A stretch of 64,000 bases of DNA from Myxacorys almedinensis A (GTDB lineage Bacteria > Cyanobacteriota > Cyanobacteriia > Leptolyngbyales > Leptolyngbyaceae): assembly GCF_010091945.1 (NCBI RefSeq), contig NZ_WVIE01000022.1, forward strand, positions 1-64,000, read 5' to 3'. Positions 1 through 64,000 of this stretch are shown here, in pieces (the first letter of the stretch is position 1; every line of letters starts with the position of its first letter). The notes beneath the pieces were generated by a model. It worked only from the letters and a program-made list of their open reading frames with translations, did not search any database and was not told the origin of the DNA. Both the position numbers and the translations under genes were made by a program.

Positions 1-60
1 TGCCATCAACCGAAGAAGCCTGCGATTGCCATTGACTATAATTTGCTGCCTTCGCGTTAA
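1..60 (+). CDS. 3' end of an unidentified protein gene (partial)
   Basis: Frame 1 is open from the first base and stops with TAA at 58-60, giving 19 residues that end in AIAIDYNLLPSR. The start and most of the gene lie left of the window. I do not recognise the family from this tail. The reading looks gene-like, but it is so short that chance is possible. If real, it is convergent with tRNA-Cys and the upp operon, and the hairpin repeat array lies just downstream of its stop. Confidence 0.4.
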   Translation, partial: CHQPKKPAIAIDYNLLPSR

Positions 61-114
61 ACCGAACTGACGTTAAGCTAAAATTTTGGAAAAGTAGGAA
101 GAAATAGGTCTTCA

Positions 115-279
115 GAATTGACACGTATTCCTTCGCTATCTCTCACGAATTGACACACAATTCTTCGCCGCTTCTCACGAATTGATATGTATTTCTCCGC
201 ATACCCTACGAATTGACACGCAATTCTTCGCTATCGTGACATTCAATCCTTCGCTACGGACACTTATTTCTTCGCTCTA
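115..279. repeat. tandem ~32-bp hairpin-containing repeats (iteron-like array)
   Basis: Four units begin with GAATTGA at 115, 147, 179 and 210 (spacing 32, 32, 31). Two shorter degenerate units follow near 236 and 257. The shared core reads roughly TTGACACGYAATTCTTCGC. Units 2 and 4 contain a perfect inverted repeat, GAATTG-N5-CAATTC; units 1 and 3 have decayed right arms. The array sits between the end of the left-edge gene and tRNA-Cys, which converge. Its role is unknown: it could be a multi-site protein-binding array, a transcript-end processing region or a simple repeat expansion. Confidence 0.75.
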
Positions 280-302
280 CAGAGGGCTTGAATTGTGTTG
301 AA

Positions 303-372
<70 letters not shown>

Positions 373-393
373 ACTTGCATCAAATTCAGTGTA

Positions 394-1029
394 TCACTTC
401 GTGCCAAATAAGCGATCGCCAGCATCACCCAGTCCTGGAATGATATACCCGTAGGCATCTAAGCCCTGATCAATCGCGGCGGCGTAAATCGGAACATCTG
501 GATGGTGATCTTGGAAATGGTTAATACCTTCGGGAGCCGCTAGAATGCACAGAAATTTTATCGACTTGGGATTGGTCTGTTTTAGGCGATGAACGGCGGC
601 GACTGCGGAATTTCCGGTTGCCATCATCGGGTCAACGATGAGCATGTCTCGATCTTCGATGTCGTGCGGCACTTTAAAGTAGTACTCGATGGGAACGAGC
701 GAATTTGGATCACGATAAATGCCGATGTGACCCACTCGTGCGGATGGAATCAGTTGCAAAATGCCATCTAAGATGCCTTGTCCTGCTCGCATGATCGACA
801 CCACGACTAGTTTTTTATCAGGTGCCAGGATCGGGGCTTCCATTTCTGCCATGGGAGTTTGGATGGTTTCGTAGCGCAAAGGGAGGTCTCGCGTCACTTC
901 GTATGCCAGCAGCATACTGATTTCGGTCATGAGCGATCGAAACTTGGCGGTGCTGGTTTCTGCTTTTCGCATGAGACTCAGCTTGTGTTGAATTAACGGA
1001 TGCTCGATAATGGTGATGTTTTCAGCCAT
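394..1029 (-). CDS. upp: uracil phosphoribosyltransferase
   Basis: Transfers ribose-5-phosphate from PRPP to uracil to make UMP, in the cytosol. The 211-residue product has the family's usual length. It shows the PRPP-binding loop DPMMATGNS (about residues 133-141) and the uracil-binding C-terminal segment [13 protein letters not shown] (about 194-206). It is the last gene of a three-gene minus-strand operon, 20 bp after the DUF1688 gene. In most bacteria upp is pure salvage. Here the two upstream genes belong to the URC uracil-catabolism set, where conversion of uracil to a nucleotide is regarded as an early step, so this copy may feed degradation as well as salvage. The enzyme assignment is firm; the pathway role is inferred from context. 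Confidence 0.97.
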
Positions 1030-1049
1030 AAATAGGGATTTATTTGGGA

Positions 1050-2306
1050 TTAGAAGACGGTTCCGTCACTGATAATTTGAAGGGGAGGCGTGCCGCCGGG
1101 TCGTAACTGCGAGGCAATTTTTCGCCCTGCTGCCCAGGTTCCGCCTTGAAGAATTTTGACGAGGGGAAGTTCTGCTGAGGTTAAGTCTAAGCGGTGTCGA
1201 AGGGTGTCAGCGATGCGATCGAGCAAACTCACGGTGAGCGATCGCCACTCGACAATCAGTTCAGAACCCGGTGCGTGATGGGCTTGTAAGAGTTGCTCGT
1301 CTTTGAGGCGCAGAAGACCCAAATCGAGGCACAGCCCGCCATTGCGATATTCAGGAAGTCCGGTCATTTGGTCAAGATCGGTGATTGTGAGTCCTAATTC
1401 TTGCAACGGTTCTAAGAGGGAATAGGTGAGCCACTGAGACAATTTGTGAAAGGGAACCAGATCGGCAAAGGGGTCACCGCTTAAGGCAGAATGCACCCAA
1501 ACGTCTCCCAAATTGACGCCTGAAATCGCAATCCGTCCTGACCAAATGGTTTCTAATCCTTCTAGGACAGACTGAAACACGGTTGTAGCGGATAGATTGT
1601 TATTCTCAGACTGCTCCAACAGGTAATCTACTAAATTACCGATTCGAGGATGAGCGGTTCCGAATAAATTAGGATGGCGGTAGAGCGATTGACCGAGGTT
1701 TTGGAGGAGATGCGATCGCGGCTCTAATCCAACTAAAGGATTCCGATCACTGACCTGAAATCCGGCGGCTAATCGCTTGGGTGTCACGGCTTGCAATCCT
1801 TTTGCGTCTGCTTGGTAAGGATGGTCAGGATGACTAGAAAACATGCCTTGACAGAAACAATCAAAACTAGCTACTGCCAACCCTTCGGAGCGTTGCCAAA
1901 CCTGATGGGTTTGTGGCTCAATATATTGCCAATGTGCGCCTGCTCCAGCATCGAGTAAGACACTCGGAACCACTAGATCGAATTTAGTTTTAGCGCGTTC
2001 GAGAGCAGATAAGCTAGCTAATTTTTGCTCCAGGTTTTTTAGTCTTACCGATCCGCCGACTTCAAAATGTCGCCATCGACTGTGAAATGGAATATTTAAA
2101 TCTGGATACTGTTCGCGAATCACAGTGAGTACATAATCAGCAACAGAATTGAGTTGCGTTAGGTCACATCGGAAATACGCAAGACGATCTGCTTGAGCTA
2201 ATGCAAAAAGCTGTTCGCTGCGATCGCGGATAGATTGGGGAGAACGAAGATAGGCGATGGCTTTGCGAGACGCTGAAGGCATCGCATCAATAGAAGCCTT
2301 AGACAT
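1050..2306 (-). CDS. URC4/Urg3 family protein (DUF1688), uracil catabolism
   Basis: The 418-residue protein matches the DUF1688 family, called URC4 in the yeast Lachancea kluyveri and Urg3 in fission yeast. In L. kluyveri URC4 is needed to use uracil as a nitrogen source; its exact reaction is not settled. Recognition rests on conserved stretches such as [25 protein letters not shown] and [17 protein letters not shown], and on full family length. It starts 8 bp after the RibA-like URC1 gene and is followed at 20 bp by upp, a tight operon that supports the assignment. It is presumably cytosolic, with no signal peptide or membrane segment. Family call is confident; biochemical role is not known. 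Confidence 0.9.
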
Positions 2307-2314
2307 AGGAAAAA

Positions 2315-3577
2315 CTATTCTAGTCCTCGTCCTTGGATGGCAGCAAGTTCTTCTTCGGTGAGAACGTCGGCTTTGGTGTAATAGCCTGCGGCTTTCTTCG
2401 CTTCGATTTCAACTCGTGCATCTGCTGGAATTAACTCATCAGGAATCGGGACGCGCTCAATGATTTCAATTCCTGAATCGGTAACGGCATCGTGTTTCAT
2501 ATCGCTCATGGAAATAAAACGATCGATGCGAGTGATGCCGAGCCAATGCAACACATCGGGCATCAGTTCTTGAAATCGCATGTCTTGAACTCCGGCAACG
2601 CATTCAGTTCGAGCAAAATAGGCATCGGCGCGATCGCCGCCTGCTTGACGTTTGCGAGCGTTATAAACCAAAAATTTTGTGACCTCTCCAAGCGCCCGTC
2701 CTTCTTTGCGGAAATAGACGATCACGCCTGCGCCGCCTGCTTGAGCGGTTCTGATGCATTCCTCAATGCCATGCACGAGGTAAGGGCGACAGGTGCAAAT
2801 ATCCGAGCCGAAGACATCGGAGCCGTTGCATTCATCGTGAACTCGGACGGTGAGGGATTTTTGGGGATCTGCGATCGCATCCGGGTCACCCACGATGTAA
2901 ACCGTCATGCCCCCAATCGGAGGTAGAAAAATCTTCAGATCGGGACGGGTCACGAGTTCGGGAAACATGCCGCCCGTTTGCTCAAATAAGGTTCGACGCA
3001 AAATGCTTTCATCGACGCTGAGGCGCTTGGCGAGTCCGGGCAGATACCATACAGGCTCGATCGCGGCTTTTGTGACGACCAAATCGCCGCCTTTTTTCAT
3101 GATCTGTCCGTCTTCTTGCAGCCGCCCCTTGCTCACAGCGTCTTGCAGTTCGGGCATGTTGATATGGGCTTTTGTAATGGCGATCGTGGGGCGAATATCG
3201 TAGCCTTTTTCATAAAACTTGGTGTAGACCTCACCGACGATCGCGCCAAATGGATCGAGGGAGACAATTTTATCCGGGTCAGACCACGCAGGATACGGAC
3301 CGATGCGAGCGGCAGGGGACGTGTTGGTGAGATCGGCGCGATGGTTGGCATCGAGTTTTCCACTGGCAATGGCTAGAGCGCGATAAACGGCATAAGACCC
3401 AGAATGAGTCCCGATCACATTACGATGAGCAGGCGTCGTCACCGTTCCGACGATCGGACCTCGCTTCGTCGGATTGGCAGAACCCCACTCTAAAGCATCG
3501 GGTTTCGGACCAAATCGGGTCGGATGCGAGGTGAGAACGATCGGCTGTGATGTTGGACGCTTCGGCTGACTAACCAT
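2315..3577 (-). CDS. GTP cyclohydrolase II-like protein of the URC1 type (uracil catabolism)
   Basis: This is a RibA-family enzyme. The C-terminal half carries the zinc cysteines C250, C261 and C263 (CNGSDVFGSDICTC) and the FRKEGRALG segment equivalent to the RibA active-site region. The ~200-residue N-terminal part and overall length differ from riboflavin RibA and fit URC1, the GTP cyclohydrolase II homologue required for uracil degradation in L. kluyveri. The track starts it at a TTG (3601). I prefer ATG at 3577, since GGGGAG lies about 9 bases upstream of it and the eight removed residues look like leader. It heads the operon with URC4 and upp, with an 8-bp gap to URC4. It probably acts on a uracil-derived nucleotide rather than GTP, by analogy only. 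Confidence 0.9.
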   Translation of the reverse strand: MVSQPKRPTSQPIVLTSHPTRFGPKPDALEWGSANPTKRGPIVGTVTTPAHRNVIGTHSGSYAVYRALAIASGKLDANHRADLTNTSPAARIGPYPAWSDPDKIVSLDPFGAIVGEVYTKFYEKGYDIRPTIAITKAHINMPELQDAVSKGRLQEDGQIMKKGGDLVVTKAAIEPVWYLPGLAKRLSVDESILRRTLFEQTGGMFPELVTRPDLKIFLPPIGGMTVYIVGDPDAIADPQKSLTVRVHDECNGSDVFGSDICTCRPYLVHGIEECIRTAQAGGAGVIVYFRKEGRALGEVTKFLVYNARKRQAGGDRADAYFARTECVAGVQDMRFQELMPDVLHWLGITRIDRFISMSDMKHDAVTDSGIEIIERVPIPDELIPADARVEIEAKKAAGYYTKADVLTEEELAAIQGRGLE

Positions 3578-3659
3578 AGAAAGATACTCCCCATTCACCA
3601 AATACGATCTAGCAGTGAGTCCTAGATCGTAGCAAGAGAAATCCCTTTAGGGCAGTGTT

Positions 3660-4835
3660 CTAGACGGCAGATTTCTGCAATGCTTCAATAATGTGAATAT
3701 TCGCCTTTGGGAAGGGGTACTGATCTAATTCACGAGCCATCACCCAGCGGATCTCATCACATTCAATCGGCTGCGGATCGCCGCTAAGATGCTGGCAATG
3801 ATGAACATTGAGCGTGACGCGAAAATGACTGTAGGTATGGTCAACCACCGTTAAGCGATCGCCAACCTCAATTTCAATGCCCAGTTCTTCCTGAATTTCA
3901 CGTTTGATACACGCTTCGATCGTTTCTCCAGGCTCAACCTTGCCTCCCGGAAATTCCCACAAGCCGCCCAGCAACCCTTCTGGTTTACGGCGATCGATAA
4001 GAATTTGGTTGCGATCGTTCCAAATCACAGCAACCCCGATGATCTTATGAAGCAACGGCGCACGAGGTTCTGACATGGGCAGTTCTGATTGAGTTCCTAA
4101 ATTGTAAGCCCGACAGTGACGCTGCCACGGGCAGAGCAAACAGGCAGGCTTTTTGGGCGTACAGATCGTTGCCCCCAGATCCATAAACGCTTGATTAAAC
4201 TCGTGCGATCGCGCCGGATCAAGCATCGCCTCAGACCAGTGCCACAATGCTGATAATGCTCGATTCGGTGGCACATCCAACGCCATGAGTCGCGCTAACA
4301 CCCGCTTTACATTGCCATCTAGAATGGCTAATGGCTGATTAAATGCAGCACTGAGAATGCCACCTGCGGTCGTTCGTCCAATTCCAGGTAGCGCCAAAAC
4401 CGCATCCAACTCTTGAGGAAAAAGACCGTGGTGCTGTTCAACAATGGTTTGAGCGGCTCGATGCAGATTTCGGGCACGGGCATAATATCCCAACCCTTCC
4501 CACGCTTTCAAAACGGCTTGCAAATCAGCTTTTGCCAGGGCATCAACCGTAGGAAAAAGAGTCATCCAGCGCTCGAAATAGGGAATGACCGTCTTCACCT
4601 GCGTCTGCTGAAGCATAATCTCTGAGATCCAGATTGCGTAAGGATCACGAGTTCTTCTCCACGGCAAATCTCGCCCCAATTGGGCATACCACGTCAGCAG
4701 CGAAGATCGCAGTTCTGAAACCGCAAAATTCGGCAGATGGGGAGCCTCATCTGCCGACAGGGAAAGTCTCATTTTGGACTGCTTTGGGGGCACAGGTTGA
4801 ATAGGGACAGAGCAGGAAGATGCAGAGGCTATCAA
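3660..4835 (-). CDS. mutY: A/G-specific adenine glycosylase with C-terminal Nudix domain
   Basis: Removes adenine mispaired with 8-oxoguanine in base-excision repair. The HhH-GPD domain shows SEIMLQQTQV with the catalytic Glu (E72), the hairpin LPGIGRTTAGG, and the catalytic Asp in ILDGNVKRVL (D173). Four iron-sulfur cysteines are C225, C232, C235 and C241 (C-x6-C-x2-C-x5-C). After about residue 260 there is a MutT-like Nudix domain with box GGKVEPGETIEACIKREIQEELGIE, which helps recognise 8-oxoG. The annotated start is a TTG at 4835. An ATG at 4772 (residue 22, MRLSLSADEA) is an equally good start, and neither has a strong ribosome-binding site. It stands alone, about 60 bp upstream of the URC operon on the same strand. 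Confidence 0.95.
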   Translation of the reverse strand: MIASASSCSVPIQPVPPKQSKMRLSLSADEAPHLPNFAVSELRSSLLTWYAQLGRDLPWRRTRDPYAIWISEIMLQQTQVKTVIPYFERWMTLFPTVDALAKADLQAVLKAWEGLGYYARARNLHRAAQTIVEQHHGLFPQELDAVLALPGIGRTTAGGILSAAFNQPLAILDGNVKRVLARLMALDVPPNRALSALWHWSEAMLDPARSHEFNQAFMDLGATICTPKKPACLLCPWQRHCRAYNLGTQSELPMSEPRAPLLHKIIGVAVIWNDRNQILIDRRKPEGLLGGLWEFPGGKVEPGETIEACIKREIQEELGIEIEVGDRLTVVDHTYSHFRVTLNVHHCQHLSGDPQPIECDEIRWVMARELDQYPFPKANIHIIEALQKSAV

Positions 4836-4929
4836 AAATCAACTTCTACATGCGGCGTTGCTGAGGGCTAGGGAGAGGGCAGATCTGCAATTCATACTCA
4901 GATTCAGCAACGCCCTACATGCCAGGCTG

Positions 4930-5256
4930 CTATTCCGTCTCGATCGCTTGCATCGACTTCTCAAACGCCATGCGCTGCTCAACATTGCGGAGGAAATATC
5001 CGCTCATAATCGCTGATGCCAGCAACCGACCTAAATTCTCACGGTTTGTAGTAATGGTCACTTCAAAGCCTTCTGGTGATAAGCCGCCCAGTAACCCGAT
5101 AATATTGCGCTCCATAACCTGCATCACTTCAGGAGACGTGGGTTTTGAAAGTTGAGCGATCGCTTCTGGGCTTAAAGACTGAACGTACTGCCACAACATG
5201 CCTGCATCAGCATTGCTACTCAAAAATTCAGGAACTTGGTTGGATGTCTCGTTCAC
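4930..5256 (-). CDS. DUF760 family protein
   Basis: A 108-residue soluble protein recognisable as DUF760, a family of cyanobacteria and plant plastids. Characteristic stretches are LWQYVQSLSPEAIAQLSKP, VMERNIIGLLGGL and GFEVTITTNRENLGRLLASAIMSGYFLRN. No signal peptide or membrane segment is visible. The biochemical function is not established. It lies between the sigma factor gene and mutY on the same strand with its own spacers (about 130 bp upstream, about 95 bp downstream of its stop to the mutY start), so it is probably monocistronic. Confidence 0.85.
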   Translation of the reverse strand: MNETSNQVPEFLSSNADAGMLWQYVQSLSPEAIAQLSKPTSPEVMQVMERNIIGLLGGLSPEGFEVTITTNRENLGRLLASAIMSGYFLRNVEQRMAFEKSMQAIETE

Positions 5257-5389
5257 AGTATCTACCTCAATAGGAGGACTTAATCCATTTCGTTAACCTT
5301 ACTTTAACAAGCGATGGGTATCTCGGAAGTCAGTAGAACCGAACCGAAAAAGTTCGGAATTCGCTGAAGGGATGCTTAGCAGCCTACGG

Positions 5390-6346
5390 CTAACTTGCCA
5401 AATATTCGCCCATCTCTCCCTTGCGTTTTCTCAGCTTGGTGAGTGCCTCCCGCTCAATTTGGCGGACGCGCTCACGACTGATGTTCAGACGATCGCCAAT
5501 CTTAGCCAGGGTCAAGGCTTTGCCATCTTCTAAACCAAATCGCAACGTCAGCACTTGTTGCTGTTGCGGCGTCAGGTCTGCCATCAAAACATCTAAGTCT
5601 TGGCGCAGGGAGGTTTGGGCGGCATATTCTTCGGGGGTAATGCCCTGGTCTTCGAGCAGTTCGCCAAGCTCAGTGTCTTGGTTATCGCCAACCCGCAAAT
5701 CGAGCGATAGCGGCACCCGTGCCCGTTCAAGATATTCACGCACGAGTTTTGCAGGCAGATCTAGCTCTGACGAAAGTTCGGCGATCGTAGCGGCGCGTCC
5801 GTGCTGTTGAGCCAAGCTGCGCTGCGCTTTCTTGATCTTGTTGAGTTTTTCAGTGATGTGAATGGGCAAGCGAATGGTGCGCCCTTTTTCTGCGATCGCA
5901 CGGGTAATCGCTTGCCGAATCCACCAGTAGGCATAGGTCGAGAAACGGTATCCTTTGGTGGGATCAAACTTTTCAACGCCGCGTTGCATGCCGATGGTGC
6001 CTTCCTGAATCAAATCCATCAGATCAACATTGCGCTTGGTATATTTTTTCGCAACCGATACCACAAGGCGCAGATTGGCTTCTACCATGCGACGCTTAGC
6101 ATTTTCGCCATCCGCGATCGCTTGATGCAACTCTGCAACGGCGAGGTCAGCCGCCTGTGCCCAGGTTTCGGGAATGGGCGATTGTCCGCTCTGAGCGATC
6201 AACGTTTCTTTGATCTCATTGAGAACCGTTAACCGCTGAACTTGTTTGCCGTAAAGAATTTCTTGCTCGTGGGTAAGTAAAGGAACCCGCCCAATTTCCC
6301 GCAAATAGGCGCGAACTGAATCAGTGGGGGTCTGCACGGTTTTCAT
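5390..6346 (-). CDS. group 2 sigma-70 factor (SigB/SigD-like)
   Basis: Alternative primary-like sigma factor that directs RNA polymerase to stress or light-responsive promoters. From the ATG at 6346 the protein has 318 residues: region 1.2 ([22 protein letters not shown]), regions 2.1-2.4 ([60 protein letters not shown]), region 3 and region 4 ([29 protein letters not shown]). The long N-terminal region 1.1 of SigA is missing, as in group 2 factors. The track's upstream extension to 6547 is Pro-rich low-complexity sequence, not sigma-like, so I cut at [10 protein letters not shown]. The subclass (SigB versus SigD) cannot be settled by eye. Confidence 0.95.
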
Positions 6347-7163
6347 AATCGGATGCTCAACACTAACGATGAACTTTAGGGTAGAAATTTGAGGGTAGGG
6401 AAGATGGCGGTGGGGTAGACGATGCTTTGGAGGGAACAGAGGAGGGGAGGTTTTAGAGCGCGTGTCAGGTGAATAAATTAGGGTCGTGGGTGGAGGGGTA
6501 GGCGTATGGCTGAAGCAAGGGAGAGGGGATGTGCAGAAACTTGGCAACCGATTTGCCTAAAACAACCTCGTGTAGACCATCAACAAATCATCAACAAATA
6601 CAGGAATGTGGGAGGCAAAGCATTAGACGCGGTTTGGCACGGCTTGGTTCTATTAAGATTATCTATGAAAGGGTTACAAAATGTAAAGTTTCTGAGACCT
6701 ATTTAGAGCAAATAGATAGTGATTTAGGTAATAACTCATACTCAATTCAGGTTGTGCTTTGCCCTTGTCACTAAATTAGCTAAAAATAGAGTTTGCTAAT
6801 GCAGCCTTGGAAACAAAACAGGGAATCCAATCTACCGAAGCAACCCGATCACCTAAGAAATAAGGATTTTGTTTTGTTTTGTTAAGTTGACAAACAAGCT
6901 ATTAGATGAAGGTACTTTAATGAGTGACAAATCACATCCGTCTAGTGAAAGATAGGTGCTTGTGGCGCGCCTTCGCCTCCGGCACTTGTTAGTAAAAGAG
7001 CAGAGCCAAAATTGGCTGACATCATCGCTTTGGAACCACCTTGTTTCTAATTCGTGAGCTAAGCATTTGATCCGGATCGGTGCTGCGAGGTTAGATGAAT
7101 TTGGAGACGGCGATTTTTGGAGACAGGGATTTGGGGGCAATGCCGAGAGAGGAGGAGCCGCCT
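6347..7163. other. 817-bp non-coding region between carB and the sigma factor gene
   Basis: Holds the 5' region of the sigma gene on the minus strand and the 3' flank of carB. About 6395-6535 is strongly purine-rich on the + strand (G/A runs such as GGAGGGAACAGAGGAGGGGAGG), so the sigma transcript's leader would be pyrimidine-rich. A direct repeat ATCAACAAAT x2 lies near 6578-6599. The short track ORFs here (6506-6706, 6529-6774, 6853-7140) have no recognisable family and biased composition. I see no RNA gene or clear terminator. Confidence 0.6.
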
Positions 7164-10100
7164 CTAGCTGAGATATTCTTGCAGCGATCGCACGGTCAAC
7201 GGTTGAGACTGCAACGACCGAATCGCCGCCGCCGTTGCCTTTGCCCCTGCGATCGTGGTGATCATTGGGATCTTATACGTTAACGCTGTTCGCCGAATCA
7301 ACCGATCGTCTTCGTGGGCTTCTTGACCAGAAGGCGTGTTGATAATCAGTTGGATGCGCTCGTTTTTGATCGCATCCAACACATGGGGTCTGCCCTCATG
7401 CAGCTTCAGGACTAGCTCGACGTCTAAGCCATGTTCCATCAGCGTTTTACGAGTTCCTTCTGTGGCGATGACGCTAAAGCCAAGCTCGATCAAGTCTTTG
7501 ATCGCAGGCACAACCGCCGCTTTCTCGCGATCGTTCATCGACACAAACACGGTTCCGTTGAGCGGCAAGCGCTGACTCGCGGCAAGCTCAGCTTTGGAGT
7601 AGGAGGTGCCAAAGTCGGCATCGATCCCCATCACTTCGCCCGTCGATCGCATTTCGGGTCCCAAAATCGTGTCGGTTCCGGGAAATTTCTCAAACGGCAG
7701 CACCGCTTCTTTCACCGAAATATGCTTGGGAATCACTTCTTGGGTAAAGTTGAGTTGCTCTAAGGTTTTGCCAGACATGACGCGCGCCGCCATCTTCGCG
7801 AGCGGAACGCCAGTCGCCTTCGAGACAAACGGCACCGTTCGAGAGGCGCGGGGGTTGGCTTCAATAATGTAGACCTCATCATCTTTAATCGCAAACTGAA
7901 TATTCATCAAACCGATGACATTGAGCGCTTTTGCCAGTTGCACTGTCCAGGTGCGGATGCGATCGCAGACTTCCGGGTTGAGAGTCATGGTAGGAAGAGA
8001 GCAAGCCGAATCCCCAGAGTGAATGCCTGCTTGTTCGATATGCTCCATAATGCCGCCGATCACCACGTTGCCCGTGGCATCTGCGATCGCGTCTACATCA
8101 ACCTCGATCGCGTTCTCTAAAAATCGGTCAATCAAAATCGGATGATCTGGCTCCACCAAAACGGCGTATTTCATATAGCGTTCAAGGTCAGTATCCGAGT
8201 AAACGATTTCCATCGCCCGTCCGCCCAAAACGTAACTAGGACGCACCACAACCGGATAGCCAATCTCTCTAGCCACTCGTTTTGCATCCGGAAAACTTCG
8301 CGCAATTCCGTTGGCAGGTTGCTTGATCTCTAAGGTTCGCAGAATTTTTTCAAAGCGTTCGCGATCTTCTGCGATGTCGATCGAGTCGGGAGAGGTTCCC
8401 CAGATTTTCGTTTCGGTGGCGGTTTCGTTGAGATATTTATCCAACGGAACCGCCAACTTAAGCGGCGTTTGCCCCCCAAACTGAATGATGATGCCTTGAG
8501 GGTTCTCGGCTTCAATAATGTTGAGAACATCTTCTTTGGTGAGCGGCTCAAAGTATAAGCGATCGCTGGTGTCATAATCCGTCGAAACGGTCTCTGGGTT
8601 AGAGTTCACCATGATCGTTTCGTAGCCATCTTCTCGCAGTGAAAACGAGGCATGACAGCAGCAGTAGTCAAACTCAATGCCCTGACCGATGCGGTTCGGT
8701 CCGCCGCCCAAAATCATCACCTTGGGCTTGTCAGAAGGCAGCACTTCGCTTTCTTCTTCGTAGGTAGAATAATAGTACGGGGTCAGGGCTTCAAATTCTG
8801 CTGCACAGGTATCCACCGTTTTGTAGACCGGAATTACACCGAGCGACTTGCGGTACGTGCGGACGATATCTTCGGTGGTTTTCGTGGCGTAGGCAATTTG
8901 ACGATCGCTAAATCCTTTTCGCTTGATGGCATACATTTGATCTTTTGTGATTTTCTCCAGCGCGTTCTGCTTGAGAAATTTCTCAGTTTGCAGCAGGTCT
9001 GCTAATTTATCGAGAAACCACGGATCGATGTTGGTGAGTTCAAAAATTTCGTCTACGCCCATGCCCATCTTCATCGCGTGATAGACGGTGAAAATGCGAT
9101 CGGGGTTGGGAGTCCGCAGCCCAGCCCGAATTTGCTCTAGGCTCGGCAGTTTTTCATCGCGATCGCAGCCCCATCCGGCGCGTCCGGTTTCGAGCGATCG
9201 CAGCGCTTTTTGAAACGATTCTTGAAACGTACGCCCGATCGCCATTGCCTCTCCAACCGACTTCATTTGCGTCGTTAGATACGGCTGAGATCCCGGAAAC
9301 TTCTCAAAGGCAAAGCGAGGAATTTTCGTGACCACGTAATCGATCGTTGGCTCAAAGCTCGCCGGAGTCTTCTTCGTAATGTCATTGGGAATTTCGTCTA
9401 GCGAATAACCAACCGCCAGTTTTGCCGCCATCTTTGCGATCGGAAATCCAGTCGCTTTTGAGGCAAGCGCCGAACTTCTCGACACCCGTGGATTCATTTC
9501 GATCACAATCACATCACCCGTCACCGGATTGACTGCAAACTGAATATTTGATCCACCCGTCTCCACGCCAATTTCTCGAATGATTTTGATCGACGCATCT
9601 CGAAGCCGCTGATATTCTTTATCCGTCAAGGTCTGAGCCGGAGCCACCGTGATCGAATCTCCGGTGTGAATGCCCATCGGATCAAGGTTCTCGATTGAGC
9701 AAATGATCACGACGTTATCTGCCAAGTCGCGCATCACTTCAAGTTCATATTCCTTCCAACCCAGCAGAGACTGCTCGATCAAAATTTGAGAAACTGGGCT
9801 GGCATCTAGACCCGACTGAGAGATTTCTTCAAATTCCTGCTGGTTGTAAGCGATCCCGCCACCACTTCCGCCCATCGTATATGCAGGACGAATAATTAAC
9901 GGATACGATCCAATTTCTTGTCCGATCGCTTTGGCTTCCGCCATCGTTTCAGCCAGACCAGAGGGGCAAACGCCCACACCAATCCGCAGCATTGCTTCTT
10001 TGAAAAGTTTGCGATCTTCCGCCATCTCGATCGCGGGTAGCTTTGCCCCAATCAGTTCGACCCCATATTTTTCTAATGTGCCATTTTTCGCCAACGTGAC

Positions 10101-10397
10101 GGCAAGATTGAGCGCTGTTTGCCCGCCCATAGTGGGGAGCAGGGCATCAGGGCGCTCTTTGGCAATGATGGTTTCCAAAATCTCTGGGGTGAGCGGCTCG
10201 ATGTAGGTGCGATCGGCAGTTTCGGGATCGGTCATGATGGTCGCTGGGTTAGAGTTGACCAGCACTACCTCGTAACCTTCATCGCGCAGCGCTTTGCAGG
10301 CTTGGGTTCCAGAATAGTCGAATTCGCAGGCTTGACCAATCACAATCGGCCCAGAGCCAATCAACAAAATCTTATGGAGGTCGTTGCGACGAGGCAT
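7164..10397 (-). CDS. carB: carbamoyl-phosphate synthase large subunit
   Basis: Synthesises carbamoyl phosphate for pyrimidines and arginine from bicarbonate, ATP and ammonia delivered by CarA. The 1,077 residues match family length. There are two homologous halves, each with an N-terminal lid ([22 protein letters not shown] and [21 protein letters not shown]) and an ATP-grasp core ([31 protein letters not shown]). Each half carries the EMNPR/EANPR metal-binding segment. A C-terminal MGS-like allosteric domain ([32 protein letters not shown] onward) follows. carA is not in the window, so the subunits are unlinked here, as is usual in cyanobacteria. Confidence 0.98.
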
Positions 10398-10639
10398 GAT
10401 AGGGCTACCGTCTCATTTGTAAAATCCAGTTCATTGTAGAGGGTTTCCCATTCAGATTTGTTACACCTTTATCTATTTTGTAGAATTATCTATTTTGTAG
10501 AATCGACCTGGATTGACCCCGCAAATTATCAACGCCTAAAAAAGTGGAGAGGCATTTTGATCTTGGCAGCTAGCTGCGATCGCAAGTTGCCCCCGAAAAG
10601 CCCTGCCTTGAGTCATGCTGCAATCTTCCCAAGCTGGGT

Positions 10640-11995
10640 CTACGGAATAATGTGCAAAACGTTCAGACTAATCGTCACCATGGTTAGGAATAAAATAAAG
10701 CCAATCGTATCGAGCATGGTGGTCACAAGCGGGCCACTAATCAACGCTGGATCGATCTTGAGCCGGACAAAGCCAATCGGTAACAACGTTCCTAGGGTCA
10801 CGGCGACTAAACTATTGGTTGCCATCACCAAGCCTGCCATAACAGATACCCACCGCTCTTCGGGCGTAGTCCAGATCAAAGAAATGATCACCATTGCCAG
10901 ACCCAGGGCGAGCGCGGTTCCCAACCCAGCGATCAACTCTTTACGCAAAATTTTGAGCGTATCTTGCGGCGTCGCTTCGCCCACACTCAACGATCGAATC
11001 GTCACCGTTAATGACTGAATGCCCACCGTTCCCCCCGTATTAGAGAACAACGGCATCACCACAGCAAGCACCGGCACCGCCGCGATCGTAGTTTGAAAGG
11101 GCGCGATCGCACTCGATGCCCCAATATAGAGACCCATGATTGCCAACAGCCATGGCAACCGGCTTTTAATCTTCGACAAAGGAGACGAGAGGGATGATTC
11201 GCCCCCGTCTGCCACCCCTGCTAGCCGCTGGATGTCTTCTGTGGCTTCTTGTTCAAGAATGTCAACCACATCATCGACGGTAATAATTCCAACCAAGCGA
11301 TCTTCTCGATCAACGACGGGTAACGCCAGCAAGTCATAGCGCTTCATCAGTTGCGCGACTTCTTCTTGCAGCATTTCGGTGCGGGCTTTGATCACGCGAT
11401 CGCTAGCAATATCTTCAATTCTGGCATCTGGAATCGAGAATAATAACTGCCGCAGCGATACGACCTGCTTGAGTTTGCGGTTGTTATCGGTAACGTAGGC
11501 ATAGTAGACCGTTTCTTTATCGCGGTCAGCCAAACGCATTTTGCTGAGGGCTTCGCCCACCGTCAAGCCCTGCCGCAACCGAACGTATTCGGTCGTCATC
11601 ACCCGCCCTGCGGTGCCTTCGTCATAGCCTAGGATGGTTGCCGTAGCCTGACGTTCTTCGGGGCTAAGCTGCTGGACAAGCCGCTTTACAATCCCAGCGG
11701 GTAGTTCATCAAACAACTCGGCTCGGTCATCGGGGCGCATCGACTCGATAATGTGGCACATCTGGACATTGTGCAACGAGCCAACTAGTTCCTCACGCAC
11801 CTCATGGGGAAGGTATTCAAAAACGTCTGTCGCTTGAGTTTTGTTTAATAACCGGAATGCGATCGCACGCCGCTCTTCGGGCAACCCTCTGATATAGTCA
11901 CCCACATCGATCGCGGGCATTTCATTTAGCTCAGTTTTGAGCCGATTCAAATCGCCAATTTCAGACAGCGAAGTCCGAATTTCTTGGGTGAGCAT
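10640..11995 (-). CDS. mgtE: MgtE family magnesium transporter
   Basis: Magnesium-gated Mg2+ channel of the inner membrane. The 451-residue protein has an N-terminal MgtE_N superhelical domain (about 20-130, IRGLPEERRAIAFRLL), then two CBS domains (about 135-260, ending DREDRLVGIITVDDVVDILEQEATEDIQRLAG). A connecting helix and five membrane segments follow (WLLAIMGLYIGASSAI through IGFILFLTMVTISLNVL), with the pore-type segment SNTGGTVGIQSL. The ATG at 11995 is preceded by GGAG about 8 bases upstream. It is transcribed toward carB across a 240-bp spacer and is probably monocistronic. In studied members the CBS domains sense intracellular Mg2+. Confidence 0.95.
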   Translation of the reverse strand: MLTQEIRTSLSEIGDLNRLKTELNEMPAIDVGDYIRGLPEERRAIAFRLLNKTQATDVFEYLPHEVREELVGSLHNVQMCHIIESMRPDDRAELFDELPAGIVKRLVQQLSPEERQATATILGYDEGTAGRVMTTEYVRLRQGLTVGEALSKMRLADRDKETVYYAYVTDNNRKLKQVVSLRQLLFSIPDARIEDIASDRVIKARTEMLQEEVAQLMKRYDLLALPVVDREDRLVGIITVDDVVDILEQEATEDIQRLAGVADGGESSLSSPLSKIKSRLPWLLAIMGLYIGASSAIAPFQTTIAAVPVLAVVMPLFSNTGGTVGIQSLTVTIRSLSVGEATPQDTLKILRKELIAGLGTALALGLAMVIISLIWTTPEERWVSVMAGLVMATNSLVAVTLGTLLPIGFVRLKIDPALISGPLVTTMLDTIGFILFLTMVTISLNVLHIIP

Positions 11996-12342
11996 ATCAC
12001 AATCTCCTCAATCGTCCCCCGCGCTGGGAGATTGAGCCTGCCAGGCGAAAGGGTCTATCTAGTGTTGGCTAAATGGACGTCGTCCATGAACTTTATAAAA
12101 ATCAACATCAATATCTGTTGCAGATATCGCTACGACTATGCTAACCCTGATGCAGCAATTCCACAATGTAGTAAAGCGTACCCTAGAAAAAGTCCCTCTT
12201 TTGGTCAATGTTGCCCTCTAAACGGTCTGTCTTGGTCAGCATTACTTCTCTTTCCTACAGAAGATGACCAAAACAGGAAGGGTTCCAACCCGCAATCAAA
12301 GAAAGTTAGCATTGATGAGTTTTTTCTTCAATCATCACAAAA
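11996..12342. other. 347-bp spacer between divergent mgtE and the lipoprotein gene
   Basis: Expected to hold both promoters. I see no convincing ORF, RNA gene or long inverted repeat. The track ORF 11984-12397 is antisense to the mgtE start and has no recognisable composition. Confidence 0.4.
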
Positions 12343-13269
12343 ATGGCAAATCTATCTACTCAATTTTTTGCTCGACATTTTTTTGCTCGACATTTAGGAA
12401 ACCTTTGGCGTCGTAATCCTGCTCAATCCGCCGCATCCAAGCTTCGAGCGGTATACCTGCTGCTCCTACTGCCGATCTTACTTATGGGGTGTCAATCAAC
12501 ACCTGTCGAAGCCCCACAACCCTCGGTTTCTGCTGATTCTGCCTCTTCAAAAGCGGTCGCTCAGCCTGTGCAAACAAAGGTGCCACCGCCCCCCACCGCC
12601 TCTGCCGTTCCAGCCTCAAAAGCGGCGGTTCGGCGCACTCCAACTAAGGCTCCCCAACCTGCCACCTCTATCTCGCCAAAATCTGGCTCCCCAAAATCTG
12701 GTTCACCAAAATCTGGCTCCCAAAAATCTGGTTCGCCTAAACCGGTTACCCAACCTGCAAAAAACGCTGCTAAACAGCCGACATCGCCAAAACCGAGCGC
12801 TCAGCCTAGGCAAACCAAGGCTCCGCAACCTGCCACCTCTATCTCCCCAAAATCTGGCTCGCCAAAACCGGTTGCCCAACCTGCAAAAAACGCTGCTAAA
12901 CAGCCGACATCCCCTGACCAAAACACGATTCCCGTGACGCTGTACGAACTGGATAATCAGTGCAATAGGTTTGTCTCCAAGAAAATCAGAGTTTCTAAAG
13001 TAAAACCCCTGGAAAAAACGGTCGGGCAGGTGTTAGGAAATCTAAACAGCGATGATTTTAGCGTGTCGGGCTATCGAGTTAGCGTTGCAAAAGGGGTTGC
13101 CACCATTGATTTTAGAACACCGACCAATTCTAAACGGCAGTTAAGATCGCTTTCAAACTGTGAGCAGTTGGCGCTGTATGGTGGTTTGAGAAAAACGCTA
13201 ACGGGAAATAAAGTGTTGAAGATTAAGTCGGTGCAGTTTGCCGATCGCGGGCAAAAGCTCAAGCCATGA
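12343..13269 (+). CDS. repeat-rich lipoprotein with C-terminal GerMN-like domain
   Basis: The 308-residue product has a basic N-terminus, a hydrophobic segment LRAVYLLLLLPILLMGC ending in a lipobox Cys (about residue 50), then a Pro/Ser/Lys-rich linker of ~130 residues. The linker contains repeats PKSGS and a duplicated module (KAPQPATSISPKSGS ... QPAKNAAKQPTSP). The last ~110 residues (VTLYELDNQCNRFVSKKI ... IDFRT ... LYGGLRKTL) resemble the GerMN-type domain of cyanobacterial proteins often called spore germination-like. It is likely anchored in a membrane facing the periplasm. The start is uncertain because ~34 residues before the hydrophobic core is long for a signal peptide. The first residues contain a tandem duplication (FFARHFFARH, from a repeated TTTTTTGCTCGACAT), so the real start could be downstream. 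Function unknown. Confidence 0.75.
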   Translation: MANLSTQFFARHFFARHLGNLWRRNPAQSAASKLRAVYLLLLLPILLMGCQSTPVEAPQPSVSADSASSKAVAQPVQTKVPPPPTASAVPASKAAVRRTPTKAPQPATSISPKSGSPKSGSPKSGSQKSGSPKPVTQPAKNAAKQPTSPKPSAQPRQTKAPQPATSISPKSGSPKPVAQPAKNAAKQPTSPDQNTIPVTLYELDNQCNRFVSKKIRVSKVKPLEKTVGQVLGNLNSDDFSVSGYRVSVAKGVATIDFRTPTNSKRQLRSLSNCEQLALYGGLRKTLTGNKVLKIKSVQFADRGQKLKP

Positions 13270-13472
13270 AACAGCTTAGAAAAAGGACAAGTCTTGATTT
13301 TCTAGTGAAAGAATCTAGCAAAAATCTGCGATTTGCTAAGATATCCGCAAGCTAGGTTTACATTAAGTTAGAAACAGAAAGCTAGAAACATCAGTAAGTT
13401 AGAGACATCAGGTAAAAACAGAGACCTATCCTACCGATGGGAAATCCCCCTACCCCTTTATTGAGGAACACG

Positions 13473-13598
13473 ATGATGGATGTCAAACTTGTTTTAGTCG
13501 TCTTGACGGCAGTATTTACGATCGCATGTCTATTTTTCGGTACACGCAACGGGTTTTACGATACAGACAATTATCATGGCAATGGGTCGGCTCACTAA
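13473..13598 (+). CDS. ndhP: single-membrane-span small protein, NdhP-like
   Basis: Too short for the ORF track. ATG ATG GAT opens 41 codons ending at TAA 13596-13598. GAGGA lies at 13463-13467, which fits the second ATG (13476) best (8-base spacing). The product has one membrane helix (VKLVLVVLTAVFTIACLFFG) followed by a short polar tail ending NYHGNGSAH. Length, topology and tail resemble my recollection of NdhP, a small subunit of the photosynthetic NDH-1 complex in the thylakoid; I could not align it. It is flanked by ~200-bp spacers on both sides, so it is probably monocistronic. Coding is likely; the name is moderately supported. Confidence 0.6.
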   Translation: MMDVKLVLVVLTAVFTIACLFFGTRNGFYDTDNYHGNGSAH

Positions 13599-13791
13599 AA
13601 GGTTCGCTTCAGGCTTCTGTTGCCTAACTGTGACGCTTATATTCACTCGTAGCCCCGCCATTTTAAGAAATGTCCTGGGTTATCCCGTTTTGGGGCTTCA
13701 ACCCTGGTTGAGGCAGCACGGCATTTCAGAGAACCCGCGCTTTATTCTAAACTAGGGATCATCAGACCCCAATCAGACGGCGGGTGACTAC

Positions 13792-15468
13792 GTGGCTCAA
13801 CTGGAATTTTTTCCCTTTGGTGTAGGTCATGCAGACGAGGGGGTATCGTTCCTCATCCGGATGGGACCTTACCAGATTTTGCTTGACTGTGGCTTGCGGG
13901 ATATGGCGCTACTGCCATCAGATTTGCCCCCAGCAGACCTGGTGTTGTGTAGCCATGCCCACGCCGATCATGCAAGGGGGCTGCTCTCCCTTCATCGAGC
14001 GTTTCCCCAATTGCCGATTTATGCCACCGAGGTTACGACTCAACTGCTGGCCCTCAATTGGACAACAGAGCGATCGCAAGTTCCGTTGTTTGCTCAGGCG
14101 TTGCCGTGGCGATCGCCCGTAGAGTTTCAAGATGGGCTAACGGCAGAACTGTTTCCGGCAGGGCACTTGCCAGGAGCCGCCGTAATTTTGCTCACCTACA
14201 CGCCACGAGGATCACAGGCTCGCCCGTACACCGTGCTCTATACCGGAGATTTCTTTTTATCCAATTCCCGGTTGGTGGAAGGGCTACGGCTCGAAGAGTT
14301 GCGCGGGCTAGAGCCAGATGTGCTGATTGTGGAAGGCAGCTATGGCACGGCGAGATATCCTCACCGTCGGCAGCAAGAAAATCAGGTGGCAGAACGCATT
14401 AGTCAGGCGCTGAGCGCTGAGCGCAATTCTGAAGGACAGGTCGGGCATCAATCGGTGCTGCTGCCGTTGCCAACTTTGGGGTTGGGGCAAGAGTTGTTGA
14501 TGCTGCTGCGGAGCCATCATCTGTTTACCGGACGAGACGTTGATATTTGGGTTGATGGCACGATCGCAGCAGGATGTGATGCCTATTTAGAGTTGTTGCC
14601 GCATTTTCCGGCTTCGGTTCAAAATTTTGCGCGGCATCAGTCCTTGTTTTGGGATGAGCGGGTGCGCCCACGGGTGCGGCGACTGCCATCTGACCAGCGT
14701 GAAACCGTGGGCAACACTCCTTGCATTGTGCTTACGGATCTAACTTCAGATTGGAATGCTTTCTTTCAGCCAGACACGCCTTGGTTGGTGCTGTTGCCAC
14801 AACACCTAGCAGACCCATTTTTGCTACCCAATTCTGACCAATTGACGATGGAAACCTACCTTTTGGCGCAGCATTGTGATGGTCCAAGCACGACGCAGTT
14901 GATTCATAATTTGCGTCCGCAGCACGTTATTTTTGTGCATGGCAATCCCAACTATCTGGCAGATTTGACGGGGCTAGAGGAGCTACACAATCGCTATCAT
15001 CTCCATTCTCCCTCGGCGGGAAGCCTAGTCGAGTTGCCCATTGGGGAAACGTTCTTGCAGCCTGCGCCGCCGGAGACGACCTATGAAGGAGAACTCGCAG
15101 AGTTGGGAACGGTCGTGACGTTTACCCTGCCTGATGCCATTACGGCTGACTCGCGCTGGCGAGGCTTGGCAGATACAGGGCTGATAGAAGCGCGGTGGCA
15201 AGGGCAGGATTTAGTGTTGCGAGGGCTAACCCAGCGAGAACTGCTAAATCAGATCAGCGATCGCATCTCTCTTTCAACAGACGGCACCCTCAAAGACTCG
15301 TGTGCTACCTGTCGTCATTGTCGAGGGCAGCGCTGTTGGAACCCAGGGTCGCCCTTGTTCAACTTTAAGGTGCCCCCTGAAGGATACTGTCCTGCTTACG
15401 AGCCAACCCCGCCCGATGAGAAACCTGTTCTCGATCACCCATTTCCAGATCAGATAGAGGAAAATTAG
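13792..15468 (+). CDS. MBL-fold / beta-CASP-like metallo-hydrolase with C-terminal Cys-rich tail
   Basis: The 558-residue protein has the metallo-beta-lactamase zinc motif SHAHADH (about residues 54-60), further MBL motifs (TGDFF, EGSYG) and a beta-CASP-like middle region, then FVHGNP near 380. This fold is typical of RNA-processing nucleases such as RNase J and CPSF-73 relatives. Beyond the catalytic part are ~150 residues ending in a cysteine cluster CATCRHCRGQRCW...YC, which could bind a metal. The start is GTG with no strong ribosome-binding site; the first residues already match the MBL strand, so it is plausible. It precedes the GT39 gene by 9 bp, suggesting co-transcription. Nuclease function is inferred from fold only. 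Confidence 0.8.
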   Translation: MAQLEFFPFGVGHADEGVSFLIRMGPYQILLDCGLRDMALLPSDLPPADLVLCSHAHADHARGLLSLHRAFPQLPIYATEVTTQLLALNWTTERSQVPLFAQALPWRSPVEFQDGLTAELFPAGHLPGAAVILLTYTPRGSQARPYTVLYTGDFFLSNSRLVEGLRLEELRGLEPDVLIVEGSYGTARYPHRRQQENQVAERISQALSAERNSEGQVGHQSVLLPLPTLGLGQELLMLLRSHHLFTGRDVDIWVDGTIAAGCDAYLELLPHFPASVQNFARHQSLFWDERVRPRVRRLPSDQRETVGNTPCIVLTDLTSDWNAFFQPDTPWLVLLPQHLADPFLLPNSDQLTMETYLLAQHCDGPSTTQLIHNLRPQHVIFVHGNPNYLADLTGLEELHNRYHLHSPSAGSLVELPIGETFLQPAPPETTYEGELAELGTVVTFTLPDAITADSRWRGLADTGLIEARWQGQDLVLRGLTQRELLNQISDRISLSTDGTLKDSCATCRHCRGQRCWNPGSPLFNFKVPPEGYCPAYEPTPPDEKPVLDHPFPDQIEEN

Positions 15469-15477
15469 CGCTGAGCA

Positions 15478-17043
15478 ATGGAAGCGTTGATTGAGTCGGC
15501 TGATCTTAAAAGAGCAAGGGTTCCGCTAAAGTGGTATTCTTTCAATCCAAAACCTGTTGTTCCTGAACCTCTAGATCTTGTGCGTCCTTCAATTTCTCCT
15601 CTTTGGTTTGTTGGTCTAATCGCCTTTATTGCACTGCGATTGGTCTTTTGGCTGAAAGCGTTTCCGAACTCAGACGAGGCCTATTACTGGCTTTGGGGGC
15701 AACATCTCCAATGGTCTTATTACGATCATCCACCCTTGCAAGCGTGGGTGCAGGGAGCCTTTGCAGCATGGCTTGGACGATCAGAATTTGTGTTGAGACT
15801 TCCTAATTTATTCACTAATATTATTTTCTTTTATACCTATTACTGCATTGCAGCCTATCTCTATCCCAAACAAACCCCGAAACGGTTTTGGTTGAGTGTT
15901 TTGCTGGTTTTGGCGTCACCATTGTATTTTGTGTTTCTGGGATTAGCTTGGCATGATCATTTACTGATTACGTTCTCGTTGGTGTCTGCATATCAATTTA
16001 CTCGATTTGCGGATGGCGTCATTGCAAATGGTCGAGGAGAAACGGGGCACTTGTATTTTGCCGCAGGTGCGATCGCGCTTGCCGGTTTATCCAAATACAA
16101 CGCGATCTTCGTCGTTTTTGGGTTTTTTGCCACAATTGTTGTTGTGCCAGGGTTGCGGCGTTTGTTGGTAGATCGGCGTCTCTATATTGCAGCTATTATT
16201 GCAATGAGTGCTCTCATTCCGATTGTAGTATGGAATTACTCTAATGATTTTCAGTCGTTGCAATATTATGTTAATCGCAGCGTGAATCCAGTAGCAGGTG
16301 GCATTAAGATTGGCGCGTGTCTTGGGTTTCTCGGAGCATCCTATTTTCTTGTTTCTCCCTTTTATTGGAATGGATTTTTTCGAGTTTTACGAAATAGAAC
16401 CCGGCTGAAAGAAATAACCTCTGTCTATCCGATCGTTGCTTTTTGGATCTTTCTCATTTCTTCTGTGATTCTCACGATCGTTTCATTGATTTCCGCAGCG
16501 TTATATTATTGGAACATCACAGCATATATTTTACTGTTTCCTTTGCTGCCATTCGTCTTTTCCAAGCGCCCGCCACTATCTGCGCTGCTCTACGGCTTGC
16601 TGATTTCATCTCTTGTGGTGATTCACTACACAGTGCTTCCCCTGTCTGCCTTTTTAGACCAATCGGTTGATCCCGATTCGCGCATGTTATTTGGATGGCG
16701 CGAGGTTGCTAGTGAAGTCACAAAGCAGGCAAAAAACCTGGGAGAGCCGCCCTTATTGATCACGACAGATTATCGCTCGGCATCAGCTTTGGCTTACGAG
16801 TTAAACAACAAAGATGTGATTGCTGTGAGCGATCGCATCGACCAATTTGATTTTTGGCACCCTGATCGCGAGAAACTACAGGGAAAAAATGCGGTCATTG
16901 TTTGGGATGATTGGCATCCGGCAACTGGGAAACTCTTGCCAAAATTTGATCGGGTATCTGAACCAATCACTGTTCCTGTCACACGATTCGGAATTTTGCT
17001 CAAAAACTACTATATACAAAAAGGATATTGGTATAAGCCGTGA
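15478..17043 (+). CDS. GT39-family membrane glycosyltransferase (ArnT/PMT-like)
   Basis: A 521-residue integral membrane protein with about ten or more hydrophobic segments. The first periplasmic loop has the acidic catalytic-type motif FPNSDEAYYW (D66/E67) followed by WSYYDHPPLQAW, the signature of GT39/ArnT-like transferases. These move a sugar from a polyprenyl-phosphate carrier to lipid or protein on the outer face of the inner membrane. The acceptor cannot be told from sequence. It is sandwiched between the MBL gene (9-bp gap) and folB (stop overlaps the folB start), so translational coupling is likely. Confidence 0.88.
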   Translation: MEALIESADLKRARVPLKWYSFNPKPVVPEPLDLVRPSISPLWFVGLIAFIALRLVFWLKAFPNSDEAYYWLWGQHLQWSYYDHPPLQAWVQGAFAAWLGRSEFVLRLPNLFTNIIFFYTYYCIAAYLYPKQTPKRFWLSVLLVLASPLYFVFLGLAWHDHLLITFSLVSAYQFTRFADGVIANGRGETGHLYFAAGAIALAGLSKYNAIFVVFGFFATIVVVPGLRRLLVDRRLYIAAIIAMSALIPIVVWNYSNDFQSLQYYVNRSVNPVAGGIKIGACLGFLGASYFLVSPFYWNGFFRVLRNRTRLKEITSVYPIVAFWIFLISSVILTIVSLISAALYYWNITAYILLFPLLPFVFSKRPPLSALLYGLLISSLVVIHYTVLPLSAFLDQSVDPDSRMLFGWREVASEVTKQAKNLGEPPLLITTDYRSASALAYELNNKDVIAVSDRIDQFDFWHPDREKLQGKNAVIVWDDWHPATGKLLPKFDRVSEPITVPVTRFGILLKNYYIQKGYWYKP

Positions 17044-17426
17044 TGGATTGCATTCAGTTGACAAATATTCGAGGCTATGGATACACAGGCGCACTGCCAG
17101 AAGAACAAGTGCTTGGGCAATGGTTTGAAGTCGATCTGATCGTGTGGGTTGCATTAGAAAAAGCAGGACAGAGCGATCGCTTGGAAGACACGCTCGACTA
17201 CCGCGAGATTATTGCCCAGGTGCAGCAGTTGGTTGAAACCTCGCGATTTGCCCTGCTAGAAAGATTGGCAAGCGCGATCGCAGAGTCTGTATTAGCGTTT
17301 GAACGGATCACCCAAGTGCAAGTTAAACTCACTAAACCTGCCGCCCCGATCCCTAACTTTGGTGGCAAAATCACGATTGATATTACTCGCCAACGCACGT
17401 CAAATCAGGCTAGCCGCGCCCAGTAA
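17040..17426 (+). CDS. folB: dihydroneopterin aldolase
   Basis: Cleaves dihydroneopterin to 6-hydroxymethyl-dihydropterin and glycolaldehyde in folate synthesis. The ~127-residue length is standard. Motifs include IRGYGYTGALPEEQVLGQWFEVDL, DRLEDTLDYREI and the C-terminal KLTKPAAPIPNFGG. The track starts at GTG 17040; the ATG at 17043 is as likely, and both overlap the GT39 stop. A GCCCCG/CGGGGC hairpin begins 4 bp after the stop. Confidence 0.93.
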   Translation: MMDCIQLTNIRGYGYTGALPEEQVLGQWFEVDLIVWVALEKAGQSDRLEDTLDYREIIAQVQQLVETSRFALLERLASAIAESVLAFERITQVQVKLTKPAAPIPNFGGKITIDITRQRTSNQASRAQ

Positions 17427-17453
17427 AAAGCCCCGCCAATCGCTGAACGGGGC
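17425..17453 (-). terminator. hairpin terminator between convergent folB and nfi
   Basis: GCCCCG (17430-17435) and CGGGGC (17448-17453) form a 6-bp GC stem with a 12-nt loop. On the minus strand the right arm is followed by TTTTT (AAAAA at 17425-17429 on +), the pattern of an intrinsic terminator for nfi transcripts. It may also stop folB transcription, although no T run follows on the + strand. Confidence 0.5.
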
Positions 17454-17477
17454 ACTAGACGCAGTTAGGAGGTGTCT

Positions 17478-17543
17478 ATGGGTTTAATTTATCCAAGAAA
17501 ACCAAAAGGTAGAGCGGACTTAAGCATTTCTTTATTCGGCTGA
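17478..17543 (+). CDS. possible 21-residue peptide ORF
   Basis: ATG GGT TTA ATT TAT ... GGC TGA encodes a basic 21-residue peptide (MGLIYPRKPKGRADLS...). A near-perfect Shine-Dalgarno AGGAGG sits 6 bases before the ATG (17467-17472), stronger than most start sites in this window. It follows the folB hairpin and is convergent with nfi. No family is known to me. It may be a chance ORF or a real micropeptide. Confidence 0.25.
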   Translation: MGLIYPRKPKGRADLSISLFG

Positions 17544-17603
17544 TAAGAATTTAAGTTCCTTCATACGACCCGTTCTCTGCCTACAGTAGGCTCTAATCAG
17601 CCT

Positions 17604-18263
17604 TTACCCTGACGCCAATTTATGAGCATGGCGCGTTGTTTCCGGTAAACGATATTTTGTCGTGCAACCCATAACGTACGCAACGGCAGTTTCTAAACTG
17701 ATGCGATGCCCCGACGAAATGTAGAGCGGTTTGGTTTGAGGACGAGTTCGCAGCACTGCCCCGATCGTATCTCCTTTGTGCTGCAAAGAAACCCATGCTC
17801 CGCGCTGATCGGGAACCTCACCGTGCTTGCCCACCAGTAGCGATTTTGCCACCCCGATCGCAGGCATATTGGTCAACAATCCCACATGGCAGGCAATCCC
17901 AAAACGGCGCGGATGGGCTAACCCTTGCCCATCACAAAGCAATAGATCCGGCGTTGTTTTAACGGTTTCAAGGGCATCTAGCACCGCAGGCACTTCCCGA
18001 AACGAGAGAAAGCCTGGAATGTAGGGAAACGTAGTCGGGCGACGCGCGATCGCATGATCACAAAGCTGCAAGGTTGGATAGGTTAACACCGCCACGGCTG
18101 CCCGCGTAATGGTTCCCTCCTCTTCAAACCCCACATCGATCCCCGCTACATAATTGACAACCCCAAAGCGATCCTGCGTCACTATTTCTTGACGCAACTC
18201 TTGCTGAATGGCAATGGCGGCATCGGTGGTTAACGCCCATTCATGGCGGTGCTGAATTTGCAT
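17604..18263 (-). CDS. nfi: endonuclease V
   Basis: Cleaves the second phosphodiester bond 3' to deoxyinosine in DNA (and inosine RNA in some members), in repair of deaminated adenine. The 219-residue product has the family motifs AGIDVGF (metal-binding Asp), YIPGFLSFREVP, LLCDGQGLAHPRRFGIACHVG and AIGVAKSLL. It starts 84 bp from the divergent kinase gene and ends toward the hairpin at 17425-17453. Confidence 0.95.
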   Translation of the reverse strand: MQIQHRHEWALTTDAAIAIQQELRQEIVTQDRFGVVNYVAGIDVGFEEEGTITRAAVAVLTYPTLQLCDHAIARRPTTFPYIPGFLSFREVPAVLDALETVKTTPDLLLCDGQGLAHPRRFGIACHVGLLTNMPAIGVAKSLLVGKHGEVPDQRGAWVSLQHKGDTIGAVLRTRPQTKPLYISSGHRISLETAVAYVMGCTTKYRLPETTRHAHKLASG

Positions 18264-18347
18264 AGGTGCTTGCGTTGATTGTGACTATCACTTTACTTGG
18301 TGGTGCGGTTCCCCTGAATCGACCTAAAATGCCATATATCACTGTAG

Positions 18348-20696
18348 ATGGGTGCAATGCTAGGACGACTGCTAGATGGACGGTATCAAATTGTGAGAGT
18401 ACTGGGCGCGGGCGGCTTTGGGCATACCTACATTGCTCAAGACACCAAACGACCGGGAAAGCCGATTTGTGTGCTCAAGCATTTGAGTTTTGCCACTCCT
18501 GACCCGGCAATCCTCAAACAAGCAAGGCGGATGTTTGTTGCCGAAGCAGAAACCTTAGAAAAATTGGGAAGGCACGATCAGATTCCGCAGTTGCTTGCTT
18601 ATTTTGAAGAAGATCACGAATTTTATTTAGTGCAAGAGTTTATAGAAGGACATCCCCTCAGTGACGAGTTGAGCGGCGGTCAAACGCGATCGCAAGACTG
18701 GGTGATTGACTACTTGGAAGATGTCTTGAAAACTCTAGAATTTGTTCACACTCACGGGGTGATTCACCGAGACCTAAAGCCAGAAAATTTGATTCGCCGC
18801 GATCGCGATCAAAAACTGGTTCTGATCGATTTTGGAGCCGTTAAAAGCATTGAAACCTCGATAACTGACCCTCACGCTGACACGACGATCAGCGTTCCGG
18901 TATACACCTCTGGCTATGCGTCTAGCGAACAGTGTCTAGGAAAACCTCGCGTTACAAGCGATCTATATTCTCTGGGAATGATTGCCATTCAGGCTCTGAC
19001 GGGCATTCGCCCAACTCAGTTGCCCCAAGATCCCCATACCTGTGAACTCCGATGGCGCAACCACGCCACGGTGCGCGAAGAGTTGGCAATCGTGCTTGAC
19101 CTGTTGACGAAATTTCATTTTGCCCAGCGCTATCAGTCGGCAACTCAGGCGTTAGAAGCCCTCCACCAAATCCAGGAAGAGTCGCTGTTTACCCAGGCAC
19201 CGCTTTCTCTGTTAGACACAAGCCGACCGCTAGGCTCAGTAGAGCGCCATTCTCCTGCGTCTACCCTGCAAGACTCACTCCCAAAACAACCCCGTCTCCC
19301 GCATCTAAAAATCGCCGCGATCGCAGTTGGCGCGATCGCAATGCTAGGCACATCGATGTGGGCCCTAACCCGACTGCCCAAGTCTGCCATTCCCGTGCCG
19401 GTTCTGGGTCAAACCATCGTTGAGATCAGTCCAGATTCAGACTTGGACAAGATCAGTTTTGGCGAACGAGTGTTGGGTCTCGGAGCCAACGTTCCGCTCA
19501 AGCAGGAAGCCGCCGATCAATTTGGGGCAGGCAAGTTTGAGCAAGCGATCGCATCGTTGGAAAAAGCCCGCCAGGCGGATGGCACTGATCCAGAAACGCT
19601 GATTTATCTAAACAATGCTCGCATTGCCCACGAAAAAACGTACACGATCGCTGCCGTTGTGCCGATTAGTACGCAGCCTCGCCCTGCCGCCGAACTGTTG
19701 CGGGGAGTGGCGCAGGCGCAAGAGCGGCTGAATAACGCAGGCGGTATTGATGGCATTAAATTGAGAGTTGCGATCGCCACAGATGACAACAATTCAGACA
19801 CGGCGCAGCGCATTGCCAAATCGTTGGTGAACGCTCCAGATGTGCTAGGGGTGATTGGGCATGGCACCAGCGATACGACCTTGGCAGGCGGAGAAATTTA
19901 TCAAGCGAGCGGACTCGTTGCGATCGCTCCAATTAGTTCTTCAACCGATCTGGCGACACTAAGCCAATCCGTGTTTCGGGCAATGCCAAGTGACAAGCGC
20001 CCAGCCAAACGCCTGGCAGATTACACTGTGAATCAGCTTAAGAAACGCAAAGTTGCCATTTTTTACAACTCTACGAGCAAGTACAGCACATCGCTGAAAA
20101 ACGCCTTTAAAGATGCGCTATTTTTTGGCAGCAAAGGCAGTGTTGACGAGATTGATTTTAATACTCCGGACTTTGAGCAGACCGCAACCGTTGAAGCCGC
20201 TATTCGGAGAGGGGCAGAAGTGCTGATGCTGGCTCCGGATGACAAGTTTATCGATCGCGCCTTGCTGGTCGTGGCTGCCAATCGGCGGCGGTTGCCCATG
20301 CTGGCAGGCGATGTTATGTTTTCACCCCGAATTTTAAATAATGGTGATGCGATCGCAGGCTTAACGATCGCCGTTCCTCACTACCAGTTGGAAATCGAAA
20401 AATCTCTGTTTCAACGGCAGTCAACCGATCTTTGGGGCATCTCCGTTAACTGGAGAACCGTGCTTGCCTACGATGCAACTCAAGCGCTGATCACCGCGCT
20501 CCAACAGTCTCCAACCCGCAACGGCATTCGCACCATTTTAGCCCGACCCGATTTTGTTGCACCCGGCGGCATCCGCCCCTTTAGTTTTTCAACCGAGGGC
20601 GATCGCGAAACAAAAATCGCGCTGATGAAAGTGACACCAACGCGATCAAAGACCAAAACTCAAGCAAAGCAGTACGAATTTCAGCCCATCAAGTAA
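18348..20696 (+). CDS. Ser/Thr protein kinase fused to a periplasmic solute-binding domain
   Basis: Domain order: Hanks-type kinase (residues ~10-275) with glycine loop LGAGGFGHTY, VLK lysine, catalytic HRDLKPENL (140-148) and DFGAVKS; a linker; one membrane span (about 321-341, KIAAIAVGAIAMLGTSMWAL); a TPR-like stretch (385-425); then a type 1 periplasmic-binding fold (about 432-775). The last resembles branched-chain amino-acid binding proteins (AAVVPISTQPRPAAELLRGVAQAQ, GVIGHGTSDTTLAGGEIY, APISSSTDLA). Kinase is cytosolic and binding domain outside, so it is a candidate one-piece nutrient sensor. All kinase catalytic residues appear intact. The ATG at 18357 (MLGRLLDGRYQ) is a good alternative start. 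The architecture is known from other cyanobacteria; the ligand is unknown. Confidence 0.92.
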   Translation: MGAMLGRLLDGRYQIVRVLGAGGFGHTYIAQDTKRPGKPICVLKHLSFATPDPAILKQARRMFVAEAETLEKLGRHDQIPQLLAYFEEDHEFYLVQEFIEGHPLSDELSGGQTRSQDWVIDYLEDVLKTLEFVHTHGVIHRDLKPENLIRRDRDQKLVLIDFGAVKSIETSITDPHADTTISVPVYTSGYASSEQCLGKPRVTSDLYSLGMIAIQALTGIRPTQLPQDPHTCELRWRNHATVREELAIVLDLLTKFHFAQRYQSATQALEALHQIQEESLFTQAPLSLLDTSRPLGSVERHSPASTLQDSLPKQPRLPHLKIAAIAVGAIAMLGTSMWALTRLPKSAIPVPVLGQTIVEISPDSDLDKISFGERVLGLGANVPLKQEAADQFGAGKFEQAIASLEKARQADGTDPETLIYLNNARIAHEKTYTIAAVVPISTQPRPAAELLRGVAQAQERLNNAGGIDGIKLRVAIATDDNNSDTAQRIAKSLVNAPDVLGVIGHGTSDTTLAGGEIYQASGLVAIAPISSSTDLATLSQSVFRAMPSDKRPAKRLADYTVNQLKKRKVAIFYNSTSKYSTSLKNAFKDALFFGSKGSVDEIDFNTPDFEQTATVEAAIRRGAEVLMLAPDDKFIDRALLVVAANRRRLPMLAGDVMFSPRILNNGDAIAGLTIAVPHYQLEIEKSLFQRQSTDLWGISVNWRTVLAYDATQALITALQQSPTRNGIRTILARPDFVAPGGIRPFSFSTEGDRETKIALMKVTPTRSKTKTQAKQYEFQPIK

Positions 20697-20704
20697 TGTA
20701 AGGG

Positions 20705-21049
20705 TTAGTTTTGCGGAGACGCAGGCACTGCTGCCGGAACGCTCTGAGGCTGCTGAAAGCGCAGACGCTGCTGTTCTCTAAAAGAGCGAGCCGCAGAATC
20801 TAAATTTTCGCGCTGTTGAGCCTGAAAGGCAGCCGGATCAAGCGGACCTTGCGACAACTGCTGGATCAATTGCATTAGCCCGGTGGTGTTTGCATCGCCA
20901 CGGTTGTTAAACAAGTCGTTCAATGTATTGCTAGATTGAGGATCTCGAAGCAGATCCGCACTGTTTGGCGTTTGGGCAACGGCTTGAGATGCGATCGCAA
21001 CCCCTAACCCCACTCCCACAAATAAACTTAAAGCAAACGTCTTTGCCAT
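20705..21049 (-). CDS. small secreted protein of unknown function
   Basis: A 114-residue product with a clear Sec signal peptide (MAKTFALSLFVGVGLGVAIASQAVAQ, cleavage likely after AVA). The mature part is Gln/Asn/Arg-rich, about 88 residues, with a predicted helix (LDSAARSFREQQRLRF). It is convergent with the kinase gene (8-bp gap) and precedes the ABC permease on the minus strand only across 100 bp downstream. I do not recognise the family. Confidence 0.65.
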   Translation of the reverse strand: MAKTFALSLFVGVGLGVAIASQAVAQTPNSADLLRDPQSSNTLNDLFNNRGDANTTGLMQLIQQLSQGPLDPAAFQAQQRENLDSAARSFREQQRLRFQQPQSVPAAVPASPQN

Positions 21050-21149
21050 AACCCTTGGCTCCCGCTAGGTAATCTTGAACGTTTTTAGTAATACTGCAAT
21101 TCTACTCAAGACGGAGATTTCTGAAAATTGTTTCCCAAAAGAGTATTTC

Positions 21150-22031
21150 TCAAGCGAGGCGACGCCGGAGCAACGGCTGGATGCTCGATAAAGCAACGAC
21201 GCAAAAGCCAACCAAGATCAGTAGCGCACCGCCTAGCGAAACAGTTCCCCAAGGAGCCTGCATAATGGTGCTGCTAAAACTCCAATCGCTATGGAGATAC
21301 ACATAGCGAATCGGTTCGATCGCATAGCTCAATGGGTTTAGTGTCGCCACAACTTGCAACCACCTGGGCATAAACGACAACGGGACGAGTGCCGTACTTG
21401 CAAACAAGAGTGGTAAATTTGTCACAAAGATAACGGCAATCAGTTCGATATGACCGGGCAATGCAAAGGCTAATCCTAAGCTTAACCCCGTCACGGCTAG
21501 CACAAGTAATAGAACGATGAATGCAACGAGGGCAAGCCCAAACACACTAGGTAACCCCGCTCCCAGAACGGCACTCATCCCGACGATCGCGGCGGTTTGG
21601 ATCAAACTTAGAGTAGTGATGAAAATTGCCGACGCCATCACAATCGAGAATCTTGAAGCGAGGGGCGCAACCAGTAGACGATTTAAAAAGCCAAACTCGC
21701 GATCGAACATGATCGGAAGTCCCGCATTTAGCGCCCCCCCAAACGCCGTAAACACGATCACACCTGCGCCTAAAAATTGCCCATAGCTGACGCGATCGCC
21801 AAACAACCCTTGAGGCGCATTTTGAAATAAGGCTCCGAATAAGACCAGCCACATTAACGGTTGGATGATGCCTGCCGCTAACGTAGAGGGGCGGCGCTGA
21901 AGCTGAATAAATAAGCGACGAGTCAGTGCCAAGGTTTCTTGCACCACGTCTGCCACCAGGTTGGACTGAGGCAGATCTAAGCGGCGTGGTTCAGCAAGGT
22001 CAGTCTTGGCAGGGGTAATGGTGCGGCTCAT
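21150..22031 (-). CDS. ABC-2 type exporter permease
   Basis: A 293-residue membrane protein with six hydrophobic segments of the ABC-2 (DrrB-like) type, including QRRPSTLAAGIIQPLMWLVLFGALFQ and LNPLSYAIEPIRYVYLHSDW. It is the partner of the ATPase encoded 43 bp upstream. Substrate unknown; DrrAB-type pairs export lipids, drugs or polyketides. In this window the pair follows ctaA-ctaB on the same strand, so a function linked to oxidase or heme biogenesis is possible but only inferred. Confidence 0.9.
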   Translation of the reverse strand: MSRTITPAKTDLAEPRRLDLPQSNLVADVVQETLALTRRLFIQLQRRPSTLAAGIIQPLMWLVLFGALFQNAPQGLFGDRVSYGQFLGAGVIVFTAFGGALNAGLPIMFDREFGFLNRLLVAPLASRFSIVMASAIFITTLSLIQTAAIVGMSAVLGAGLPSVFGLALVAFIVLLLVLAVTGLSLGLAFALPGHIELIAVIFVTNLPLLFASTALVPLSFMPRWLQVVATLNPLSYAIEPIRYVYLHSDWSFSSTIMQAPWGTVSLGGALLILVGFCVVALSSIQPLLRRRLA

Positions 22032-22074
22032 ACAATAGTTTCCTTAGGGATACGACAGTGATACAACAGATGCA

Positions 22075-23112
22075 TCAGCGCATGTTTTGTTTTTTCTCAG
22101 TCTTTAAATCTCGATTGCCAGCAGCAGCAAGGTCGGCATCTAGCAGGGTGCGACCCGTCGCTGTGAGGTATACATCATCTAAGCTGGGGCGCGCCTGAGC
22201 AATGCCGAACGTAGGCAATCCAGCAGTTTGTAAGGCTTGCTGAACGCCAACCAACGCATCACTGTTGGGCGCAACGACTAAATTCAGAGAATTTCCCTGA
22301 GCCGCGTTGATAATTACTTCTTGAACAGTTGGCAGGGATTCTAGAAGAGACTTCGCGTGTTCGGCTTCGTCCATTGGAGAGAATTCTCGAATCCGCAGGG
22401 TGATGCGATCGCCGCCGACTTGATCTTTCAGGTCAGAAGGGGTGCCAGAGGCAATTACCGTGCCGCGATCGATAATAGCGACCCGATCGGCAAGCACATC
22501 AATTTCCTCTAAATAATGGCTGGTGATGAGAACGCTCGTTCCGGCTTCGCGCAGTTGCCGCAAGAAATTCCATACCGTGCTGCGGCTTTCGATATCGAGT
22601 CCGACGGTGGGTTCATCTAAAACCAAAACATCCGGCTGATGAAGCAATCCGGCGGCGAGGTCAAGCCGTTTTTTTAGACCCCCAGAATAGGTGCCGGTGC
22701 GCTTGTCTGCCCAGTCTTCTAGCCCTAGCAACGCGATCGTATCGGCGATCCGTTGTTTGGCGGCAGCGTTGGGGAGGTGATAGAGCGCTGCCTGCAACTC
22801 TAGAAGCTCTCGTCCGGTTAAGACTTTATCAAGCGCTACTTCTTGAGCAATGTATCCTAGCCGTTGCCGCGCCTGCCGTGGATTGTTAACGACAGAGATA
22901 CCAGAAACTTCGATTGTGCCAGCATCGGGTGCTGCTAAGGTACACAAGCACCGGAGCGTCGTTGTTTTCCCGGCTCCGTTGGGTCCTAGCAGTCCAAAAA
23001 TTTCGCCCGCTTCGACCTTCAGGGAGACATCTTTAACGGCTTCTACCGAGCCATAACGCTTCTGGAGTTTTTCGATTAAGACCGCAGGCATCATCGGCAC
23101 TCCTCTATACAA
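22075..23112 (-). CDS. ABC transporter ATP-binding protein (DrrA-like)
   Basis: A 345-residue ATPase with Walker A GPNGAGKTTT, signature YSGGLKKRLDLAAGLL, Walker B VLVLDEPTVGLD and the switch His in SHYLEEID. The C-terminal ~110 residues after the core (LRIREFSPMDEAEHAKSLLESL ...) are the extra domain typical of DrrA-type ATPases. The first residues MYRGVPM may not be translated: MMPAVLIEKLQKRYG (7th-8th codon) is the more usual start. It is followed at 43 bp by its permease, and separated from ctaB by about 200 bp. Confidence 0.92.
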   Translation of the reverse strand: MYRGVPMMPAVLIEKLQKRYGSVEAVKDVSLKVEAGEIFGLLGPNGAGKTTTLRCLCTLAAPDAGTIEVSGISVVNNPRQARQRLGYIAQEVALDKVLTGRELLELQAALYHLPNAAAKQRIADTIALLGLEDWADKRTGTYSGGLKKRLDLAAGLLHQPDVLVLDEPTVGLDIESRSTVWNFLRQLREAGTSVLITSHYLEEIDVLADRVAIIDRGTVIASGTPSDLKDQVGGDRITLRIREFSPMDEAEHAKSLLESLPTVQEVIINAAQGNSLNLVVAPNSDALVGVQQALQTAGLPTFGIAQARPSLDDVYLTATGRTLLDADLAAAGNRDLKTEKKQNMR

Positions 23113-23243
23113 TTCTTAATACGCAGGTTTCCCTATATTGTAGTGCTTTCGGTCATCAAGGTGACGGGGAATCAGGGTGTGGAGCAGCGACCCTAAAACC
23201 GAAGATGACTCACTTCTAGTTGGCGATCAAAGGGTGCAAATTG

Positions 23244-23263
23244 CCCTCTCCCGCAGGAGAGGG
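23244..23263. repeat. short perfect hairpin in the ctaB-ABC spacer
   Basis: CCCTCTCC-CGCA-GGAGAGGG is an 8-bp perfect inverted repeat with a 4-nt loop, in the 208-bp spacer between ctaB and the ATPase gene. No T run follows on the minus strand, so it is a weak terminator candidate. It may be a dispersed intergenic palindrome. Confidence 0.55.
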
Positions 23264-23320
23264 AGCCAAAAATTGGGCGGCTCTGCAAGAGAGCAGAGTT
23301 TTGCCAGAGTGCCAGATGAG

Positions 23321-24280
23321 CTACCACAATCTAGTGATTTGAGTTGCGATCGCGCCTACAAGGTGGCGAGTCACGGGCAAGCTATCAATCCCCATGCCTG
23401 CACACAGCAGCATCATGTAGAAAATTGAGTACTTGAACGCTGACCGAGCAACTTGCAGATCCGACGACGCCTGCATTAGGTTCCAGGCTTTCTGAACAAA
23501 AATGCCATTGAGCACCAGCGCGATCGCGGCGTATACCACGCCCATCACATGTAATGGGTACACCAGCAGCAATGTAGCCGGAATCAACGACAGCGTATAG
23601 TAGAAAATCTGGCGACTGGTAGACTCGTTGCCGACAACCACAGGCATCATCGGCACTCCGACCTTGGCATAATCGTCGCGGATGAGGATCGCCAACGCCC
23701 AAAAGTGCGGCGGCGTCCACAAGCAAATGATCGCAAACAAAGCCCACGCTGCCCAGCTTAGCTCGCCCGTAACGGCTGCCCAGCCCACCAGCGGAGGAAT
23801 TGCACCTGCTGCACCACCAATCACAATATTTTGAGGGCTATGGCGCTTGAGCCAGTGCGTGTAAACCACCACATAAACGAGAATGCCCGACAGGGCTAAA
23901 CAGGCACTGAGCAAATTAGCAAACACCGTTAGCAGCGTAAACGAGGCAACCGCCAGCGCGATCGCAAAGATCAGCGCATCTCGCGGACTCACCCGACCCG
24001 ACGGCAGGGGGCGATCGCGCGTCCGCTCCATCACATCATCAATATCGCGATCGTAGAGACAGTTGATCGTGTTTGCCGACCCCGATGCGAAGGTGCCACT
24101 GAGCAGCGTCACCAATAGCAACACCGGGTCAACCTGCCCTTCTGCGGCGATCCACATCGCCCCAGCAGTGGTGATCAGCAACAGCAAAATAATCCGAGGT
24201 TTCGTGAGTTGAACGTAGCTTTGAAGGATGTGCAGAAAATCTTGATTGCGGCGTGAAACGCCTGTCATTGCATTTTGCAT
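23321..24280 (-). CDS. ctaB: protoheme IX farnesyltransferase (heme O synthase)
   Basis: Attaches a farnesyl group to heme b to make heme O, precursor of heme A for cytochrome c oxidase, in the membrane. The 319-residue, multi-span UbiA-family protein shows the prenyl-diphosphate motif [26 protein letters not shown] and the second Asp motif region [28 protein letters not shown]. It follows ctaA on the minus strand with a 102-bp gap. The pair diverges from the ctaCDE structural genes. Confidence 0.96.
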
Positions 24281-24382
24281 TCGCGGATTCCATAAACGAG
24301 AGAGTAGAGACGTGATGAATCTCAGCCATCGGTGGGCGCGATCGCGATCTATCCAGCGCGATCACGCCGCCATCCATCACCC

Positions 24383-25342
24383 TTATTCCAAGATCACCAG
24401 CGTTTCGTCGGATAAGATTGGCGGCTGATGGGCTAAAACCGCATGATCCCGCAGCGCCAGAGCCGCAAACCCAATCAGCGTGCCCAACAGTGCCGCCCCA
24501 ATTGCCTGATGCGCCACGGTCAGAGGCTCTACCTGCAACCGCAGCCGAAAGGTAGCAACCCCCAGCGTAATCTGCAATATCAGCAGCAAAGCCGCCCCAT
24601 TTGCCAACCGGCGCAGCGCAAACGAGAGTGCCGGAGTCCGCCATGCCAGCATCACCAGGGTCAGCACCGCGATCGTAGGCGGCACAACGCCGGCAAGATG
24701 GCTATTCATCACCGTACAGAGGGTTGAAGTTCCCAAACATTGGTGCAACGCCCACTGAGACGACACCAAGCCCCCTAAAATGCTCTGCGCGTACACCAGC
24801 ACCGCCGCACTGACGCCCACCCAGCGCAGTTTACCCACCGTTCCGACCCCTTTGTAAGCCACCAACGAGGCACCGATCGCCAGCAGAGTTCCAAAAAATA
24901 GGAGACCCGTCCCCAAGTGAGCCGTGACAATATCAAAGCGGAGTAACTCCGTCACGGTCAGCCCGCCTAAAATGCCTTGGAAGATCACCAGAAACAGGGC
25001 AAAACTCGCTGCCCAAGGCGTCCAGGTTGGCAAATCGCGGCGAAACCACCATGCCACCGCGCACAGCGCGATCGCGCCCACACCAATGGTAGTGGCGACC
25101 AGGCGATGAAACCATTCTAGAAAAACCTGGAGATTCATCTGCTGACGCGGCACGAGTTCCCCATAGCATAGGGGCCAATCTGGGCACGACAACCCCGCAT
25201 TCATCACACGAGTTGCGCTGCCTAACGCCATCAGAAAAAGCGTCGCGATCGCTAATCCAAAAACAAATCGCGTCATCCCCATTCTGACGAGGGCAGACGG
25301 GGGCAGAGACTCAGGGGAAGAGTAAAGGATAGAATTTGACAT
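24383..25342 (-). CDS. ctaA: heme A synthase
   Basis: Oxidises the heme O methyl group to the formyl of heme A. The 319-residue membrane protein has about eight spans, with conserved RVMNAGLSCPDWPLCYG near residue 45, EWFHRLVATTIG with its heme-ligand His, TAHLGTGLLFFG and VAHQAIGAALLG. It is first in the minus-strand group ctaA-ctaB and diverges from ctaC across 540 bp, which should hold both promoters. Confidence 0.96.
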   Translation of the reverse strand: MSNSILYSSPESLPPSALVRMGMTRFVFGLAIATLFLMALGSATRVMNAGLSCPDWPLCYGELVPRQQMNLQVFLEWFHRLVATTIGVGAIALCAVAWWFRRDLPTWTPWAASFALFLVIFQGILGGLTVTELLRFDIVTAHLGTGLLFFGTLLAIGASLVAYKGVGTVGKLRWVGVSAAVLVYAQSILGGLVSSQWALHQCLGTSTLCTVMNSHLAGVVPPTIAVLTLVMLAWRTPALSFALRRLANGAALLLILQITLGVATFRLRLQVEPLTVAHQAIGAALLGTLIGFAALALRDHAVLAHQPPILSDETLVILE

Positions 25343-25882
25343 CTGAAAAATCTATTAGTTCCGGTTTCTGTAGAGAAAATAAAAGTTCACGGAAATCGGA
25401 GCAGGTGCTCTCATTTCTACTTTAGTGATGGAATCTTGAATCCAACCAGGCTTTCGGAAATTCTTCGGATTCTAAATCGCTCAGCCTCAGAAATTTAAGA
25501 CCATTTCTTTTGAACTCCATTTGATCCCAAAAAAAAGGTTAAGGATACTTCCTCAGAAGGATAGATCAAAAGATGCTTGGCGTACCGTTGAGATAGAGAA
25601 CACCTGCATCTCTGAGCGCGATCGCGCTCAGTTTGGCGTTTTAGTAGGATTCAAACGGAATCCAGCCCACCGTGTTTTCGCGTTACTATCTAACTCAGGC
25701 GTTCTCTAAAACCACACCCCAGAACTCAAGCAAGCCGGGAACTCAAGGTTTTAACCGGTTAGGCTCCGAGCAAACAAACTGAGAGACGGCAAACCACCCA
25801 TAATTAGCCCTCTAAGTTGTTTCTCTCGATAGGTCTCTAAACTTTCCGATCCCCAGTCCCTAATGAATGAGAGTGATGAGCC
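25343..25882. promoter_or_regulatory. 540-bp divergent control region of ctaA and ctaC
   Basis: No credible ORF is present (track ORF 25521-25709 has no recognisable features and lacks context). The stretch must carry the promoters for heme A synthesis on the minus strand and the oxidase operon on the plus strand. I could not pick out -10/-35 elements with confidence. Co-control from this region is an inference. Confidence 0.45.
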
Positions 25883-26992
25883 GTGAATATCCCAAGTCAA
25901 ATTACAACGCTTCTAGCTGGCATTATTTTGACCCTGATCAGCTTTTGGTATGGTCAAAATCATAATCTGCTCCCCGTAGCAGCCTCTAGAAATGCGGCAT
26001 CGGTCGATAACCTGTTTGATGCCATGCTCACGATCGGGACAGGCATCTTTCTGTTAGTGAGCGGAATTTTGATTTATAGCGCCATCAAGTTTAGACGCCA
26101 GCCAGACGATATTAGCGACGGGCCGCCTGTACACGGCAACATTCCCCTAGAAATTCTCTGGACAGCGATTCCTGCCATTCTTGTGTTAGGGATTTCCGTC
26201 TACAGCTTTGATGTCTATACGACTCAGGGCGGCATGGATCCCATGGATCACTCCATGGCACACGGAAAAGCTCACCATCCGATGGCGGCAAACCCAGGGA
26301 GTGCCGTTGCAGCAACTCTGGTGGCTCAAGCCGATCCAAACCAGCAGCAAGCTGAATCGGTGTTGCAAGATCCAGCCACAAACGCGGTGCGTGAAGATAT
26401 TCCTCAACGGAAGGATGCACCTGCCTTAGGCACCGTTTCACCCCGGGTCGGGGCATCTCCAGACAATTCGGGAACGCCGCCTCAGTTAGTGATCAATGCC
26501 ACAGGCATGCAGTATGCGTGGCTATTTACCTATCCGGGCACTGAGGTGGTTGCCGGAGAACTGCACGTCCCCCTCGATCGCGATGTCCTAATCAATCTGT
26601 CTGCCAACGATGTTCTCCATGCCTTTTGGGTTCCAGAATTTCGCCTAAAGCAAGACGCTGTTCCCGGACGCCAAACCGAGATTCGGTTCACGCCCACCAA
26701 AGCTGGGGAATATCCCCTCATTTGCGCGGAGTTGTGCGGTGCCTACCACGGTGCGATGAAAACGATCGTAGTTGTAGAACCCCAAGAAGCCTACGATAGC
26801 TGGCTTCAGAGTCAGCAAGTTGCGAGTGCTGAGACGCGAGATCGGGCAGTTGCTGGAACGGTGCATCCTGCGCTAATCGCCGCGAACCCTGCCACCCTGA
26901 CCGATGAACAATATCTCGCTCCCTATGCCCACGATATGGGCATTGACGCTGCAATGCTTGACCAGCTTCGCCCTCACCAAAGTCATTCCTAG
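25883..26992 (+). CDS. ctaC: cytochrome c oxidase subunit II, with a long Met/His-rich insertion
   Basis: Carries the CuA centre that takes electrons from cytochrome c or plastocyanin. Two membrane spans (about 5-25 and 48-68, with a third hydrophobic stretch 91-109) precede a cupredoxin domain. CuA ligands are visible: H246 (DVLHAFWVPEF) and C281, E283, C285, H289, M292 (CAELCGAYHGAM). At 369 residues it is long for the family, because ~85 residues (about 112-198) are inserted between the last span and the cupredoxin fold. The insert begins with GGMDPMDHSMAHGKAHHPM and continues Gln/Pro-rich. The start is GTG at 25883. First gene of ctaC-ctaD-ctaE. Confidence 0.96.
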   Translation: MNIPSQITTLLAGIILTLISFWYGQNHNLLPVAASRNAASVDNLFDAMLTIGTGIFLLVSGILIYSAIKFRRQPDDISDGPPVHGNIPLEILWTAIPAILVLGISVYSFDVYTTQGGMDPMDHSMAHGKAHHPMAANPGSAVAATLVAQADPNQQQAESVLQDPATNAVREDIPQRKDAPALGTVSPRVGASPDNSGTPPQLVINATGMQYAWLFTYPGTEVVAGELHVPLDRDVLINLSANDVLHAFWVPEFRLKQDAVPGRQTEIRFTPTKAGEYPLICAELCGAYHGAMKTIVVVEPQEAYDSWLQSQQVASAETRDRAVAGTVHPALIAANPATLTDEQYLAPYAHDMGIDAAMLDQLRPHQSHS

Positions 26993-27086
26993 ATTTTGAT
27001 CATTCCTAAACTTAAGGTAATAGCCAGTTGGCTTAGTTGATAGACATCGGGTATCTCTATCCCCCGCACCCCCTACATCTCTCGTT

Positions 27087-28850
27087 ATGACTCAAGCTGC
27101 TCAAATCCAAGAAAAAGGCAATCAGCTTGCCCACGGCAACAAACCGGGCAACTGGAAAGAATACTTCACCTTTAGCACTGACCATAAAGTGATCGGAATT
27201 CAATATCTGGTCACCACGTTTGTGTTTTATCTGATCGGCGGTGTGCTAGCAACCCTGGTTCGCACCGAACTCGCTACGCCAGAATCTGATTTTGTCAGCC
27301 GTGAGGTCTACAATGGTCTCTTTACCGTCCATGCAACGGTGATGATTTTTTTGTGGATTGTGCCTGCGGCAACGGGCGGATTTGGCAACTATCTCATTCC
27401 GCTTATGATTGGGGCGCGAGATATGGCGTTTCCTCGCCTGAATGCGCTGGCGTTTTGGATCATTCCTCCCACGGGGTTAATGCTGATGTCGAGCTTTTTG
27501 GTGGGCGCGCCTGGCGCAGGCTGGACGAGCTACCCGCCGCTTAGCTTGGTGAGTGGCAAAGCCGGAGAGATGATTTGGATTCTTAGCATTTTGCTGTTGG
27601 GAACCTCGTCGATTTTGGCGGCTGTTAATTTCATCGTCACCATTTTCAGGATGCGAGTCCCTGGTATGGGGCTAAACCAGATGCCGCTTTTTTGCTGGGC
27701 AATGCTGGCGACCTCGTTTTTGGCGCTGATTGCCACGCCAGTGTTGGCAGGGGCGATGATTTTGCTGTCGTTTGATTTGCTGATCGGCACGGCGTTTTTT
27801 AACCCGACGGGCGGCGGCGACCCGGTCGTTTACCAGCATTTATTCTGGTTTTATTCTCACCCTGCTGTGTACATTATGATCTTGCCGATTTTTGGCATGA
27901 TCTCAGAGATTGTTTCCGTTCATGCTCGCAAGCCGATTTTTGGTTATAAAGCGATCGCATACTCTAGTATCGCGATCTGCGGGTTGGGGTTGATTGTGTG
28001 GGCACACCATATGTTTACCAGTGGAACCCCGCCTTGGCTGCGGATGTTCTTTATGATCACCACAATGGTGATTTCTGTGCCCACGGGAATTAAGATCTTC
28101 AGTTGGCTGGCGACTCTGTGGGGCGGCAAGCTAGACATGAGTTCGGCGTTGCTGTTTGGCATGGGCTTTATTTGTCTGTTTGTGATCGGTGGAATTAGCG
28201 GCGTTATGACGGCTTCTGTTCCCTTTGATATTCACGTTCACGACACCTATTTCATCGTGGCTCACCTCCACTATGTCTTGTTTGGCGGCAGCGTTTTCGG
28301 GTTGTATGGCGGTTTTTATCACTGGTTCCCCAAAATTACGGGACGGATGATGAACGAAACCTGGGGAAAAGTCCATTTTTGGCTGACCTTTATTGGGTTT
28401 AACCTCGCCTTTATGCCCATGCATAAGCTAGGCATGGAGGGGATGAATCGCCGGATTGCAGAATACGATCCCAAGTTTGCCACTTTGAACTTGGTCTGCA
28501 CGATCGGGGCCTATTTGCTGGCAGTTTCGACCTTGCCGTTTATCGTGAATGCGACATGGAGTTGGGTGCGGGGCAAACCTGCGGGCGACAACCCATGGCG
28601 GGCGCTGACGTTGGAGTGGATGACGACTTCTCCGCCACCGGTCGAAAACTTTGAGGTTGATCCGGTGTTGGTGACTGGTCCTTATGATTATGGGATGGGT
28701 AGCCGCGCTAAAGACGTCGATGTTCCGTTTTCGGAAGCAGACGATCCGGCGTTGTCAGCCGGTCCAAGCTCAACGTTGCGCGCAAAACCTGATCCGGTTG
28801 TGGCGGCAAATCCTAGCGATCGCGGCACCGAAAGCCATAACCGAGACTAA
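27087..28850 (+). CDS. ctaD: cytochrome c oxidase subunit I (A2-type heme-copper oxidase)
   Basis: Catalytic subunit reducing O2 to water and pumping protons. The 587-residue protein has 12 spans and all six His ligands: H82, H258 and Y262 (cross-linked pair in YSHPAVY), H307/H308 (CuB, WAHHMF), H393 and H395 (VAHLHYV). The D-channel Glu of GHPEVY enzymes is replaced by the YS pair before HPAVY, the mark of A2-type oxidases. The last ~60 residues are a soluble, charged tail. It lies 94 bp after ctaC and 75 bp before ctaE. Confidence 0.97.
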   Translation: MTQAAQIQEKGNQLAHGNKPGNWKEYFTFSTDHKVIGIQYLVTTFVFYLIGGVLATLVRTELATPESDFVSREVYNGLFTVHATVMIFLWIVPAATGGFGNYLIPLMIGARDMAFPRLNALAFWIIPPTGLMLMSSFLVGAPGAGWTSYPPLSLVSGKAGEMIWILSILLLGTSSILAAVNFIVTIFRMRVPGMGLNQMPLFCWAMLATSFLALIATPVLAGAMILLSFDLLIGTAFFNPTGGGDPVVYQHLFWFYSHPAVYIMILPIFGMISEIVSVHARKPIFGYKAIAYSSIAICGLGLIVWAHHMFTSGTPPWLRMFFMITTMVISVPTGIKIFSWLATLWGGKLDMSSALLFGMGFICLFVIGGISGVMTASVPFDIHVHDTYFIVAHLHYVLFGGSVFGLYGGFYHWFPKITGRMMNETWGKVHFWLTFIGFNLAFMPMHKLGMEGMNRRIAEYDPKFATLNLVCTIGAYLLAVSTLPFIVNATWSWVRGKPAGDNPWRALTLEWMTTSPPPVENFEVDPVLVTGPYDYGMGSRAKDVDVPFSEADDPALSAGPSSTLRAKPDPVVAANPSDRGTESHNRD

Positions 28851-28925
28851 TCCGATTCAAAAGGGGTAAGGTGAGCAAATCTTTACCCCTGACCTTTTTA
28901 CCTGTTCACTTAGCTATTCGAGATC

Positions 28926-29546
28926 ATGACGACCCTCGATCCCGCAAAATTAGAGCGCAATCATCACCAAGCCGATCATCTTGAGGCTTCTGCCCATGGC
29001 GACCACCCCGATCACCGTATCTTCGGGATCATCGTTTTCCTCGTGGCGGAAGGCATGATTTTTCTGGGGCTGTTTATGGCGTACCTTGCCTTTCGGACAG
29101 TTGCCCCGACCTGGCCTCCCGAAGGAACACCCAAACTGGAACTGCTGCTACCCGGAATCAACACTGTGATTCTGATCGGCAGCAGTTTTGTGATTCACAA
29201 TGCAGACACCGCTATTAAAAAGAACGATGTGCGCGGATTGCGCTTGTGGTTTGGAATTACTGCCGCGATGGGCGCAGTTTTCTTGGTGGGTCAGCTTTAT
29301 GAATATTTTCACCTTGAATTTGGGTTAACCACAAACATCTTTGCCAGCACATTTTATGTTTTGACTGGGTTTCACGGGCTGCATGTCTGCTTCGGATTAA
29401 TTTTGATTTTGGCAGTATTGTGGCGATCGCTAAAGCCAAACCATTACAGCAGCAACAATCATTTCGGAGTCGAAGCGGCTGAAGTCTACTGGCACTTCGT
29501 CGATGTCGTGTGGATCATTCTGTTTTTGTTGCTCTACATCATTTAA
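28926..29546 (+). CDS. ctaE: cytochrome c oxidase subunit III
   Basis: A 206-residue membrane protein with five spans, the short bacterial form of subunit III. Recognisable stretches are FLVAEGMIFLGLFMAYLAFR with its conserved Glu, TGFHGLHVCFGLILI and AAEVYWHFVDVVWIILFLLLYI at the C-terminus. The N-terminus is His/Asp-rich (NHHQADHLEASAHGDHPDH). Last gene of the ctaCDE operon, followed by an imperfect 20-bp palindrome. Confidence 0.96.
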   Translation: MTTLDPAKLERNHHQADHLEASAHGDHPDHRIFGIIVFLVAEGMIFLGLFMAYLAFRTVAPTWPPEGTPKLELLLPGINTVILIGSSFVIHNADTAIKKNDVRGLRLWFGITAAMGAVFLVGQLYEYFHLEFGLTTNIFASTFYVLTGFHGLHVCFGLILILAVLWRSLKPNHYSSNNHFGVEAAEVYWHFVDVVWIILFLLLYII

Positions 29547-29576
29547 AGCGCATCATTACCCCTGATTTTTGAGCCG

Positions 29577-29626
29577 ATTCGTAATTCGTAACTTGAAGTC
29601 TTTTCTTTCAACTACGGATTACGAAT
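29577..29626. repeat. imperfect palindrome downstream of ctaE
   Basis: ATTCGTAATTCGTAACTTGAA (29577-29597) pairs with TTCAACTACGGATTACGAAT (29607-29626), about 20 bp with a few mismatches and a 9-nt loop. No T run follows. It could act as a 3' stabilising hairpin or weak terminator, or be a dispersed palindromic element. Confidence 0.6.
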
Positions 29627-29667
29627 TATCATGTTAAGCGCTGACTGAGCGCCAGGGGTGACTACAG

Positions 29668-31554
29668 ATGAATTTACCGTTTGTGTTAGATGTTGCGATC
29701 GGCTTAATTTTTACTTATCTTATTTTGAGTTTGTTAGCCTCTGAGCTACAAGAATTATTGACAACGGTGTTGCAGTGGCGCGCCAAACATCTCAAAGATT
29801 CGATCGAGGTTTTGCTTTCAGGTGGGTCGGGAACACGAGAGGAAGAGCGCGTCCGAGAGTTAGTATCGAGGCTTTATAACGATTCGCTGCTGCAAAACGT
29901 CAATCAAGAAGCAAAAGGATGGATAGCAAACGGCTTTCGGCATCTTTCAAGCGTGTTCTTTTCTGGTAACCGTAAAGGCGCGTTTGGCGGAGATTTATCC
30001 ACAGGTCCGTCTTACATTCCTTCAGAAACGTTTGCCAGCACCATTATTGAGCAACTGGGCATTACCTCGCTGATCGATCAATTAACAGAAGTTCGGTTTG
30101 AGGGGTTTGTCGATCGCATCGTTGGTCACTACTGTGTTGATGCCAGTGGTGATGCTGAGATTCCTAGCGATGAGGCGTTTCAAGATGATTGGCAGCGGGG
30201 CAGCATTCGGGTGTTAGCCGCAAAAGCCGGTATTTCTGGCTTAGAGAACGATCCGAGCTTCAAATTGTTGGTGGAAGAGTATGAAGCAATCTTGCGATCG
30301 CAGCAAACTAAGCAAGCCGATTTAACCACGAGTATTGAACGGCTGGCAGAAGCCCTGGAAATTTACATGGCGACCTGTTGTGATCCAGAGTCGCCTGATC
30401 CGGCTCAGAAAGAGTATGGGCGACGCTTGCGATCGTTGAAGCTGAGCGTGTTTGGCAAAGATAACGATCGCGCCATTCTCTCTGGCGGGTTAAAGCCGAG
30501 CCTGTCTGAAATTGCAGAACTCGTGAACCAAAGCAGCAATACCTACAAAGAAGTTTTGGGAAAATATGAGCGCTTAGCCAATGTTGCCAGACCACTTGAT
30601 GCACAGGTCAATTCAACGGTTCAAGCTCAACTTCAAGACTACAAAGAAAATTTGGAACCCAAAGACGCCGAAACCATCAAAACCTACGATGACCTACCGG
30701 CTGAGCAGCAGCACATCTTTCTAGAGACTGCCCTCAAAGATTTGACAGCAGCAGAGCGTCAACAGTATGAAAAGTACCAGTCTTACAAAAAGGTGCGCCG
30801 TGGCTTGAACCAGCTACCAGATTCGGTGAAAGAAAGCCTGTCAATTTTGGCGCGGCGTGCCCAAACACGAGTGCATCAGGTGGATAATGAACTCGATCAG
30901 TTCCGGGATGAAATTGCCCTATGGTTTGATCGATCCATGTCTCGCGCCTCTGGCGTTTACAAACGCAACGCCAAAGGGGTGGCAATTTTAGTTGGTCTGA
31001 TGCTCGCCGCCGGAACCAATGCCGACACGTTTCATATTTTCAATCGGCTTTCAAGCGATGATAGCTTGCGGCGGTTGGTAACAGAGCGCGCGGCACAGCT
31101 AGATCTAAGTCCTACGAATTCTCCCCGCCTATCGGCACAGCTAGAAGATCTGAAAAATCAGACGGATGATGTGTTGCGAGAGATTGCCTTTCCGATTAGC
31201 TGGAGTGCGGTTAATTTAGGGCGACAGCTTGGATGTCAGCCAAGAGATCCCCTCCAAACTCCGCCACCGCAAGCGCTCTCTCAGAGCGAGGATAACCAGT
31301 TTCGGCAAGAGTGGGCCGATCTCTATAAAGCGTGTGTGGTTGGGGGTCAAGCAACGATCAACACACCCGTACCGCTTCAGGTGGCAGAAATTTTTGTCCA
31401 TCGCCCTTTGGGGCTGCTGCGGATGCTGTCGGGCTGGGGGGTGAGTGGTATTGCGATCGCCATGGGCGCTCCGTTTTGGTTTGACCTGCTCGGTAAAGTG
31501 GTGAATGTTCGTAATTCGGGCAGCAAGCCAAAAGCCAAATCCGATCTCGATTAA
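29668..31554 (+). CDS. large membrane-anchored protein of unknown function
   Basis: A 628-residue protein with an N-terminal span (VAIGLIFTYLILSLLASELQELLTTVL), a long soluble helical middle of ~400 residues rich in charged and Gln residues, then hydrophobic segments near 430-450 (GVAILVGLMLAAGTNADTFHIFNRL) and near the C-terminus (LLRMLSGWGVSGIAIAMGAPFWFDLLGKVVNVR). I recall similar proteins in varied bacteria sharing the N-terminal DVAIGL...LLASEL and the C-terminal GAPFWFDLL pattern, with no assigned function. It starts 121 bp after ctaE and is convergent with the acyltransferase gene. Confidence 0.8.
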   Translation: MNLPFVLDVAIGLIFTYLILSLLASELQELLTTVLQWRAKHLKDSIEVLLSGGSGTREEERVRELVSRLYNDSLLQNVNQEAKGWIANGFRHLSSVFFSGNRKGAFGGDLSTGPSYIPSETFASTIIEQLGITSLIDQLTEVRFEGFVDRIVGHYCVDASGDAEIPSDEAFQDDWQRGSIRVLAAKAGISGLENDPSFKLLVEEYEAILRSQQTKQADLTTSIERLAEALEIYMATCCDPESPDPAQKEYGRRLRSLKLSVFGKDNDRAILSGGLKPSLSEIAELVNQSSNTYKEVLGKYERLANVARPLDAQVNSTVQAQLQDYKENLEPKDAETIKTYDDLPAEQQHIFLETALKDLTAAERQQYEKYQSYKKVRRGLNQLPDSVKESLSILARRAQTRVHQVDNELDQFRDEIALWFDRSMSRASGVYKRNAKGVAILVGLMLAAGTNADTFHIFNRLSSDDSLRRLVTERAAQLDLSPTNSPRLSAQLEDLKNQTDDVLREIAFPISWSAVNLGRQLGCQPRDPLQTPPPQALSQSEDNQFRQEWADLYKACVVGGQATINTPVPLQVAEIFVHRPLGLLRMLSGWGVSGIAIAMGAPFWFDLLGKVVNVRNSGSKPKAKSDLD

Positions 31555-31563
31555 GATTAGCCG

Positions 31564-32973
31564 TTACGAATTGAGAATCATTTTTTCCATTGCATCTTGT
31601 AAATCTTGAGTCAGGTCGGCGATCGCTTGTTTTGCAGAGCGCCGATCTTTTTTATAGGCAGCCCAGCGATCGCCGCCGAGGGAAATTGGATCTCCGATCG
31701 TGATGAGCGCCGTTTGTTTACCCAGCTTTGGGCGGTGAAATGCATTGCCGCCTTTGATGCGGGTAATGGTATCCCACATGATCAACACCGTTTCCGTAAA
31801 CCGCTCCGCCGTTGGTTTTTCGACCACATATTGCCCAGTGACAGCCACAAAACTTTCCACAATCCGCATATGCCAGATTCGCAACTGGGCTTCTTCTGCA
31901 ACTAGATCCGCCAGTCCGCGCTCTAAGGGTGAAAGCTTATCTAGCTGTAGATCTTCGCGATAGATACAATCCCACGCGGCTTGTTCGAGACGGCGACAGC
32001 GATCGATGACCGTTCCTTTCGCCAGCACGTTGAAATAGTCTTCGGGAACTTGTAGCGCGGTGTTCAGCAATTCTTGTAAGCGAATGGCAAATTCTTCATT
32101 CGTAATTGTATCTGCTTTGGCGTTCTCAGTAGTGCCTATTTTCTGATGGTAAAACCGTCGATAAAACTCTTCCATTTTGACTAACAAGTGTGCTGCCAAG
32201 CGATATAGTCGATGATATAAATGTTTTTCACTTCCCTTGCTTTCATCGATGTCGCTCTTGTTTAGCCCAGCATCTGTTTCTAATTCACTCAGTAGCTTCT
32301 CGATCGCGTCCCAAGGTGGCGTTGCGTAGCGATATTGCAGCCCCACAGGCACAATTACGACGTCTTCAGAGCGTCCTGCTTTCTGCACATCTTCGGCGCA
32401 CCAAAATCCGAGTTGAGAAATTCCAGGTTCTAGGGGGCTAATGATTTCGTTGTGCCCATTGGTTGCGCCTTCGGGGGCTGCCATCATGGGAAATTGCCCG
32501 TTGGCAAAGAGATCCCGCGCAGAGCGTAAGCCCACCCGATCGAGTTTACCGCGATGAATCGGTGTGCCGCCGAGTTTAGAGTACATCCACCCCACGATCG
32601 CACCTGCCCAGAGCGGAATGCCGCGATCGTACATAAAATGCGCGTGGGTTGGAGGTTGCAACCGAATGCCATGTTGCTTGGCGAACCGAGGCAAGAGGTG
32701 ATGCATCAAATACATCATGCTGGCGGGGTCGTCGGTGCTGGGATGGCGAAAGGCAAGCAGCAAGCGAATTTTACCGTCTTGAAACTGCTGATAGAGGTGC
32801 GCCAATTGTTCTAGGTTTTTGGCTTCGACCTCGCGAATCGGCGTTTTGAAGCGCAACCACAATGGCAAGGTCGATCGCAAGAAATACACAGCCTTGCGAT
32901 CGAGGGCAGGTGGAATAAATTCTAGAGGGGGTTGAACCTGTTGGAGTGAGCGAGGCAAGGGAGACTCCTTCAA
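31564..32973 (-). CDS. PlsC-like lysophospholipid/glycerophosphate acyltransferase
   Basis: The 469-residue product has the acyltransferase H-x4-D motif in FRHPSTDDPAS, the acceptor-binding type motif APEGATNGHNE, and the intervening segment MYDRGIPLWAGAIVGWMYSKLGGTPIHRGK. These assign it to the PlsC superfamily, which transfers acyl groups to lyso-lipids or glycerol-phosphate at the membrane. It is about twice as long as plain PlsC; the C-terminal ~230 residues are helical with no other motif I recognise. Exact substrate unknown. Convergent with the 628-residue gene, 9 bp away. Confidence 0.85.
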   Translation of the reverse strand: MKESPLPRSLQQVQPPLEFIPPALDRKAVYFLRSTLPLWLRFKTPIREVEAKNLEQLAHLYQQFQDGKIRLLLAFRHPSTDDPASMMYLMHHLLPRFAKQHGIRLQPPTHAHFMYDRGIPLWAGAIVGWMYSKLGGTPIHRGKLDRVGLRSARDLFANGQFPMMAAPEGATNGHNEIISPLEPGISQLGFWCAEDVQKAGRSEDVVIVPVGLQYRYATPPWDAIEKLLSELETDAGLNKSDIDESKGSEKHLYHRLYRLAAHLLVKMEEFYRRFYHQKIGTTENAKADTITNEEFAIRLQELLNTALQVPEDYFNVLAKGTVIDRCRRLEQAAWDCIYREDLQLDKLSPLERGLADLVAEEAQLRIWHMRIVESFVAVTGQYVVEKPTAERFTETVLIMWDTITRIKGGNAFHRPKLGKQTALITIGDPISLGGDRWAAYKKDRRSAKQAIADLTQDLQDAMEKMILNS

Positions 32974-33210
32974 TCAATACCGGGATGCCAGCCATGGTAT
33001 GCGGTTAAATTCATCATGGCAGAGTTTCTGTTACACATTGATAAGCGTCTCTAGATTGTTTTTTGTTACTCATAAAAATTTTCTTCTCATTCCTTCTCTT
33101 ACAAAAGTCGAAAGGGAGTATGACAGATTAATTTACAGAAAAATTCATAGAAGCTGCGGTTCGATATCGGTTTTAGAGATCATGTTTCTCACAGTCAAAA
33201 AAGATCTAGA

Positions 33211-34530
33211 TCAAAAAATAAAATTCAGTTCTAATTCCCATTCTGCGCCCTCACGAATTAACTCAACTTGACGAATAAATTCACGGAAATAAAACCGCCG
33301 TTCAGATTCTGAAAGATCAAACCAAAATTGCGGAATCGAAACCGTTTGGGCGATCGCACTTAGATTCACCGGCGGCAATTGCGCCAATTTGCCTTGCAGT
33401 TCGGCAAGTTCAGCCCTCAAGTTATACTGTCTGAGATCCGCCGTTTCTAGATCTAAAACGCCCCTTTCTAGCAGAGACGGAATCTGATCGAGAATCGCTT
33501 GTTTTTGGGCGATCGCGCTTCCAATTTTCTGCTTAATTCCCTCCACATCTGGCAATTCAACGCCCGAAACCGCGCGAGGTAACTCCTCACAAATCTGCTC
33601 GATCGTCCGTTGCAAAATCGCATCATAGGCGATCGCTTTGCATTTCGGTTGGTTAGAACACGGGTTAGAGCACTGGGTTGGACGCAAATAAAGATACTCT
33701 TTCGCATTTTTGCGCCGACTACTGCGAGACTGAGTTACTCGTGCGATCGTCATGGGAGAGTGACACATCTTGCAGCGAACCAGCCCTGCTAGCGATCGCG
33801 GCGCACTTGCCGTCCGAGAGGGCAACCGCCGATTTCGTCTGAGCAGCCGATCCACCTGTGCTGCCTCGTCGCGGGAGATAATTGCTGTGTGAGTATCCGA
33901 GAGAACGTCTCCATTTTGATACTCCAAGTCGCCCCGATACACGGGATTGGTTAACCAACGGCTGCCGGTTGAAACAGAGATTTTTTTACCGTATTGCTTT
34001 TCTAAATACCGCACCGCACCCCGCACCGAACCAAACAGTAAAAACCGCTCAAAAAATTCTTTCACCACTGGGGCAGTACTGCGATCGAGAAGGTATCGAT
34101 TGCGGCTACGGCGATAACCATAGGGCGCTTTTCCGGGCGGGGCAAGGGCTTTAACACGATTGCGAGCGTGTCCTTGACGAATTCGCCTGCTTTGTTGATT
34201 GCGTTGGAGTTGCTGTAAAAAATTTAGAAATTCTGACTGTAAATTGGGTTCAGTCGATTCGATCGAAATGACTTTAACGTTGAGAGATTCGAGGTGAGAT
34301 AAGCGATCGCGCACGTCTTCCATCGAGTCGCCCAATTCTTCTAAGCGGCGAATTAAAAGATACTCCGCAGGCTTGGTTTGGCAATCGCTTAAAAGCTGCT
34401 GCAACTCCATTCGCGGCGTTTTTTCTGTCGCCAAATCTTGATACACGCGATCGATCTCCCAACCCCAAAGCGTTGGATCAGGGGTTGTTTCAAGTAATGG
34501 ATCGCTGTACAAATATGCAACGATTCTCAT
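33211..34530 (-). CDS. xisF: XisF-type large serine recombinase
   Basis: Site-specific recombinase of the family that excises the fdxN element in heterocyst-forming cyanobacteria. The resolvase domain has the catalytic Ser in VAYLYSDP (S9), R40 and LLIRRLEELGDS (about 58-69). A recombinase domain spans about 120-210 (PPGKAPYGYRRSRNRYLLD, TNPVYRGDLEYQNGD). A zinc ribbon follows with C253, C256, C287, C291 and C297, then a coiled-coil segment to the C-terminus (439 residues). No phage or transposon genes adjoin it, no att-like repeats are evident, and neighbours are housekeeping, so it may be a resident recombinase rather than part of an element. What it recombines is unknown. Confidence 0.9.
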   Translation of the reverse strand: MRIVAYLYSDPLLETTPDPTLWGWEIDRVYQDLATEKTPRMELQQLLSDCQTKPAEYLLIRRLEELGDSMEDVRDRLSHLESLNVKVISIESTEPNLQSEFLNFLQQLQRNQQSRRIRQGHARNRVKALAPPGKAPYGYRRSRNRYLLDRSTAPVVKEFFERFLLFGSVRGAVRYLEKQYGKKISVSTGSRWLTNPVYRGDLEYQNGDVLSDTHTAIISRDEAAQVDRLLRRNRRLPSRTASAPRSLAGLVRCKMCHSPMTIARVTQSRSSRRKNAKEYLYLRPTQCSNPCSNQPKCKAIAYDAILQRTIEQICEELPRAVSGVELPDVEGIKQKIGSAIAQKQAILDQIPSLLERGVLDLETADLRQYNLRAELAELQGKLAQLPPVNLSAIAQTVSIPQFWFDLSESERRFYFREFIRQVELIREGAEWELELNFIF

Positions 34531-34597
34531 AAAAATTTATTGCCAAACGAAACAAGCAACGCTAGCGCCAATGCAACGTTGAATCATAACAGCCAAG

Positions 34598-34966
34598 CTA
34601 TGCGATCGCGCCCAACTCAATCACATGCCCATCCGGATCTTTGACAAACAACGCTGCCCGCCCAGAATTACTCATTTGAAATTCGCAACCATGGGCCATT
34701 AATTGCTCTTTTGTGGTGTCTATATCTGCGACCGAAAACGCTAAATGTCGGTTTCTTCCCCACTTTTCTGCATTTTGAGCGTCGCCAATGACGGTGGGAA
34801 CCTCAATCAAATGGACTTGTATTCCGTCTATCTCATACCATGTGCCCGAAAAGGTGAGGGTGCGATCGCGCTTTGGCAACCCCAGCACCGTTCCATAAAA
34901 GTGGTCAGATTGCTCTAGATTAGATACCGGAATTGCCGCGTGAAGGAATCGTGTAATTTGCATCAT
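34598..34966 (-). CDS. VOC-family (glyoxalase/dioxygenase-like) protein
   Basis: Vicinal-oxygen-chelate fold protein of about 122 residues. Start taken at MMQITRFLHAAIPV (ATG at 34966); the track's extension to 35023 adds residues not typical of the family. Motifs include HAAIPVSNLEQSDHFYGTVLGLP, the repeat RHLAFSVADID and the C-terminal FVKDPDGHVIELG with the metal-type Glu. Family members include glyoxalases, antibiotic-binding proteins and organoarsenical lyases (ArsI). It diverges from arsR by about 140 bp, but I cannot see the paired cysteines expected for ArsI, so an arsenic role is not supported. Confidence 0.85.
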   Translation of the reverse strand: MMQITRFLHAAIPVSNLEQSDHFYGTVLGLPKRDRTLTFSGTWYEIDGIQVHLIEVPTVIGDAQNAEKWGRNRHLAFSVADIDTTKEQLMAHGCEFQMSNSGRAALFVKDPDGHVIELGAIA

Positions 34967-35078
34967 CAGAATCTGGGGCTTATAAAAATTGCCTGTGGTT
35001 CGATTATAAAATCTTGGCATCAAATTCTCTCAAGCGTTGCCCCCAGACGGAAACTTAAACTACCATCTAAAGCACCAA

Positions 35079-35093
35079 TTCAATAAAAATCAA
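35079..35093. promoter_or_regulatory. WTCAA direct repeats upstream of arsR
   Basis: TTCAA (35079-35083) and ATCAA (35089-35093) lie 10 bp apart just upstream of the arsR ATG. They match one half-site of the clearer boxes further down the locus, but in direct rather than inverted orientation. Possible autoregulatory site; weak. Confidence 0.25.
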
Positions 35094-35107
35094 TTCGACC
35101 AGGCTCT

Positions 35108-35431
35108 ATGCAAAAAACCTTCTCCTTGCCATCGACTTTAGTTGTTGCTGGATTCCATGCCCTCTCCGACCCTCTGCGAGTTCAAGTACTAGATTTGCTG
35201 CGAGATCAAGAACTATGTGTCTGCGACCTGACCGAAGCCTTGGGCGTGAGTCAATCCAAGCTGTCCTTCCATCTCAAGGCGCTCAAAGAAGCGCAACTGG
35301 TGCAAACCCGCCACGAGGGGCGATGGATCTACTACAGCCTCAATCTGTCTCAATTTGCTGTGCTAGAGCAGTATCTTGCAGAATTCCGCCGGTTTAGTCC
35401 CATTTTGCCTGCCCGTGCTTGTCGAGAATAA
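35108..35431 (+). CDS. arsR: ArsR-family arsenic-responsive repressor
   Basis: Winged-helix repressor of 107 residues. The helix carrying the arsenite-type motif ELCVCDL (C37, C39) precedes the recognition helix (SQSKLSFHLKALKEAQLV) and the wing (HEGRWIYYSLN). Arsenite or antimonite binding to the cysteines is known to release DNA in this class. First gene of the arsenic locus. Candidate operators lie after it (35435-35450) and before arsC (36655-36670). Confidence 0.95.
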   Translation: MQKTFSLPSTLVVAGFHALSDPLRVQVLDLLRDQELCVCDLTEALGVSQSKLSFHLKALKEAQLVQTRHEGRWIYYSLNLSQFAVLEQYLAEFRRFSPILPARACRE

Positions 35432-35434
35432 TTT

Positions 35435-35450
35435 ATCAAATAAAATTGAT
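35435..35450. promoter_or_regulatory. candidate ArsR operator upstream of pstS
   Basis: Perfect inverted repeat ATCAA-ATAAAA-TTGAT, extended by partly matching AT-rich flanks, located just after the arsR stop and about 95 bp before pstS. The size and symmetry suit an ArsR/SmtB dimer, and a near copy occurs upstream of arsC. Binding is inferred. Confidence 0.6.
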
Positions 35451-35543
35451 TATTTTTGTTGCGCTTGTATCAACCAGGCTTGACATGTCAATTTTACTTG
35501 AAATATATAAGGATTATCCCGCGCTGCAATTTGGGTAATTCTG

Positions 35544-36572
35544 ATGCAATCAAAAACAAAACGGTTCGTTGTGGGCTTTGGAGCACTCGTCTTGGTTGGC
35601 TTATTAGTGGCGGTGCTCAGCCCGCTTGCTCGCTCACGGCAGCAACCTCCTCCCTCGATCGTGCGGGTAGATGGATCAAGTACCGTGTTTCCGATCACGA
35701 GTGCGATCGCAAAAGACTATAACCAGAACAACGAAAAAGATATTCAGGTCAACGTCGCTATTTCTGGCACGGGGGGCGGGTTCAAGAAGTTTTGCGCGGG
35801 TGAAACTGATATCAGCAACGCCTCTCGCCCGATTACACAAGACGAGATCAACGCTTGCGATCGCGCTGATGTTCGTTATTATGAACTGCCGATCGCCTTT
35901 GACGCGCTCACTGTTGTGGTTCACCCCAACAATACTTGGGCAAAAGACATCACGGTAGAAGAACTCAAGAAAATTTGGCAGCCTGCCGCCCAAGGCAAAA
36001 TTACCAACTGGAATCAGATTCGAGCCTCTTACCCCAATCAACCCTTGAGGCTGTTTGGGCCAGGTAGAGACTCTGGGACGTTTGACTACTTCACCGAGGT
36101 CACAGTCGGACAAGGCAATAGCCGCAACGACTATGTAGCTAGCGAAGATGACAACACCTTGGTGCAAGGAGTCCGACAAGACCCCAATTCTCTGGGTTAC
36201 TTTGGGTTTGCCTATTACGAAGCCAATCAAAACCAACTCAAAGCCTTGGCGATCGATCATGGCAAAGGAGCCGTTTTGCCCTCCCGTGAGACGGTGGAAA
36301 AAGCGCAATATCAACCCCTTTCTCGCCCACTGTTTATTTATGTCAATTACAAATCGGCTCAAGATAAACCAGAGGTGTTGTCGTTTGTCGAGTTTTATCT
36401 CAAGAATGCTCGCCAGTCTGTGAGTGAGATCGGCTATGTTCCCCTGCCCGATGAAGCTTATCGCGTCGCCGATGGTCACTTCCATGTTGGGAAAGTTGGA
36501 ACGGCATTTGGAGGCAAGCCCCAACCTGAGCTAACGATTGGCGAAGTGTTGCAAAAGCAAAAAGTATTCTAG
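35544..36572 (+). CDS. pstS: phosphate-binding protein of the PstS/SphX type within the arsenic locus
   Basis: Periplasmic high-affinity phosphate-binding protein. The N-terminus is an uncleaved-type hydrophobic anchor ([21 protein letters not shown]) with no lipobox Cys. Phosphate-contact motifs are visible: [20 protein letters not shown] and [14 protein letters not shown]. At 342 residues it is full length. No pstC, pstA or pstB is nearby. Sitting between arsR and arsC behind a candidate ArsR box, it is probably induced by arsenic. A plausible job is to favour phosphate over arsenate during exposure; that is inference. Confidence 0.92.
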
Positions 36573-36654
36573 ATAGAACAATTTTTCTAGAATTGGCGTT
36601 TCTCGTTTAGCGATTGGAATTATCCACGCTAAACAAATATGTGAGGCTTGGCAC

Positions 36655-36670
36655 ATCAAGTTTTATTGAA
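36655..36670. promoter_or_regulatory. candidate ArsR operator upstream of arsC
   Basis: ATCAA-GTTTTA-TTGAA, matching the 35435-35450 box at 9 of 10 half-site bases with the same 6-bp spacer. It lies about 95 bp before the arsC ATG and just before the 13-bp hairpin, suggesting a second promoter that drives arsC onward. Confidence 0.55.
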
Positions 36671-36690
36671 ATAATGGGAGTATGCAAAGT

Positions 36691-36722
36691 GGCGTTTTAG
36701 GGGCTATTACCCCTAAAACGCC
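36691..36722. repeat. perfect 13-bp hairpin in the arsC leader
   Basis: GGCGTTTTAGGGG (36691-36703), loop CTATTA, CCCCTAAAACGCC (36710-36722). There is no T run after the right arm, so it is not a standard intrinsic terminator on either strand. It lies between the candidate operator and the arsC ribosome-binding site (GAGGGAG at 36754-36760), so it would sit in the arsC 5' leader or end the pstS transcript. Confidence 0.8.
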
Positions 36723-36766
36723 CGAATCGAAACACTGTAAGTTAAAACTCATTGAGGGAGTTTGTG

Positions 36767-37174
36767 ATGAAGCGAGTCATGTTTGTTTGCAAGAAAAACT
36801 CTGCCCGTTCGCAAATGGCAGAAGGCTTTGCAAACCAGCTAGGAGCGGGAAAAATCGAGGTTGTGAGTTCGGGGCTAGAAGCAAGCCACGTTCGCCCAGA
36901 AGCGATCGCAACCATGAAAGATGCAGGGATCGATATCACTCACCAAACCTCGAACGCCCTGAGTGAGTTTAGCCCAGAAGACTTTGATGCGGTCATTTCT
37001 CTGTGTGGCTGTGGCGTTAATTTGCCGCCAGAGTGGGTCACGCGGGATGTGTTTGAAGACTGGCAACTCGACGACCCAGCCGAACAACCCGACATCTTTC
37101 CCCAGGTGCGCGATCAAATTAAAGAGCGAGTCACGCGCCTGATCGAGACTTTAGAAGCGGCTCCGGTAGGATGA
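36767..37174 (+). CDS. arsC: arsenate reductase (low-molecular-weight phosphatase type)
   Basis: Reduces arsenate to arsenite. From ATG 36767 (GAGGGAG 6 bases upstream) the protein has 135 residues. It shows the C-x5-R loop VCKKNSARS with C8, and C80/C82 in SLCGCGVNLPPEWV. This cysteine set matches my memory of Synechocystis ArsC, which combines this fold with a glutathione/glutaredoxin mechanism; whether that holds here is inferred. The track's upstream start (36752, TTG) would place the ribosome-binding site inside the gene. The stop overlaps the next gene's start (ATGATGG), so the two are translationally coupled. Confidence 0.95.
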   Translation: MKRVMFVCKKNSARSQMAEGFANQLGAGKIEVVSSGLEASHVRPEAIATMKDAGIDITHQTSNALSEFSPEDFDAVISLCGCGVNLPPEWVTRDVFEDWQLDDPAEQPDIFPQVRDQIKERVTRLIETLEAAPVG

Positions 37175-37662
37175 TGGAAAAGCAACCACCTCACCCGATC
37201 GAGCCGATTCAGCCGATCGAAGAGAGCCTATGGTGGGTCATTCCTAGCAAACTGGCAGGAGTTCGGAAGCCGACCCCAGAAGAACTGCCTCAGCTAAAAG
37301 CAGCAGGGATCGGCGCGATCGTTTCTGTGATGGACGATCCCGCTAACCTGGATGCCTATCAGCAGGCGATGCTTCCCTATCTGTGGTTGCCAACTAAAGG
37401 AGGGACGGCACCCAGCCGAGAGCAGATTCAGGAGGTGCAAGATTTTGTTGCCAGCCAAAACCGCTTGGGTCATGGGGTTGCCATCCATTGCACAAGCGGC
37501 AAACGGCGGACAGGCACCCTGTTAGCCGCCTACCTCATCTATTCAGGGATGGCTTACGAGGCAGCGATGCAAACGATTCTAACTGCCAACCCCAACGTTG
37601 AGCTACGAGAGGCGCAAGCCAATTTTCTACAGGCATTAGCTGAACGTCAGTCTCTGTCATAA
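37171..37662 (+). CDS. protein tyrosine/dual-specificity phosphatase-like protein
   Basis: A 163-residue cytosolic protein with the phosphatase signature HCTSGKRRTG (C107, R113; HC-x5-RT). It is preceded by a likely general-acid loop (SVMDDPANLDAY) and a helical C-terminal half. It overlaps arsC by 4 bp, so it is made together with arsenate reductase. The Cys-loop chemistry resembles that of ArsC, and dual-specificity folds have given rise to arsenate reductases (yeast Acr2), so a second arsenate-related activity is conceivable. A true phosphatase role is the default. Confidence 0.85.
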   Translation: MMEKQPPHPIEPIQPIEESLWWVIPSKLAGVRKPTPEELPQLKAAGIGAIVSVMDDPANLDAYQQAMLPYLWLPTKGGTAPSREQIQEVQDFVASQNRLGHGVAIHCTSGKRRTGTLLAAYLIYSGMAYEAAMQTILTANPNVELREAQANFLQALAERQSLS

Positions 37663-37787
37663 CGTGTTTTCGGGGCGGAGAAACCTTTTTGGGCGGTTGC
37701 CCATAGAATCTAAAGACGGCTCAAAGCTTAGCCTCGCTGACTTTAGACCCCTTAAAAAACCTCAAACCCAGAGTTACCATTTCATTC

Positions 37788-38456
37788 ATGACCCATTTCG
37801 ATCATCCTCCCAGAATTTTGTTCCTGTATGGCTCTTTGCGCGATCGCTCCTATAGCCGCCTCCTAGCCGAAGAAGCGGCACGCATTATTCAAGAACTTGG
37901 AGCCGAGGTCAAGTTTTTCGATTCACGAGATCTGCCCATTTATGGCAGCGTGCCAGACACCCACCCCAAGGTGCAAGAGTTGCGGCAATTAAGCCAATGG
38001 TCGGAGGGGCAAGTTTGGTGTAGCCCAGAGATGCACGGTCAGATCACGGGCATCATGAAAAATCAGATTGACTGGATTCCTCTCAGCATCGGAGCCGTGC
38101 GCCCCACCCAAGGCAGAACGCTGGCGGTGATGCAGGTTAGCGGGGGGTCGCAGTCGTTTAATGCAATTAATACCCTCAGGCTGTTGGGACGCTGGATGCG
38201 GATGTTTACCATTCCCAATCAATCGTCTGTGGCAAAAGCGTATCAAGAGTTTCATGAAGATGGCACGATGAAAGATTCGCCCTACCGCGATCGCGTGATT
38301 GATGTGATGGAGGAACTCTACAAATTCACGATTCTGCTGCGAGATAAGGTAGATTATCTCACCGATCGCTATAGTGAACGTAAAGAACAAGGCATTCACG
38401 AAACAATGAATGATATTGGCAACACCATTAACAATGCGAAATTGACAATCATGTGA
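37788..38456 (+). CDS. arsH: ArsH NADPH-dependent flavoprotein
   Basis: FMN-binding oxidoreductase of 222 residues with the FMN loop [17 protein letters not shown] (about 14-30), the [19 protein letters not shown] segment and the typical C-terminus ([14 protein letters not shown]). ArsH proteins oxidise trivalent organoarsenicals and can reduce quinones or metals. It lies 125 bp after the phosphatase gene, with no operator box in the gap, so it is probably on the same transcript. Confidence 0.95.
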
Positions 38457-38611
38457 AACACTCACTCGTTAAACGTTGCAATCGAAACGATGAATGCTAG
38501 AGCAATCAACACCTCCATCATAATTGTGAGATATAGATTGTGAGATATGGCAAGCCTCACCGCTCGTGAAATTTAGCAATCCGCCCATCCTTTAGAAGAG
38601 CGCAGTATACC

Positions 38612-39625
<1,014 letters not shown>

Positions 39626-39729
39626 TCACACCGTGGTAGAGAAACTGCGATCGCGCTTTGCAAAGAAGAATTACGACACCCTCAGAGGTTAGGGTCAGAG
39701 CCAATTTTGGCGCGGTCAACCTGAGGATC

Positions 39730-41997
39730 TTACGCCTCAATCACGACCCGCAAATTGCCCCGTTTCTTGGAAACCCGACACGACGTAGACGATCCGGATC
39801 GCTCAAACTCTAAATCTAGCAAGGTTGCCCCCACTCGCAAATTCTTGAGCGCTAAGAAATTGAGCGACTCTGGCAACGCCGGATCGATGATCCGCAAATA
39901 GTTTCCGGGAGCATCAGGCACTAGATTAACGATCATATGCACCAGTTGAAACACGCTGCCCGTTGCCCATGCCTGGGGAGAACATGCCACCGGATATTGA
40001 ACGGGTTCGTTGTCATCCATGCGTTCATAGCCGCAGAACAATTCTGGGGGGCGCTGATAGGGCTGATGGCGCGTCATGTCGAGCAAGCCTTTGCACAGTT
40101 CTAGAGCCTGATCGATCAACCCCAGCGATCGCAGCCCGATCGCCGTCAGCGTATTGTCGTGAGGCCACACCGACCCAATATGATAGCCCATCGGATTATA
40201 CGCAGGAGACGCACTGCTGAGGGTGCGAATGCCCCAACCGTTAAACATATCCGGAGCGCGCAGCCGCTCGGCAACGCTGTAGGCTTTTTCGGGAGTAAAA
40301 ATTCCCAAACTGAGGCAGTGACCAGGGTTTGAGGTGATACTATCGACCTGGTTGCCGTCTCCATCAAGCGCCAAGGCACAAAAATCTTGATCTTCCATCC
40401 AGAAATCGCGGTTAAAGCGCATCTTCAGATCTCTGGCTTCTTCTTCCCAGCGATCCGCTAGATCGATCCGCTTTTTCATGCGGGCAATTTGGCTGAGCCG
40501 CACCTTCGCCGCATAGACATAGCCTTGCACTTCGCAAAGCGTGATTGCCCCGTGAGCGAGTTTGCCCTTGCGATCGACAATGCAATTGCTCGAATCTTTC
40601 CAGCCTTGGTTGTCGAGTCCCCGTTTGGAGATGCGCTCATAGGCAAGATAGCCCGTTTCTTTGAGGTTGCGATCGCACCAATCCATCGCTGCGATCGCCG
40701 CCCCCCAGAGGCGATCAAGCGTCTCATAATCGGCTGTCCAAGCAAAATATTCGGCGTAAAGCATCAGCCAAAGCGGGGTGGCATCCACAGTTCCATAGTA
40801 GGGAGTGTGCGGCACTTCCTGGCAGCGCGCCATCTCCCCAAATCGGATCTCGTGCAGAATCTTTCCGGGCTGTTCTTCCCGCCAGTCGTCATCAACCTTG
40901 CCTTGATAGTGCGCCAAAATGGTCAGGGTTTCCCGCGCAATTTGCGGATCGAGCAACAGCGTCTGAGACGCCGCAATGATAGAATCGCGTCCAAACAGGG
41001 TTGAAAACCACGGAACTCCCGCAGAGAGCGCTTTATTTTTGCCAAAGGTTTGGCGCAGGAGATAAATATCTTGCCCTGCCCGCTCAATCACCCGATTGAA
41101 GGTACTTTTATCTGACAAAATCTGGGTGGCATGGCTTTGCCACAACTCTTCTTCGGCAAATTCCGCCGCTTTTGCCTGAGATAGGGTGATCGGCGCACTT
41201 ACTTTCGAGACGTTACGCCCATTGCTGAGAGGTTGCAGCCGATACCCCATTTTTTGAATTTCGTGGGATTGCAACTCAAGTTGCCAAACGGCAGTGTTGC
41301 CTTTGATGCAGTCTGGCTGGTGGTGAATAAATTCGATGTGAGATTCTAAAATGGCGTGGTCAAGCCCCTGATAGGCAAGGGTGAGATCCTTAACCGACTG
41401 ATCCTCATCATCGGTAAATACTGACTCGATTTCCGCAATCTCGACAGGCTCAGCAGCAGGTTTGGGCAGCAACCGCAGCAGACGACCGCGATCGCGGCGG
41501 GCATAGCCTCGCACTTCAAACAAATCAACGAAATCTGCATCGAAACTCAGACTAATCTCAAACCGCGCCGCATCGGTGCTGTAGTTCGCGATTTCAATTT
41601 CTTCAAACAAGCCACCATTTAAGACAAGTTCGCGTTTAATGCCGATCGTTTCTGCCTGAATCTGATCTCCTAACCGGGGATTGGCACACAAGACCGACAG
41701 CACAAACCCTTTTTCCGCCGTGCTGCTCAAGAGAATAGGCGGATGCCCATCAATTTGCAGTTCGAGGCGATTGAGGAACCGAGTGTCACTGCAAAATAGC
41801 CCCATACTGCTGCTGCGTCCATCGTCTGCTGCTCCGCCAATGTTGCCGAAGGTATCGGTCAGCAAAAATAGGTCATCATCTTTTAAAGTCAGGACAGGCT
41901 GAGGACGCTCATTGAGAACCGAGGGCCACTCTGAAACTGGAAGTTGGTCGGCAGGGACAAATTTTTTACCGTCGAGTTCGATGATCTCCGAGGTCAT
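39730..41997 (-). CDS. amylo-alpha-1,6-glucosidase (glycogen debranching-like)
   Basis: A 755-residue cytosolic enzyme of the GDE type: N-terminal beta domain (DTFGNIGGAADDGRSSSMGLFCSDTRFLNRLELQIDG), then an (alpha/alpha) barrel with GVPWFSTLFGRDSIIAASQTLLLDP, HEIRFGEMA, YYGTVDATPLWLMLYAEY and GWKDSSNCI. Such proteins hydrolyse alpha-1,6 branches or related glycosides, and the exact substrate is not clear from sequence. It lies upstream of por on the same strand with a 146-bp gap and diverges from pyk. Confidence 0.88.
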   Translation of the reverse strand: MTSEIIELDGKKFVPADQLPVSEWPSVLNERPQPVLTLKDDDLFLLTDTFGNIGGAADDGRSSSMGLFCSDTRFLNRLELQIDGHPPILLSSTAEKGFVLSVLCANPRLGDQIQAETIGIKRELVLNGGLFEEIEIANYSTDAARFEISLSFDADFVDLFEVRGYARRDRGRLLRLLPKPAAEPVEIAEIESVFTDDEDQSVKDLTLAYQGLDHAILESHIEFIHHQPDCIKGNTAVWQLELQSHEIQKMGYRLQPLSNGRNVSKVSAPITLSQAKAAEFAEEELWQSHATQILSDKSTFNRVIERAGQDIYLLRQTFGKNKALSAGVPWFSTLFGRDSIIAASQTLLLDPQIARETLTILAHYQGKVDDDWREEQPGKILHEIRFGEMARCQEVPHTPYYGTVDATPLWLMLYAEYFAWTADYETLDRLWGAAIAAMDWCDRNLKETGYLAYERISKRGLDNQGWKDSSNCIVDRKGKLAHGAITLCEVQGYVYAAKVRLSQIARMKKRIDLADRWEEEARDLKMRFNRDFWMEDQDFCALALDGDGNQVDSITSNPGHCLSLGIFTPEKAYSVAERLRAPDMFNGWGIRTLSSASPAYNPMGYHIGSVWPHDNTLTAIGLRSLGLIDQALELCKGLLDMTRHQPYQRPPELFCGYERMDDNEPVQYPVACSPQAWATGSVFQLVHMIVNLVPDAPGNYLRIIDPALPESLNFLALKNLRVGATLLDLEFERSGSSTSCRVSKKRGNLRVVIEA

Positions 41998-42731
41998 GAA
42001 ACTAATCTCTAGCTATGGGGTAAATCGGGGGACTGACGTTTAAATTTAGCGAATTTGCAGCCGAAATTGTTAGCCAACCCCAGAAAATTTGACAACAGTT
42101 TGGTAGCCCAGACTGCACAGCAAACGACTAAGTTTCGGGATTTTGCATCTCTTTTTTCTTCGGCGCACTACTTTTACTTTGGTAATGTTTTTAACTTAAA
42201 TCCTCTGGATTTACTGATCAGTTTCTTCGCTCGTGCTCTGTCTAGCACCATCAAGAACGCGGGTTCTCGCCCTCTCGTTACACCCGCAAGCAGAGCCTGT
42301 TTAAGATTGAGTCGTCAATTCGCTTAAAACCCTACGCTCAAAACCCTAATTTCAAAGCCTGATCGACATCGGACGAACGGCAGCGATCGCAGTGCGGTTC
42401 TTAAAGGATTCTTAAATTTTGCCCATCACCCAGGCTGGTCAAGCCATCTTGAACGGGGGTGCTGATCCTTCCTGCTCGTCCTGCGATTCTTTGGTGCCTA
42501 ACCTATCTTTCGTCACCCTGCCGAATGCGCTGCAAACGTGGTAGTATCCCAGATGCCCTCGTGTTAGTTATTCGCGACATTCAGCGCCCCAGAGCGCAAA
42601 TTTACACAACCACAACGAAAGTGCGATTAGCGCAAGGCACATCTCCGAAGGAACCGCGCATTTGGTGCAGATCTTGACTTAAACTTTCTTTCATCCCCCT
42701 ATCCCTTCACTCATCGTTGGATCTCTAGTTC
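41998..42731. promoter_or_regulatory. 734-bp divergent region between the debranching gene and pyk
   Basis: Expected promoters on both sides. Track ORFs 42055-42327 and 42459-42677 have no family-like sequence, odd composition and no ribosome-binding site. I see no RNA gene or strong inverted repeat. The length suggests a long leader or regulatory region for pyruvate kinase. Confidence 0.45.
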
Positions 42732-44513
42732 ATGCAAGTGCCATCCTCTCGTCGTAGAACAAAAATCGTTGCCACGATCGGTCCAGCTACTAGCACCCCA
42801 GACACCTTACGAGACCTGATTAAGGCAGGAGCCACAACGCTTCGCCTTAATTTTTCTCACGGAACCCACGACGATCATTTACGCAGCATTCGGCTGATTC
42901 GCCAAATTTCGTTTGAGCTAAATCAGCCCGTCGGCATTCTTCAAGACTTGCAGGGACCGAAAATTCGTCTCGGACGGTTTGAGAATGGCTCGATTGTGCT
43001 GAACAACAATGACCCGTTTACCCTGACCAGTCGGCTGATTCCGGGAACGCAGGAGATCAGTTCTGTCACCTACGATCGCTTGTCTGAAGAAGTGCCGACC
43101 GGGGCAACGATCTTGCTCGATGATGGCAGGGTGGAAATGGTGGTGGAAGCCGTCGATCGCGAGGCGCGAGAACTGCGATGTCGAGTGGTGGTGGGAGGTC
43201 CGCTCTCGAATAACAAAGGGGTGAATTTTCCGGGGGTTTACCTGTCGATCAAAGCGCTGACCGATAAAGATCGCAAAGATTTGACGTTTGGGTTAGACCA
43301 AGGTGTGGATTGGGTCGCCCTTAGCTTTGTGCGAAATCCTCAAGATGTTTTGGAGATCAAGGAACTGATTTCCAGTGCTGGCAAGTCGGTGCCGGTGGTG
43401 GTGAAAATTGAGAAGCACGAAGCGATCGAGCAGATGGAGGCGATTTTGTCGATCGCCGATGGCGTCATGGTGGCACGGGGGGATCTTGGCGTAGAACTGC
43501 CCGCAGAAGATGTGCCGATTTTGCAGAAGCGCCTGATTACGACTGCCAATCGATTGGGCATTCCGGTGATCACCGCGACGCAGATGCTCGATAGCATGGT
43601 TCACAGTCCGCGTCCGACGCGCGCCGAAATTTCCGATGTCGCCAATGCCATTCTCGATGGAACCGATGCGGTGATGCTGTCGAACGAAACGGCGGTGGGC
43701 AAGTTTCCAGTCGAAGCGGTGGCGACGATGGCACGGATCGCCCTTCGCACCGAGCAAGAACCGAGCCATCGCACTTTAGAGGGAACTGGGCGCTCGATCC
43801 CCAACTCGATCAGTCAAGCGGTCGGTAAGATCTCCGAGCAATTGGGCGCGATCGCAATCATGTCGATGACCAAATCAGGGGCAACCGCACGAAACGTCTC
43901 AAAATTCCGTCCCAAAACTCCGATTCTTGCCGTGACGCCCCATGTGGATGTTGCTCGCCAACTTCAATTGGTGTGGGGCGTCAGACCATTGCTCGTGCTC
44001 GATCTACCCTCCACAGGTCAGACGTTCCAAGCCGCGCTCAATGTGGCGCAAGAGAAAGGCTTGGTGTCGGAGGGCGATCTCGTCGTCATGACTGCCGGAA
44101 CCTTGCAAGGCGTTTCTGGCTCAACAGATTTGATCAAAATCGAGGTGGTAACTGCTGTTCGGGGAAAAGGGATCGGCATCGGTCAAGGGTCGATCAGTGG
44201 ACGCGCCAGAGTTGCGCCCAACAGTGGAGAACTCTCTCGCTTTCTGTCTGGCGAGATTTTAGTGGCACCCTGCACCAGCGCTGACCACATCGACGCCATC
44301 CGTAAAGCGGCAGGGATCATCACCGAAGATAGTAGCTTGACGAGCCACGCGGCGGTGATTGGGCTGCGGTTGGGCATTCCAGTGTTGGTGGGAGTTAAAA
44401 ACGCGACAGGGGTGATCCGCGATGGTGAAATTGTCACGCTAGACATGCAGCGTGGGCTGGTCTATTCCGGCACCAACGGCGCAACCCAAACCGACTCAGC
44501 CTTGACCGTTTAG
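42732..44513 (+). CDS. pyk: pyruvate kinase with C-terminal PEP-utilizer-type domain
   Basis: Transfers phosphate from phosphoenolpyruvate to ADP. Conserved motifs: RRTKIVATIGPATS, LRLNFSHG, QDLQGPKIRLG, VVVKIEKHEA (catalytic Lys), MVARGDLGVEL and ITATQMLDSM. After the usual ~475 residues there is an extra ~110-residue domain (GRARVAPNSGELSRFLSGEILVAP ... TEDSSLTSHAAVIGLRLGIPVLVG). It resembles the phosphohistidine domain of PEP synthase and dikinase, as in Geobacillus-type pyruvate kinases, so the total is 593 residues. In studied enzymes the extra domain is not needed for catalysis. Confidence 0.97.
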   Translation: MQVPSSRRRTKIVATIGPATSTPDTLRDLIKAGATTLRLNFSHGTHDDHLRSIRLIRQISFELNQPVGILQDLQGPKIRLGRFENGSIVLNNNDPFTLTSRLIPGTQEISSVTYDRLSEEVPTGATILLDDGRVEMVVEAVDREARELRCRVVVGGPLSNNKGVNFPGVYLSIKALTDKDRKDLTFGLDQGVDWVALSFVRNPQDVLEIKELISSAGKSVPVVVKIEKHEAIEQMEAILSIADGVMVARGDLGVELPAEDVPILQKRLITTANRLGIPVITATQMLDSMVHSPRPTRAEISDVANAILDGTDAVMLSNETAVGKFPVEAVATMARIALRTEQEPSHRTLEGTGRSIPNSISQAVGKISEQLGAIAIMSMTKSGATARNVSKFRPKTPILAVTPHVDVARQLQLVWGVRPLLVLDLPSTGQTFQAALNVAQEKGLVSEGDLVVMTAGTLQGVSGSTDLIKIEVVTAVRGKGIGIGQGSISGRARVAPNSGELSRFLSGEILVAPCTSADHIDAIRKAAGIITEDSSLTSHAAVIGLRLGIPVLVGVKNATGVIRDGEIVTLDMQRGLVYSGTNGATQTDSALTV

Positions 44514-44679
44514 ATCAAATCCTCCTGTTGGGCTGCGATCGCTGGCGTAAAGAAACCATGGAGCAACGGTTGGCTTGGGGCTGGGTAACCTTACCCGCAG
44601 ATTCACTCAACCCAGATCCACCCAACCCAGATACACTGAGAGTTGCTTTAGTCCCCACTGGTTTTTAGGAGGTTGTAAT

Positions 44680-46131
44680 ATGGCTCACGCCGCTTCTGTG
44701 ATTACGGCAATTAACCCAATTCAGTTTGGGACAGATGGATGGCGCGGGCTGATTGCAGCCGATTTTACCTACGATCGCGTTAGGCGGGTTGCCCCGATCG
44801 TGGCGCAGGTGCTAGCCGAGGAATATGGTTCCCAAACAGGCAGCAATACCGTGATTGTGGGCTACGATCGCCGCTTTATTGCCGAAGAGTTTGCCCGGGT
44901 GGCGGCAGATTCTATACGCGCGATCGGGTTTGATATTCTCTTTTCCGAATGCTTTGCCCCGACTCCTGCCTTTAGTTGGGCAGCAAAGACGCTCAATGCC
45001 TTAGGCGCGATCGTGATTACGGCAAGCCACAATCCCGGTGGCTATTCGGGCTTGAAAGTAAAAGGGGCGTTTGGGGGATCGGTGCCGCCGGAGGTGACGC
45101 AAAAAATCGAAGCCTTGCTAGCAGGTGGGCAGCCGCCTCAAGCGCAGGCTCCGGGTCGCTTTGAGACCTTTAACCCGTGGACGAGCTACTGCGAAGGGCT
45201 GCGATCGCTGGTCGATATTGCTGCAATTCGGGCTGCCATTACTCAAGGCAAGCTCACCGTGTTTGCCGATGTGATGCACGGAGCGGCGGCAGGCGGAATT
45301 GCCCAACTGCTCGGCGTTGAGATTCACGAGTTAAACAGCGATCGCGACCCCTTGTTTGAGGGCGGCGCACCAGAACCTTTGCCCAAATATTTATCCAAAC
45401 TTTTGCACCAGATTCAAGCATTTGAGAGCGATGGTTTAGCGGTTGGGTTAGTGTTTGATGGAGATGCCGATCGCATTGGCGCTGTCGATGGCAATGGCAA
45501 CTTCCTGAGTTCTCAAATTCTGATTCCTATTTTGATCGAACATTTGTCCCGAAAAGGCTACCGTGGCGAAGTGGTAAAAACGGTGAGCGGCTCAGATCTA
45601 ATTCCAAAAGTGGCTCAGCACAACCACCTTCCCGTGTTTGAAACCCCGATTGGCTACAAATATATTGCCGATCGCATGTTGGTTGCCAAGGTGCTGCTTG
45701 GGGGTGAAGAGTCGGGCGGAATTGGGTATGGGCACCACATTCCAGAACGCGATGCTTTATTAGCGGCGCTGTATGTGTTAGAAACCGTTGTTCAAACCGA
45801 ATTAGATTTAAGCGATTTGTACCACCAGATTCAGCAAAAAGTAGGATTTGATGCCGCCTACGATCGCATCGATCTTCCCCTTGCCAGCATGAACGTCAGA
45901 GCAAAACTTCTAGAGCAATTAAACACCAACCCCGTGCAAAACATTGCTGGGCGCGCTGTGATCCACTGCCAAACAGAGGATGGTTTCAAATTCCGTCTAG
46001 CGGATCAAAGCTGGTTGCTGATTCGTTTTAGTGGCACTGAGCCTGTGTTGCGGCTCTACTGCGAAGCTGCCACGATCGAACAGGTTCATGCCACCTTAAA
46101 TTGGGCAAAACAGTGGGCAAACTCTATCTAA
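44680..46131 (+). CDS. phosphoglucomutase/phosphomannomutase family enzyme
   Basis: Interconverts hexose-1- and 6-phosphates. Start set at ATG 44680, since AGGAGG at 44667-44672 precedes it by 7 bases and the track's extra 35 N-terminal residues are not family-like. This gives 483 residues. Motifs: FGTDGWRGLIAADFT, phosphoserine loop TASHNPGGYSGLKVKG, metal loop DGDADRIGAVDG, sugar loop GGEESGGIG and C-terminal RFSGTEPVLRLYCEA. Specificity (glucose versus mannose or glucosamine) cannot be fixed here. It is about 165 bp after pyk on the same strand. Confidence 0.94.
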   Translation: MAHAASVITAINPIQFGTDGWRGLIAADFTYDRVRRVAPIVAQVLAEEYGSQTGSNTVIVGYDRRFIAEEFARVAADSIRAIGFDILFSECFAPTPAFSWAAKTLNALGAIVITASHNPGGYSGLKVKGAFGGSVPPEVTQKIEALLAGGQPPQAQAPGRFETFNPWTSYCEGLRSLVDIAAIRAAITQGKLTVFADVMHGAAAGGIAQLLGVEIHELNSDRDPLFEGGAPEPLPKYLSKLLHQIQAFESDGLAVGLVFDGDADRIGAVDGNGNFLSSQILIPILIEHLSRKGYRGEVVKTVSGSDLIPKVAQHNHLPVFETPIGYKYIADRMLVAKVLLGGEESGGIGYGHHIPERDALLAALYVLETVVQTELDLSDLYHQIQQKVGFDAAYDRIDLPLASMNVRAKLLEQLNTNPVQNIAGRAVIHCQTEDGFKFRLADQSWLLIRFSGTEPVLRLYCEAATIEQVHATLNWAKQWANSI

Positions 46132-46191
46132 AGTCTGCTAGTTCAGAAATCGGGGATCTGAAAACCTGTTTAGCCAACAGCTAGCTCATCA

Positions 46192-46352
46192 TTCTGGTGG
46201 GCTGTCAAGGTGGAAGTGAGGGACTAGGAGGGGATGGGTGGAGAGGGGATGGGTGGCTGGGTCGGGAAGGAATCTAGCCCATCGACTCATCCACCCATTT
46301 ACCCATCGACTCAACGTTGACACTCTACTAGGTTGACAATCTACTAGATAGA
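46192..46352 (+). repeat. left copy of an inverted repeat flanking the GNAT gene
   Basis: Begins CTGGTGGGCTGTCAAG, continues GGACTAGGAGG and GGATGGGTGG (twice), and ends CATCGACTCAACGTTGACA followed by a tandem GTTGACAMTCTACTAG (x2). The same ordered blocks recur in reverse complement at 47150-47278. Internal differences include an extra GGATGGGTGG copy and a longer middle. It ends just before the GNAT ribosome-binding site. Confidence 0.75.
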
Positions 46353-46367
46353 GGAGATGCGATCGCA

Positions 46368-46829
46368 ATGAAAATACGATTGTTTGAAAAAATAGACGCT
46401 GAGCAAGTCGCCCAGTTGTTTCACCAGACCGTGCGGGAAATTAACATTCACGATTACTCAAGCGATCAGGTTAAAGCATGGGCACCCGACAATATCTACT
46501 TTAGAAACTGGGCAGAGGTTTGCTCAAACCGCTTCACCTATGTTGCAGATAATGACGGTGCGATCGCTGGATTCGGAGAGCTAGAACCTGATGGTCATAT
46601 CGACTGTTTTTATTGCCATAAAGACTATCAGCGCAGCGGAGTAGGCAGCCAGATCTATCACGCGATCGAAGCCAAGGCGCTAGAGTTGGGAATCAGCCAC
46701 TTGCACACCGAAGCAAGCATCACCGCAAAACCATTTTTTCAACGGATGGGGTTTTCCGTCGTCAACCAGCAGGAGGTAACGCGGCGGGGTGCAACCTTTG
46801 TCCAGTACAAGATGGCAAAAGTGCTATAG
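46368..46829 (+). CDS. GNAT-family N-acetyltransferase
   Basis: A 153-residue cytosolic acetyltransferase. The acetyl-CoA loop is YQRSGVGSQIYHAIEAKALELG; the following strand-helix HLHTEASITAKPFFQRMGFSVV is typical of the GNAT fold. GAGGAG precedes the ATG by about 11 bases. The gene lies alone between inverted repeat copies (46192-46352 and 47150-47278), so it may be a passenger of a small mobile or duplicated unit. Substrate unknown. Confidence 0.9.
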   Translation: MKIRLFEKIDAEQVAQLFHQTVREINIHDYSSDQVKAWAPDNIYFRNWAEVCSNRFTYVADNDGAIAGFGELEPDGHIDCFYCHKDYQRSGVGSQIYHAIEAKALELGISHLHTEASITAKPFFQRMGFSVVNQQEVTRRGATFVQYKMAKVL

Positions 46830-47443
46830 ATTCCGACGCAGGCTCAGCCGCCTCTAAATCAGACCTTGTACTTTGCTAGGGATTAGACCTAGGGTTTATA
46901 CCGATGTAGGATGTACACCCATAAAGAATGACGCTGACAAACTCAAAGCTTTAGCTTGCCCCTCTTTGAGCCGCCAGCCAGAAAAATAAGCTCCACCTTT
47001 CTATCGGGTAAGCCATCCCAACTGATTGGAGTTCGCGTTTCAGTTTCGATTCACAATACTTCATTAAGTTGATTTCAAGCAGTGGCGCAACAGAGAACGA
47101 GCTAGATTTTCTCAACCGTCTACTAACCATTGTTCTAACGTAGCCTCTAGTGTTGTCAACCAAAGTAGAGCTACTAGCTAGATTGTCAACGTTGAGTTGA
47201 TGGGTGGACGGTTCTGATTACTAGCCTTTCCCTCTCTCCTCCTAGTCCCCATTTCAATCTTGACAGACCACTAGTGTGGCAAGTTAACTGCCTCTCCAAG
47301 CCCAACCCTGCCCCACCTTAGCAACGGCTGCTTTCATTTATTTGATATGATTCATCCTACATGCTGCTTGCGCTCACAAAAAAGCTAGAGCCAAGCCACT
47401 GATCGCTGCATTACCATCTTCATCACTTTAACGATTAGTATCC
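46830..47443. other. 614-bp spacer with the right inverted repeat
   Basis: Contains ~320 bp with no clear gene, then the right repeat copy, then ~165 bp leading to the DUF554 gene. Track ORF 46951-47163 (minus, 70 aa) reads partly protein-like but overlaps the repeat and matches nothing I recognise. It could be a decayed gene of the same unit. Confidence 0.5.
47150..47278 (-). repeat. right copy of the inverted repeat flanking the GNAT gene
   Basis: Read on the minus strand: CTAGTGGTCTGTCAAGATTGAAATGGGGACTAGGAGG ... CCACCCATCAACTCAACGTTGACAATCTAG ... GTTGACAA. The blocks CTGTCAAG, GGACTAGGAGG, CCACCCATC and ACTCAACGTTGACA occur in the same order as in the left copy. No obvious target-site duplication is visible outside the pair. 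Confidence 0.75.
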
Positions 47444-48220
47444 ATGCCCTTACTTCCCCTATGGCTGATCTACCCCGCCACACTAAGCCTATGGGACAAA
47501 ACAAGTGGAACCTGGATTAATCTCATCACCGTCCTCTTAGGAAGCCTTCTAGGGCTGCTCCTGCAAGATGCCTTGCCTCGGAGAATGCAGCGCATCATTA
47601 CCCAAGGTTTAGGGCTGCTTACCACCTTCTTAGGCGTCACCATGGCTGAAAGTTTGCTCAAGGTGCCAGCCGCACATATTGATGGAATCATTCTTGGATT
47701 AATTGCGATCGTAGTAGGCGGAGTGCTGGGCGAATGGTGGCAAATCGAAACCCATTTACGCACCTTGGGCAACTGGCTACAGCACCGGGTTAAGGGAGGC
47801 GGTAATTTCACCGAAGGATTTGTAGCAGCCAGTCTTTTATTTTGTGTGGGGCCAATGACCATTCTTGGCAGCCTCAACAATGGCTTAGCCGGTAATAACA
47901 CGGTGCTCTCGATCAAATCAGCAATGGACGGCTTTGCTGCGATCGCGCTGAGCAGCAGTTATGGCATCGGCGTTGCCTTCTCTAGTGCCATTGTTTTGCT
48001 CTACCAAGGCGGGCTATCGTTAGCGGCTGGGTTCTTTGCCCAGTCATTACCTGACCCTGCCACCGCACCTCCCATACTGCTCACCTCTGGCGTTGGCGGA
48101 CTGATGATCATCGGCTTAGGCTTAAATCTTCTCGAAGTCGCTCAGCTTAGTATTGCCTCCTTCTTACCTGCATTGATCTTTGCGCCGTTGCTGTATGCGT
48201 TGTTGCAACAGTTCACCTGA
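47444..48220 (+). CDS. DUF554 integral membrane protein
   Basis: A 258-residue protein with about seven hydrophobic segments. DUF554 features are visible: TWINLITVLLGSLLGLLL near the start, GVTMAESLL, GLIAIVVGGVLGEWWQIE, TEGFVAASLLFCVGPMTILGSLNNGLAGN and SKSAMDGFAAIALSSSYGIGVAFS-like text (IKSAMDGFAAIALSSSYGIGVAFS). It is probably a transporter, but no substrate has been established to my knowledge. The true start may lie a few residues inside the predicted one. Confidence 0.9.
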   Translation: MPLLPLWLIYPATLSLWDKTSGTWINLITVLLGSLLGLLLQDALPRRMQRIITQGLGLLTTFLGVTMAESLLKVPAAHIDGIILGLIAIVVGGVLGEWWQIETHLRTLGNWLQHRVKGGGNFTEGFVAASLLFCVGPMTILGSLNNGLAGNNTVLSIKSAMDGFAAIALSSSYGIGVAFSSAIVLLYQGGLSLAAGFFAQSLPDPATAPPILLTSGVGGLMIIGLGLNLLEVAQLSIASFLPALIFAPLLYALLQQFT

Positions 48221-48638
48221 TCACAACCGCCAACCCATCGGGAATAAGCAGAGCGATCAGCGCCGCGATCATCTGCTAAGAACTAGTAACATGCACCAAA
48301 CTCTGACTTGCCAACACCAACGTCAAAGCAATCACAACGTCAATATAGACAAATCAAACATAAATTTATTAAATTTTGGTGCTAAATTAGAAAATGTCTC
48401 TATAATGACAGCGACAGCGATAACAGCGATGCGATTTGCGTCAAAAATTTCGTAGAATCGCGAACCACTCTTGAGAGCAGAAATTCAACAATCGATCTCA
48501 GCGAGTAACGCAAGGTTTGCAGTCTGTTTACATCTGCAACTACCCCATGAGGGGAACTGCAACACAACCATAAAGCCCTTTACTAGGGCGCAGATCAAGC
48601 AAAGTTGTCAACTTTACCCAGAAACAAGGAACAGAACC
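48221..48638. promoter_or_regulatory. 418-bp upstream region of the Lys/Ala/Pro-tailed protein gene
   Basis: AT-rich from 48290 to 48480, then a segment with a CCCC-ATGA-GGGG hairpin (48526-48563) and a possible long leader to the ATG at 48639. The track extends the downstream ORF to 48471, but those residues do not look coding. No second copy of the hairpin occurs, so this is not a CRISPR array. Confidence 0.45.
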
Positions 48639-49184
48639 ATGGCAGCAACAAAACGTCGATCACCCACATCAACGCTAGTTTCCAAGAACGCAATCACCCA
48701 GGCATCCAGTTCGTTGCAAGACCTGCCCGAAAAACCAAAAGAAATTTGGTCATTGAGAGAAGCCATCAACTTGCTCAAAGATCAGATCACCGTGGCACTC
48801 GATCGAGGGTACAGCTACACCGAAGTTTCGCAAATGCTATCGAAAACGGGTGTGGAAATCAGCCCATCAACGCTGAAATACTATCTGTCTTCTGCTCGTA
48901 AAGAAGACGGTGGAGGCAAAACCAAGACTCGTAGACGCCGCAGAACCCTAAATCTGCCTGCAGAAGCGTTGCAAAACGGAATGTCGGACGCCGCGATGGA
49001 AAAAGCGCCCGCCAAGGCGAAAACGGCTGATGATGCAAAAGCCCCTGCCACCAAAACAGCCGCCAAAAAGCCTGCCGCCGCCAAAGCCCCTGCCACCAAA
49101 ACAGCCGCCAAAAAGCCTGCCGTCGCCAAAGCCCCTGCCACCAAAACAGCCGCCAGCAGAACCCGCAAAAAAACGGCAGGCTAA
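48639..49184 (+). CDS. putative DNA-binding protein with histone-H1-like Lys/Ala/Pro tail
   Basis: From ATG 48639 (AAGGA 8 bases upstream) the protein has 181 residues. The N-terminal half (about 35-90) looks like a helix-turn-helix module: SLREAINLLKDQITVALDRGYSYTEVSQMLSKTGVEISPSTLKYYLSSARK. A basic patch KTKTRRRRR follows, then a tail of repeated KAPATKTAAKKPAA units (three 45-bp DNA repeats within about 49035-49160) ending RTRKKTAG. Such tails bind DNA non-specifically in histone H1 and in bacterial HctB/AlgP-like proteins. The combination suggests a sequence-reading head on a DNA-coating tail. Function unknown to me; it is not adjacent to related genes. Confidence 0.8.
   Translation: MAATKRRSPTSTLVSKNAITQASSSLQDLPEKPKEIWSLREAINLLKDQITVALDRGYSYTEVSQMLSKTGVEISPSTLKYYLSSARKEDGGGKTKTRRRRRTLNLPAEALQNGMSDAAMEKAPAKAKTADDAKAPATKTAAKKPAAAKAPATKTAAKKPAVAKAPATKTAASRTRKKTAG
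49035..49160 (+). repeat. 45-bp coding tandem repeats (KAPATKTAAKKPAA units)
   Basis: Near-identical units GCCCCTGCCACCAAAACAGC... occur three times in frame, with the last unit truncated before the stop-proximal RTRKKTAG. Nearly uniform codons show recent expansion by slippage or unequal exchange, so copy number may vary among strains. Confidence 0.85.
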
Positions 49185-49368
49185 TCGCGTTTACCATGTC
49201 AGCCAAACAGGGCGCTTCTCTTTACTGATGGGTCGCTTTACTTTTACTAAGGGGTGATTGAATGGGTCAAGAGCAGGGGCAAAGAGTCGCTCTTGATAGC
49301 AGCGCCGTGCAAGGTGCGCCTCCATTTACGGTATGGTGTGAAGGGTCGCTACATCTGGGTGATTCGCT

Positions 49369-50697
49369 ATGCAAAACCTTGCACAATTTTCACTGCCAGA
49401 AAGTTTAGAGGCTTTTTGGATGCCTTTTACAGCTAATCGCCAGTTTAAGGCAAAGCCTCGGCTCATGGCATCGGCTCAAGATATGCACTACACCACGGTA
49501 GACGGTCGGCAGGTGCTAGACGGAACCGCAGGGCTATGGTGCGTCAATGCTGGGCACTGCCGCGACAAGATTGCTCATGCGATCGCGCAGCAGGCAGCTA
49601 CGCTGGATTTTGCTCCGACTTTTCAGATGGGGCATCCCGGTCCGTTTGTGCTGGCAGAACGGTTAGCGCAAATGCTACCAGGAGATCTCAATCATGTGTT
49701 TTTCACCAATTCTGGCTCTGAGTCGGTAGATACAGCGCTAAAGGTGGCGTTGGCTTATCACCGGGTTCGAGGAGACGCTAGCCGCACTCGGTTAATTGGG
49801 CGAGAGCGGGGCTACCATGGCGTCGGATTTGGGGGCATCTCGGTGGGGGGAATTGCGCCCAATCGTAAGTTTTTTGGCAGCCTGTTGCCCGGAGTTGATC
49901 ATCTACCTCATACTCATAATTTAGAGCACAATGCCTTTAGCAAAGGGCAGCCTCGGTGGGGCGAGCACCTAGCAGACGAGTTAGAGCGCATCGTAACGCT
50001 GCATGACCCATCTACGATCGCAGCCCTGATTGTTGAACCTGTTGCTGGTTCAACGGGCGTACTCATTCCACCCGTAGGATATCTAGAGCGGCTGCGATCG
50101 CTCTGTACAAAATACGGCATTCTTTTGATCTTCGACGAAGTGATCACCGGATTTGGACGCTTGGGGAAGGCGTTTGCCACAGACTATTTTGGCGTCATGC
50201 CTGATTTAGTAGCCGTGGCAAAAGGCATTACCAATGCTGCCGTGCCGATGGGAGCCGTGATTGCCCGAAACGGCATTTACGACGCCTTTATGCAAGGTTC
50301 AGACCAAGCGATCGAGCTATTTCATGGCTACACCTATTCAGGGCATCCGTTGGCGTGTGCAGCCGCCATGGCGACGCTGGATATTTACGAAGAGGAAGGG
50401 TTGTTTGAGCGGGCAAATGGGTTAGCACCTTATTGGCAAGAAGCGGTGCATTCGTTAGCGGAATTGTCCTCTGTGATTGATGTTCGCAATTTAGGATTGG
50501 TGGCCGGAATTGAGTTGGAACCGCTGCCAGGAAAGCCGTCTGTCCGGGCTTATGAGTGTATGGTGCGGTGTTTTGAGCAAGGACTATTGATTCGGACAAC
50601 GGGGGATATTATTGCGTTGTCGCCGCCGTTGATTTTAGAAAAGCATCACATTGATCAGATGGTTGATCTGTTGGGCAGCGTGTTGAAACACGGATAA
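49369..50697 (+). CDS. class III aminotransferase (omega-amino acid:pyruvate type)
   Basis: PLP enzyme of 442 residues that moves an amino group from an omega-amino acid such as beta-alanine to pyruvate. Motifs: DGTAGLWCVNAGH, FTNSGSESVDTALKVALAYH, RERGYHGVGFGG, LIFDEVITGFGRLG (PLP-contact Asp), and the Schiff-base Lys in AVAKGITNAAVPMGAV. FHGYTYSGHPLACAA is typical of beta-alanine:pyruvate transaminases. Substrate cannot be fixed from sequence. No operon partner is apparent. Confidence 0.92.
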   Translation: MQNLAQFSLPESLEAFWMPFTANRQFKAKPRLMASAQDMHYTTVDGRQVLDGTAGLWCVNAGHCRDKIAHAIAQQAATLDFAPTFQMGHPGPFVLAERLAQMLPGDLNHVFFTNSGSESVDTALKVALAYHRVRGDASRTRLIGRERGYHGVGFGGISVGGIAPNRKFFGSLLPGVDHLPHTHNLEHNAFSKGQPRWGEHLADELERIVTLHDPSTIAALIVEPVAGSTGVLIPPVGYLERLRSLCTKYGILLIFDEVITGFGRLGKAFATDYFGVMPDLVAVAKGITNAAVPMGAVIARNGIYDAFMQGSDQAIELFHGYTYSGHPLACAAAMATLDIYEEEGLFERANGLAPYWQEAVHSLAELSSVIDVRNLGLVAGIELEPLPGKPSVRAYECMVRCFEQGLLIRTTGDIIALSPPLILEKHHIDQMVDLLGSVLKHG

Positions 50698-50756
50698 GCT
50701 TGCGAGGCTGCCAGGGTTGCGATCGTGGCTCGATGTTTTGAAGACGATCCGCCCAA

Positions 50757-52388
50757 TCATTGAGCAGAAACTAACGGCAGTTTTACGGTAAACGTTGTTC
50801 CTTTTCCTTCCCCGTCGCTTTTAACCTGCACTGTCCCACCGTGGAGTTCGACTAATTGATGCACGATCGCGAGTCCCAATCCCAATCCTTTTCCCATTCC
50901 AACTTCTGCGTCCTCAGATTGCCGGAAGCGATCAAACACATGAGGCAAAAACTTAGGGCTAATCCCAATTCCAGTATCGCTGACCATAATTTGTGCCATC
51001 GATTCTTCCGTTAGTGCTGAGACGTCCACCGTCACCTGCCCACCATTAGGCGTAAATTTAACAGCGTTAGTCAGCAGATTTAGCACAACCTGCTGAAGTC
51101 GGCTCGGATCGCCAGCTACACGCACAGGTGAGGGAGCCGTTTTGTCGGAGTTTTGCGGTGCGCTAATCGCGGCAATTTGGATCTGCTTTTGTTCAGCAGA
51201 AAACCGAACGGCATCAACAGCGGTCTCAATCGTAGAGTGTAAATTTACTACAACCCTCGCCAAATGCAGCTTGCCGCGAATGATACGAGAAACATCTAAC
51301 AAGTCTTCGATCAAGCGAGACTGAGCCTTGGCGTTGCGTTCGATGGTTTCAAGCGCGCGATCGCTAGCAGTGAGATCTAGATTGCGCGTACGCAGCAGAT
51401 TTGCCCATCCTAAAATGGCATTGAGCGGCGATCTCAACTCATGGGTCACCACAGCCAGAAACTCATCTTTGCTATGATTTTCAATCTCAGCTTCTTCGCG
51501 AGCCGCTTGCTCTTGCTTCAAGAGTTGCGTCCGTTCTCTTACATATTGTCTCAGCCGTTGTTCAATTTGTTTGCGATCCGTAATATCTTGTGTAATTCCT
51601 ACCAATCGCGTTGGTTGCCCTGTTTCGTCATATTCAACCCGCCCTTTGCAGTGCAACCAGCGAACCTCACCAGAGGGAGTAACCAGACGATAGCGGCTGC
51701 TCAACTGCGATTCCTTCGGAACTACGCCTTGCACCAATCGCGTCTCTATTGCCTGATTAAATCGCTGCACAACCAAGTCGCGATCGCTAGGATGAATGCA
51801 CTCAAGCCAGCCTTCAAACGTCTTGGTAAACGCTTCGGGTGATAGACCTAACACAGCCGCAACATTTTCTGACCAAGATAACTCTCCTGACTTTAAGTTC
51901 CATTCCCACGCGCCCACATGGGCAGACTCAAGGGCAAGCCGTAAACGATCTTCAGTACTTTTTAGAGCAAACTGGCTATGGGAAAATTGCTGTCGCAGGT
52001 GCCCAACTTGAAGGGCGCTCAGCATCGCCAAACGAAGTTGCTCTGGCGTCATGCTTTCTAGAGCTAAATAGTTTTGTGCGCCTGCTTTAATCGCCTTTAC
52101 AGCGAGAGACTCATCCCCGTGAGAGGCAACCACAATAATAGGTGGGAGATCGACGCCGCATTGAGCTTTTAGATCTGCCAAAAATTGCAGCCCGTTTTGG
52201 TCAGGTAGCGAAACATTAAGCAACACAACATCGGGTAGCATATGCTGACAGTGTGCTAACCCATCTTGAGCAGAAACCGCTTCATAAATTGAGTAGTCTT
52301 GCTCTAGGTCGTCTAGCAAAAAACGTCGATAAATCTGTTGGTTTTCACGACTACTATCAACAGTTAGAACAGTAAATTGCTGAGTCAT
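50757..52388 (-). CDS. hybrid histidine kinase: degenerate receiver + PAS + HisKA/HATPase
   Basis: Domain order in 543 residues: receiver-like (1-120), coiled-coil and PAS/PAC (about 145-275, LALESAHVGAWEWNLKSGELSWS ... GITQDITDRK), HisKA with phospho-His H316 (VVTHELRSPLNAILGWANLL), and HATPase (N box VVLNLLTNAVKFTPNGG, G1 DTGIGIS, G2 GKGLGLGLAI). The receiver has Asn (N58, AAT codon in LLNVSLPDQNG) at the phospho-acceptor Asp position. The usual late Lys also seems replaced (GAQNYLALESMTPEQL). So the kinase core looks intact but its own receiver should not be phosphorylatable. No cognate regulator is adjacent. Confidence 0.93.
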   Translation of the reverse strand: MTQQFTVLTVDSSRENQQIYRRFLLDDLEQDYSIYEAVSAQDGLAHCQHMLPDVVLLNVSLPDQNGLQFLADLKAQCGVDLPPIIVVASHGDESLAVKAIKAGAQNYLALESMTPEQLRLAMLSALQVGHLRQQFSHSQFALKSTEDRLRLALESAHVGAWEWNLKSGELSWSENVAAVLGLSPEAFTKTFEGWLECIHPSDRDLVVQRFNQAIETRLVQGVVPKESQLSSRYRLVTPSGEVRWLHCKGRVEYDETGQPTRLVGITQDITDRKQIEQRLRQYVRERTQLLKQEQAAREEAEIENHSKDEFLAVVTHELRSPLNAILGWANLLRTRNLDLTASDRALETIERNAKAQSRLIEDLLDVSRIIRGKLHLARVVVNLHSTIETAVDAVRFSAEQKQIQIAAISAPQNSDKTAPSPVRVAGDPSRLQQVVLNLLTNAVKFTPNGGQVTVDVSALTEESMAQIMVSDTGIGISPKFLPHVFDRFRQSEDAEVGMGKGLGLGLAIVHQLVELHGGTVQVKSDGEGKGTTFTVKLPLVSAQ

Positions 52389-52849
52389 GGTTCTTTATAT
52401 AGAGACTATGCTCTAGCCGCAAAGTATGTTTTATGGGTTCTGAATCTCAGATCTTCAGCAATTGACAGACAGAGCCAACTCGTCAAATCTAACGTTGCTG
52501 TCTCAAAAATATCAGAATATACCCCATTAGGTACAAGATATTACATTGAAAGTTATAACGGTAAGTAAAACGCCAGACATACGCTATTTTTGTCGTATAA
52601 AACACAGTTAAAAATACATTGTTAAAAACGAAAATCGCGCTTATAAACTATACGTACTAGTTTAAAGAAGTCTAGGCTTCTGGTTTAACCACTTTACTAG
52701 TTTAAGCGAATGACAAACTATTGAGTTTTTTCACAGAATATTGGTTTCTATATCAATCCCCATCTAGACGCAGGACGAGAGATTATACTGTTTGCAAAAT
52801 ACAGTCTTTCTATAAATTACATAGTACAGAAATTACATAGTACAAAAAA
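52389..52849. other. 461-bp AT-rich spacer between ackA and the histidine kinase
   Basis: Lies upstream of the kinase gene and downstream of ackA. It includes short direct repeats ATTACATAGTACA near 52816-52845. No ORF with recognisable sequence and no clear terminator were found. Confidence 0.4.
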
Positions 52850-54070
52850 TCACACCGTACAAATCCGTTGGGTTTCTTGGGCGATCGCCCAATCTTCTTC
52901 AGTATGAATGACCAGAACTCGCACCGTTGAATCTGGAGTTGCAATGTCTTGATTTATTGGATGATTTTCATTTATTTCCGCATCTATTTTCAATCCTAAA
53001 AAACGAAAGGCTTCGCAGGTGCGCGATCGCACCTCAGCATTATTTTCTCCAACTCCTGCTGTGAATACTAATGTATCAATCCCACGTAGCGTTGCCATCA
53101 TTGCACCGATTCCAGCTTGCAAGCGGTGAATGTATATTTCAAATGCTAACGCTGCTTCTGAACTGTTTTCATTTGCGATCGCAGCTTGAATCTGGCGCAT
53201 ATCCGACGAAAGACCCGAAACGCCCTTTAGCCCAGAGTTTTTGTTTAAAAGATGATCCAGGTCATCGACTGAGTATTGTTCTTCCCGCATCAGATGGATC
53301 AAAATTCCAGGATCAATAGAGCCAGATCGGCTGCCCATCATCAAGCCGTCGAGCGGTGTAAAGCCCATGGTTGTATCAATACTCCGCCCATTTTGAATGG
53401 CAGCTAGAGAACACCCATTGCCCAAGTGACAGGTAATCAGTTTTAATTCTGTTAACGCTCGGTTTAGGAGGTGCGCGGCTCGATTTGCACAATATTCGTG
53501 ACTGATCCCGTGAAATCCATATTTCCGAATGCCCTGCTCAAACCATTTGTAGGGGATCGGATAAACCGCGCTGGGCAAGGGCAATTGAGCGTGAAAGGCG
53601 GTGTCAAACACTGCAACTTGGGGAACGACGGTTCCTAACCGATGCTCGATCGCTGCAATTCCTTCTAGATTGGCAGGGTTGTGAGCGGGTGCAAAAGTTG
53701 AAAGACGTGCGATCGCAGCTTTCACTTCTGGCGTAATCACGACGCTTTCTCGATACTCCTGCCCACCATGCACAACACGATGACCCACCGCCTCAATTTC
53801 GGATAGATCCTCAAGAACCTGAGTTTCACCGCTTGTTAAAGTGTTGAACATCGCCGCGATCGCAGACTCGCGATCGCGGGCTGAGAGTTCTTCGCGGTGC
53901 GTTTTTCCTCTACTGGTTTTCACGTCAATTTCAGCCATGCCTTCGCGGTGAGTCCAGTCAATTTTCGCCTCCCAAAGCGGCTGTAGAGGCTGATCTGACT
54001 GGCGTTCGGCAAGGTCATAAAAGGCGCTTTTTTGGCTGCTTGAGCCTGCATTGAGCACTAAGATTTTCAT
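52850..54070 (-). CDS. ackA: acetate kinase
   Basis: Converts acetyl-phosphate and ADP to acetate and ATP. The 406-residue ASKHA-fold protein shows MKILVLNAGSSSQKSAFYDL, HRVVHGG, VAVFDTAFHAQLP, YGFHGISHEYC, CHLGNGCSLAAIQNGRSIDTTMGFTPLDGLMMGSRSGSIDP and FTAGVGENNAEVR. It lies 188 bp after the phosphoketolase gene on the same strand, so the pair forms the acetyl-phosphate branch. Phosphotransacetylase is not in the window. Confidence 0.97.
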   Translation of the reverse strand: MKILVLNAGSSSQKSAFYDLAERQSDQPLQPLWEAKIDWTHREGMAEIDVKTSRGKTHREELSARDRESAIAAMFNTLTSGETQVLEDLSEIEAVGHRVVHGGQEYRESVVITPEVKAAIARLSTFAPAHNPANLEGIAAIEHRLGTVVPQVAVFDTAFHAQLPLPSAVYPIPYKWFEQGIRKYGFHGISHEYCANRAAHLLNRALTELKLITCHLGNGCSLAAIQNGRSIDTTMGFTPLDGLMMGSRSGSIDPGILIHLMREEQYSVDDLDHLLNKNSGLKGVSGLSSDMRQIQAAIANENSSEAALAFEIYIHRLQAGIGAMMATLRGIDTLVFTAGVGENNAEVRSRTCEAFRFLGLKIDAEINENHPINQDIATPDSTVRVLVIHTEEDWAIAQETQRICTV

Positions 54071-54258
54071 AGCTCTACGTCCTTGGCAGATGGTTCCAGC
54101 AAATTTTGAAAGTCTTAACTAAGGTTCGTCCTTGGCAGCAGATTCGGTAGATGAGGTTTCAGTATGTTTTCGGCAGCAATTGGTTGGCAATCGATCGGTT
54201 CTAACATCATCTGGTTCATCTAGTTTCCCATCCGCTGCCAATGCATCAGCCCTGCCAA

Positions 54259-56739
54259 TCACTCCGCCGATCGCGCAGTCGAATCATCTCCAACCATTGC
54301 CGACTCGGTACTGCTAGCGTGCTCAATCGTCTTTTTTTCTGATGATGAACCACTGTAATATTGCCATTTCCAGTCTTGAACTTCTGGCATATCTTCACCA
54401 TGTTCAATAATGTAACGCTGATGATCGATCAGCTTATCTCGAATGATCTGCTTTGTATATGCCCCTGTGTTTCTAAGTTTTGCTACGCGATCGATGACAT
54501 CGTTGGCTAAGTGGAAGCGATCGAGATCGTTAACCACAACCATATCAAAGGGTGTTGTCGTTGTGCCTTCCTCTTTATAACCGCGCACATGCAGATTTCT
54601 ATGATTGGTGCGGCGGTAGGTGAGACGGTGAATCAGGTAGGGGTAGCCGTGAAAGGCAAAGATGATCGGCTTATCGACGGTGAAGATCGAATCAAACTCG
54701 CGATCGCTTAGCCCATGAGGATGCTCGGTTTGGGGTTGGAGGGTCATCAAATCTACCACATTGACCACACGAATCTTGAGATCTGGGTAGTGCGATCGCA
54801 AGAAATCTACAGCGGCTAACGTCTCCAAGGTTGGCACATCTCCGGCACACGCCATCACAACATCAGGCTCATGACCGCTGTCGTTGCTTGCCCACTGCCA
54901 AATACCAAGCCCGGCGGTGCAGTGCTTAATGGCGCTCTCCATGTCGAGCCACTGCAATTCGGGTTGTTTCCCCGCAACGATCACATTGACATATTGACGA
55001 CTGCGTAAACAGTGATCCGCAACTGACAACAATGTATTCGCATCTGGGGGAAGATAAATGCGAATGACGTTGGGCTTTTTATTCATCACAATATCTAAAA
55101 AGCCTGGATCTTGATGAGTAAATCCGTTGTGATCTTGCCGCCAGACATGGGAAGTCAGCAGATAATTGAGCGATGCGATCGGCAATCTCCACGCGATATC
55201 TTCACACGTCTGGAGCCACTTGGCGTGTTGATTAAACATCGAATCAACAATGTGAATAAACGCTTCGTAGCACGAGAAAAATCCGTGGCGTCCGGTTAAG
55301 AGATAGCCCTCTAACCAGCCCTGGCAGAGGTGTTCGCTCAAGACTTCCATCACCCGACCGTCGGTGGAAATGTGATCGTCAATGGGTAAGATCTCTCCGG
55401 TAAACACGCGATCGCTGACTTCTAAAATGGCGTTGAGCCGGTTGGAATTGTTCTCGTCCGGCGACATGACCCGGAAATTGCGACTGTCCAGGTTGAGCGC
55501 CATCACATCGCGGAGAAACTCGCCAAGAATGCGCGTCGATTCTGTCTCAACGGTTCCTTCATCGGTCACGGGCACAGCGTATTGACGAAAATCGGGCAGA
55601 CGCAAATCTTGGAGCAGCAAGCCGCCGTTGGCGTGAGGATTTGCCCCCATGCGCCGATCTCCGCTCGGTGCGAGTTCTGCAAGCTCTGGTTTAAGTTTGC
55701 CAGTGTGATCAAACAACTCTTCGGGTTTATAACTCTTCATCCACGCTTCTAGCATCCTCAAATGCTCTGGGTTGCTTCCCAGTTTGGCAAGCGGAACTTG
55801 GTGAGAGCGGAAAGTATTTTCGATCGGCAGTCCGTCTACTTCTTTCGGGCCTGTCCATCCTTTTGGCGTTCTTAGAATGATCATCGGATACTGCGATCGC
55901 TGTTTAAATCCGTGGGTTCTGGCGTCTCGCTGAATGCCCTGAATTTCAGCCACGATTTCATCAAGCGTTCCTGCCATCAATTGATGCATCATTGCCGGAT
56001 CATCGCCTTCTACAAAGTAAGGTTTATATCCATAGCCAACAAATAAACTTTCGAGTTCGCGATCGCTCATCCGTGCCAAAACGGTTGGATTTGCGATTTT
56101 ATATCCATTGAGATGTAAAATCGGCAGCACTGCCCCATCGCGCTCTGGGTTGAGAAATTTGTTAGAGTGCCAGCTAGTTGCTAGTGCCCCGGTTTCGGCT
56201 TCTCCATCGCCAATAACACAGCACACCATCAGATCAGGATTGTCAAACGCGGCTCCGTAAGCATGAGCTAACGAGTAGCCGAGTTCACCGCCTTCATGGA
56301 TCGAACCGGGCGTTTCGGGGGCCGCATGGCTAGGAATCCCCCCCGGATAGGAAAACTGTAAGAACAGTTGTTTCATGCCCTCTTCGTCTTGAGTGATGCG
56401 GTTATATCGCTCGCTGTAGCTTCCTTCTAAATAGGTGTTTGCCACCATCCCTGGACCGCCGTGCCCAGGACCACAAATATAAATGGTGTTGAGGTCATAA
56501 CGCTTGATCAATCGATTGAAATGAACATAGATAAAATTTAATCCTGGCGTTGTGCCCCAATGTCCGAGCAATCTGGGTTTAATCTGCTCGATCGTTAAGG
56601 GTTGCTTCAGCAGAGGATTGTCCCGTAGATAAATTTGTCCGACCGATAAATAGTTTGCTGCACGCCAGTAAGCATCTAGCTTTTGCAGTTCTTCCGCAGC
56701 CAAAGGAGACTTGATTTGAACGGAGTTTGCAACGGTCAT
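54259..56739 (-). CDS. xfp: xylulose-5-phosphate/fructose-6-phosphate phosphoketolase
   Basis: Thiamine-diphosphate enzyme that splits xylulose-5-P or fructose-6-P with phosphate, giving acetyl-phosphate plus glyceraldehyde-3-P or erythrose-4-P. The 826-residue length is typical. Motifs: [52 protein letters not shown], the ThDP fold [25 protein letters not shown] and the C-terminal [13 protein letters not shown]. It is directly upstream of ackA, so the two can make acetate and ATP from Calvin-cycle or pentose sugars. Confidence 0.97.
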
Positions 56740-56846
56740 AAGCTGTCACTCGCTAATGGGTTGGCGGTAATTGTGAACAATCGTAATCTGTCGCGTAATC
56801 TGTCGGGGGTGTGGAGTTTAGAAAAATACGATTAATCTGACCAATA

Positions 56847-57375
56847 TTAATTTAACTTCTGAACCGCTCGCTTGCTGTCTGCCAGTTCAGTCGGACTCCA
56901 ATAACTGCTCGGACTCCCATATCCATATATACCAATAGCGATTAAGCCGATCGCACTCAGGATGTAAACAATGGCGATGCCTGATCCTGCGCCAGTGCCA
57001 ACAACAGAACTGAGGCTAATTGCAATCGGGCGATCAGACTGCATCAAGGGTTCAAATACGCGATCGGCGAGTGGTCCCGCAATCAGGGATCAGGCTCACA
57101 AGCTGAAACATCAAGGATTGAATCGCAAACATGCGCCCTTGCAAACTCGGCTCAACGGTGGTCATCCAAATCGCGGTATCACAACTGTTCATCACCGGAA
57201 AATTGAACGAGGAGCAAAACTGTGCTGGAATCCACACTTGGGGAACTTGTCCCAGCCCAAACACTAGCTTGCTGACACCCGCCCCAATCATGCCGCGCAA
57301 CACCCCATCAACCGGTCGCCGCGATCCCTTCCACGCACGCATGACGATCGCTCCAGTGAACCCGCCAGAAAAGCG
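56847..57375 (-). pseudogene. truncated, frameshifted MFS exporter remnant
   Basis: Read on the minus strand, the first frame gives GAIVMRAWKGSRRPVDGVLRGM ... AIWMTTVEPSLQGRMFAIQSLMFQLVSLI. It then shifts near 57085 into the frame AGPLADRVFEPLMQSDRPIA ... GSGIAIVYILSAIGLIAIGIYG, which stops at 56847. Joined, this is the C-terminal third of a macrolide/enterobactin-type MFS exporter (the typical ...VQGRVFA...AGPLADRVFEP pattern). The N-terminal two thirds are missing: the fragment starts right after tRNA-Pro and its terminator. The track ORFs 57052-57465 and 56847-57047 are the two pieces. Confidence 0.85.
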
Positions 57376-57397
57376 AAAACCCGCTACCAGAGCGGGT
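57376..57397 (-). terminator. intrinsic terminator after tRNA-Pro
   Basis: On the minus strand ACCCGCT-CTGGT-AGCGGGT is followed directly by TTTT. The 7-bp GC-rich stem begins about 10 bases after the tRNA 3' end. Confidence 0.7.
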
Positions 57398-57407
57398 CTT
57401 GCTTCTA

Positions 57408-57481
57408 TCGGAGCGACAGGATTTGAACCTGCGACCCCTACTACCCCAAAGTAGTGCGCTACCAAGCTGCGCTACGCCCCG
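57408..57481 (-). tRNA. tRNA-Pro (GGG)
   Basis: The minus strand begins CGGGGCGTAGCGCAGC and ends CAAATCCTGTCGCTCCGA, forming the acceptor and T arms of a proline tRNA. The anticodon stem CTACT/AGTAG encloses the loop TTGGGGT, so the anticodon is GGG. CCA is not encoded. 74 nt. It lies immediately upstream of the MFS remnant on the same strand. Confidence 0.95.
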
Positions 57482-57578
57482 AATCTTGCATTATACGCAG
57501 ACTGTAAAGAGCAACGTCTCGAAGAACTGCGTTTAGCGCTTGATCACTATATCACACAGTGTCGGGTTCCATCAAATT

Positions 57579-57944
57579 TTAGAAGACATCCAAGGTGTGA
57601 ACGGCTTGCAGTAACCCTATTACGGCGGTTGCAGCCCAAGCCCCCTCAGCTTTCCTACCTGACGACACCATTAGCCGCAGCGTGTAAGCATGGGCATACC
57701 CCTCCGCCTCAAGCCAAACTAGAGAACTCTCTAGCTCACAGGCAATTTTTTCTTCATCCATTAATTCGCCTGCTGTGTGCTGTAAGGTTTGGCTGAGTTG
57801 CGTGAGCAAGCGGCAGAAATCATGAAACTCGGCTTCGGTTAATTCGACTGCCCATTCGTCGGCTCCTACTAATCCTTTAAATTTGGGAGCACTTGAGTCC
57901 CAGCCGATTCGCCACCCTGAGCCAGTTTTAAGCAGTCGTGCCAT
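57579..57944 (-). CDS. DUF1818 family protein
   Basis: A 121-residue soluble protein of the cyanobacteria-specific DUF1818 family. Recognisable text: LLKTGSGWRIGWDSSAPKFKGLVGADEWAVELTEAEFHDFCRLL and ESSLVWLEAEGYAHAYTLRLMVSSGRKAEGAW. No function established to my knowledge. It lies 6 bp after the secreted-protein gene, so the two are co-transcribed, and precedes tRNA-Pro on the same strand. Confidence 0.88.
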   Translation of the reverse strand: MARLLKTGSGWRIGWDSSAPKFKGLVGADEWAVELTEAEFHDFCRLLTQLSQTLQHTAGELMDEEKIACELESSLVWLEAEGYAHAYTLRLMVSSGRKAEGAWAATAVIGLLQAVHTLDVF

Positions 57945-57950
57945 AGGGTT

Positions 57951-58649
57951 TTATTTCAATAATTGCGCTCCGCCGGATGAGGGCTGGCTCGGCGGCGTGC
58001 TGAGGAGTCGCGGCGCTGGGGAAGCGGCAGGTGTTGATGCTCCTTGGTCTGACGGGCTGAAACTATCGACCAAAGCTTGGATGAGAGCGTTTCTCTGGTG
58101 ACGATCGAGCTTAGTCAGAGCGTCGCGATCGCGCTCCAGCGGATTTTGCTCTAGATTATCTGCACTGGGATAGGTGGACGCATCGATCGGCTCATTGATG
58201 CCCAAATAATCTGCCAACGTCACTTTCCAATCCAAGCGATAATTGACCGGTCGCCCCTTGACATAGTAGTGATAGCGAATCAGGCGACTGGCGAGCGTAT
58301 TGGTTGCATCGACCTTTCTAGTCTGTCGGTTGACATACTGATTTTCTAAAGGAAAGTTGGGCAACCGTTCGTAAACTTGCCGCCACACTTCTTGAATTCG
58401 GACTCGTCCGGAAGGGGTGGCATTGGTGGGCGCGGGGTCTGTTTGCGCCAAAAGAAGGGGTGAACCGAGTTGAAGCGTTTGCGTCTTTTTGCTAGGGAAA
58501 GCAAAATTCAGATGAGTACTGATCTGAACCTGCGGAGCGATCGCTTCACGAGCAATAACGGACAAAGGACGCCAGCTAGCCACCCCGAACGTTAGCAGCA
58601 TCAACCCTAGCAGCAACATTAGCTTCGATTGCTTCATCGTCTCAGGCAC
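57951..58649 (-). CDS. secreted or membrane-anchored conserved cyanobacterial protein
   Basis: 232 residues. The N-terminus is a hydrophobic segment (LMLLLGLMLLTFGVASWRPLSVIA) acting as a signal or anchor. The central part (RVRIQEVWRQVYERLPNFPLENQYVNRQTRKVDATNTLASRLIRYHYYVKGRPVNYRLDWKVTLADYLG) looks like a conserved domain; the tail is Pro/Ala/Ser-rich. ATG at residue 5 (MKQSKLML) is an alternative start. No named family comes to mind. It begins just after the rpoZ terminator and is followed at 6 bp by the DUF1818 gene. Confidence 0.75.
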   Translation of the reverse strand: MPETMKQSKLMLLLGLMLLTFGVASWRPLSVIAREAIAPQVQISTHLNFAFPSKKTQTLQLGSPLLLAQTDPAPTNATPSGRVRIQEVWRQVYERLPNFPLENQYVNRQTRKVDATNTLASRLIRYHYYVKGRPVNYRLDWKVTLADYLGINEPIDASTYPSADNLEQNPLERDRDALTKLDRHQRNALIQALVDSFSPSDQGASTPAASPAPRLLSTPPSQPSSGGAQLLK

Positions 58650-58670
58650 TCCGGTCTTGATTGAACGTCT

Positions 58671-58703
58671 AAAAAAGCGAGATGAATAGCATTTTCACCT
58701 CGC
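58671..58703 (-). terminator. intrinsic terminator after rpoZ
   Basis: On the minus strand GCGAGGTGAA-AATGCTA-TTCATCTCGC (10-bp stem with one G-T pair) is followed directly by TTTTTT. It lies 14 bp after the rpoZ stop, so rpoZ is probably monocistronic and the next gene needs its own promoter or read-through. Confidence 0.85.
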
Positions 58704-58716
58704 CCTAAACCTTACC

Positions 58717-58962
58717 TTATTCGCCGATAATCTCTGGCTGAGTCAATTCGTCGGACATTTCGATGATTGCCCGCATGACGGGTTTCATCATTGGATCTTC
58801 GCCGCTATCAAAGTCTTCAAAGCGCCGACGCTTAGCCCGGTTCGCCACTTGAACGGTGATGCGATAGCGGTTAGAGGCAGCGTTAATCAGGTCATCAGCA
58901 CGACGCATTAACTGAACTGTGTCAAAGGTTGGACGCTTATGGAGAGAGCCAGATTTTGCCAT
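58717..58962 (-). CDS. rpoZ: RNA polymerase omega subunit
   Basis: An 81-residue omega subunit that helps assemble and stabilise the beta-prime subunit. Typical cyanobacterial form: [40 protein letters not shown] and [24 protein letters not shown] strong terminator follows, and about 180 bp upstream separate it from the divergent SGNH hydrolase gene. Confidence 0.95.
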
Positions 58963-59143
58963 AGTAGAAAGTTGGAGAGTGAAGAATGCAGTCTTTAATT
59001 AGATTATAGGGGTGACATTTGCTTGAAGCTTGTGTAAAGTTTTGAAAATGCCAATTGATGGTGATAAAGTCCGAGTAACTCGTTTTGAACCCTGTCTCTT
59101 TGAACGCTGAGCGTATAGCCCCATCCCTAATTCATCCGGTTTC

Positions 59144-59851
59144 ATGCAAATGCTTGCTTCTCTGTCTCAACTCAACAGTCCCCACACCTTGCAAGCTTCC
59201 CTGCGGCTGTTAGCCTTGGGAGACAGCTTAGTGTATGGCTTTGGTGACCCGGTGGGGGGTGGATGGGTTGAGCGGCTAAGGCGGCAGTGGATGACGCCGG
59301 GGGGAGCGAATCATGCACTTTATAACTTGGGGGTGCGGGGGGATGGAGTCCGGCAGGTTTCGGCTCGGTTAGAAGACGAATTTAAGAGCCGAGGCGAGTT
59401 GCGAAATCGGGTTCCGGATCTAATTATTCTGTCGGTTGGGGTAAACGATTCGCCACGATTGGGGCGACCCGACGGCAAGAACTACACCGATTTTGACCAG
59501 TTTCAATCTGACATGGCAGCGCTGCTCGATCGCGCTTGTCGATTGTGTCCTGTTTTGTTTGTTGGCATGATCCCGGTTGATGAAGCACAAATGCCATTTC
59601 TAAACTGCCTATATTACAACCACGCAGATCAATATCGCTACAAAGAGGCGACTCGGCTTGCCTGTGCAGAACGCCACATTCCCTATCTTGATCTGTTTGA
59701 TCAATGGATGGCTCGCGGGTTGGAGTGGAGCAAGACGCAATTTACGGACGATGGATTGCATCCCAACGTGTCGGGGTATCAAACTTTGTTGCACGATATT
59801 TTAAGTTGGCAAGCGTTTCAGCATTGGATCAGGGAAAGCGATAGGGTATAG
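59144..59851 (+). CDS. SGNH/GDSL-family hydrolase
   Basis: A 235-residue esterase-like protein. Block I ALGDSLVYGFG carries the catalytic Ser, block III is SVGVNDS (Gly-x-Asn-Asp), and the C-terminal DDGLHPNVSGY holds the catalytic Asp and His. No signal peptide is evident, so probably cytosolic. Substrate unknown; relatives act on lysophospholipids, acetylated sugars or esters. It precedes rdgB by 22 bp and is probably co-transcribed. Confidence 0.9.
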   Translation: MQMLASLSQLNSPHTLQASLRLLALGDSLVYGFGDPVGGGWVERLRRQWMTPGGANHALYNLGVRGDGVRQVSARLEDEFKSRGELRNRVPDLIILSVGVNDSPRLGRPDGKNYTDFDQFQSDMAALLDRACRLCPVLFVGMIPVDEAQMPFLNCLYYNHADQYRYKEATRLACAERHIPYLDLFDQWMARGLEWSKTQFTDDGLHPNVSGYQTLLHDILSWQAFQHWIRESDRV

Positions 59852-59873
59852 GGTGCTGATCGCTTAGGGGAAC

Positions 59874-60461
59874 ATGACGATGACTGTATTGGTGGTGGCG
59901 ACGGGCAATCCAGGTAAGCTGCGGGAGATTCAGCCCTATCTTGAAGGATTGAGGTGGGAACTGAAGCTGAAGCCGCCGGAGATTGAGGTGGATGAGGTGG
60001 GAACGACGTTCGCTGAGAATGCAGCGTTGAAAGCTTCGCAGGTTGCGATCGCAACCCAAAACTGGGCGATCGCCGATGATTCGGGTCTCGAAGTAACGGC
60101 GTTGGACAATGCACCAGGAATTTTCTCGGCGCGATATGGGCTCTCTGATGGCGATCGCATCGATCGGCTACTGCGAGAGTTGGGCGACCACGGCGATCGC
60201 TCAGCCCGGTTTGTGTGTGCGATCGCCGTGGCTCAACCGGATGGCGCGATCGCGCTGCAAACGGAGGGAATTTGTCTGGGTGAAATTCTCACGGCGGCGC
60301 GCGGAAAGGGGGGATTTGGCTACGATCCTATCTTTTATGTCCCCGACCAGGGGTTAACGTTCGCCGAAATGCCTGCCGCCCTTAAACAAGAGGTAAGCCA
60401 TAGAGGACGAGCCTTTCAGTCAATCTTGCCCCGCCTAAAAGCCCTAGATGCCGAAGCCTAA
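59874..60461 (+). CDS. rdgB: non-canonical purine NTP pyrophosphatase (RdgB/HAM1)
   Basis: Hydrolyses dITP, ITP and XTP to monophosphates, keeping deaminated purines out of nucleic acids. The 195-residue protein has VLVVATGNPGKLREIQPYL, ETTF-like VGTTFAENAALKASQVA, AIADDSGLEVTALDNAPGIFSARYG and the C-terminal GGFGYDPIFYVPDQGLTFAEM plus SHRGRAF. AGGGG lies about 5 bases before the ATG; a second ATG two codons on is also possible. The window also holds nfi (deoxyinosine repair), though not nearby. Confidence 0.95.
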   Translation: MTMTVLVVATGNPGKLREIQPYLEGLRWELKLKPPEIEVDEVGTTFAENAALKASQVAIATQNWAIADDSGLEVTALDNAPGIFSARYGLSDGDRIDRLLRELGDHGDRSARFVCAIAVAQPDGAIALQTEGICLGEILTAARGKGGFGYDPIFYVPDQGLTFAEMPAALKQEVSHRGRAFQSILPRLKALDAEA

Positions 60462-60872
60462 TACCAATTTAAACACTGCCTGCTACGGATGAGGTCAAAT
60501 GCTCTAGTGGCGTCGAATAGCCATTCTGATCGCAGGACTGCCCTCGATGGGTCAATTCCAGAAAACAGTCGCCCAATCTTCTGAATGAACGAGTCAATAG
60601 CATGAATTAACTAGGGAAGATACTGAATGAACGAGTCAATAGCATAAATTAACTAGGGAAGATACTGAATCGAGGCATGGATGGATTGAACAGACAGGGC
60701 AATTAGCGCAGAGCGCACCTTCACAGAAATGGGCTTTGCCAAGCTCTAAAGCATCGCCTCCCTGCTCTTGCTTTCCCTGTTTCGAGGGATCTTCTCAAGC
60801 ATTTGTAGCAATGATTAATTGATTTGGTATTAGGGTCTCGTGAGGGGTCAACGACCCGCAGGCTAGAATCGC
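60462..60872. other. 411-bp spacer between convergent rdgB and M28 peptidase genes
   Basis: Contains a 42-bp direct duplication (60581-60664). No credible ORF; the track ORF 60721-61092 is antisense to the peptidase end. No clear terminator. Confidence 0.5.
60581..60664. repeat. 42-bp tandem duplication
   Basis: CTGAATGAACGAGTCAATAGCATGAATTAACTAGGGAAGATA (60581-60622) is repeated at 60623-60664 with one difference (CATGAA versus CATAAA). The start of a third copy (CTGAAT) follows. Confidence 0.9.
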
Positions 60873-61715
60873 TTACAGCAGGCGGATACCGTTGATTAAC
60901 CCCTGACAAACTTGAGTGAGAAAATTGAGGTCGAGCGTTTCGATGCGATCGCTGGGTTTGTGATAGTTTGGGTTTCTCAAGTCTGCGGTATCGGTCACCA
61001 TGATCGCGCGGTAGCCCCGATCCCAAAATGCGGCATGATCCCCCCGGCGGGTAGAAGGTATGATCTGCCCTTTTAGCCCCGCAGGCAACCACTCTGCCCC
61101 AACTCCGACCCGCCGCATCACGCGACTCAGACGAATTAAATCTGGAATGGTCGGTAAATTTCCAATCAGTGCAATGAAGTTACCTTGAGACGGATAGAAC
61201 CGCTCTAACCCCGCCGGATAGCGTTGGGAATGGGGCTGAGCAGTGGCATAACCAAGCATTTCTAAGGCAATCATCAGCCGAAGCGGTTCGCCGTTGAGTG
61301 CGATCGCATATTGCGTGTTTCCAAACGTGTCAGACTGCGTGTAAATCTCTTCCATGTCAAACGCAACGAGGCGAATGGGCGATCGGGCGGGTTGCTCGCA
61401 AAATGCTTTTGCCATTTCTAGCAAAACTGCTACTCCTGTAGCGTTGTCGTCTGCGCCCGGAGAGCCAGGAACAGCATCATAATGAGCACCAATTAGAATC
61501 GGTAGACGCTGTTGGTATCTTGCGGCTGGAAGATCCAAAATGAAATTAGTATGAGTTCTACCATTAACTTTAAATAGGTGGGATTTAACGGTTCCCCATT
61601 GCTCAAAGTGTTGACGAATATATTGCTGAACATAAAAATGTCCTTGGGTTGCAAAATAAGGATCGCGTTCGCGAACTAATTCGCTAAGATGTAATTCTAA
61701 TCTTGTTTTTAGCAT
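60873..61715 (-). CDS. M28-family zinc peptidase
   Basis: A 280-residue aminopeptidase-like protein. Zinc-binding text is visible: IGAHYDAVPGSPGADDNATGVAVLLEMA (His and bridging Asp), FDMEEIY (catalytic Glu pair), and later SDRIETLD near the C-terminus with an upstream GDHAAFWDRGYRAIMVTDTADLRNPNYHKPSDRIE (final His). No signal peptide is seen at the chosen start. Substrate unknown; some M28 members are glutaminyl cyclases, and this length would allow either. Monocistronic. Confidence 0.9.
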   Translation of the reverse strand: MLKTRLELHLSELVRERDPYFATQGHFYVQQYIRQHFEQWGTVKSHLFKVNGRTHTNFILDLPAARYQQRLPILIGAHYDAVPGSPGADDNATGVAVLLEMAKAFCEQPARSPIRLVAFDMEEIYTQSDTFGNTQYAIALNGEPLRLMIALEMLGYATAQPHSQRYPAGLERFYPSQGNFIALIGNLPTIPDLIRLSRVMRRVGVGAEWLPAGLKGQIIPSTRRGDHAAFWDRGYRAIMVTDTADLRNPNYHKPSDRIETLDLNFLTQVCQGLINGIRLL

Positions 61716-61911
61716 CGCACTCTTAAATTGCTGCTATGTTTTTTAATGTTATTCAACCTATACATAATGTGACGATCAAGACTAGCCAATCGTGATCGCG
61801 AGTTGGAATGCTTTGACTAACAAACGTCTTGCTCTCTGGCGTAGAGGTTGCCCGTTCATCTACTATTCGATAAAGTTTGATGAATAGGAACCCTCATCAG
61901 GAGCATTTTCT

Positions 61912-62472
61912 ATGGAAGGCTTAACAATTGTCGAGCTTGGGCATCCCATGTTAAGACAAACTGCCCATGCGATCGCAACCATTCAAGACGAGCACATTCA
62001 AACCCTGATCGATCAGCTATTGGTAACGGTGAACCACGCCAATGGGGTTGGAATTGCTGCACCTCAAGTGGCTCAGCCGTTGCAACTGATGATCGTGGCA
62101 TCGCGCCCCAGCCCTCGCTATCCAACCGCGCCAACCATGGAGCCAACGCCAATGCTCAACCCCCGCATTTTGTCTCACTCTACCGAAACCATAATCGGAT
62201 GGGAAGGCTGTCTCAGCATTCCGGGAATCCGAGGCAAGGTGCCTAGATATCAAGCCATCGAGATTGAATACTGCGATCGCAGGGGTCATGCTCACAAAAC
62301 TCAGCTTACGGATTTTGTGGCGCGTATTTTTCAACACGAATTCGATCATTTCAACGGCATTGTGTTTCTCGATCGCGTTGAAAACCCTCAAGACGTGATC
62401 ACCGAGCAGGAGTATCAGGCGCTATTTGCCCCGTCATCGAATCCAGAGATACCGCACTCCGATGCCAATTAG
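61912..62472 (+). CDS. def: peptide deformylase
   Basis: Removes the formyl group from nascent proteins. Three motifs are intact: GVGIAAPQ (46-52), EGCLS (C100) and QHEFDHFNG (H142, E143, H146). 186 residues, normal length. Its last 39 bp overlap the end of the convergent TauE/SafE-like gene. Confidence 0.95.
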   Translation: MEGLTIVELGHPMLRQTAHAIATIQDEHIQTLIDQLLVTVNHANGVGIAAPQVAQPLQLMIVASRPSPRYPTAPTMEPTPMLNPRILSHSTETIIGWEGCLSIPGIRGKVPRYQAIEIEYCDRRGHAHKTQLTDFVARIFQHEFDHFNGIVFLDRVENPQDVITEQEYQALFAPSSNPEIPHSDAN

Positions 62473-62805
62473 AAATAGCCCGTAAAGGGTCTTAATCGTG
62501 CTGCTGCTGATGTAAGGCTGATTGGCAAATACCGCCCCAAAAAAATTGCCAATCAGAAGACCGATGGCAATCACGATCGCATGGTTGATATTAAGATTGC
62601 CGCTCCGATAATACACCGCCGCCGCCAGAATACCAATCGGAAGAATTTGTGCAGCAATCGATGTTCCCGTTGCAAATCTTTGATCCATTCCCAATAACAA
62701 AACCATTGCTGGAACCATAATTGCTCCGCCCCCAATTCCAAATACTCCTCCCGCAACTCCTGCCGCCAAGCCAATCGCTAGAAGCTGAATAAGCAGATTA
62801 GACAT
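62434..62805 (-). CDS. half-size TauE/SafE-family membrane protein
   Basis: 123 residues with about four hydrophobic segments, starting LLAIGLAAGVAGGVFGIGGGAIMVPAMVLLLGM, the hallmark repeat of TauE/SafE transporters. Full-length members have two such halves (about 250 residues), so this is a single-half version that would need to dimerise. Ends convergently inside the 3' end of def. Substrate (sulfite or organosulfonate in the family) unknown. Possibly a natural short form, since the frame is intact. Confidence 0.85.
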   Translation of the reverse strand: MSNLLIQLLAIGLAAGVAGGVFGIGGGAIMVPAMVLLLGMDQRFATGTSIAAQILPIGILAAAVYYRSGNLNINHAIVIAIGLLIGNFFGAVFANQPYISSSTIKTLYGLFLIGIGVRYLWIR

Positions 62806-62856
62806 TCTTTCTCAACGTATTTTCTACAGGACTACAGGGATAGTATCGCAGTCTTC

Positions 62857-64000
62857 CTACATCCGCTCTAGGACTTGAATGCCAAGTAATGACAATCCCA
62901 GTTTTAACGTCCGCGCTGTGAGGTCGCATAACACTAGCCGCGAGGTGCGGGTCGGCTCTTCTGCTTGCAAGACCGGGCAGCGATCGTAGAACTGATTAAA
63001 TTTCTGACTTAACTCAAACAAATACTGACACAAGCGATTGGGCATCAACTCTTGGCTGACTTGCCCGATCAGTTCGTCTAATTGCAGCAGATGTCTTGCC
63101 AACGCAAACTCCGTTTCTTCGTGCAGCAAAATCTTGATATCTGCTCCCAAGTTGCCGAAATCAATCTGCCCTTTCCGGCTAATACCCTGGATGCGGACGT
63201 AAGCGTAAAGCATATATGGCGCAGTGTTGCCTTGCAGTGCCAACATTTTGTCGAAACTAAAAATGTAATTGCTGGTGCGGTTTTGGCTCAAATCGGCGTA
63301 TTTCACCGCGCTGATCCCCACAATGTGCGAGGTGTGCTCAATAAACGCTTGCGATTCGTGGCGGTCTTCTTCTTTGAGGCGAGTCTCTAAATCAGCGCGG
63401 GCACGAGCGATCGCTTCATCTAATAAGTCGCGCAATCGAACGGTTTCCCCAGAGCGCGTTTTCAGCCGTTTCCCATCTTCGCCCTGCACCAACCCAAACG
63501 GCACATGCACAACCTCTACCCCGTCCAAAATCCAGCCTGCCCGTCGTGCCACCTGAAAGACTTGGGCAAAGTGGTTTGCCTGCCCCACATCGGTAACGTA
63601 AATCAACCGATTTGCCCCATCGGTGTGAATGCGATAGCGAATCGCGGCTAAGTCAGTGGTGGCATAGTTGTAGCCCCCATCTGATTTTTGAATAATCAGG
63701 GGCAATCGCTCCCCTTCACGATTGGTAAAACCATCGAGAAAAACGCACTTTGCGCCTTGATCTTCGACCAGCAATCCTGCTTGCTCAAGATCGTCTACAA
63801 CGCCCTGCAAGTATGGGTTATAAAACGACTCTCCTCGTTCTGTTAAACAAATATCTAACAGATCATAAATCGTCTGAAATTCTCGCCGTGACTGATTGCA
63901 CAATAGTTTCCAGGCGCGATCGCTTTTCTGATCGCCAGACTGTAATGTAACAACTTGCTGTCGTGCTGCTTCTTGGAAGGCTGGATCGTCATCAAATCGT
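62857..64000 (-). CDS. argS: arginyl-tRNA synthetase (3' part)
   Basis: Charges tRNA-Arg. The frame stays open from the window edge ([36 protein letters not shown]...) into the track ORF, whose 63903 TTG start is only internal. Recognisable text: [38 protein letters not shown], the KMSK-region equivalent [23 protein letters not shown] and the C-terminal anticodon domain ending [12 protein letters not shown]. About 380 C-terminal residues are present; the N-terminus with HIGH is outside the window. Confidence 0.96.

Follow-up and report, generated by a model that had tools for sequence, protein, structure and literature searches.

The origins of new bacterial chromatin proteins are poorly known. 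HupB of mycobacteria and other actinobacteria is an HU protein with a Lys/Ala/Pro-rich tail. In Pseudomonas aeruginosa, KPAA-repeat peptides of AlgP (AlgR3) bind DNA, and clonal variation of the repeats has been reported (PMC9239181). A different kind of DNA-binding protein is found on plasmids, where StbA, TraK and the MobC of pTF-FC2 have been grouped through iterated searches and gene position (PMC3098194). The target of StbA is a set of 9-bp direct repeats located 5' of its own operon, beside oriT, and TraK binds the oriT region (PMC3098194). Moreover, a role for StbA in pairing plasmids with the chromosome of the host has been suggested (PMC3098194).

Here, we analyzed a gene in a 64,000-nucleotide stretch of Myxacorys almedinensis A DNA (contig NZ_WVIE01000022.1, positions 1 to 64,000), referred to below as the window. 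We propose, with a probability of roughly 0.7, that its product is a chromosomal nucleoid-associated DNA-binding protein that combines a helix-turn-helix (HTH) head of the StbA/TraK/MobC type with an H1-like tail. A search of open papers gave no earlier description of this cyanobacterial family; what is new here is the assignment of the head, the conserved chromosomal location of the gene and the way in which it differs from relatives of plasmid type.

Results

The gene and its expression signals

The gene occupies positions 48639-49184 of the + strand, starts with ATG at 48639 and encodes a protein of 181 aa. Between the window and its sister species, residues 1-122 have a dN of 0.018 and a dS of 0.88. 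The resulting ratio of 0.021, a sequence-based measure, makes it certain that the ORF is truly coding, and by the same measure purifying selection on the head codons is strong. A longer ORF of 237 aa from TTG 48471 was dismissed because protein conservation begins only at ATG 48639. A ribosome-binding site, AAGGA, lies at 48626-48630 (+ strand), 8 nt 5' of the ATG, and AGGA/AGGG-like motifs precede the gene in most orthologues.

The gene is predicted to have its own promoter. A candidate -10 element, TCTATAAT, lies at 48399-48406 (+ strand; TATAAT at 48401-48406), about 230 bp 5' of the start codon. The TATAAT block is kept in nine orthologues from several genera (the window and loci L004-L011) amid otherwise variable upstream DNA, and its L009 version reads ACTTATAAT. 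An upstream operator search revealed no element common to all orthologues; in L006 it returned an 11-bp perfect inverted repeat 3' of the -10 box, and in the window an ACAGCGA sequence that occurs repeatedly. Autoregulation of the gene is a guess. The upstream region of the L009 orthologue also contains an 18-bp inverted repeat (1345-1388, CAGAGACTCCTATGCTAA / TTAGCATGGGAGTCTCTG, 94% complementary), which is possibly a leader hairpin. Rfam gave no match within 48200-49400.

Structure and conservation of the head

The conserved head comprises residues 1-87 (48639-48899, + strand). An N-terminal KRRSPTSTLVSK motif is followed by a helical, putative DNA-binding domain, and the conserved helical part spans residues 16-92. 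AlphaFold2 places helices at residues 16-27, 39-45, 47-55, 60-69 and 76-92, with block mean pLDDT values of 92-97 over residues 41-80. When the head was modeled alone, pLDDT was lower (83-89) and the helices were unchanged. Helices 60-69 and 76-92 form the predicted HTH unit (48816-48914, + strand), in which STLKYYLSSARK is the putative recognition helix and G57, Y58, Y60, L67, G71, I74, S75, T78, L79, K80 and Y82 are invariant or nearly so.

No Pfam or NCBIfam model scored above cut-off for the head. Sub-threshold Pfam, NCBIfam and PHROGs matches to sigma-70 region 4, DUF6471, IS630 and PHROG 1007 (9e-4) were set aside, and weak matches to the CBL UBA domain and to sigma factors in a PDB sequence search were judged to be chance or generic helical similarity. 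A phage origin of the protein was rejected, as tblastn gave 0 matches among 50,697 phage records. The head is also not that of a eukaryotic linker histone H1, since its model is an all-helical HTH rather than a winged helix; the linker-histone Pfam model does not match the window protein.

The head is related to StbA and TraK

Identity between single sequences is 29% for R751 TraK and 28% for StbA, and family alignments were then built. Profile comparison (hhalign) of the head with the TraK family alignment gave a probability of 90.9% (E 1.1e-6), and with the StbA family alignment 92.0% (E 6.8e-7). In column-shuffled controls, 200 for each family, the probability never exceeded 5.5% and 0 of 200 reached the observed score. 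Plasmid-borne relatives matched the head profile with a probability of 99.4% and serve as intermediates. TraK Pfam DUF5338 (PF17273) does not match the window head; R751 TraK itself matches that model at 5.7e-29.

In a Foldseek search of the PDB, the top match of the head-only model was 7pc1, the DNA-binding domain of R388 StbA, with a probability of 0.80 and a TM score of 0.60 on the target, although its E value of 0.66 is not significant by itself; 7pc1 ranks second when the full-length model is the query. The profile comparison, the fold search and the plasmid intermediates together lead us to place the head, by sequence and model, in the HTH domain of the StbA/TraK/MobC superfamily, at profile probabilities of 91-92%, which are below 95%. 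The original prediction had named kinship with a non-DNA-binding family as an outcome that would speak against it; the nearest relatives are StbA, TraK and MobC, and the best structure is a DNA-binding domain.

Distribution and chromosomal setting

A homologue is present in 33 of 34 genomes of the same family, with an E value below 1e-15 in 30 of the 34. In a phylum-wide draw it occurred in only 16 of 386 genomes, mostly of the same family and of a second one, presumably Nostocaceae, which includes Nostoc-like plasmid relatives. The named loci come from Myxacorys, Leptolyngbya, Phormidesmis, Alkalinema, Elainella, Oculatellaceae and others, the nearest named relative being Myxacorys californica WJT36-NPBG1.

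Two synteny markers flank the gene on the + strand. Upstream, 47444-48220 encodes what we take to be a DUF554-type membrane protein; downstream, 49369-50697 encodes what is presumably a class III (omega-amino-acid type) aminotransferase. The order DUF554, gene, aminotransferase is found in the window, in nine more loci and in 12 of the 12 closest named loci (L096-L107), counts in which several of the nine and of the named loci represent the same genome. This order extends across several genera and therefore argues for vertical inheritance rather than for a passenger of mobile elements. Distant family members (L045-L048 and L050) have the gene in other surroundings. Elsewhere in the window, acetate kinase-like and phosphoketolase-like genes, named from their translated sequences, adjoin at 52850-56739 (- strand).

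The genome also carries a short paralogue of 126 aa (L002/L047, contig C3:129744-130046) with the same head and without the long tail; its own tail is Arg-rich and partly acidic. Because this form exists in the same genome, the tail is not required in every member. The paralogue adjoins a thiG-like gene, a synteny not seen at other loci. Similar short forms are present in other Leptolyngbya-type genomes (L129, L132 and L136). Additionally, three genomes contain tandem pairs in which the tail-bearing copy is immediately preceded by a second, divergent head gene (L046:8105 and 9048; L125:4057 and 4989; L119:4322 and 4995).

The tail keeps its charge and its basic end

The tail comprises residues 88-181 (48900-49181, + strand). 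Its 94 aa include 19% Lys, 29% Ala and 7% Pro, with a pI of 11 and a net charge of +18; an RRRRR patch lies near its start, and SRTRKK anchors its C-terminus. It is a Lys/Ala/Pro/Thr-type tail that resembles the H1-like tails of the AlgP/HctB/HupB type, and it is predicted to be disordered, as AlphaFold2 pLDDT falls under 50 for most residues between 114 and 171. The original prediction of an H1-like tail on an HTH-like head, made from the DNA letters and their translations, is thus borne out by structure modeling and by composition.

Within the tail, Tandem Repeats Finder identified a tandem repeat with a period of 45 bp at 49038-49155 (+ strand; 2.6 copies, 98% match, score 229) that encodes KAPATKTAAKKPA(A/V)A. 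Three nearly identical 45-bp repeats had been predicted; near-identity held, but there are two full copies and a 28-bp partial one. The sister species lacks the 45-bp unit and has an independent 33-bp unit in 2.1 copies, and the SRTRKK end is present in both tails. The predicted variability of tail length was correct between species. Other tandem repeats in the window are located at 115-276 (32-bp, 3.8 copies), 12672-12753 (30-bp, 2.6 copies) and 60581-60670 (42-bp, 2.1 copies, 97%).

We divided relatives by their match score to the head profile into chromosomal-type proteins (at least 100 bits) and plasmid-type proteins (30-90 bits). Across the 73 chromosomal-type proteins, median tail length is 93 residues and median net charge +13, and 64 of them end in a basic RxRK-type C-terminus. 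Tail length ranges from 62 to 170 aa in the cyanobacterial chromosomal-type alignment rows, the short paralogue aside. To judge from these sequences, tails appear to re-expand with differing repeat units, so that charge and basic end are retained while sequence and repeat number drift.

The strongly constrained head, the drifting tail sequence and the short-tailed paralogues within the same genomes would also fit an ordinary sequence-specific transcription factor without a chromatin role, whose tail would only strengthen binding or, as a low-complexity extension, be close to neutral. We consider this unlikely, because nearly all members keep the length and positive charge of the tail, though not its sequence, and most retain the basic C-terminus; this combination disfavors neutral drift. 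A nucleoid-associated protein remains our preferred reading of the tail.

Plasmid-type and chromosomal-type relatives differ

tblastn located a related protein on 114 plasmids. On each of the four plasmids that we inspected, this gene and a relaxase-type gene are divergently oriented, and in three of the four a mobC, mobA or oriT-recognition gene lies between the two. The order on a Stutzerimonas plasmid (relaxase-mobA, then in the opposite direction gene X, a P-loop NTPase and a hypothetical gene) parallels traI-traJ and traK-traL-traM of R751. A relaxase, MobC or P-loop partner was recognized in 23 of 27 plasmid-type loci vs 0 of 73 chromosomal-type loci, some of them with just 1.5 kb of flank, at which most plasmid-type loci were recognized. 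The link to plasmid mobilisation genes that the original prediction had raised for relatives holds for the distant plasmid-type ones, but not for the orthologues, which have no such genes nearby.

The two classes also differ at their C-termini. An F..EDL-like motif is present in 12 of 27 plasmid-type and 7 of 8 TraK proteins and in 0 of 73 chromosomal-type proteins. The ends of cyanobacterial plasmid-type proteins (FQPKLYSREDL, FVPQIISDEDL and FNVTDRSDL among L071, L076, L078, L079 and L089) resemble the TraK C-terminal FNFNPKPNKEDLL. On sequence, such an end is a possible partner-binding peptide common to several phyla. The median tail charge is +1 in plasmid-type proteins vs the chromosomal-type value given above (Mann-Whitney p = 6e-12, relatedness ignored). 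In the head tree, which is unrooted and has many unsupported forks, the class split takes three changes vs 23 in shuffles.

These data bear on whether the chromosomal gene is a still-active accessory of plasmid transfer or partition, that is, a true TraK or StbA acting in trans on plasmids or integrated elements. The identical head superfamily, the relaxases adjoining plasmid relatives in the same phylum and one family member on a 1.2-Mb replicon of Kovacikia would suit such a role. However, chromosomal-type loci are without transfer partners and without the TraK-type C-terminal motif, their synteny with core metabolic genes is fixed across genera, and the gene is near-universal in its family, all of which makes a transfer role very unlikely.

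Discussion

Taken together, our data favor a chromosomal nucleoid-associated protein, for which DNA binding, nucleoid association and a regulatory role are what we infer from homology, models and composition. The HTH head would give sequence-preferring binding and place the protein at chosen chromosomal sites. The disordered Lys/Ala/Pro polycation tail would add sequence-independent contacts to flanking DNA, so that the protein may bridge, coat or compact DNA around these sites, and local transcription or nucleoid structure could thereby be tuned. Selection would keep the charge of the tail and its short RxRK end, while the repeats drift via tandem duplication.

Basic disordered tails are able to bind RNA or polyphosphate as well. 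The tail might bind either of these instead of DNA, and the head would then tether granules to the nucleoid, an arrangement already put forward for AlgP. AlgP, which has a similar KPAA tail, associates with granules of polyphosphate and controls their spacing (PMC9239181). For the window protein such a role seems highly improbable, as granule genes are absent beside the gene and no result of this analysis points to polyphosphate.

As for the origin of this nucleoid-associated protein, we tentatively suggest, at somewhat less than even odds, that a plasmid oriT/partition domain was domesticated in one cyanobacterial family and that its partner-binding C-terminus was replaced by an evolvable H1-like tail, yielding a lineage-specific chromatin protein. 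The transition would have run from plasmid to chromosome; the chromosomal lineage has neither the plasmid-type C-terminal peptide nor the relaxase and P-loop partners. Domestication is unproven, since resolution of the tree is poor and the placement of its root uncertain. Given the proposed role of StbA in pairing plasmids with the chromosome, a tail-bearing chromosomal form would be a natural nucleoid protein. The series of plasmid-type neutral tail, short tail and long tail allows a direct test of what a polycationic tail contributes. Furthermore, the analysis gives an identity to cyanobacterial "hypothetical proteins" that have no Pfam or NCBIfam model.

The window protein shares features with several known systems. 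With TraK of the IncP plasmids R751 and RP4 it has in common the head profile match and a low-complexity tail, Pro/Ala/Lys-rich in TraK, and the TraK slot on plasmids is occupied by the intermediates related to the window head. Unlike TraK, it is without the C-terminal FxF..KEDLL motif and without traJ, traI and traL neighbors. StbA of R388 and TraD of NAH7 resemble it in the HTH head, by profile and by 7pc1 as the best PDB match, and in a low-complexity C-terminal region. In contrast to the window gene, the gene for StbA lies on a plasmid next to oriT and shares an operon with stbB, and the StbA tail has no basic H1-like repeat. AlgP likewise joins a helical N-terminal domain to an H1-like repeat tail of the KPAA type, but its tail is longer and the protein is gammaproteobacterial. 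HupB, too, couples a folded domain that binds DNA to an H1-like tail, DNA binding being putative for the window protein; its folded domain is of the HU beta-arm type, whereas the window head is modeled as an all-helical HTH.
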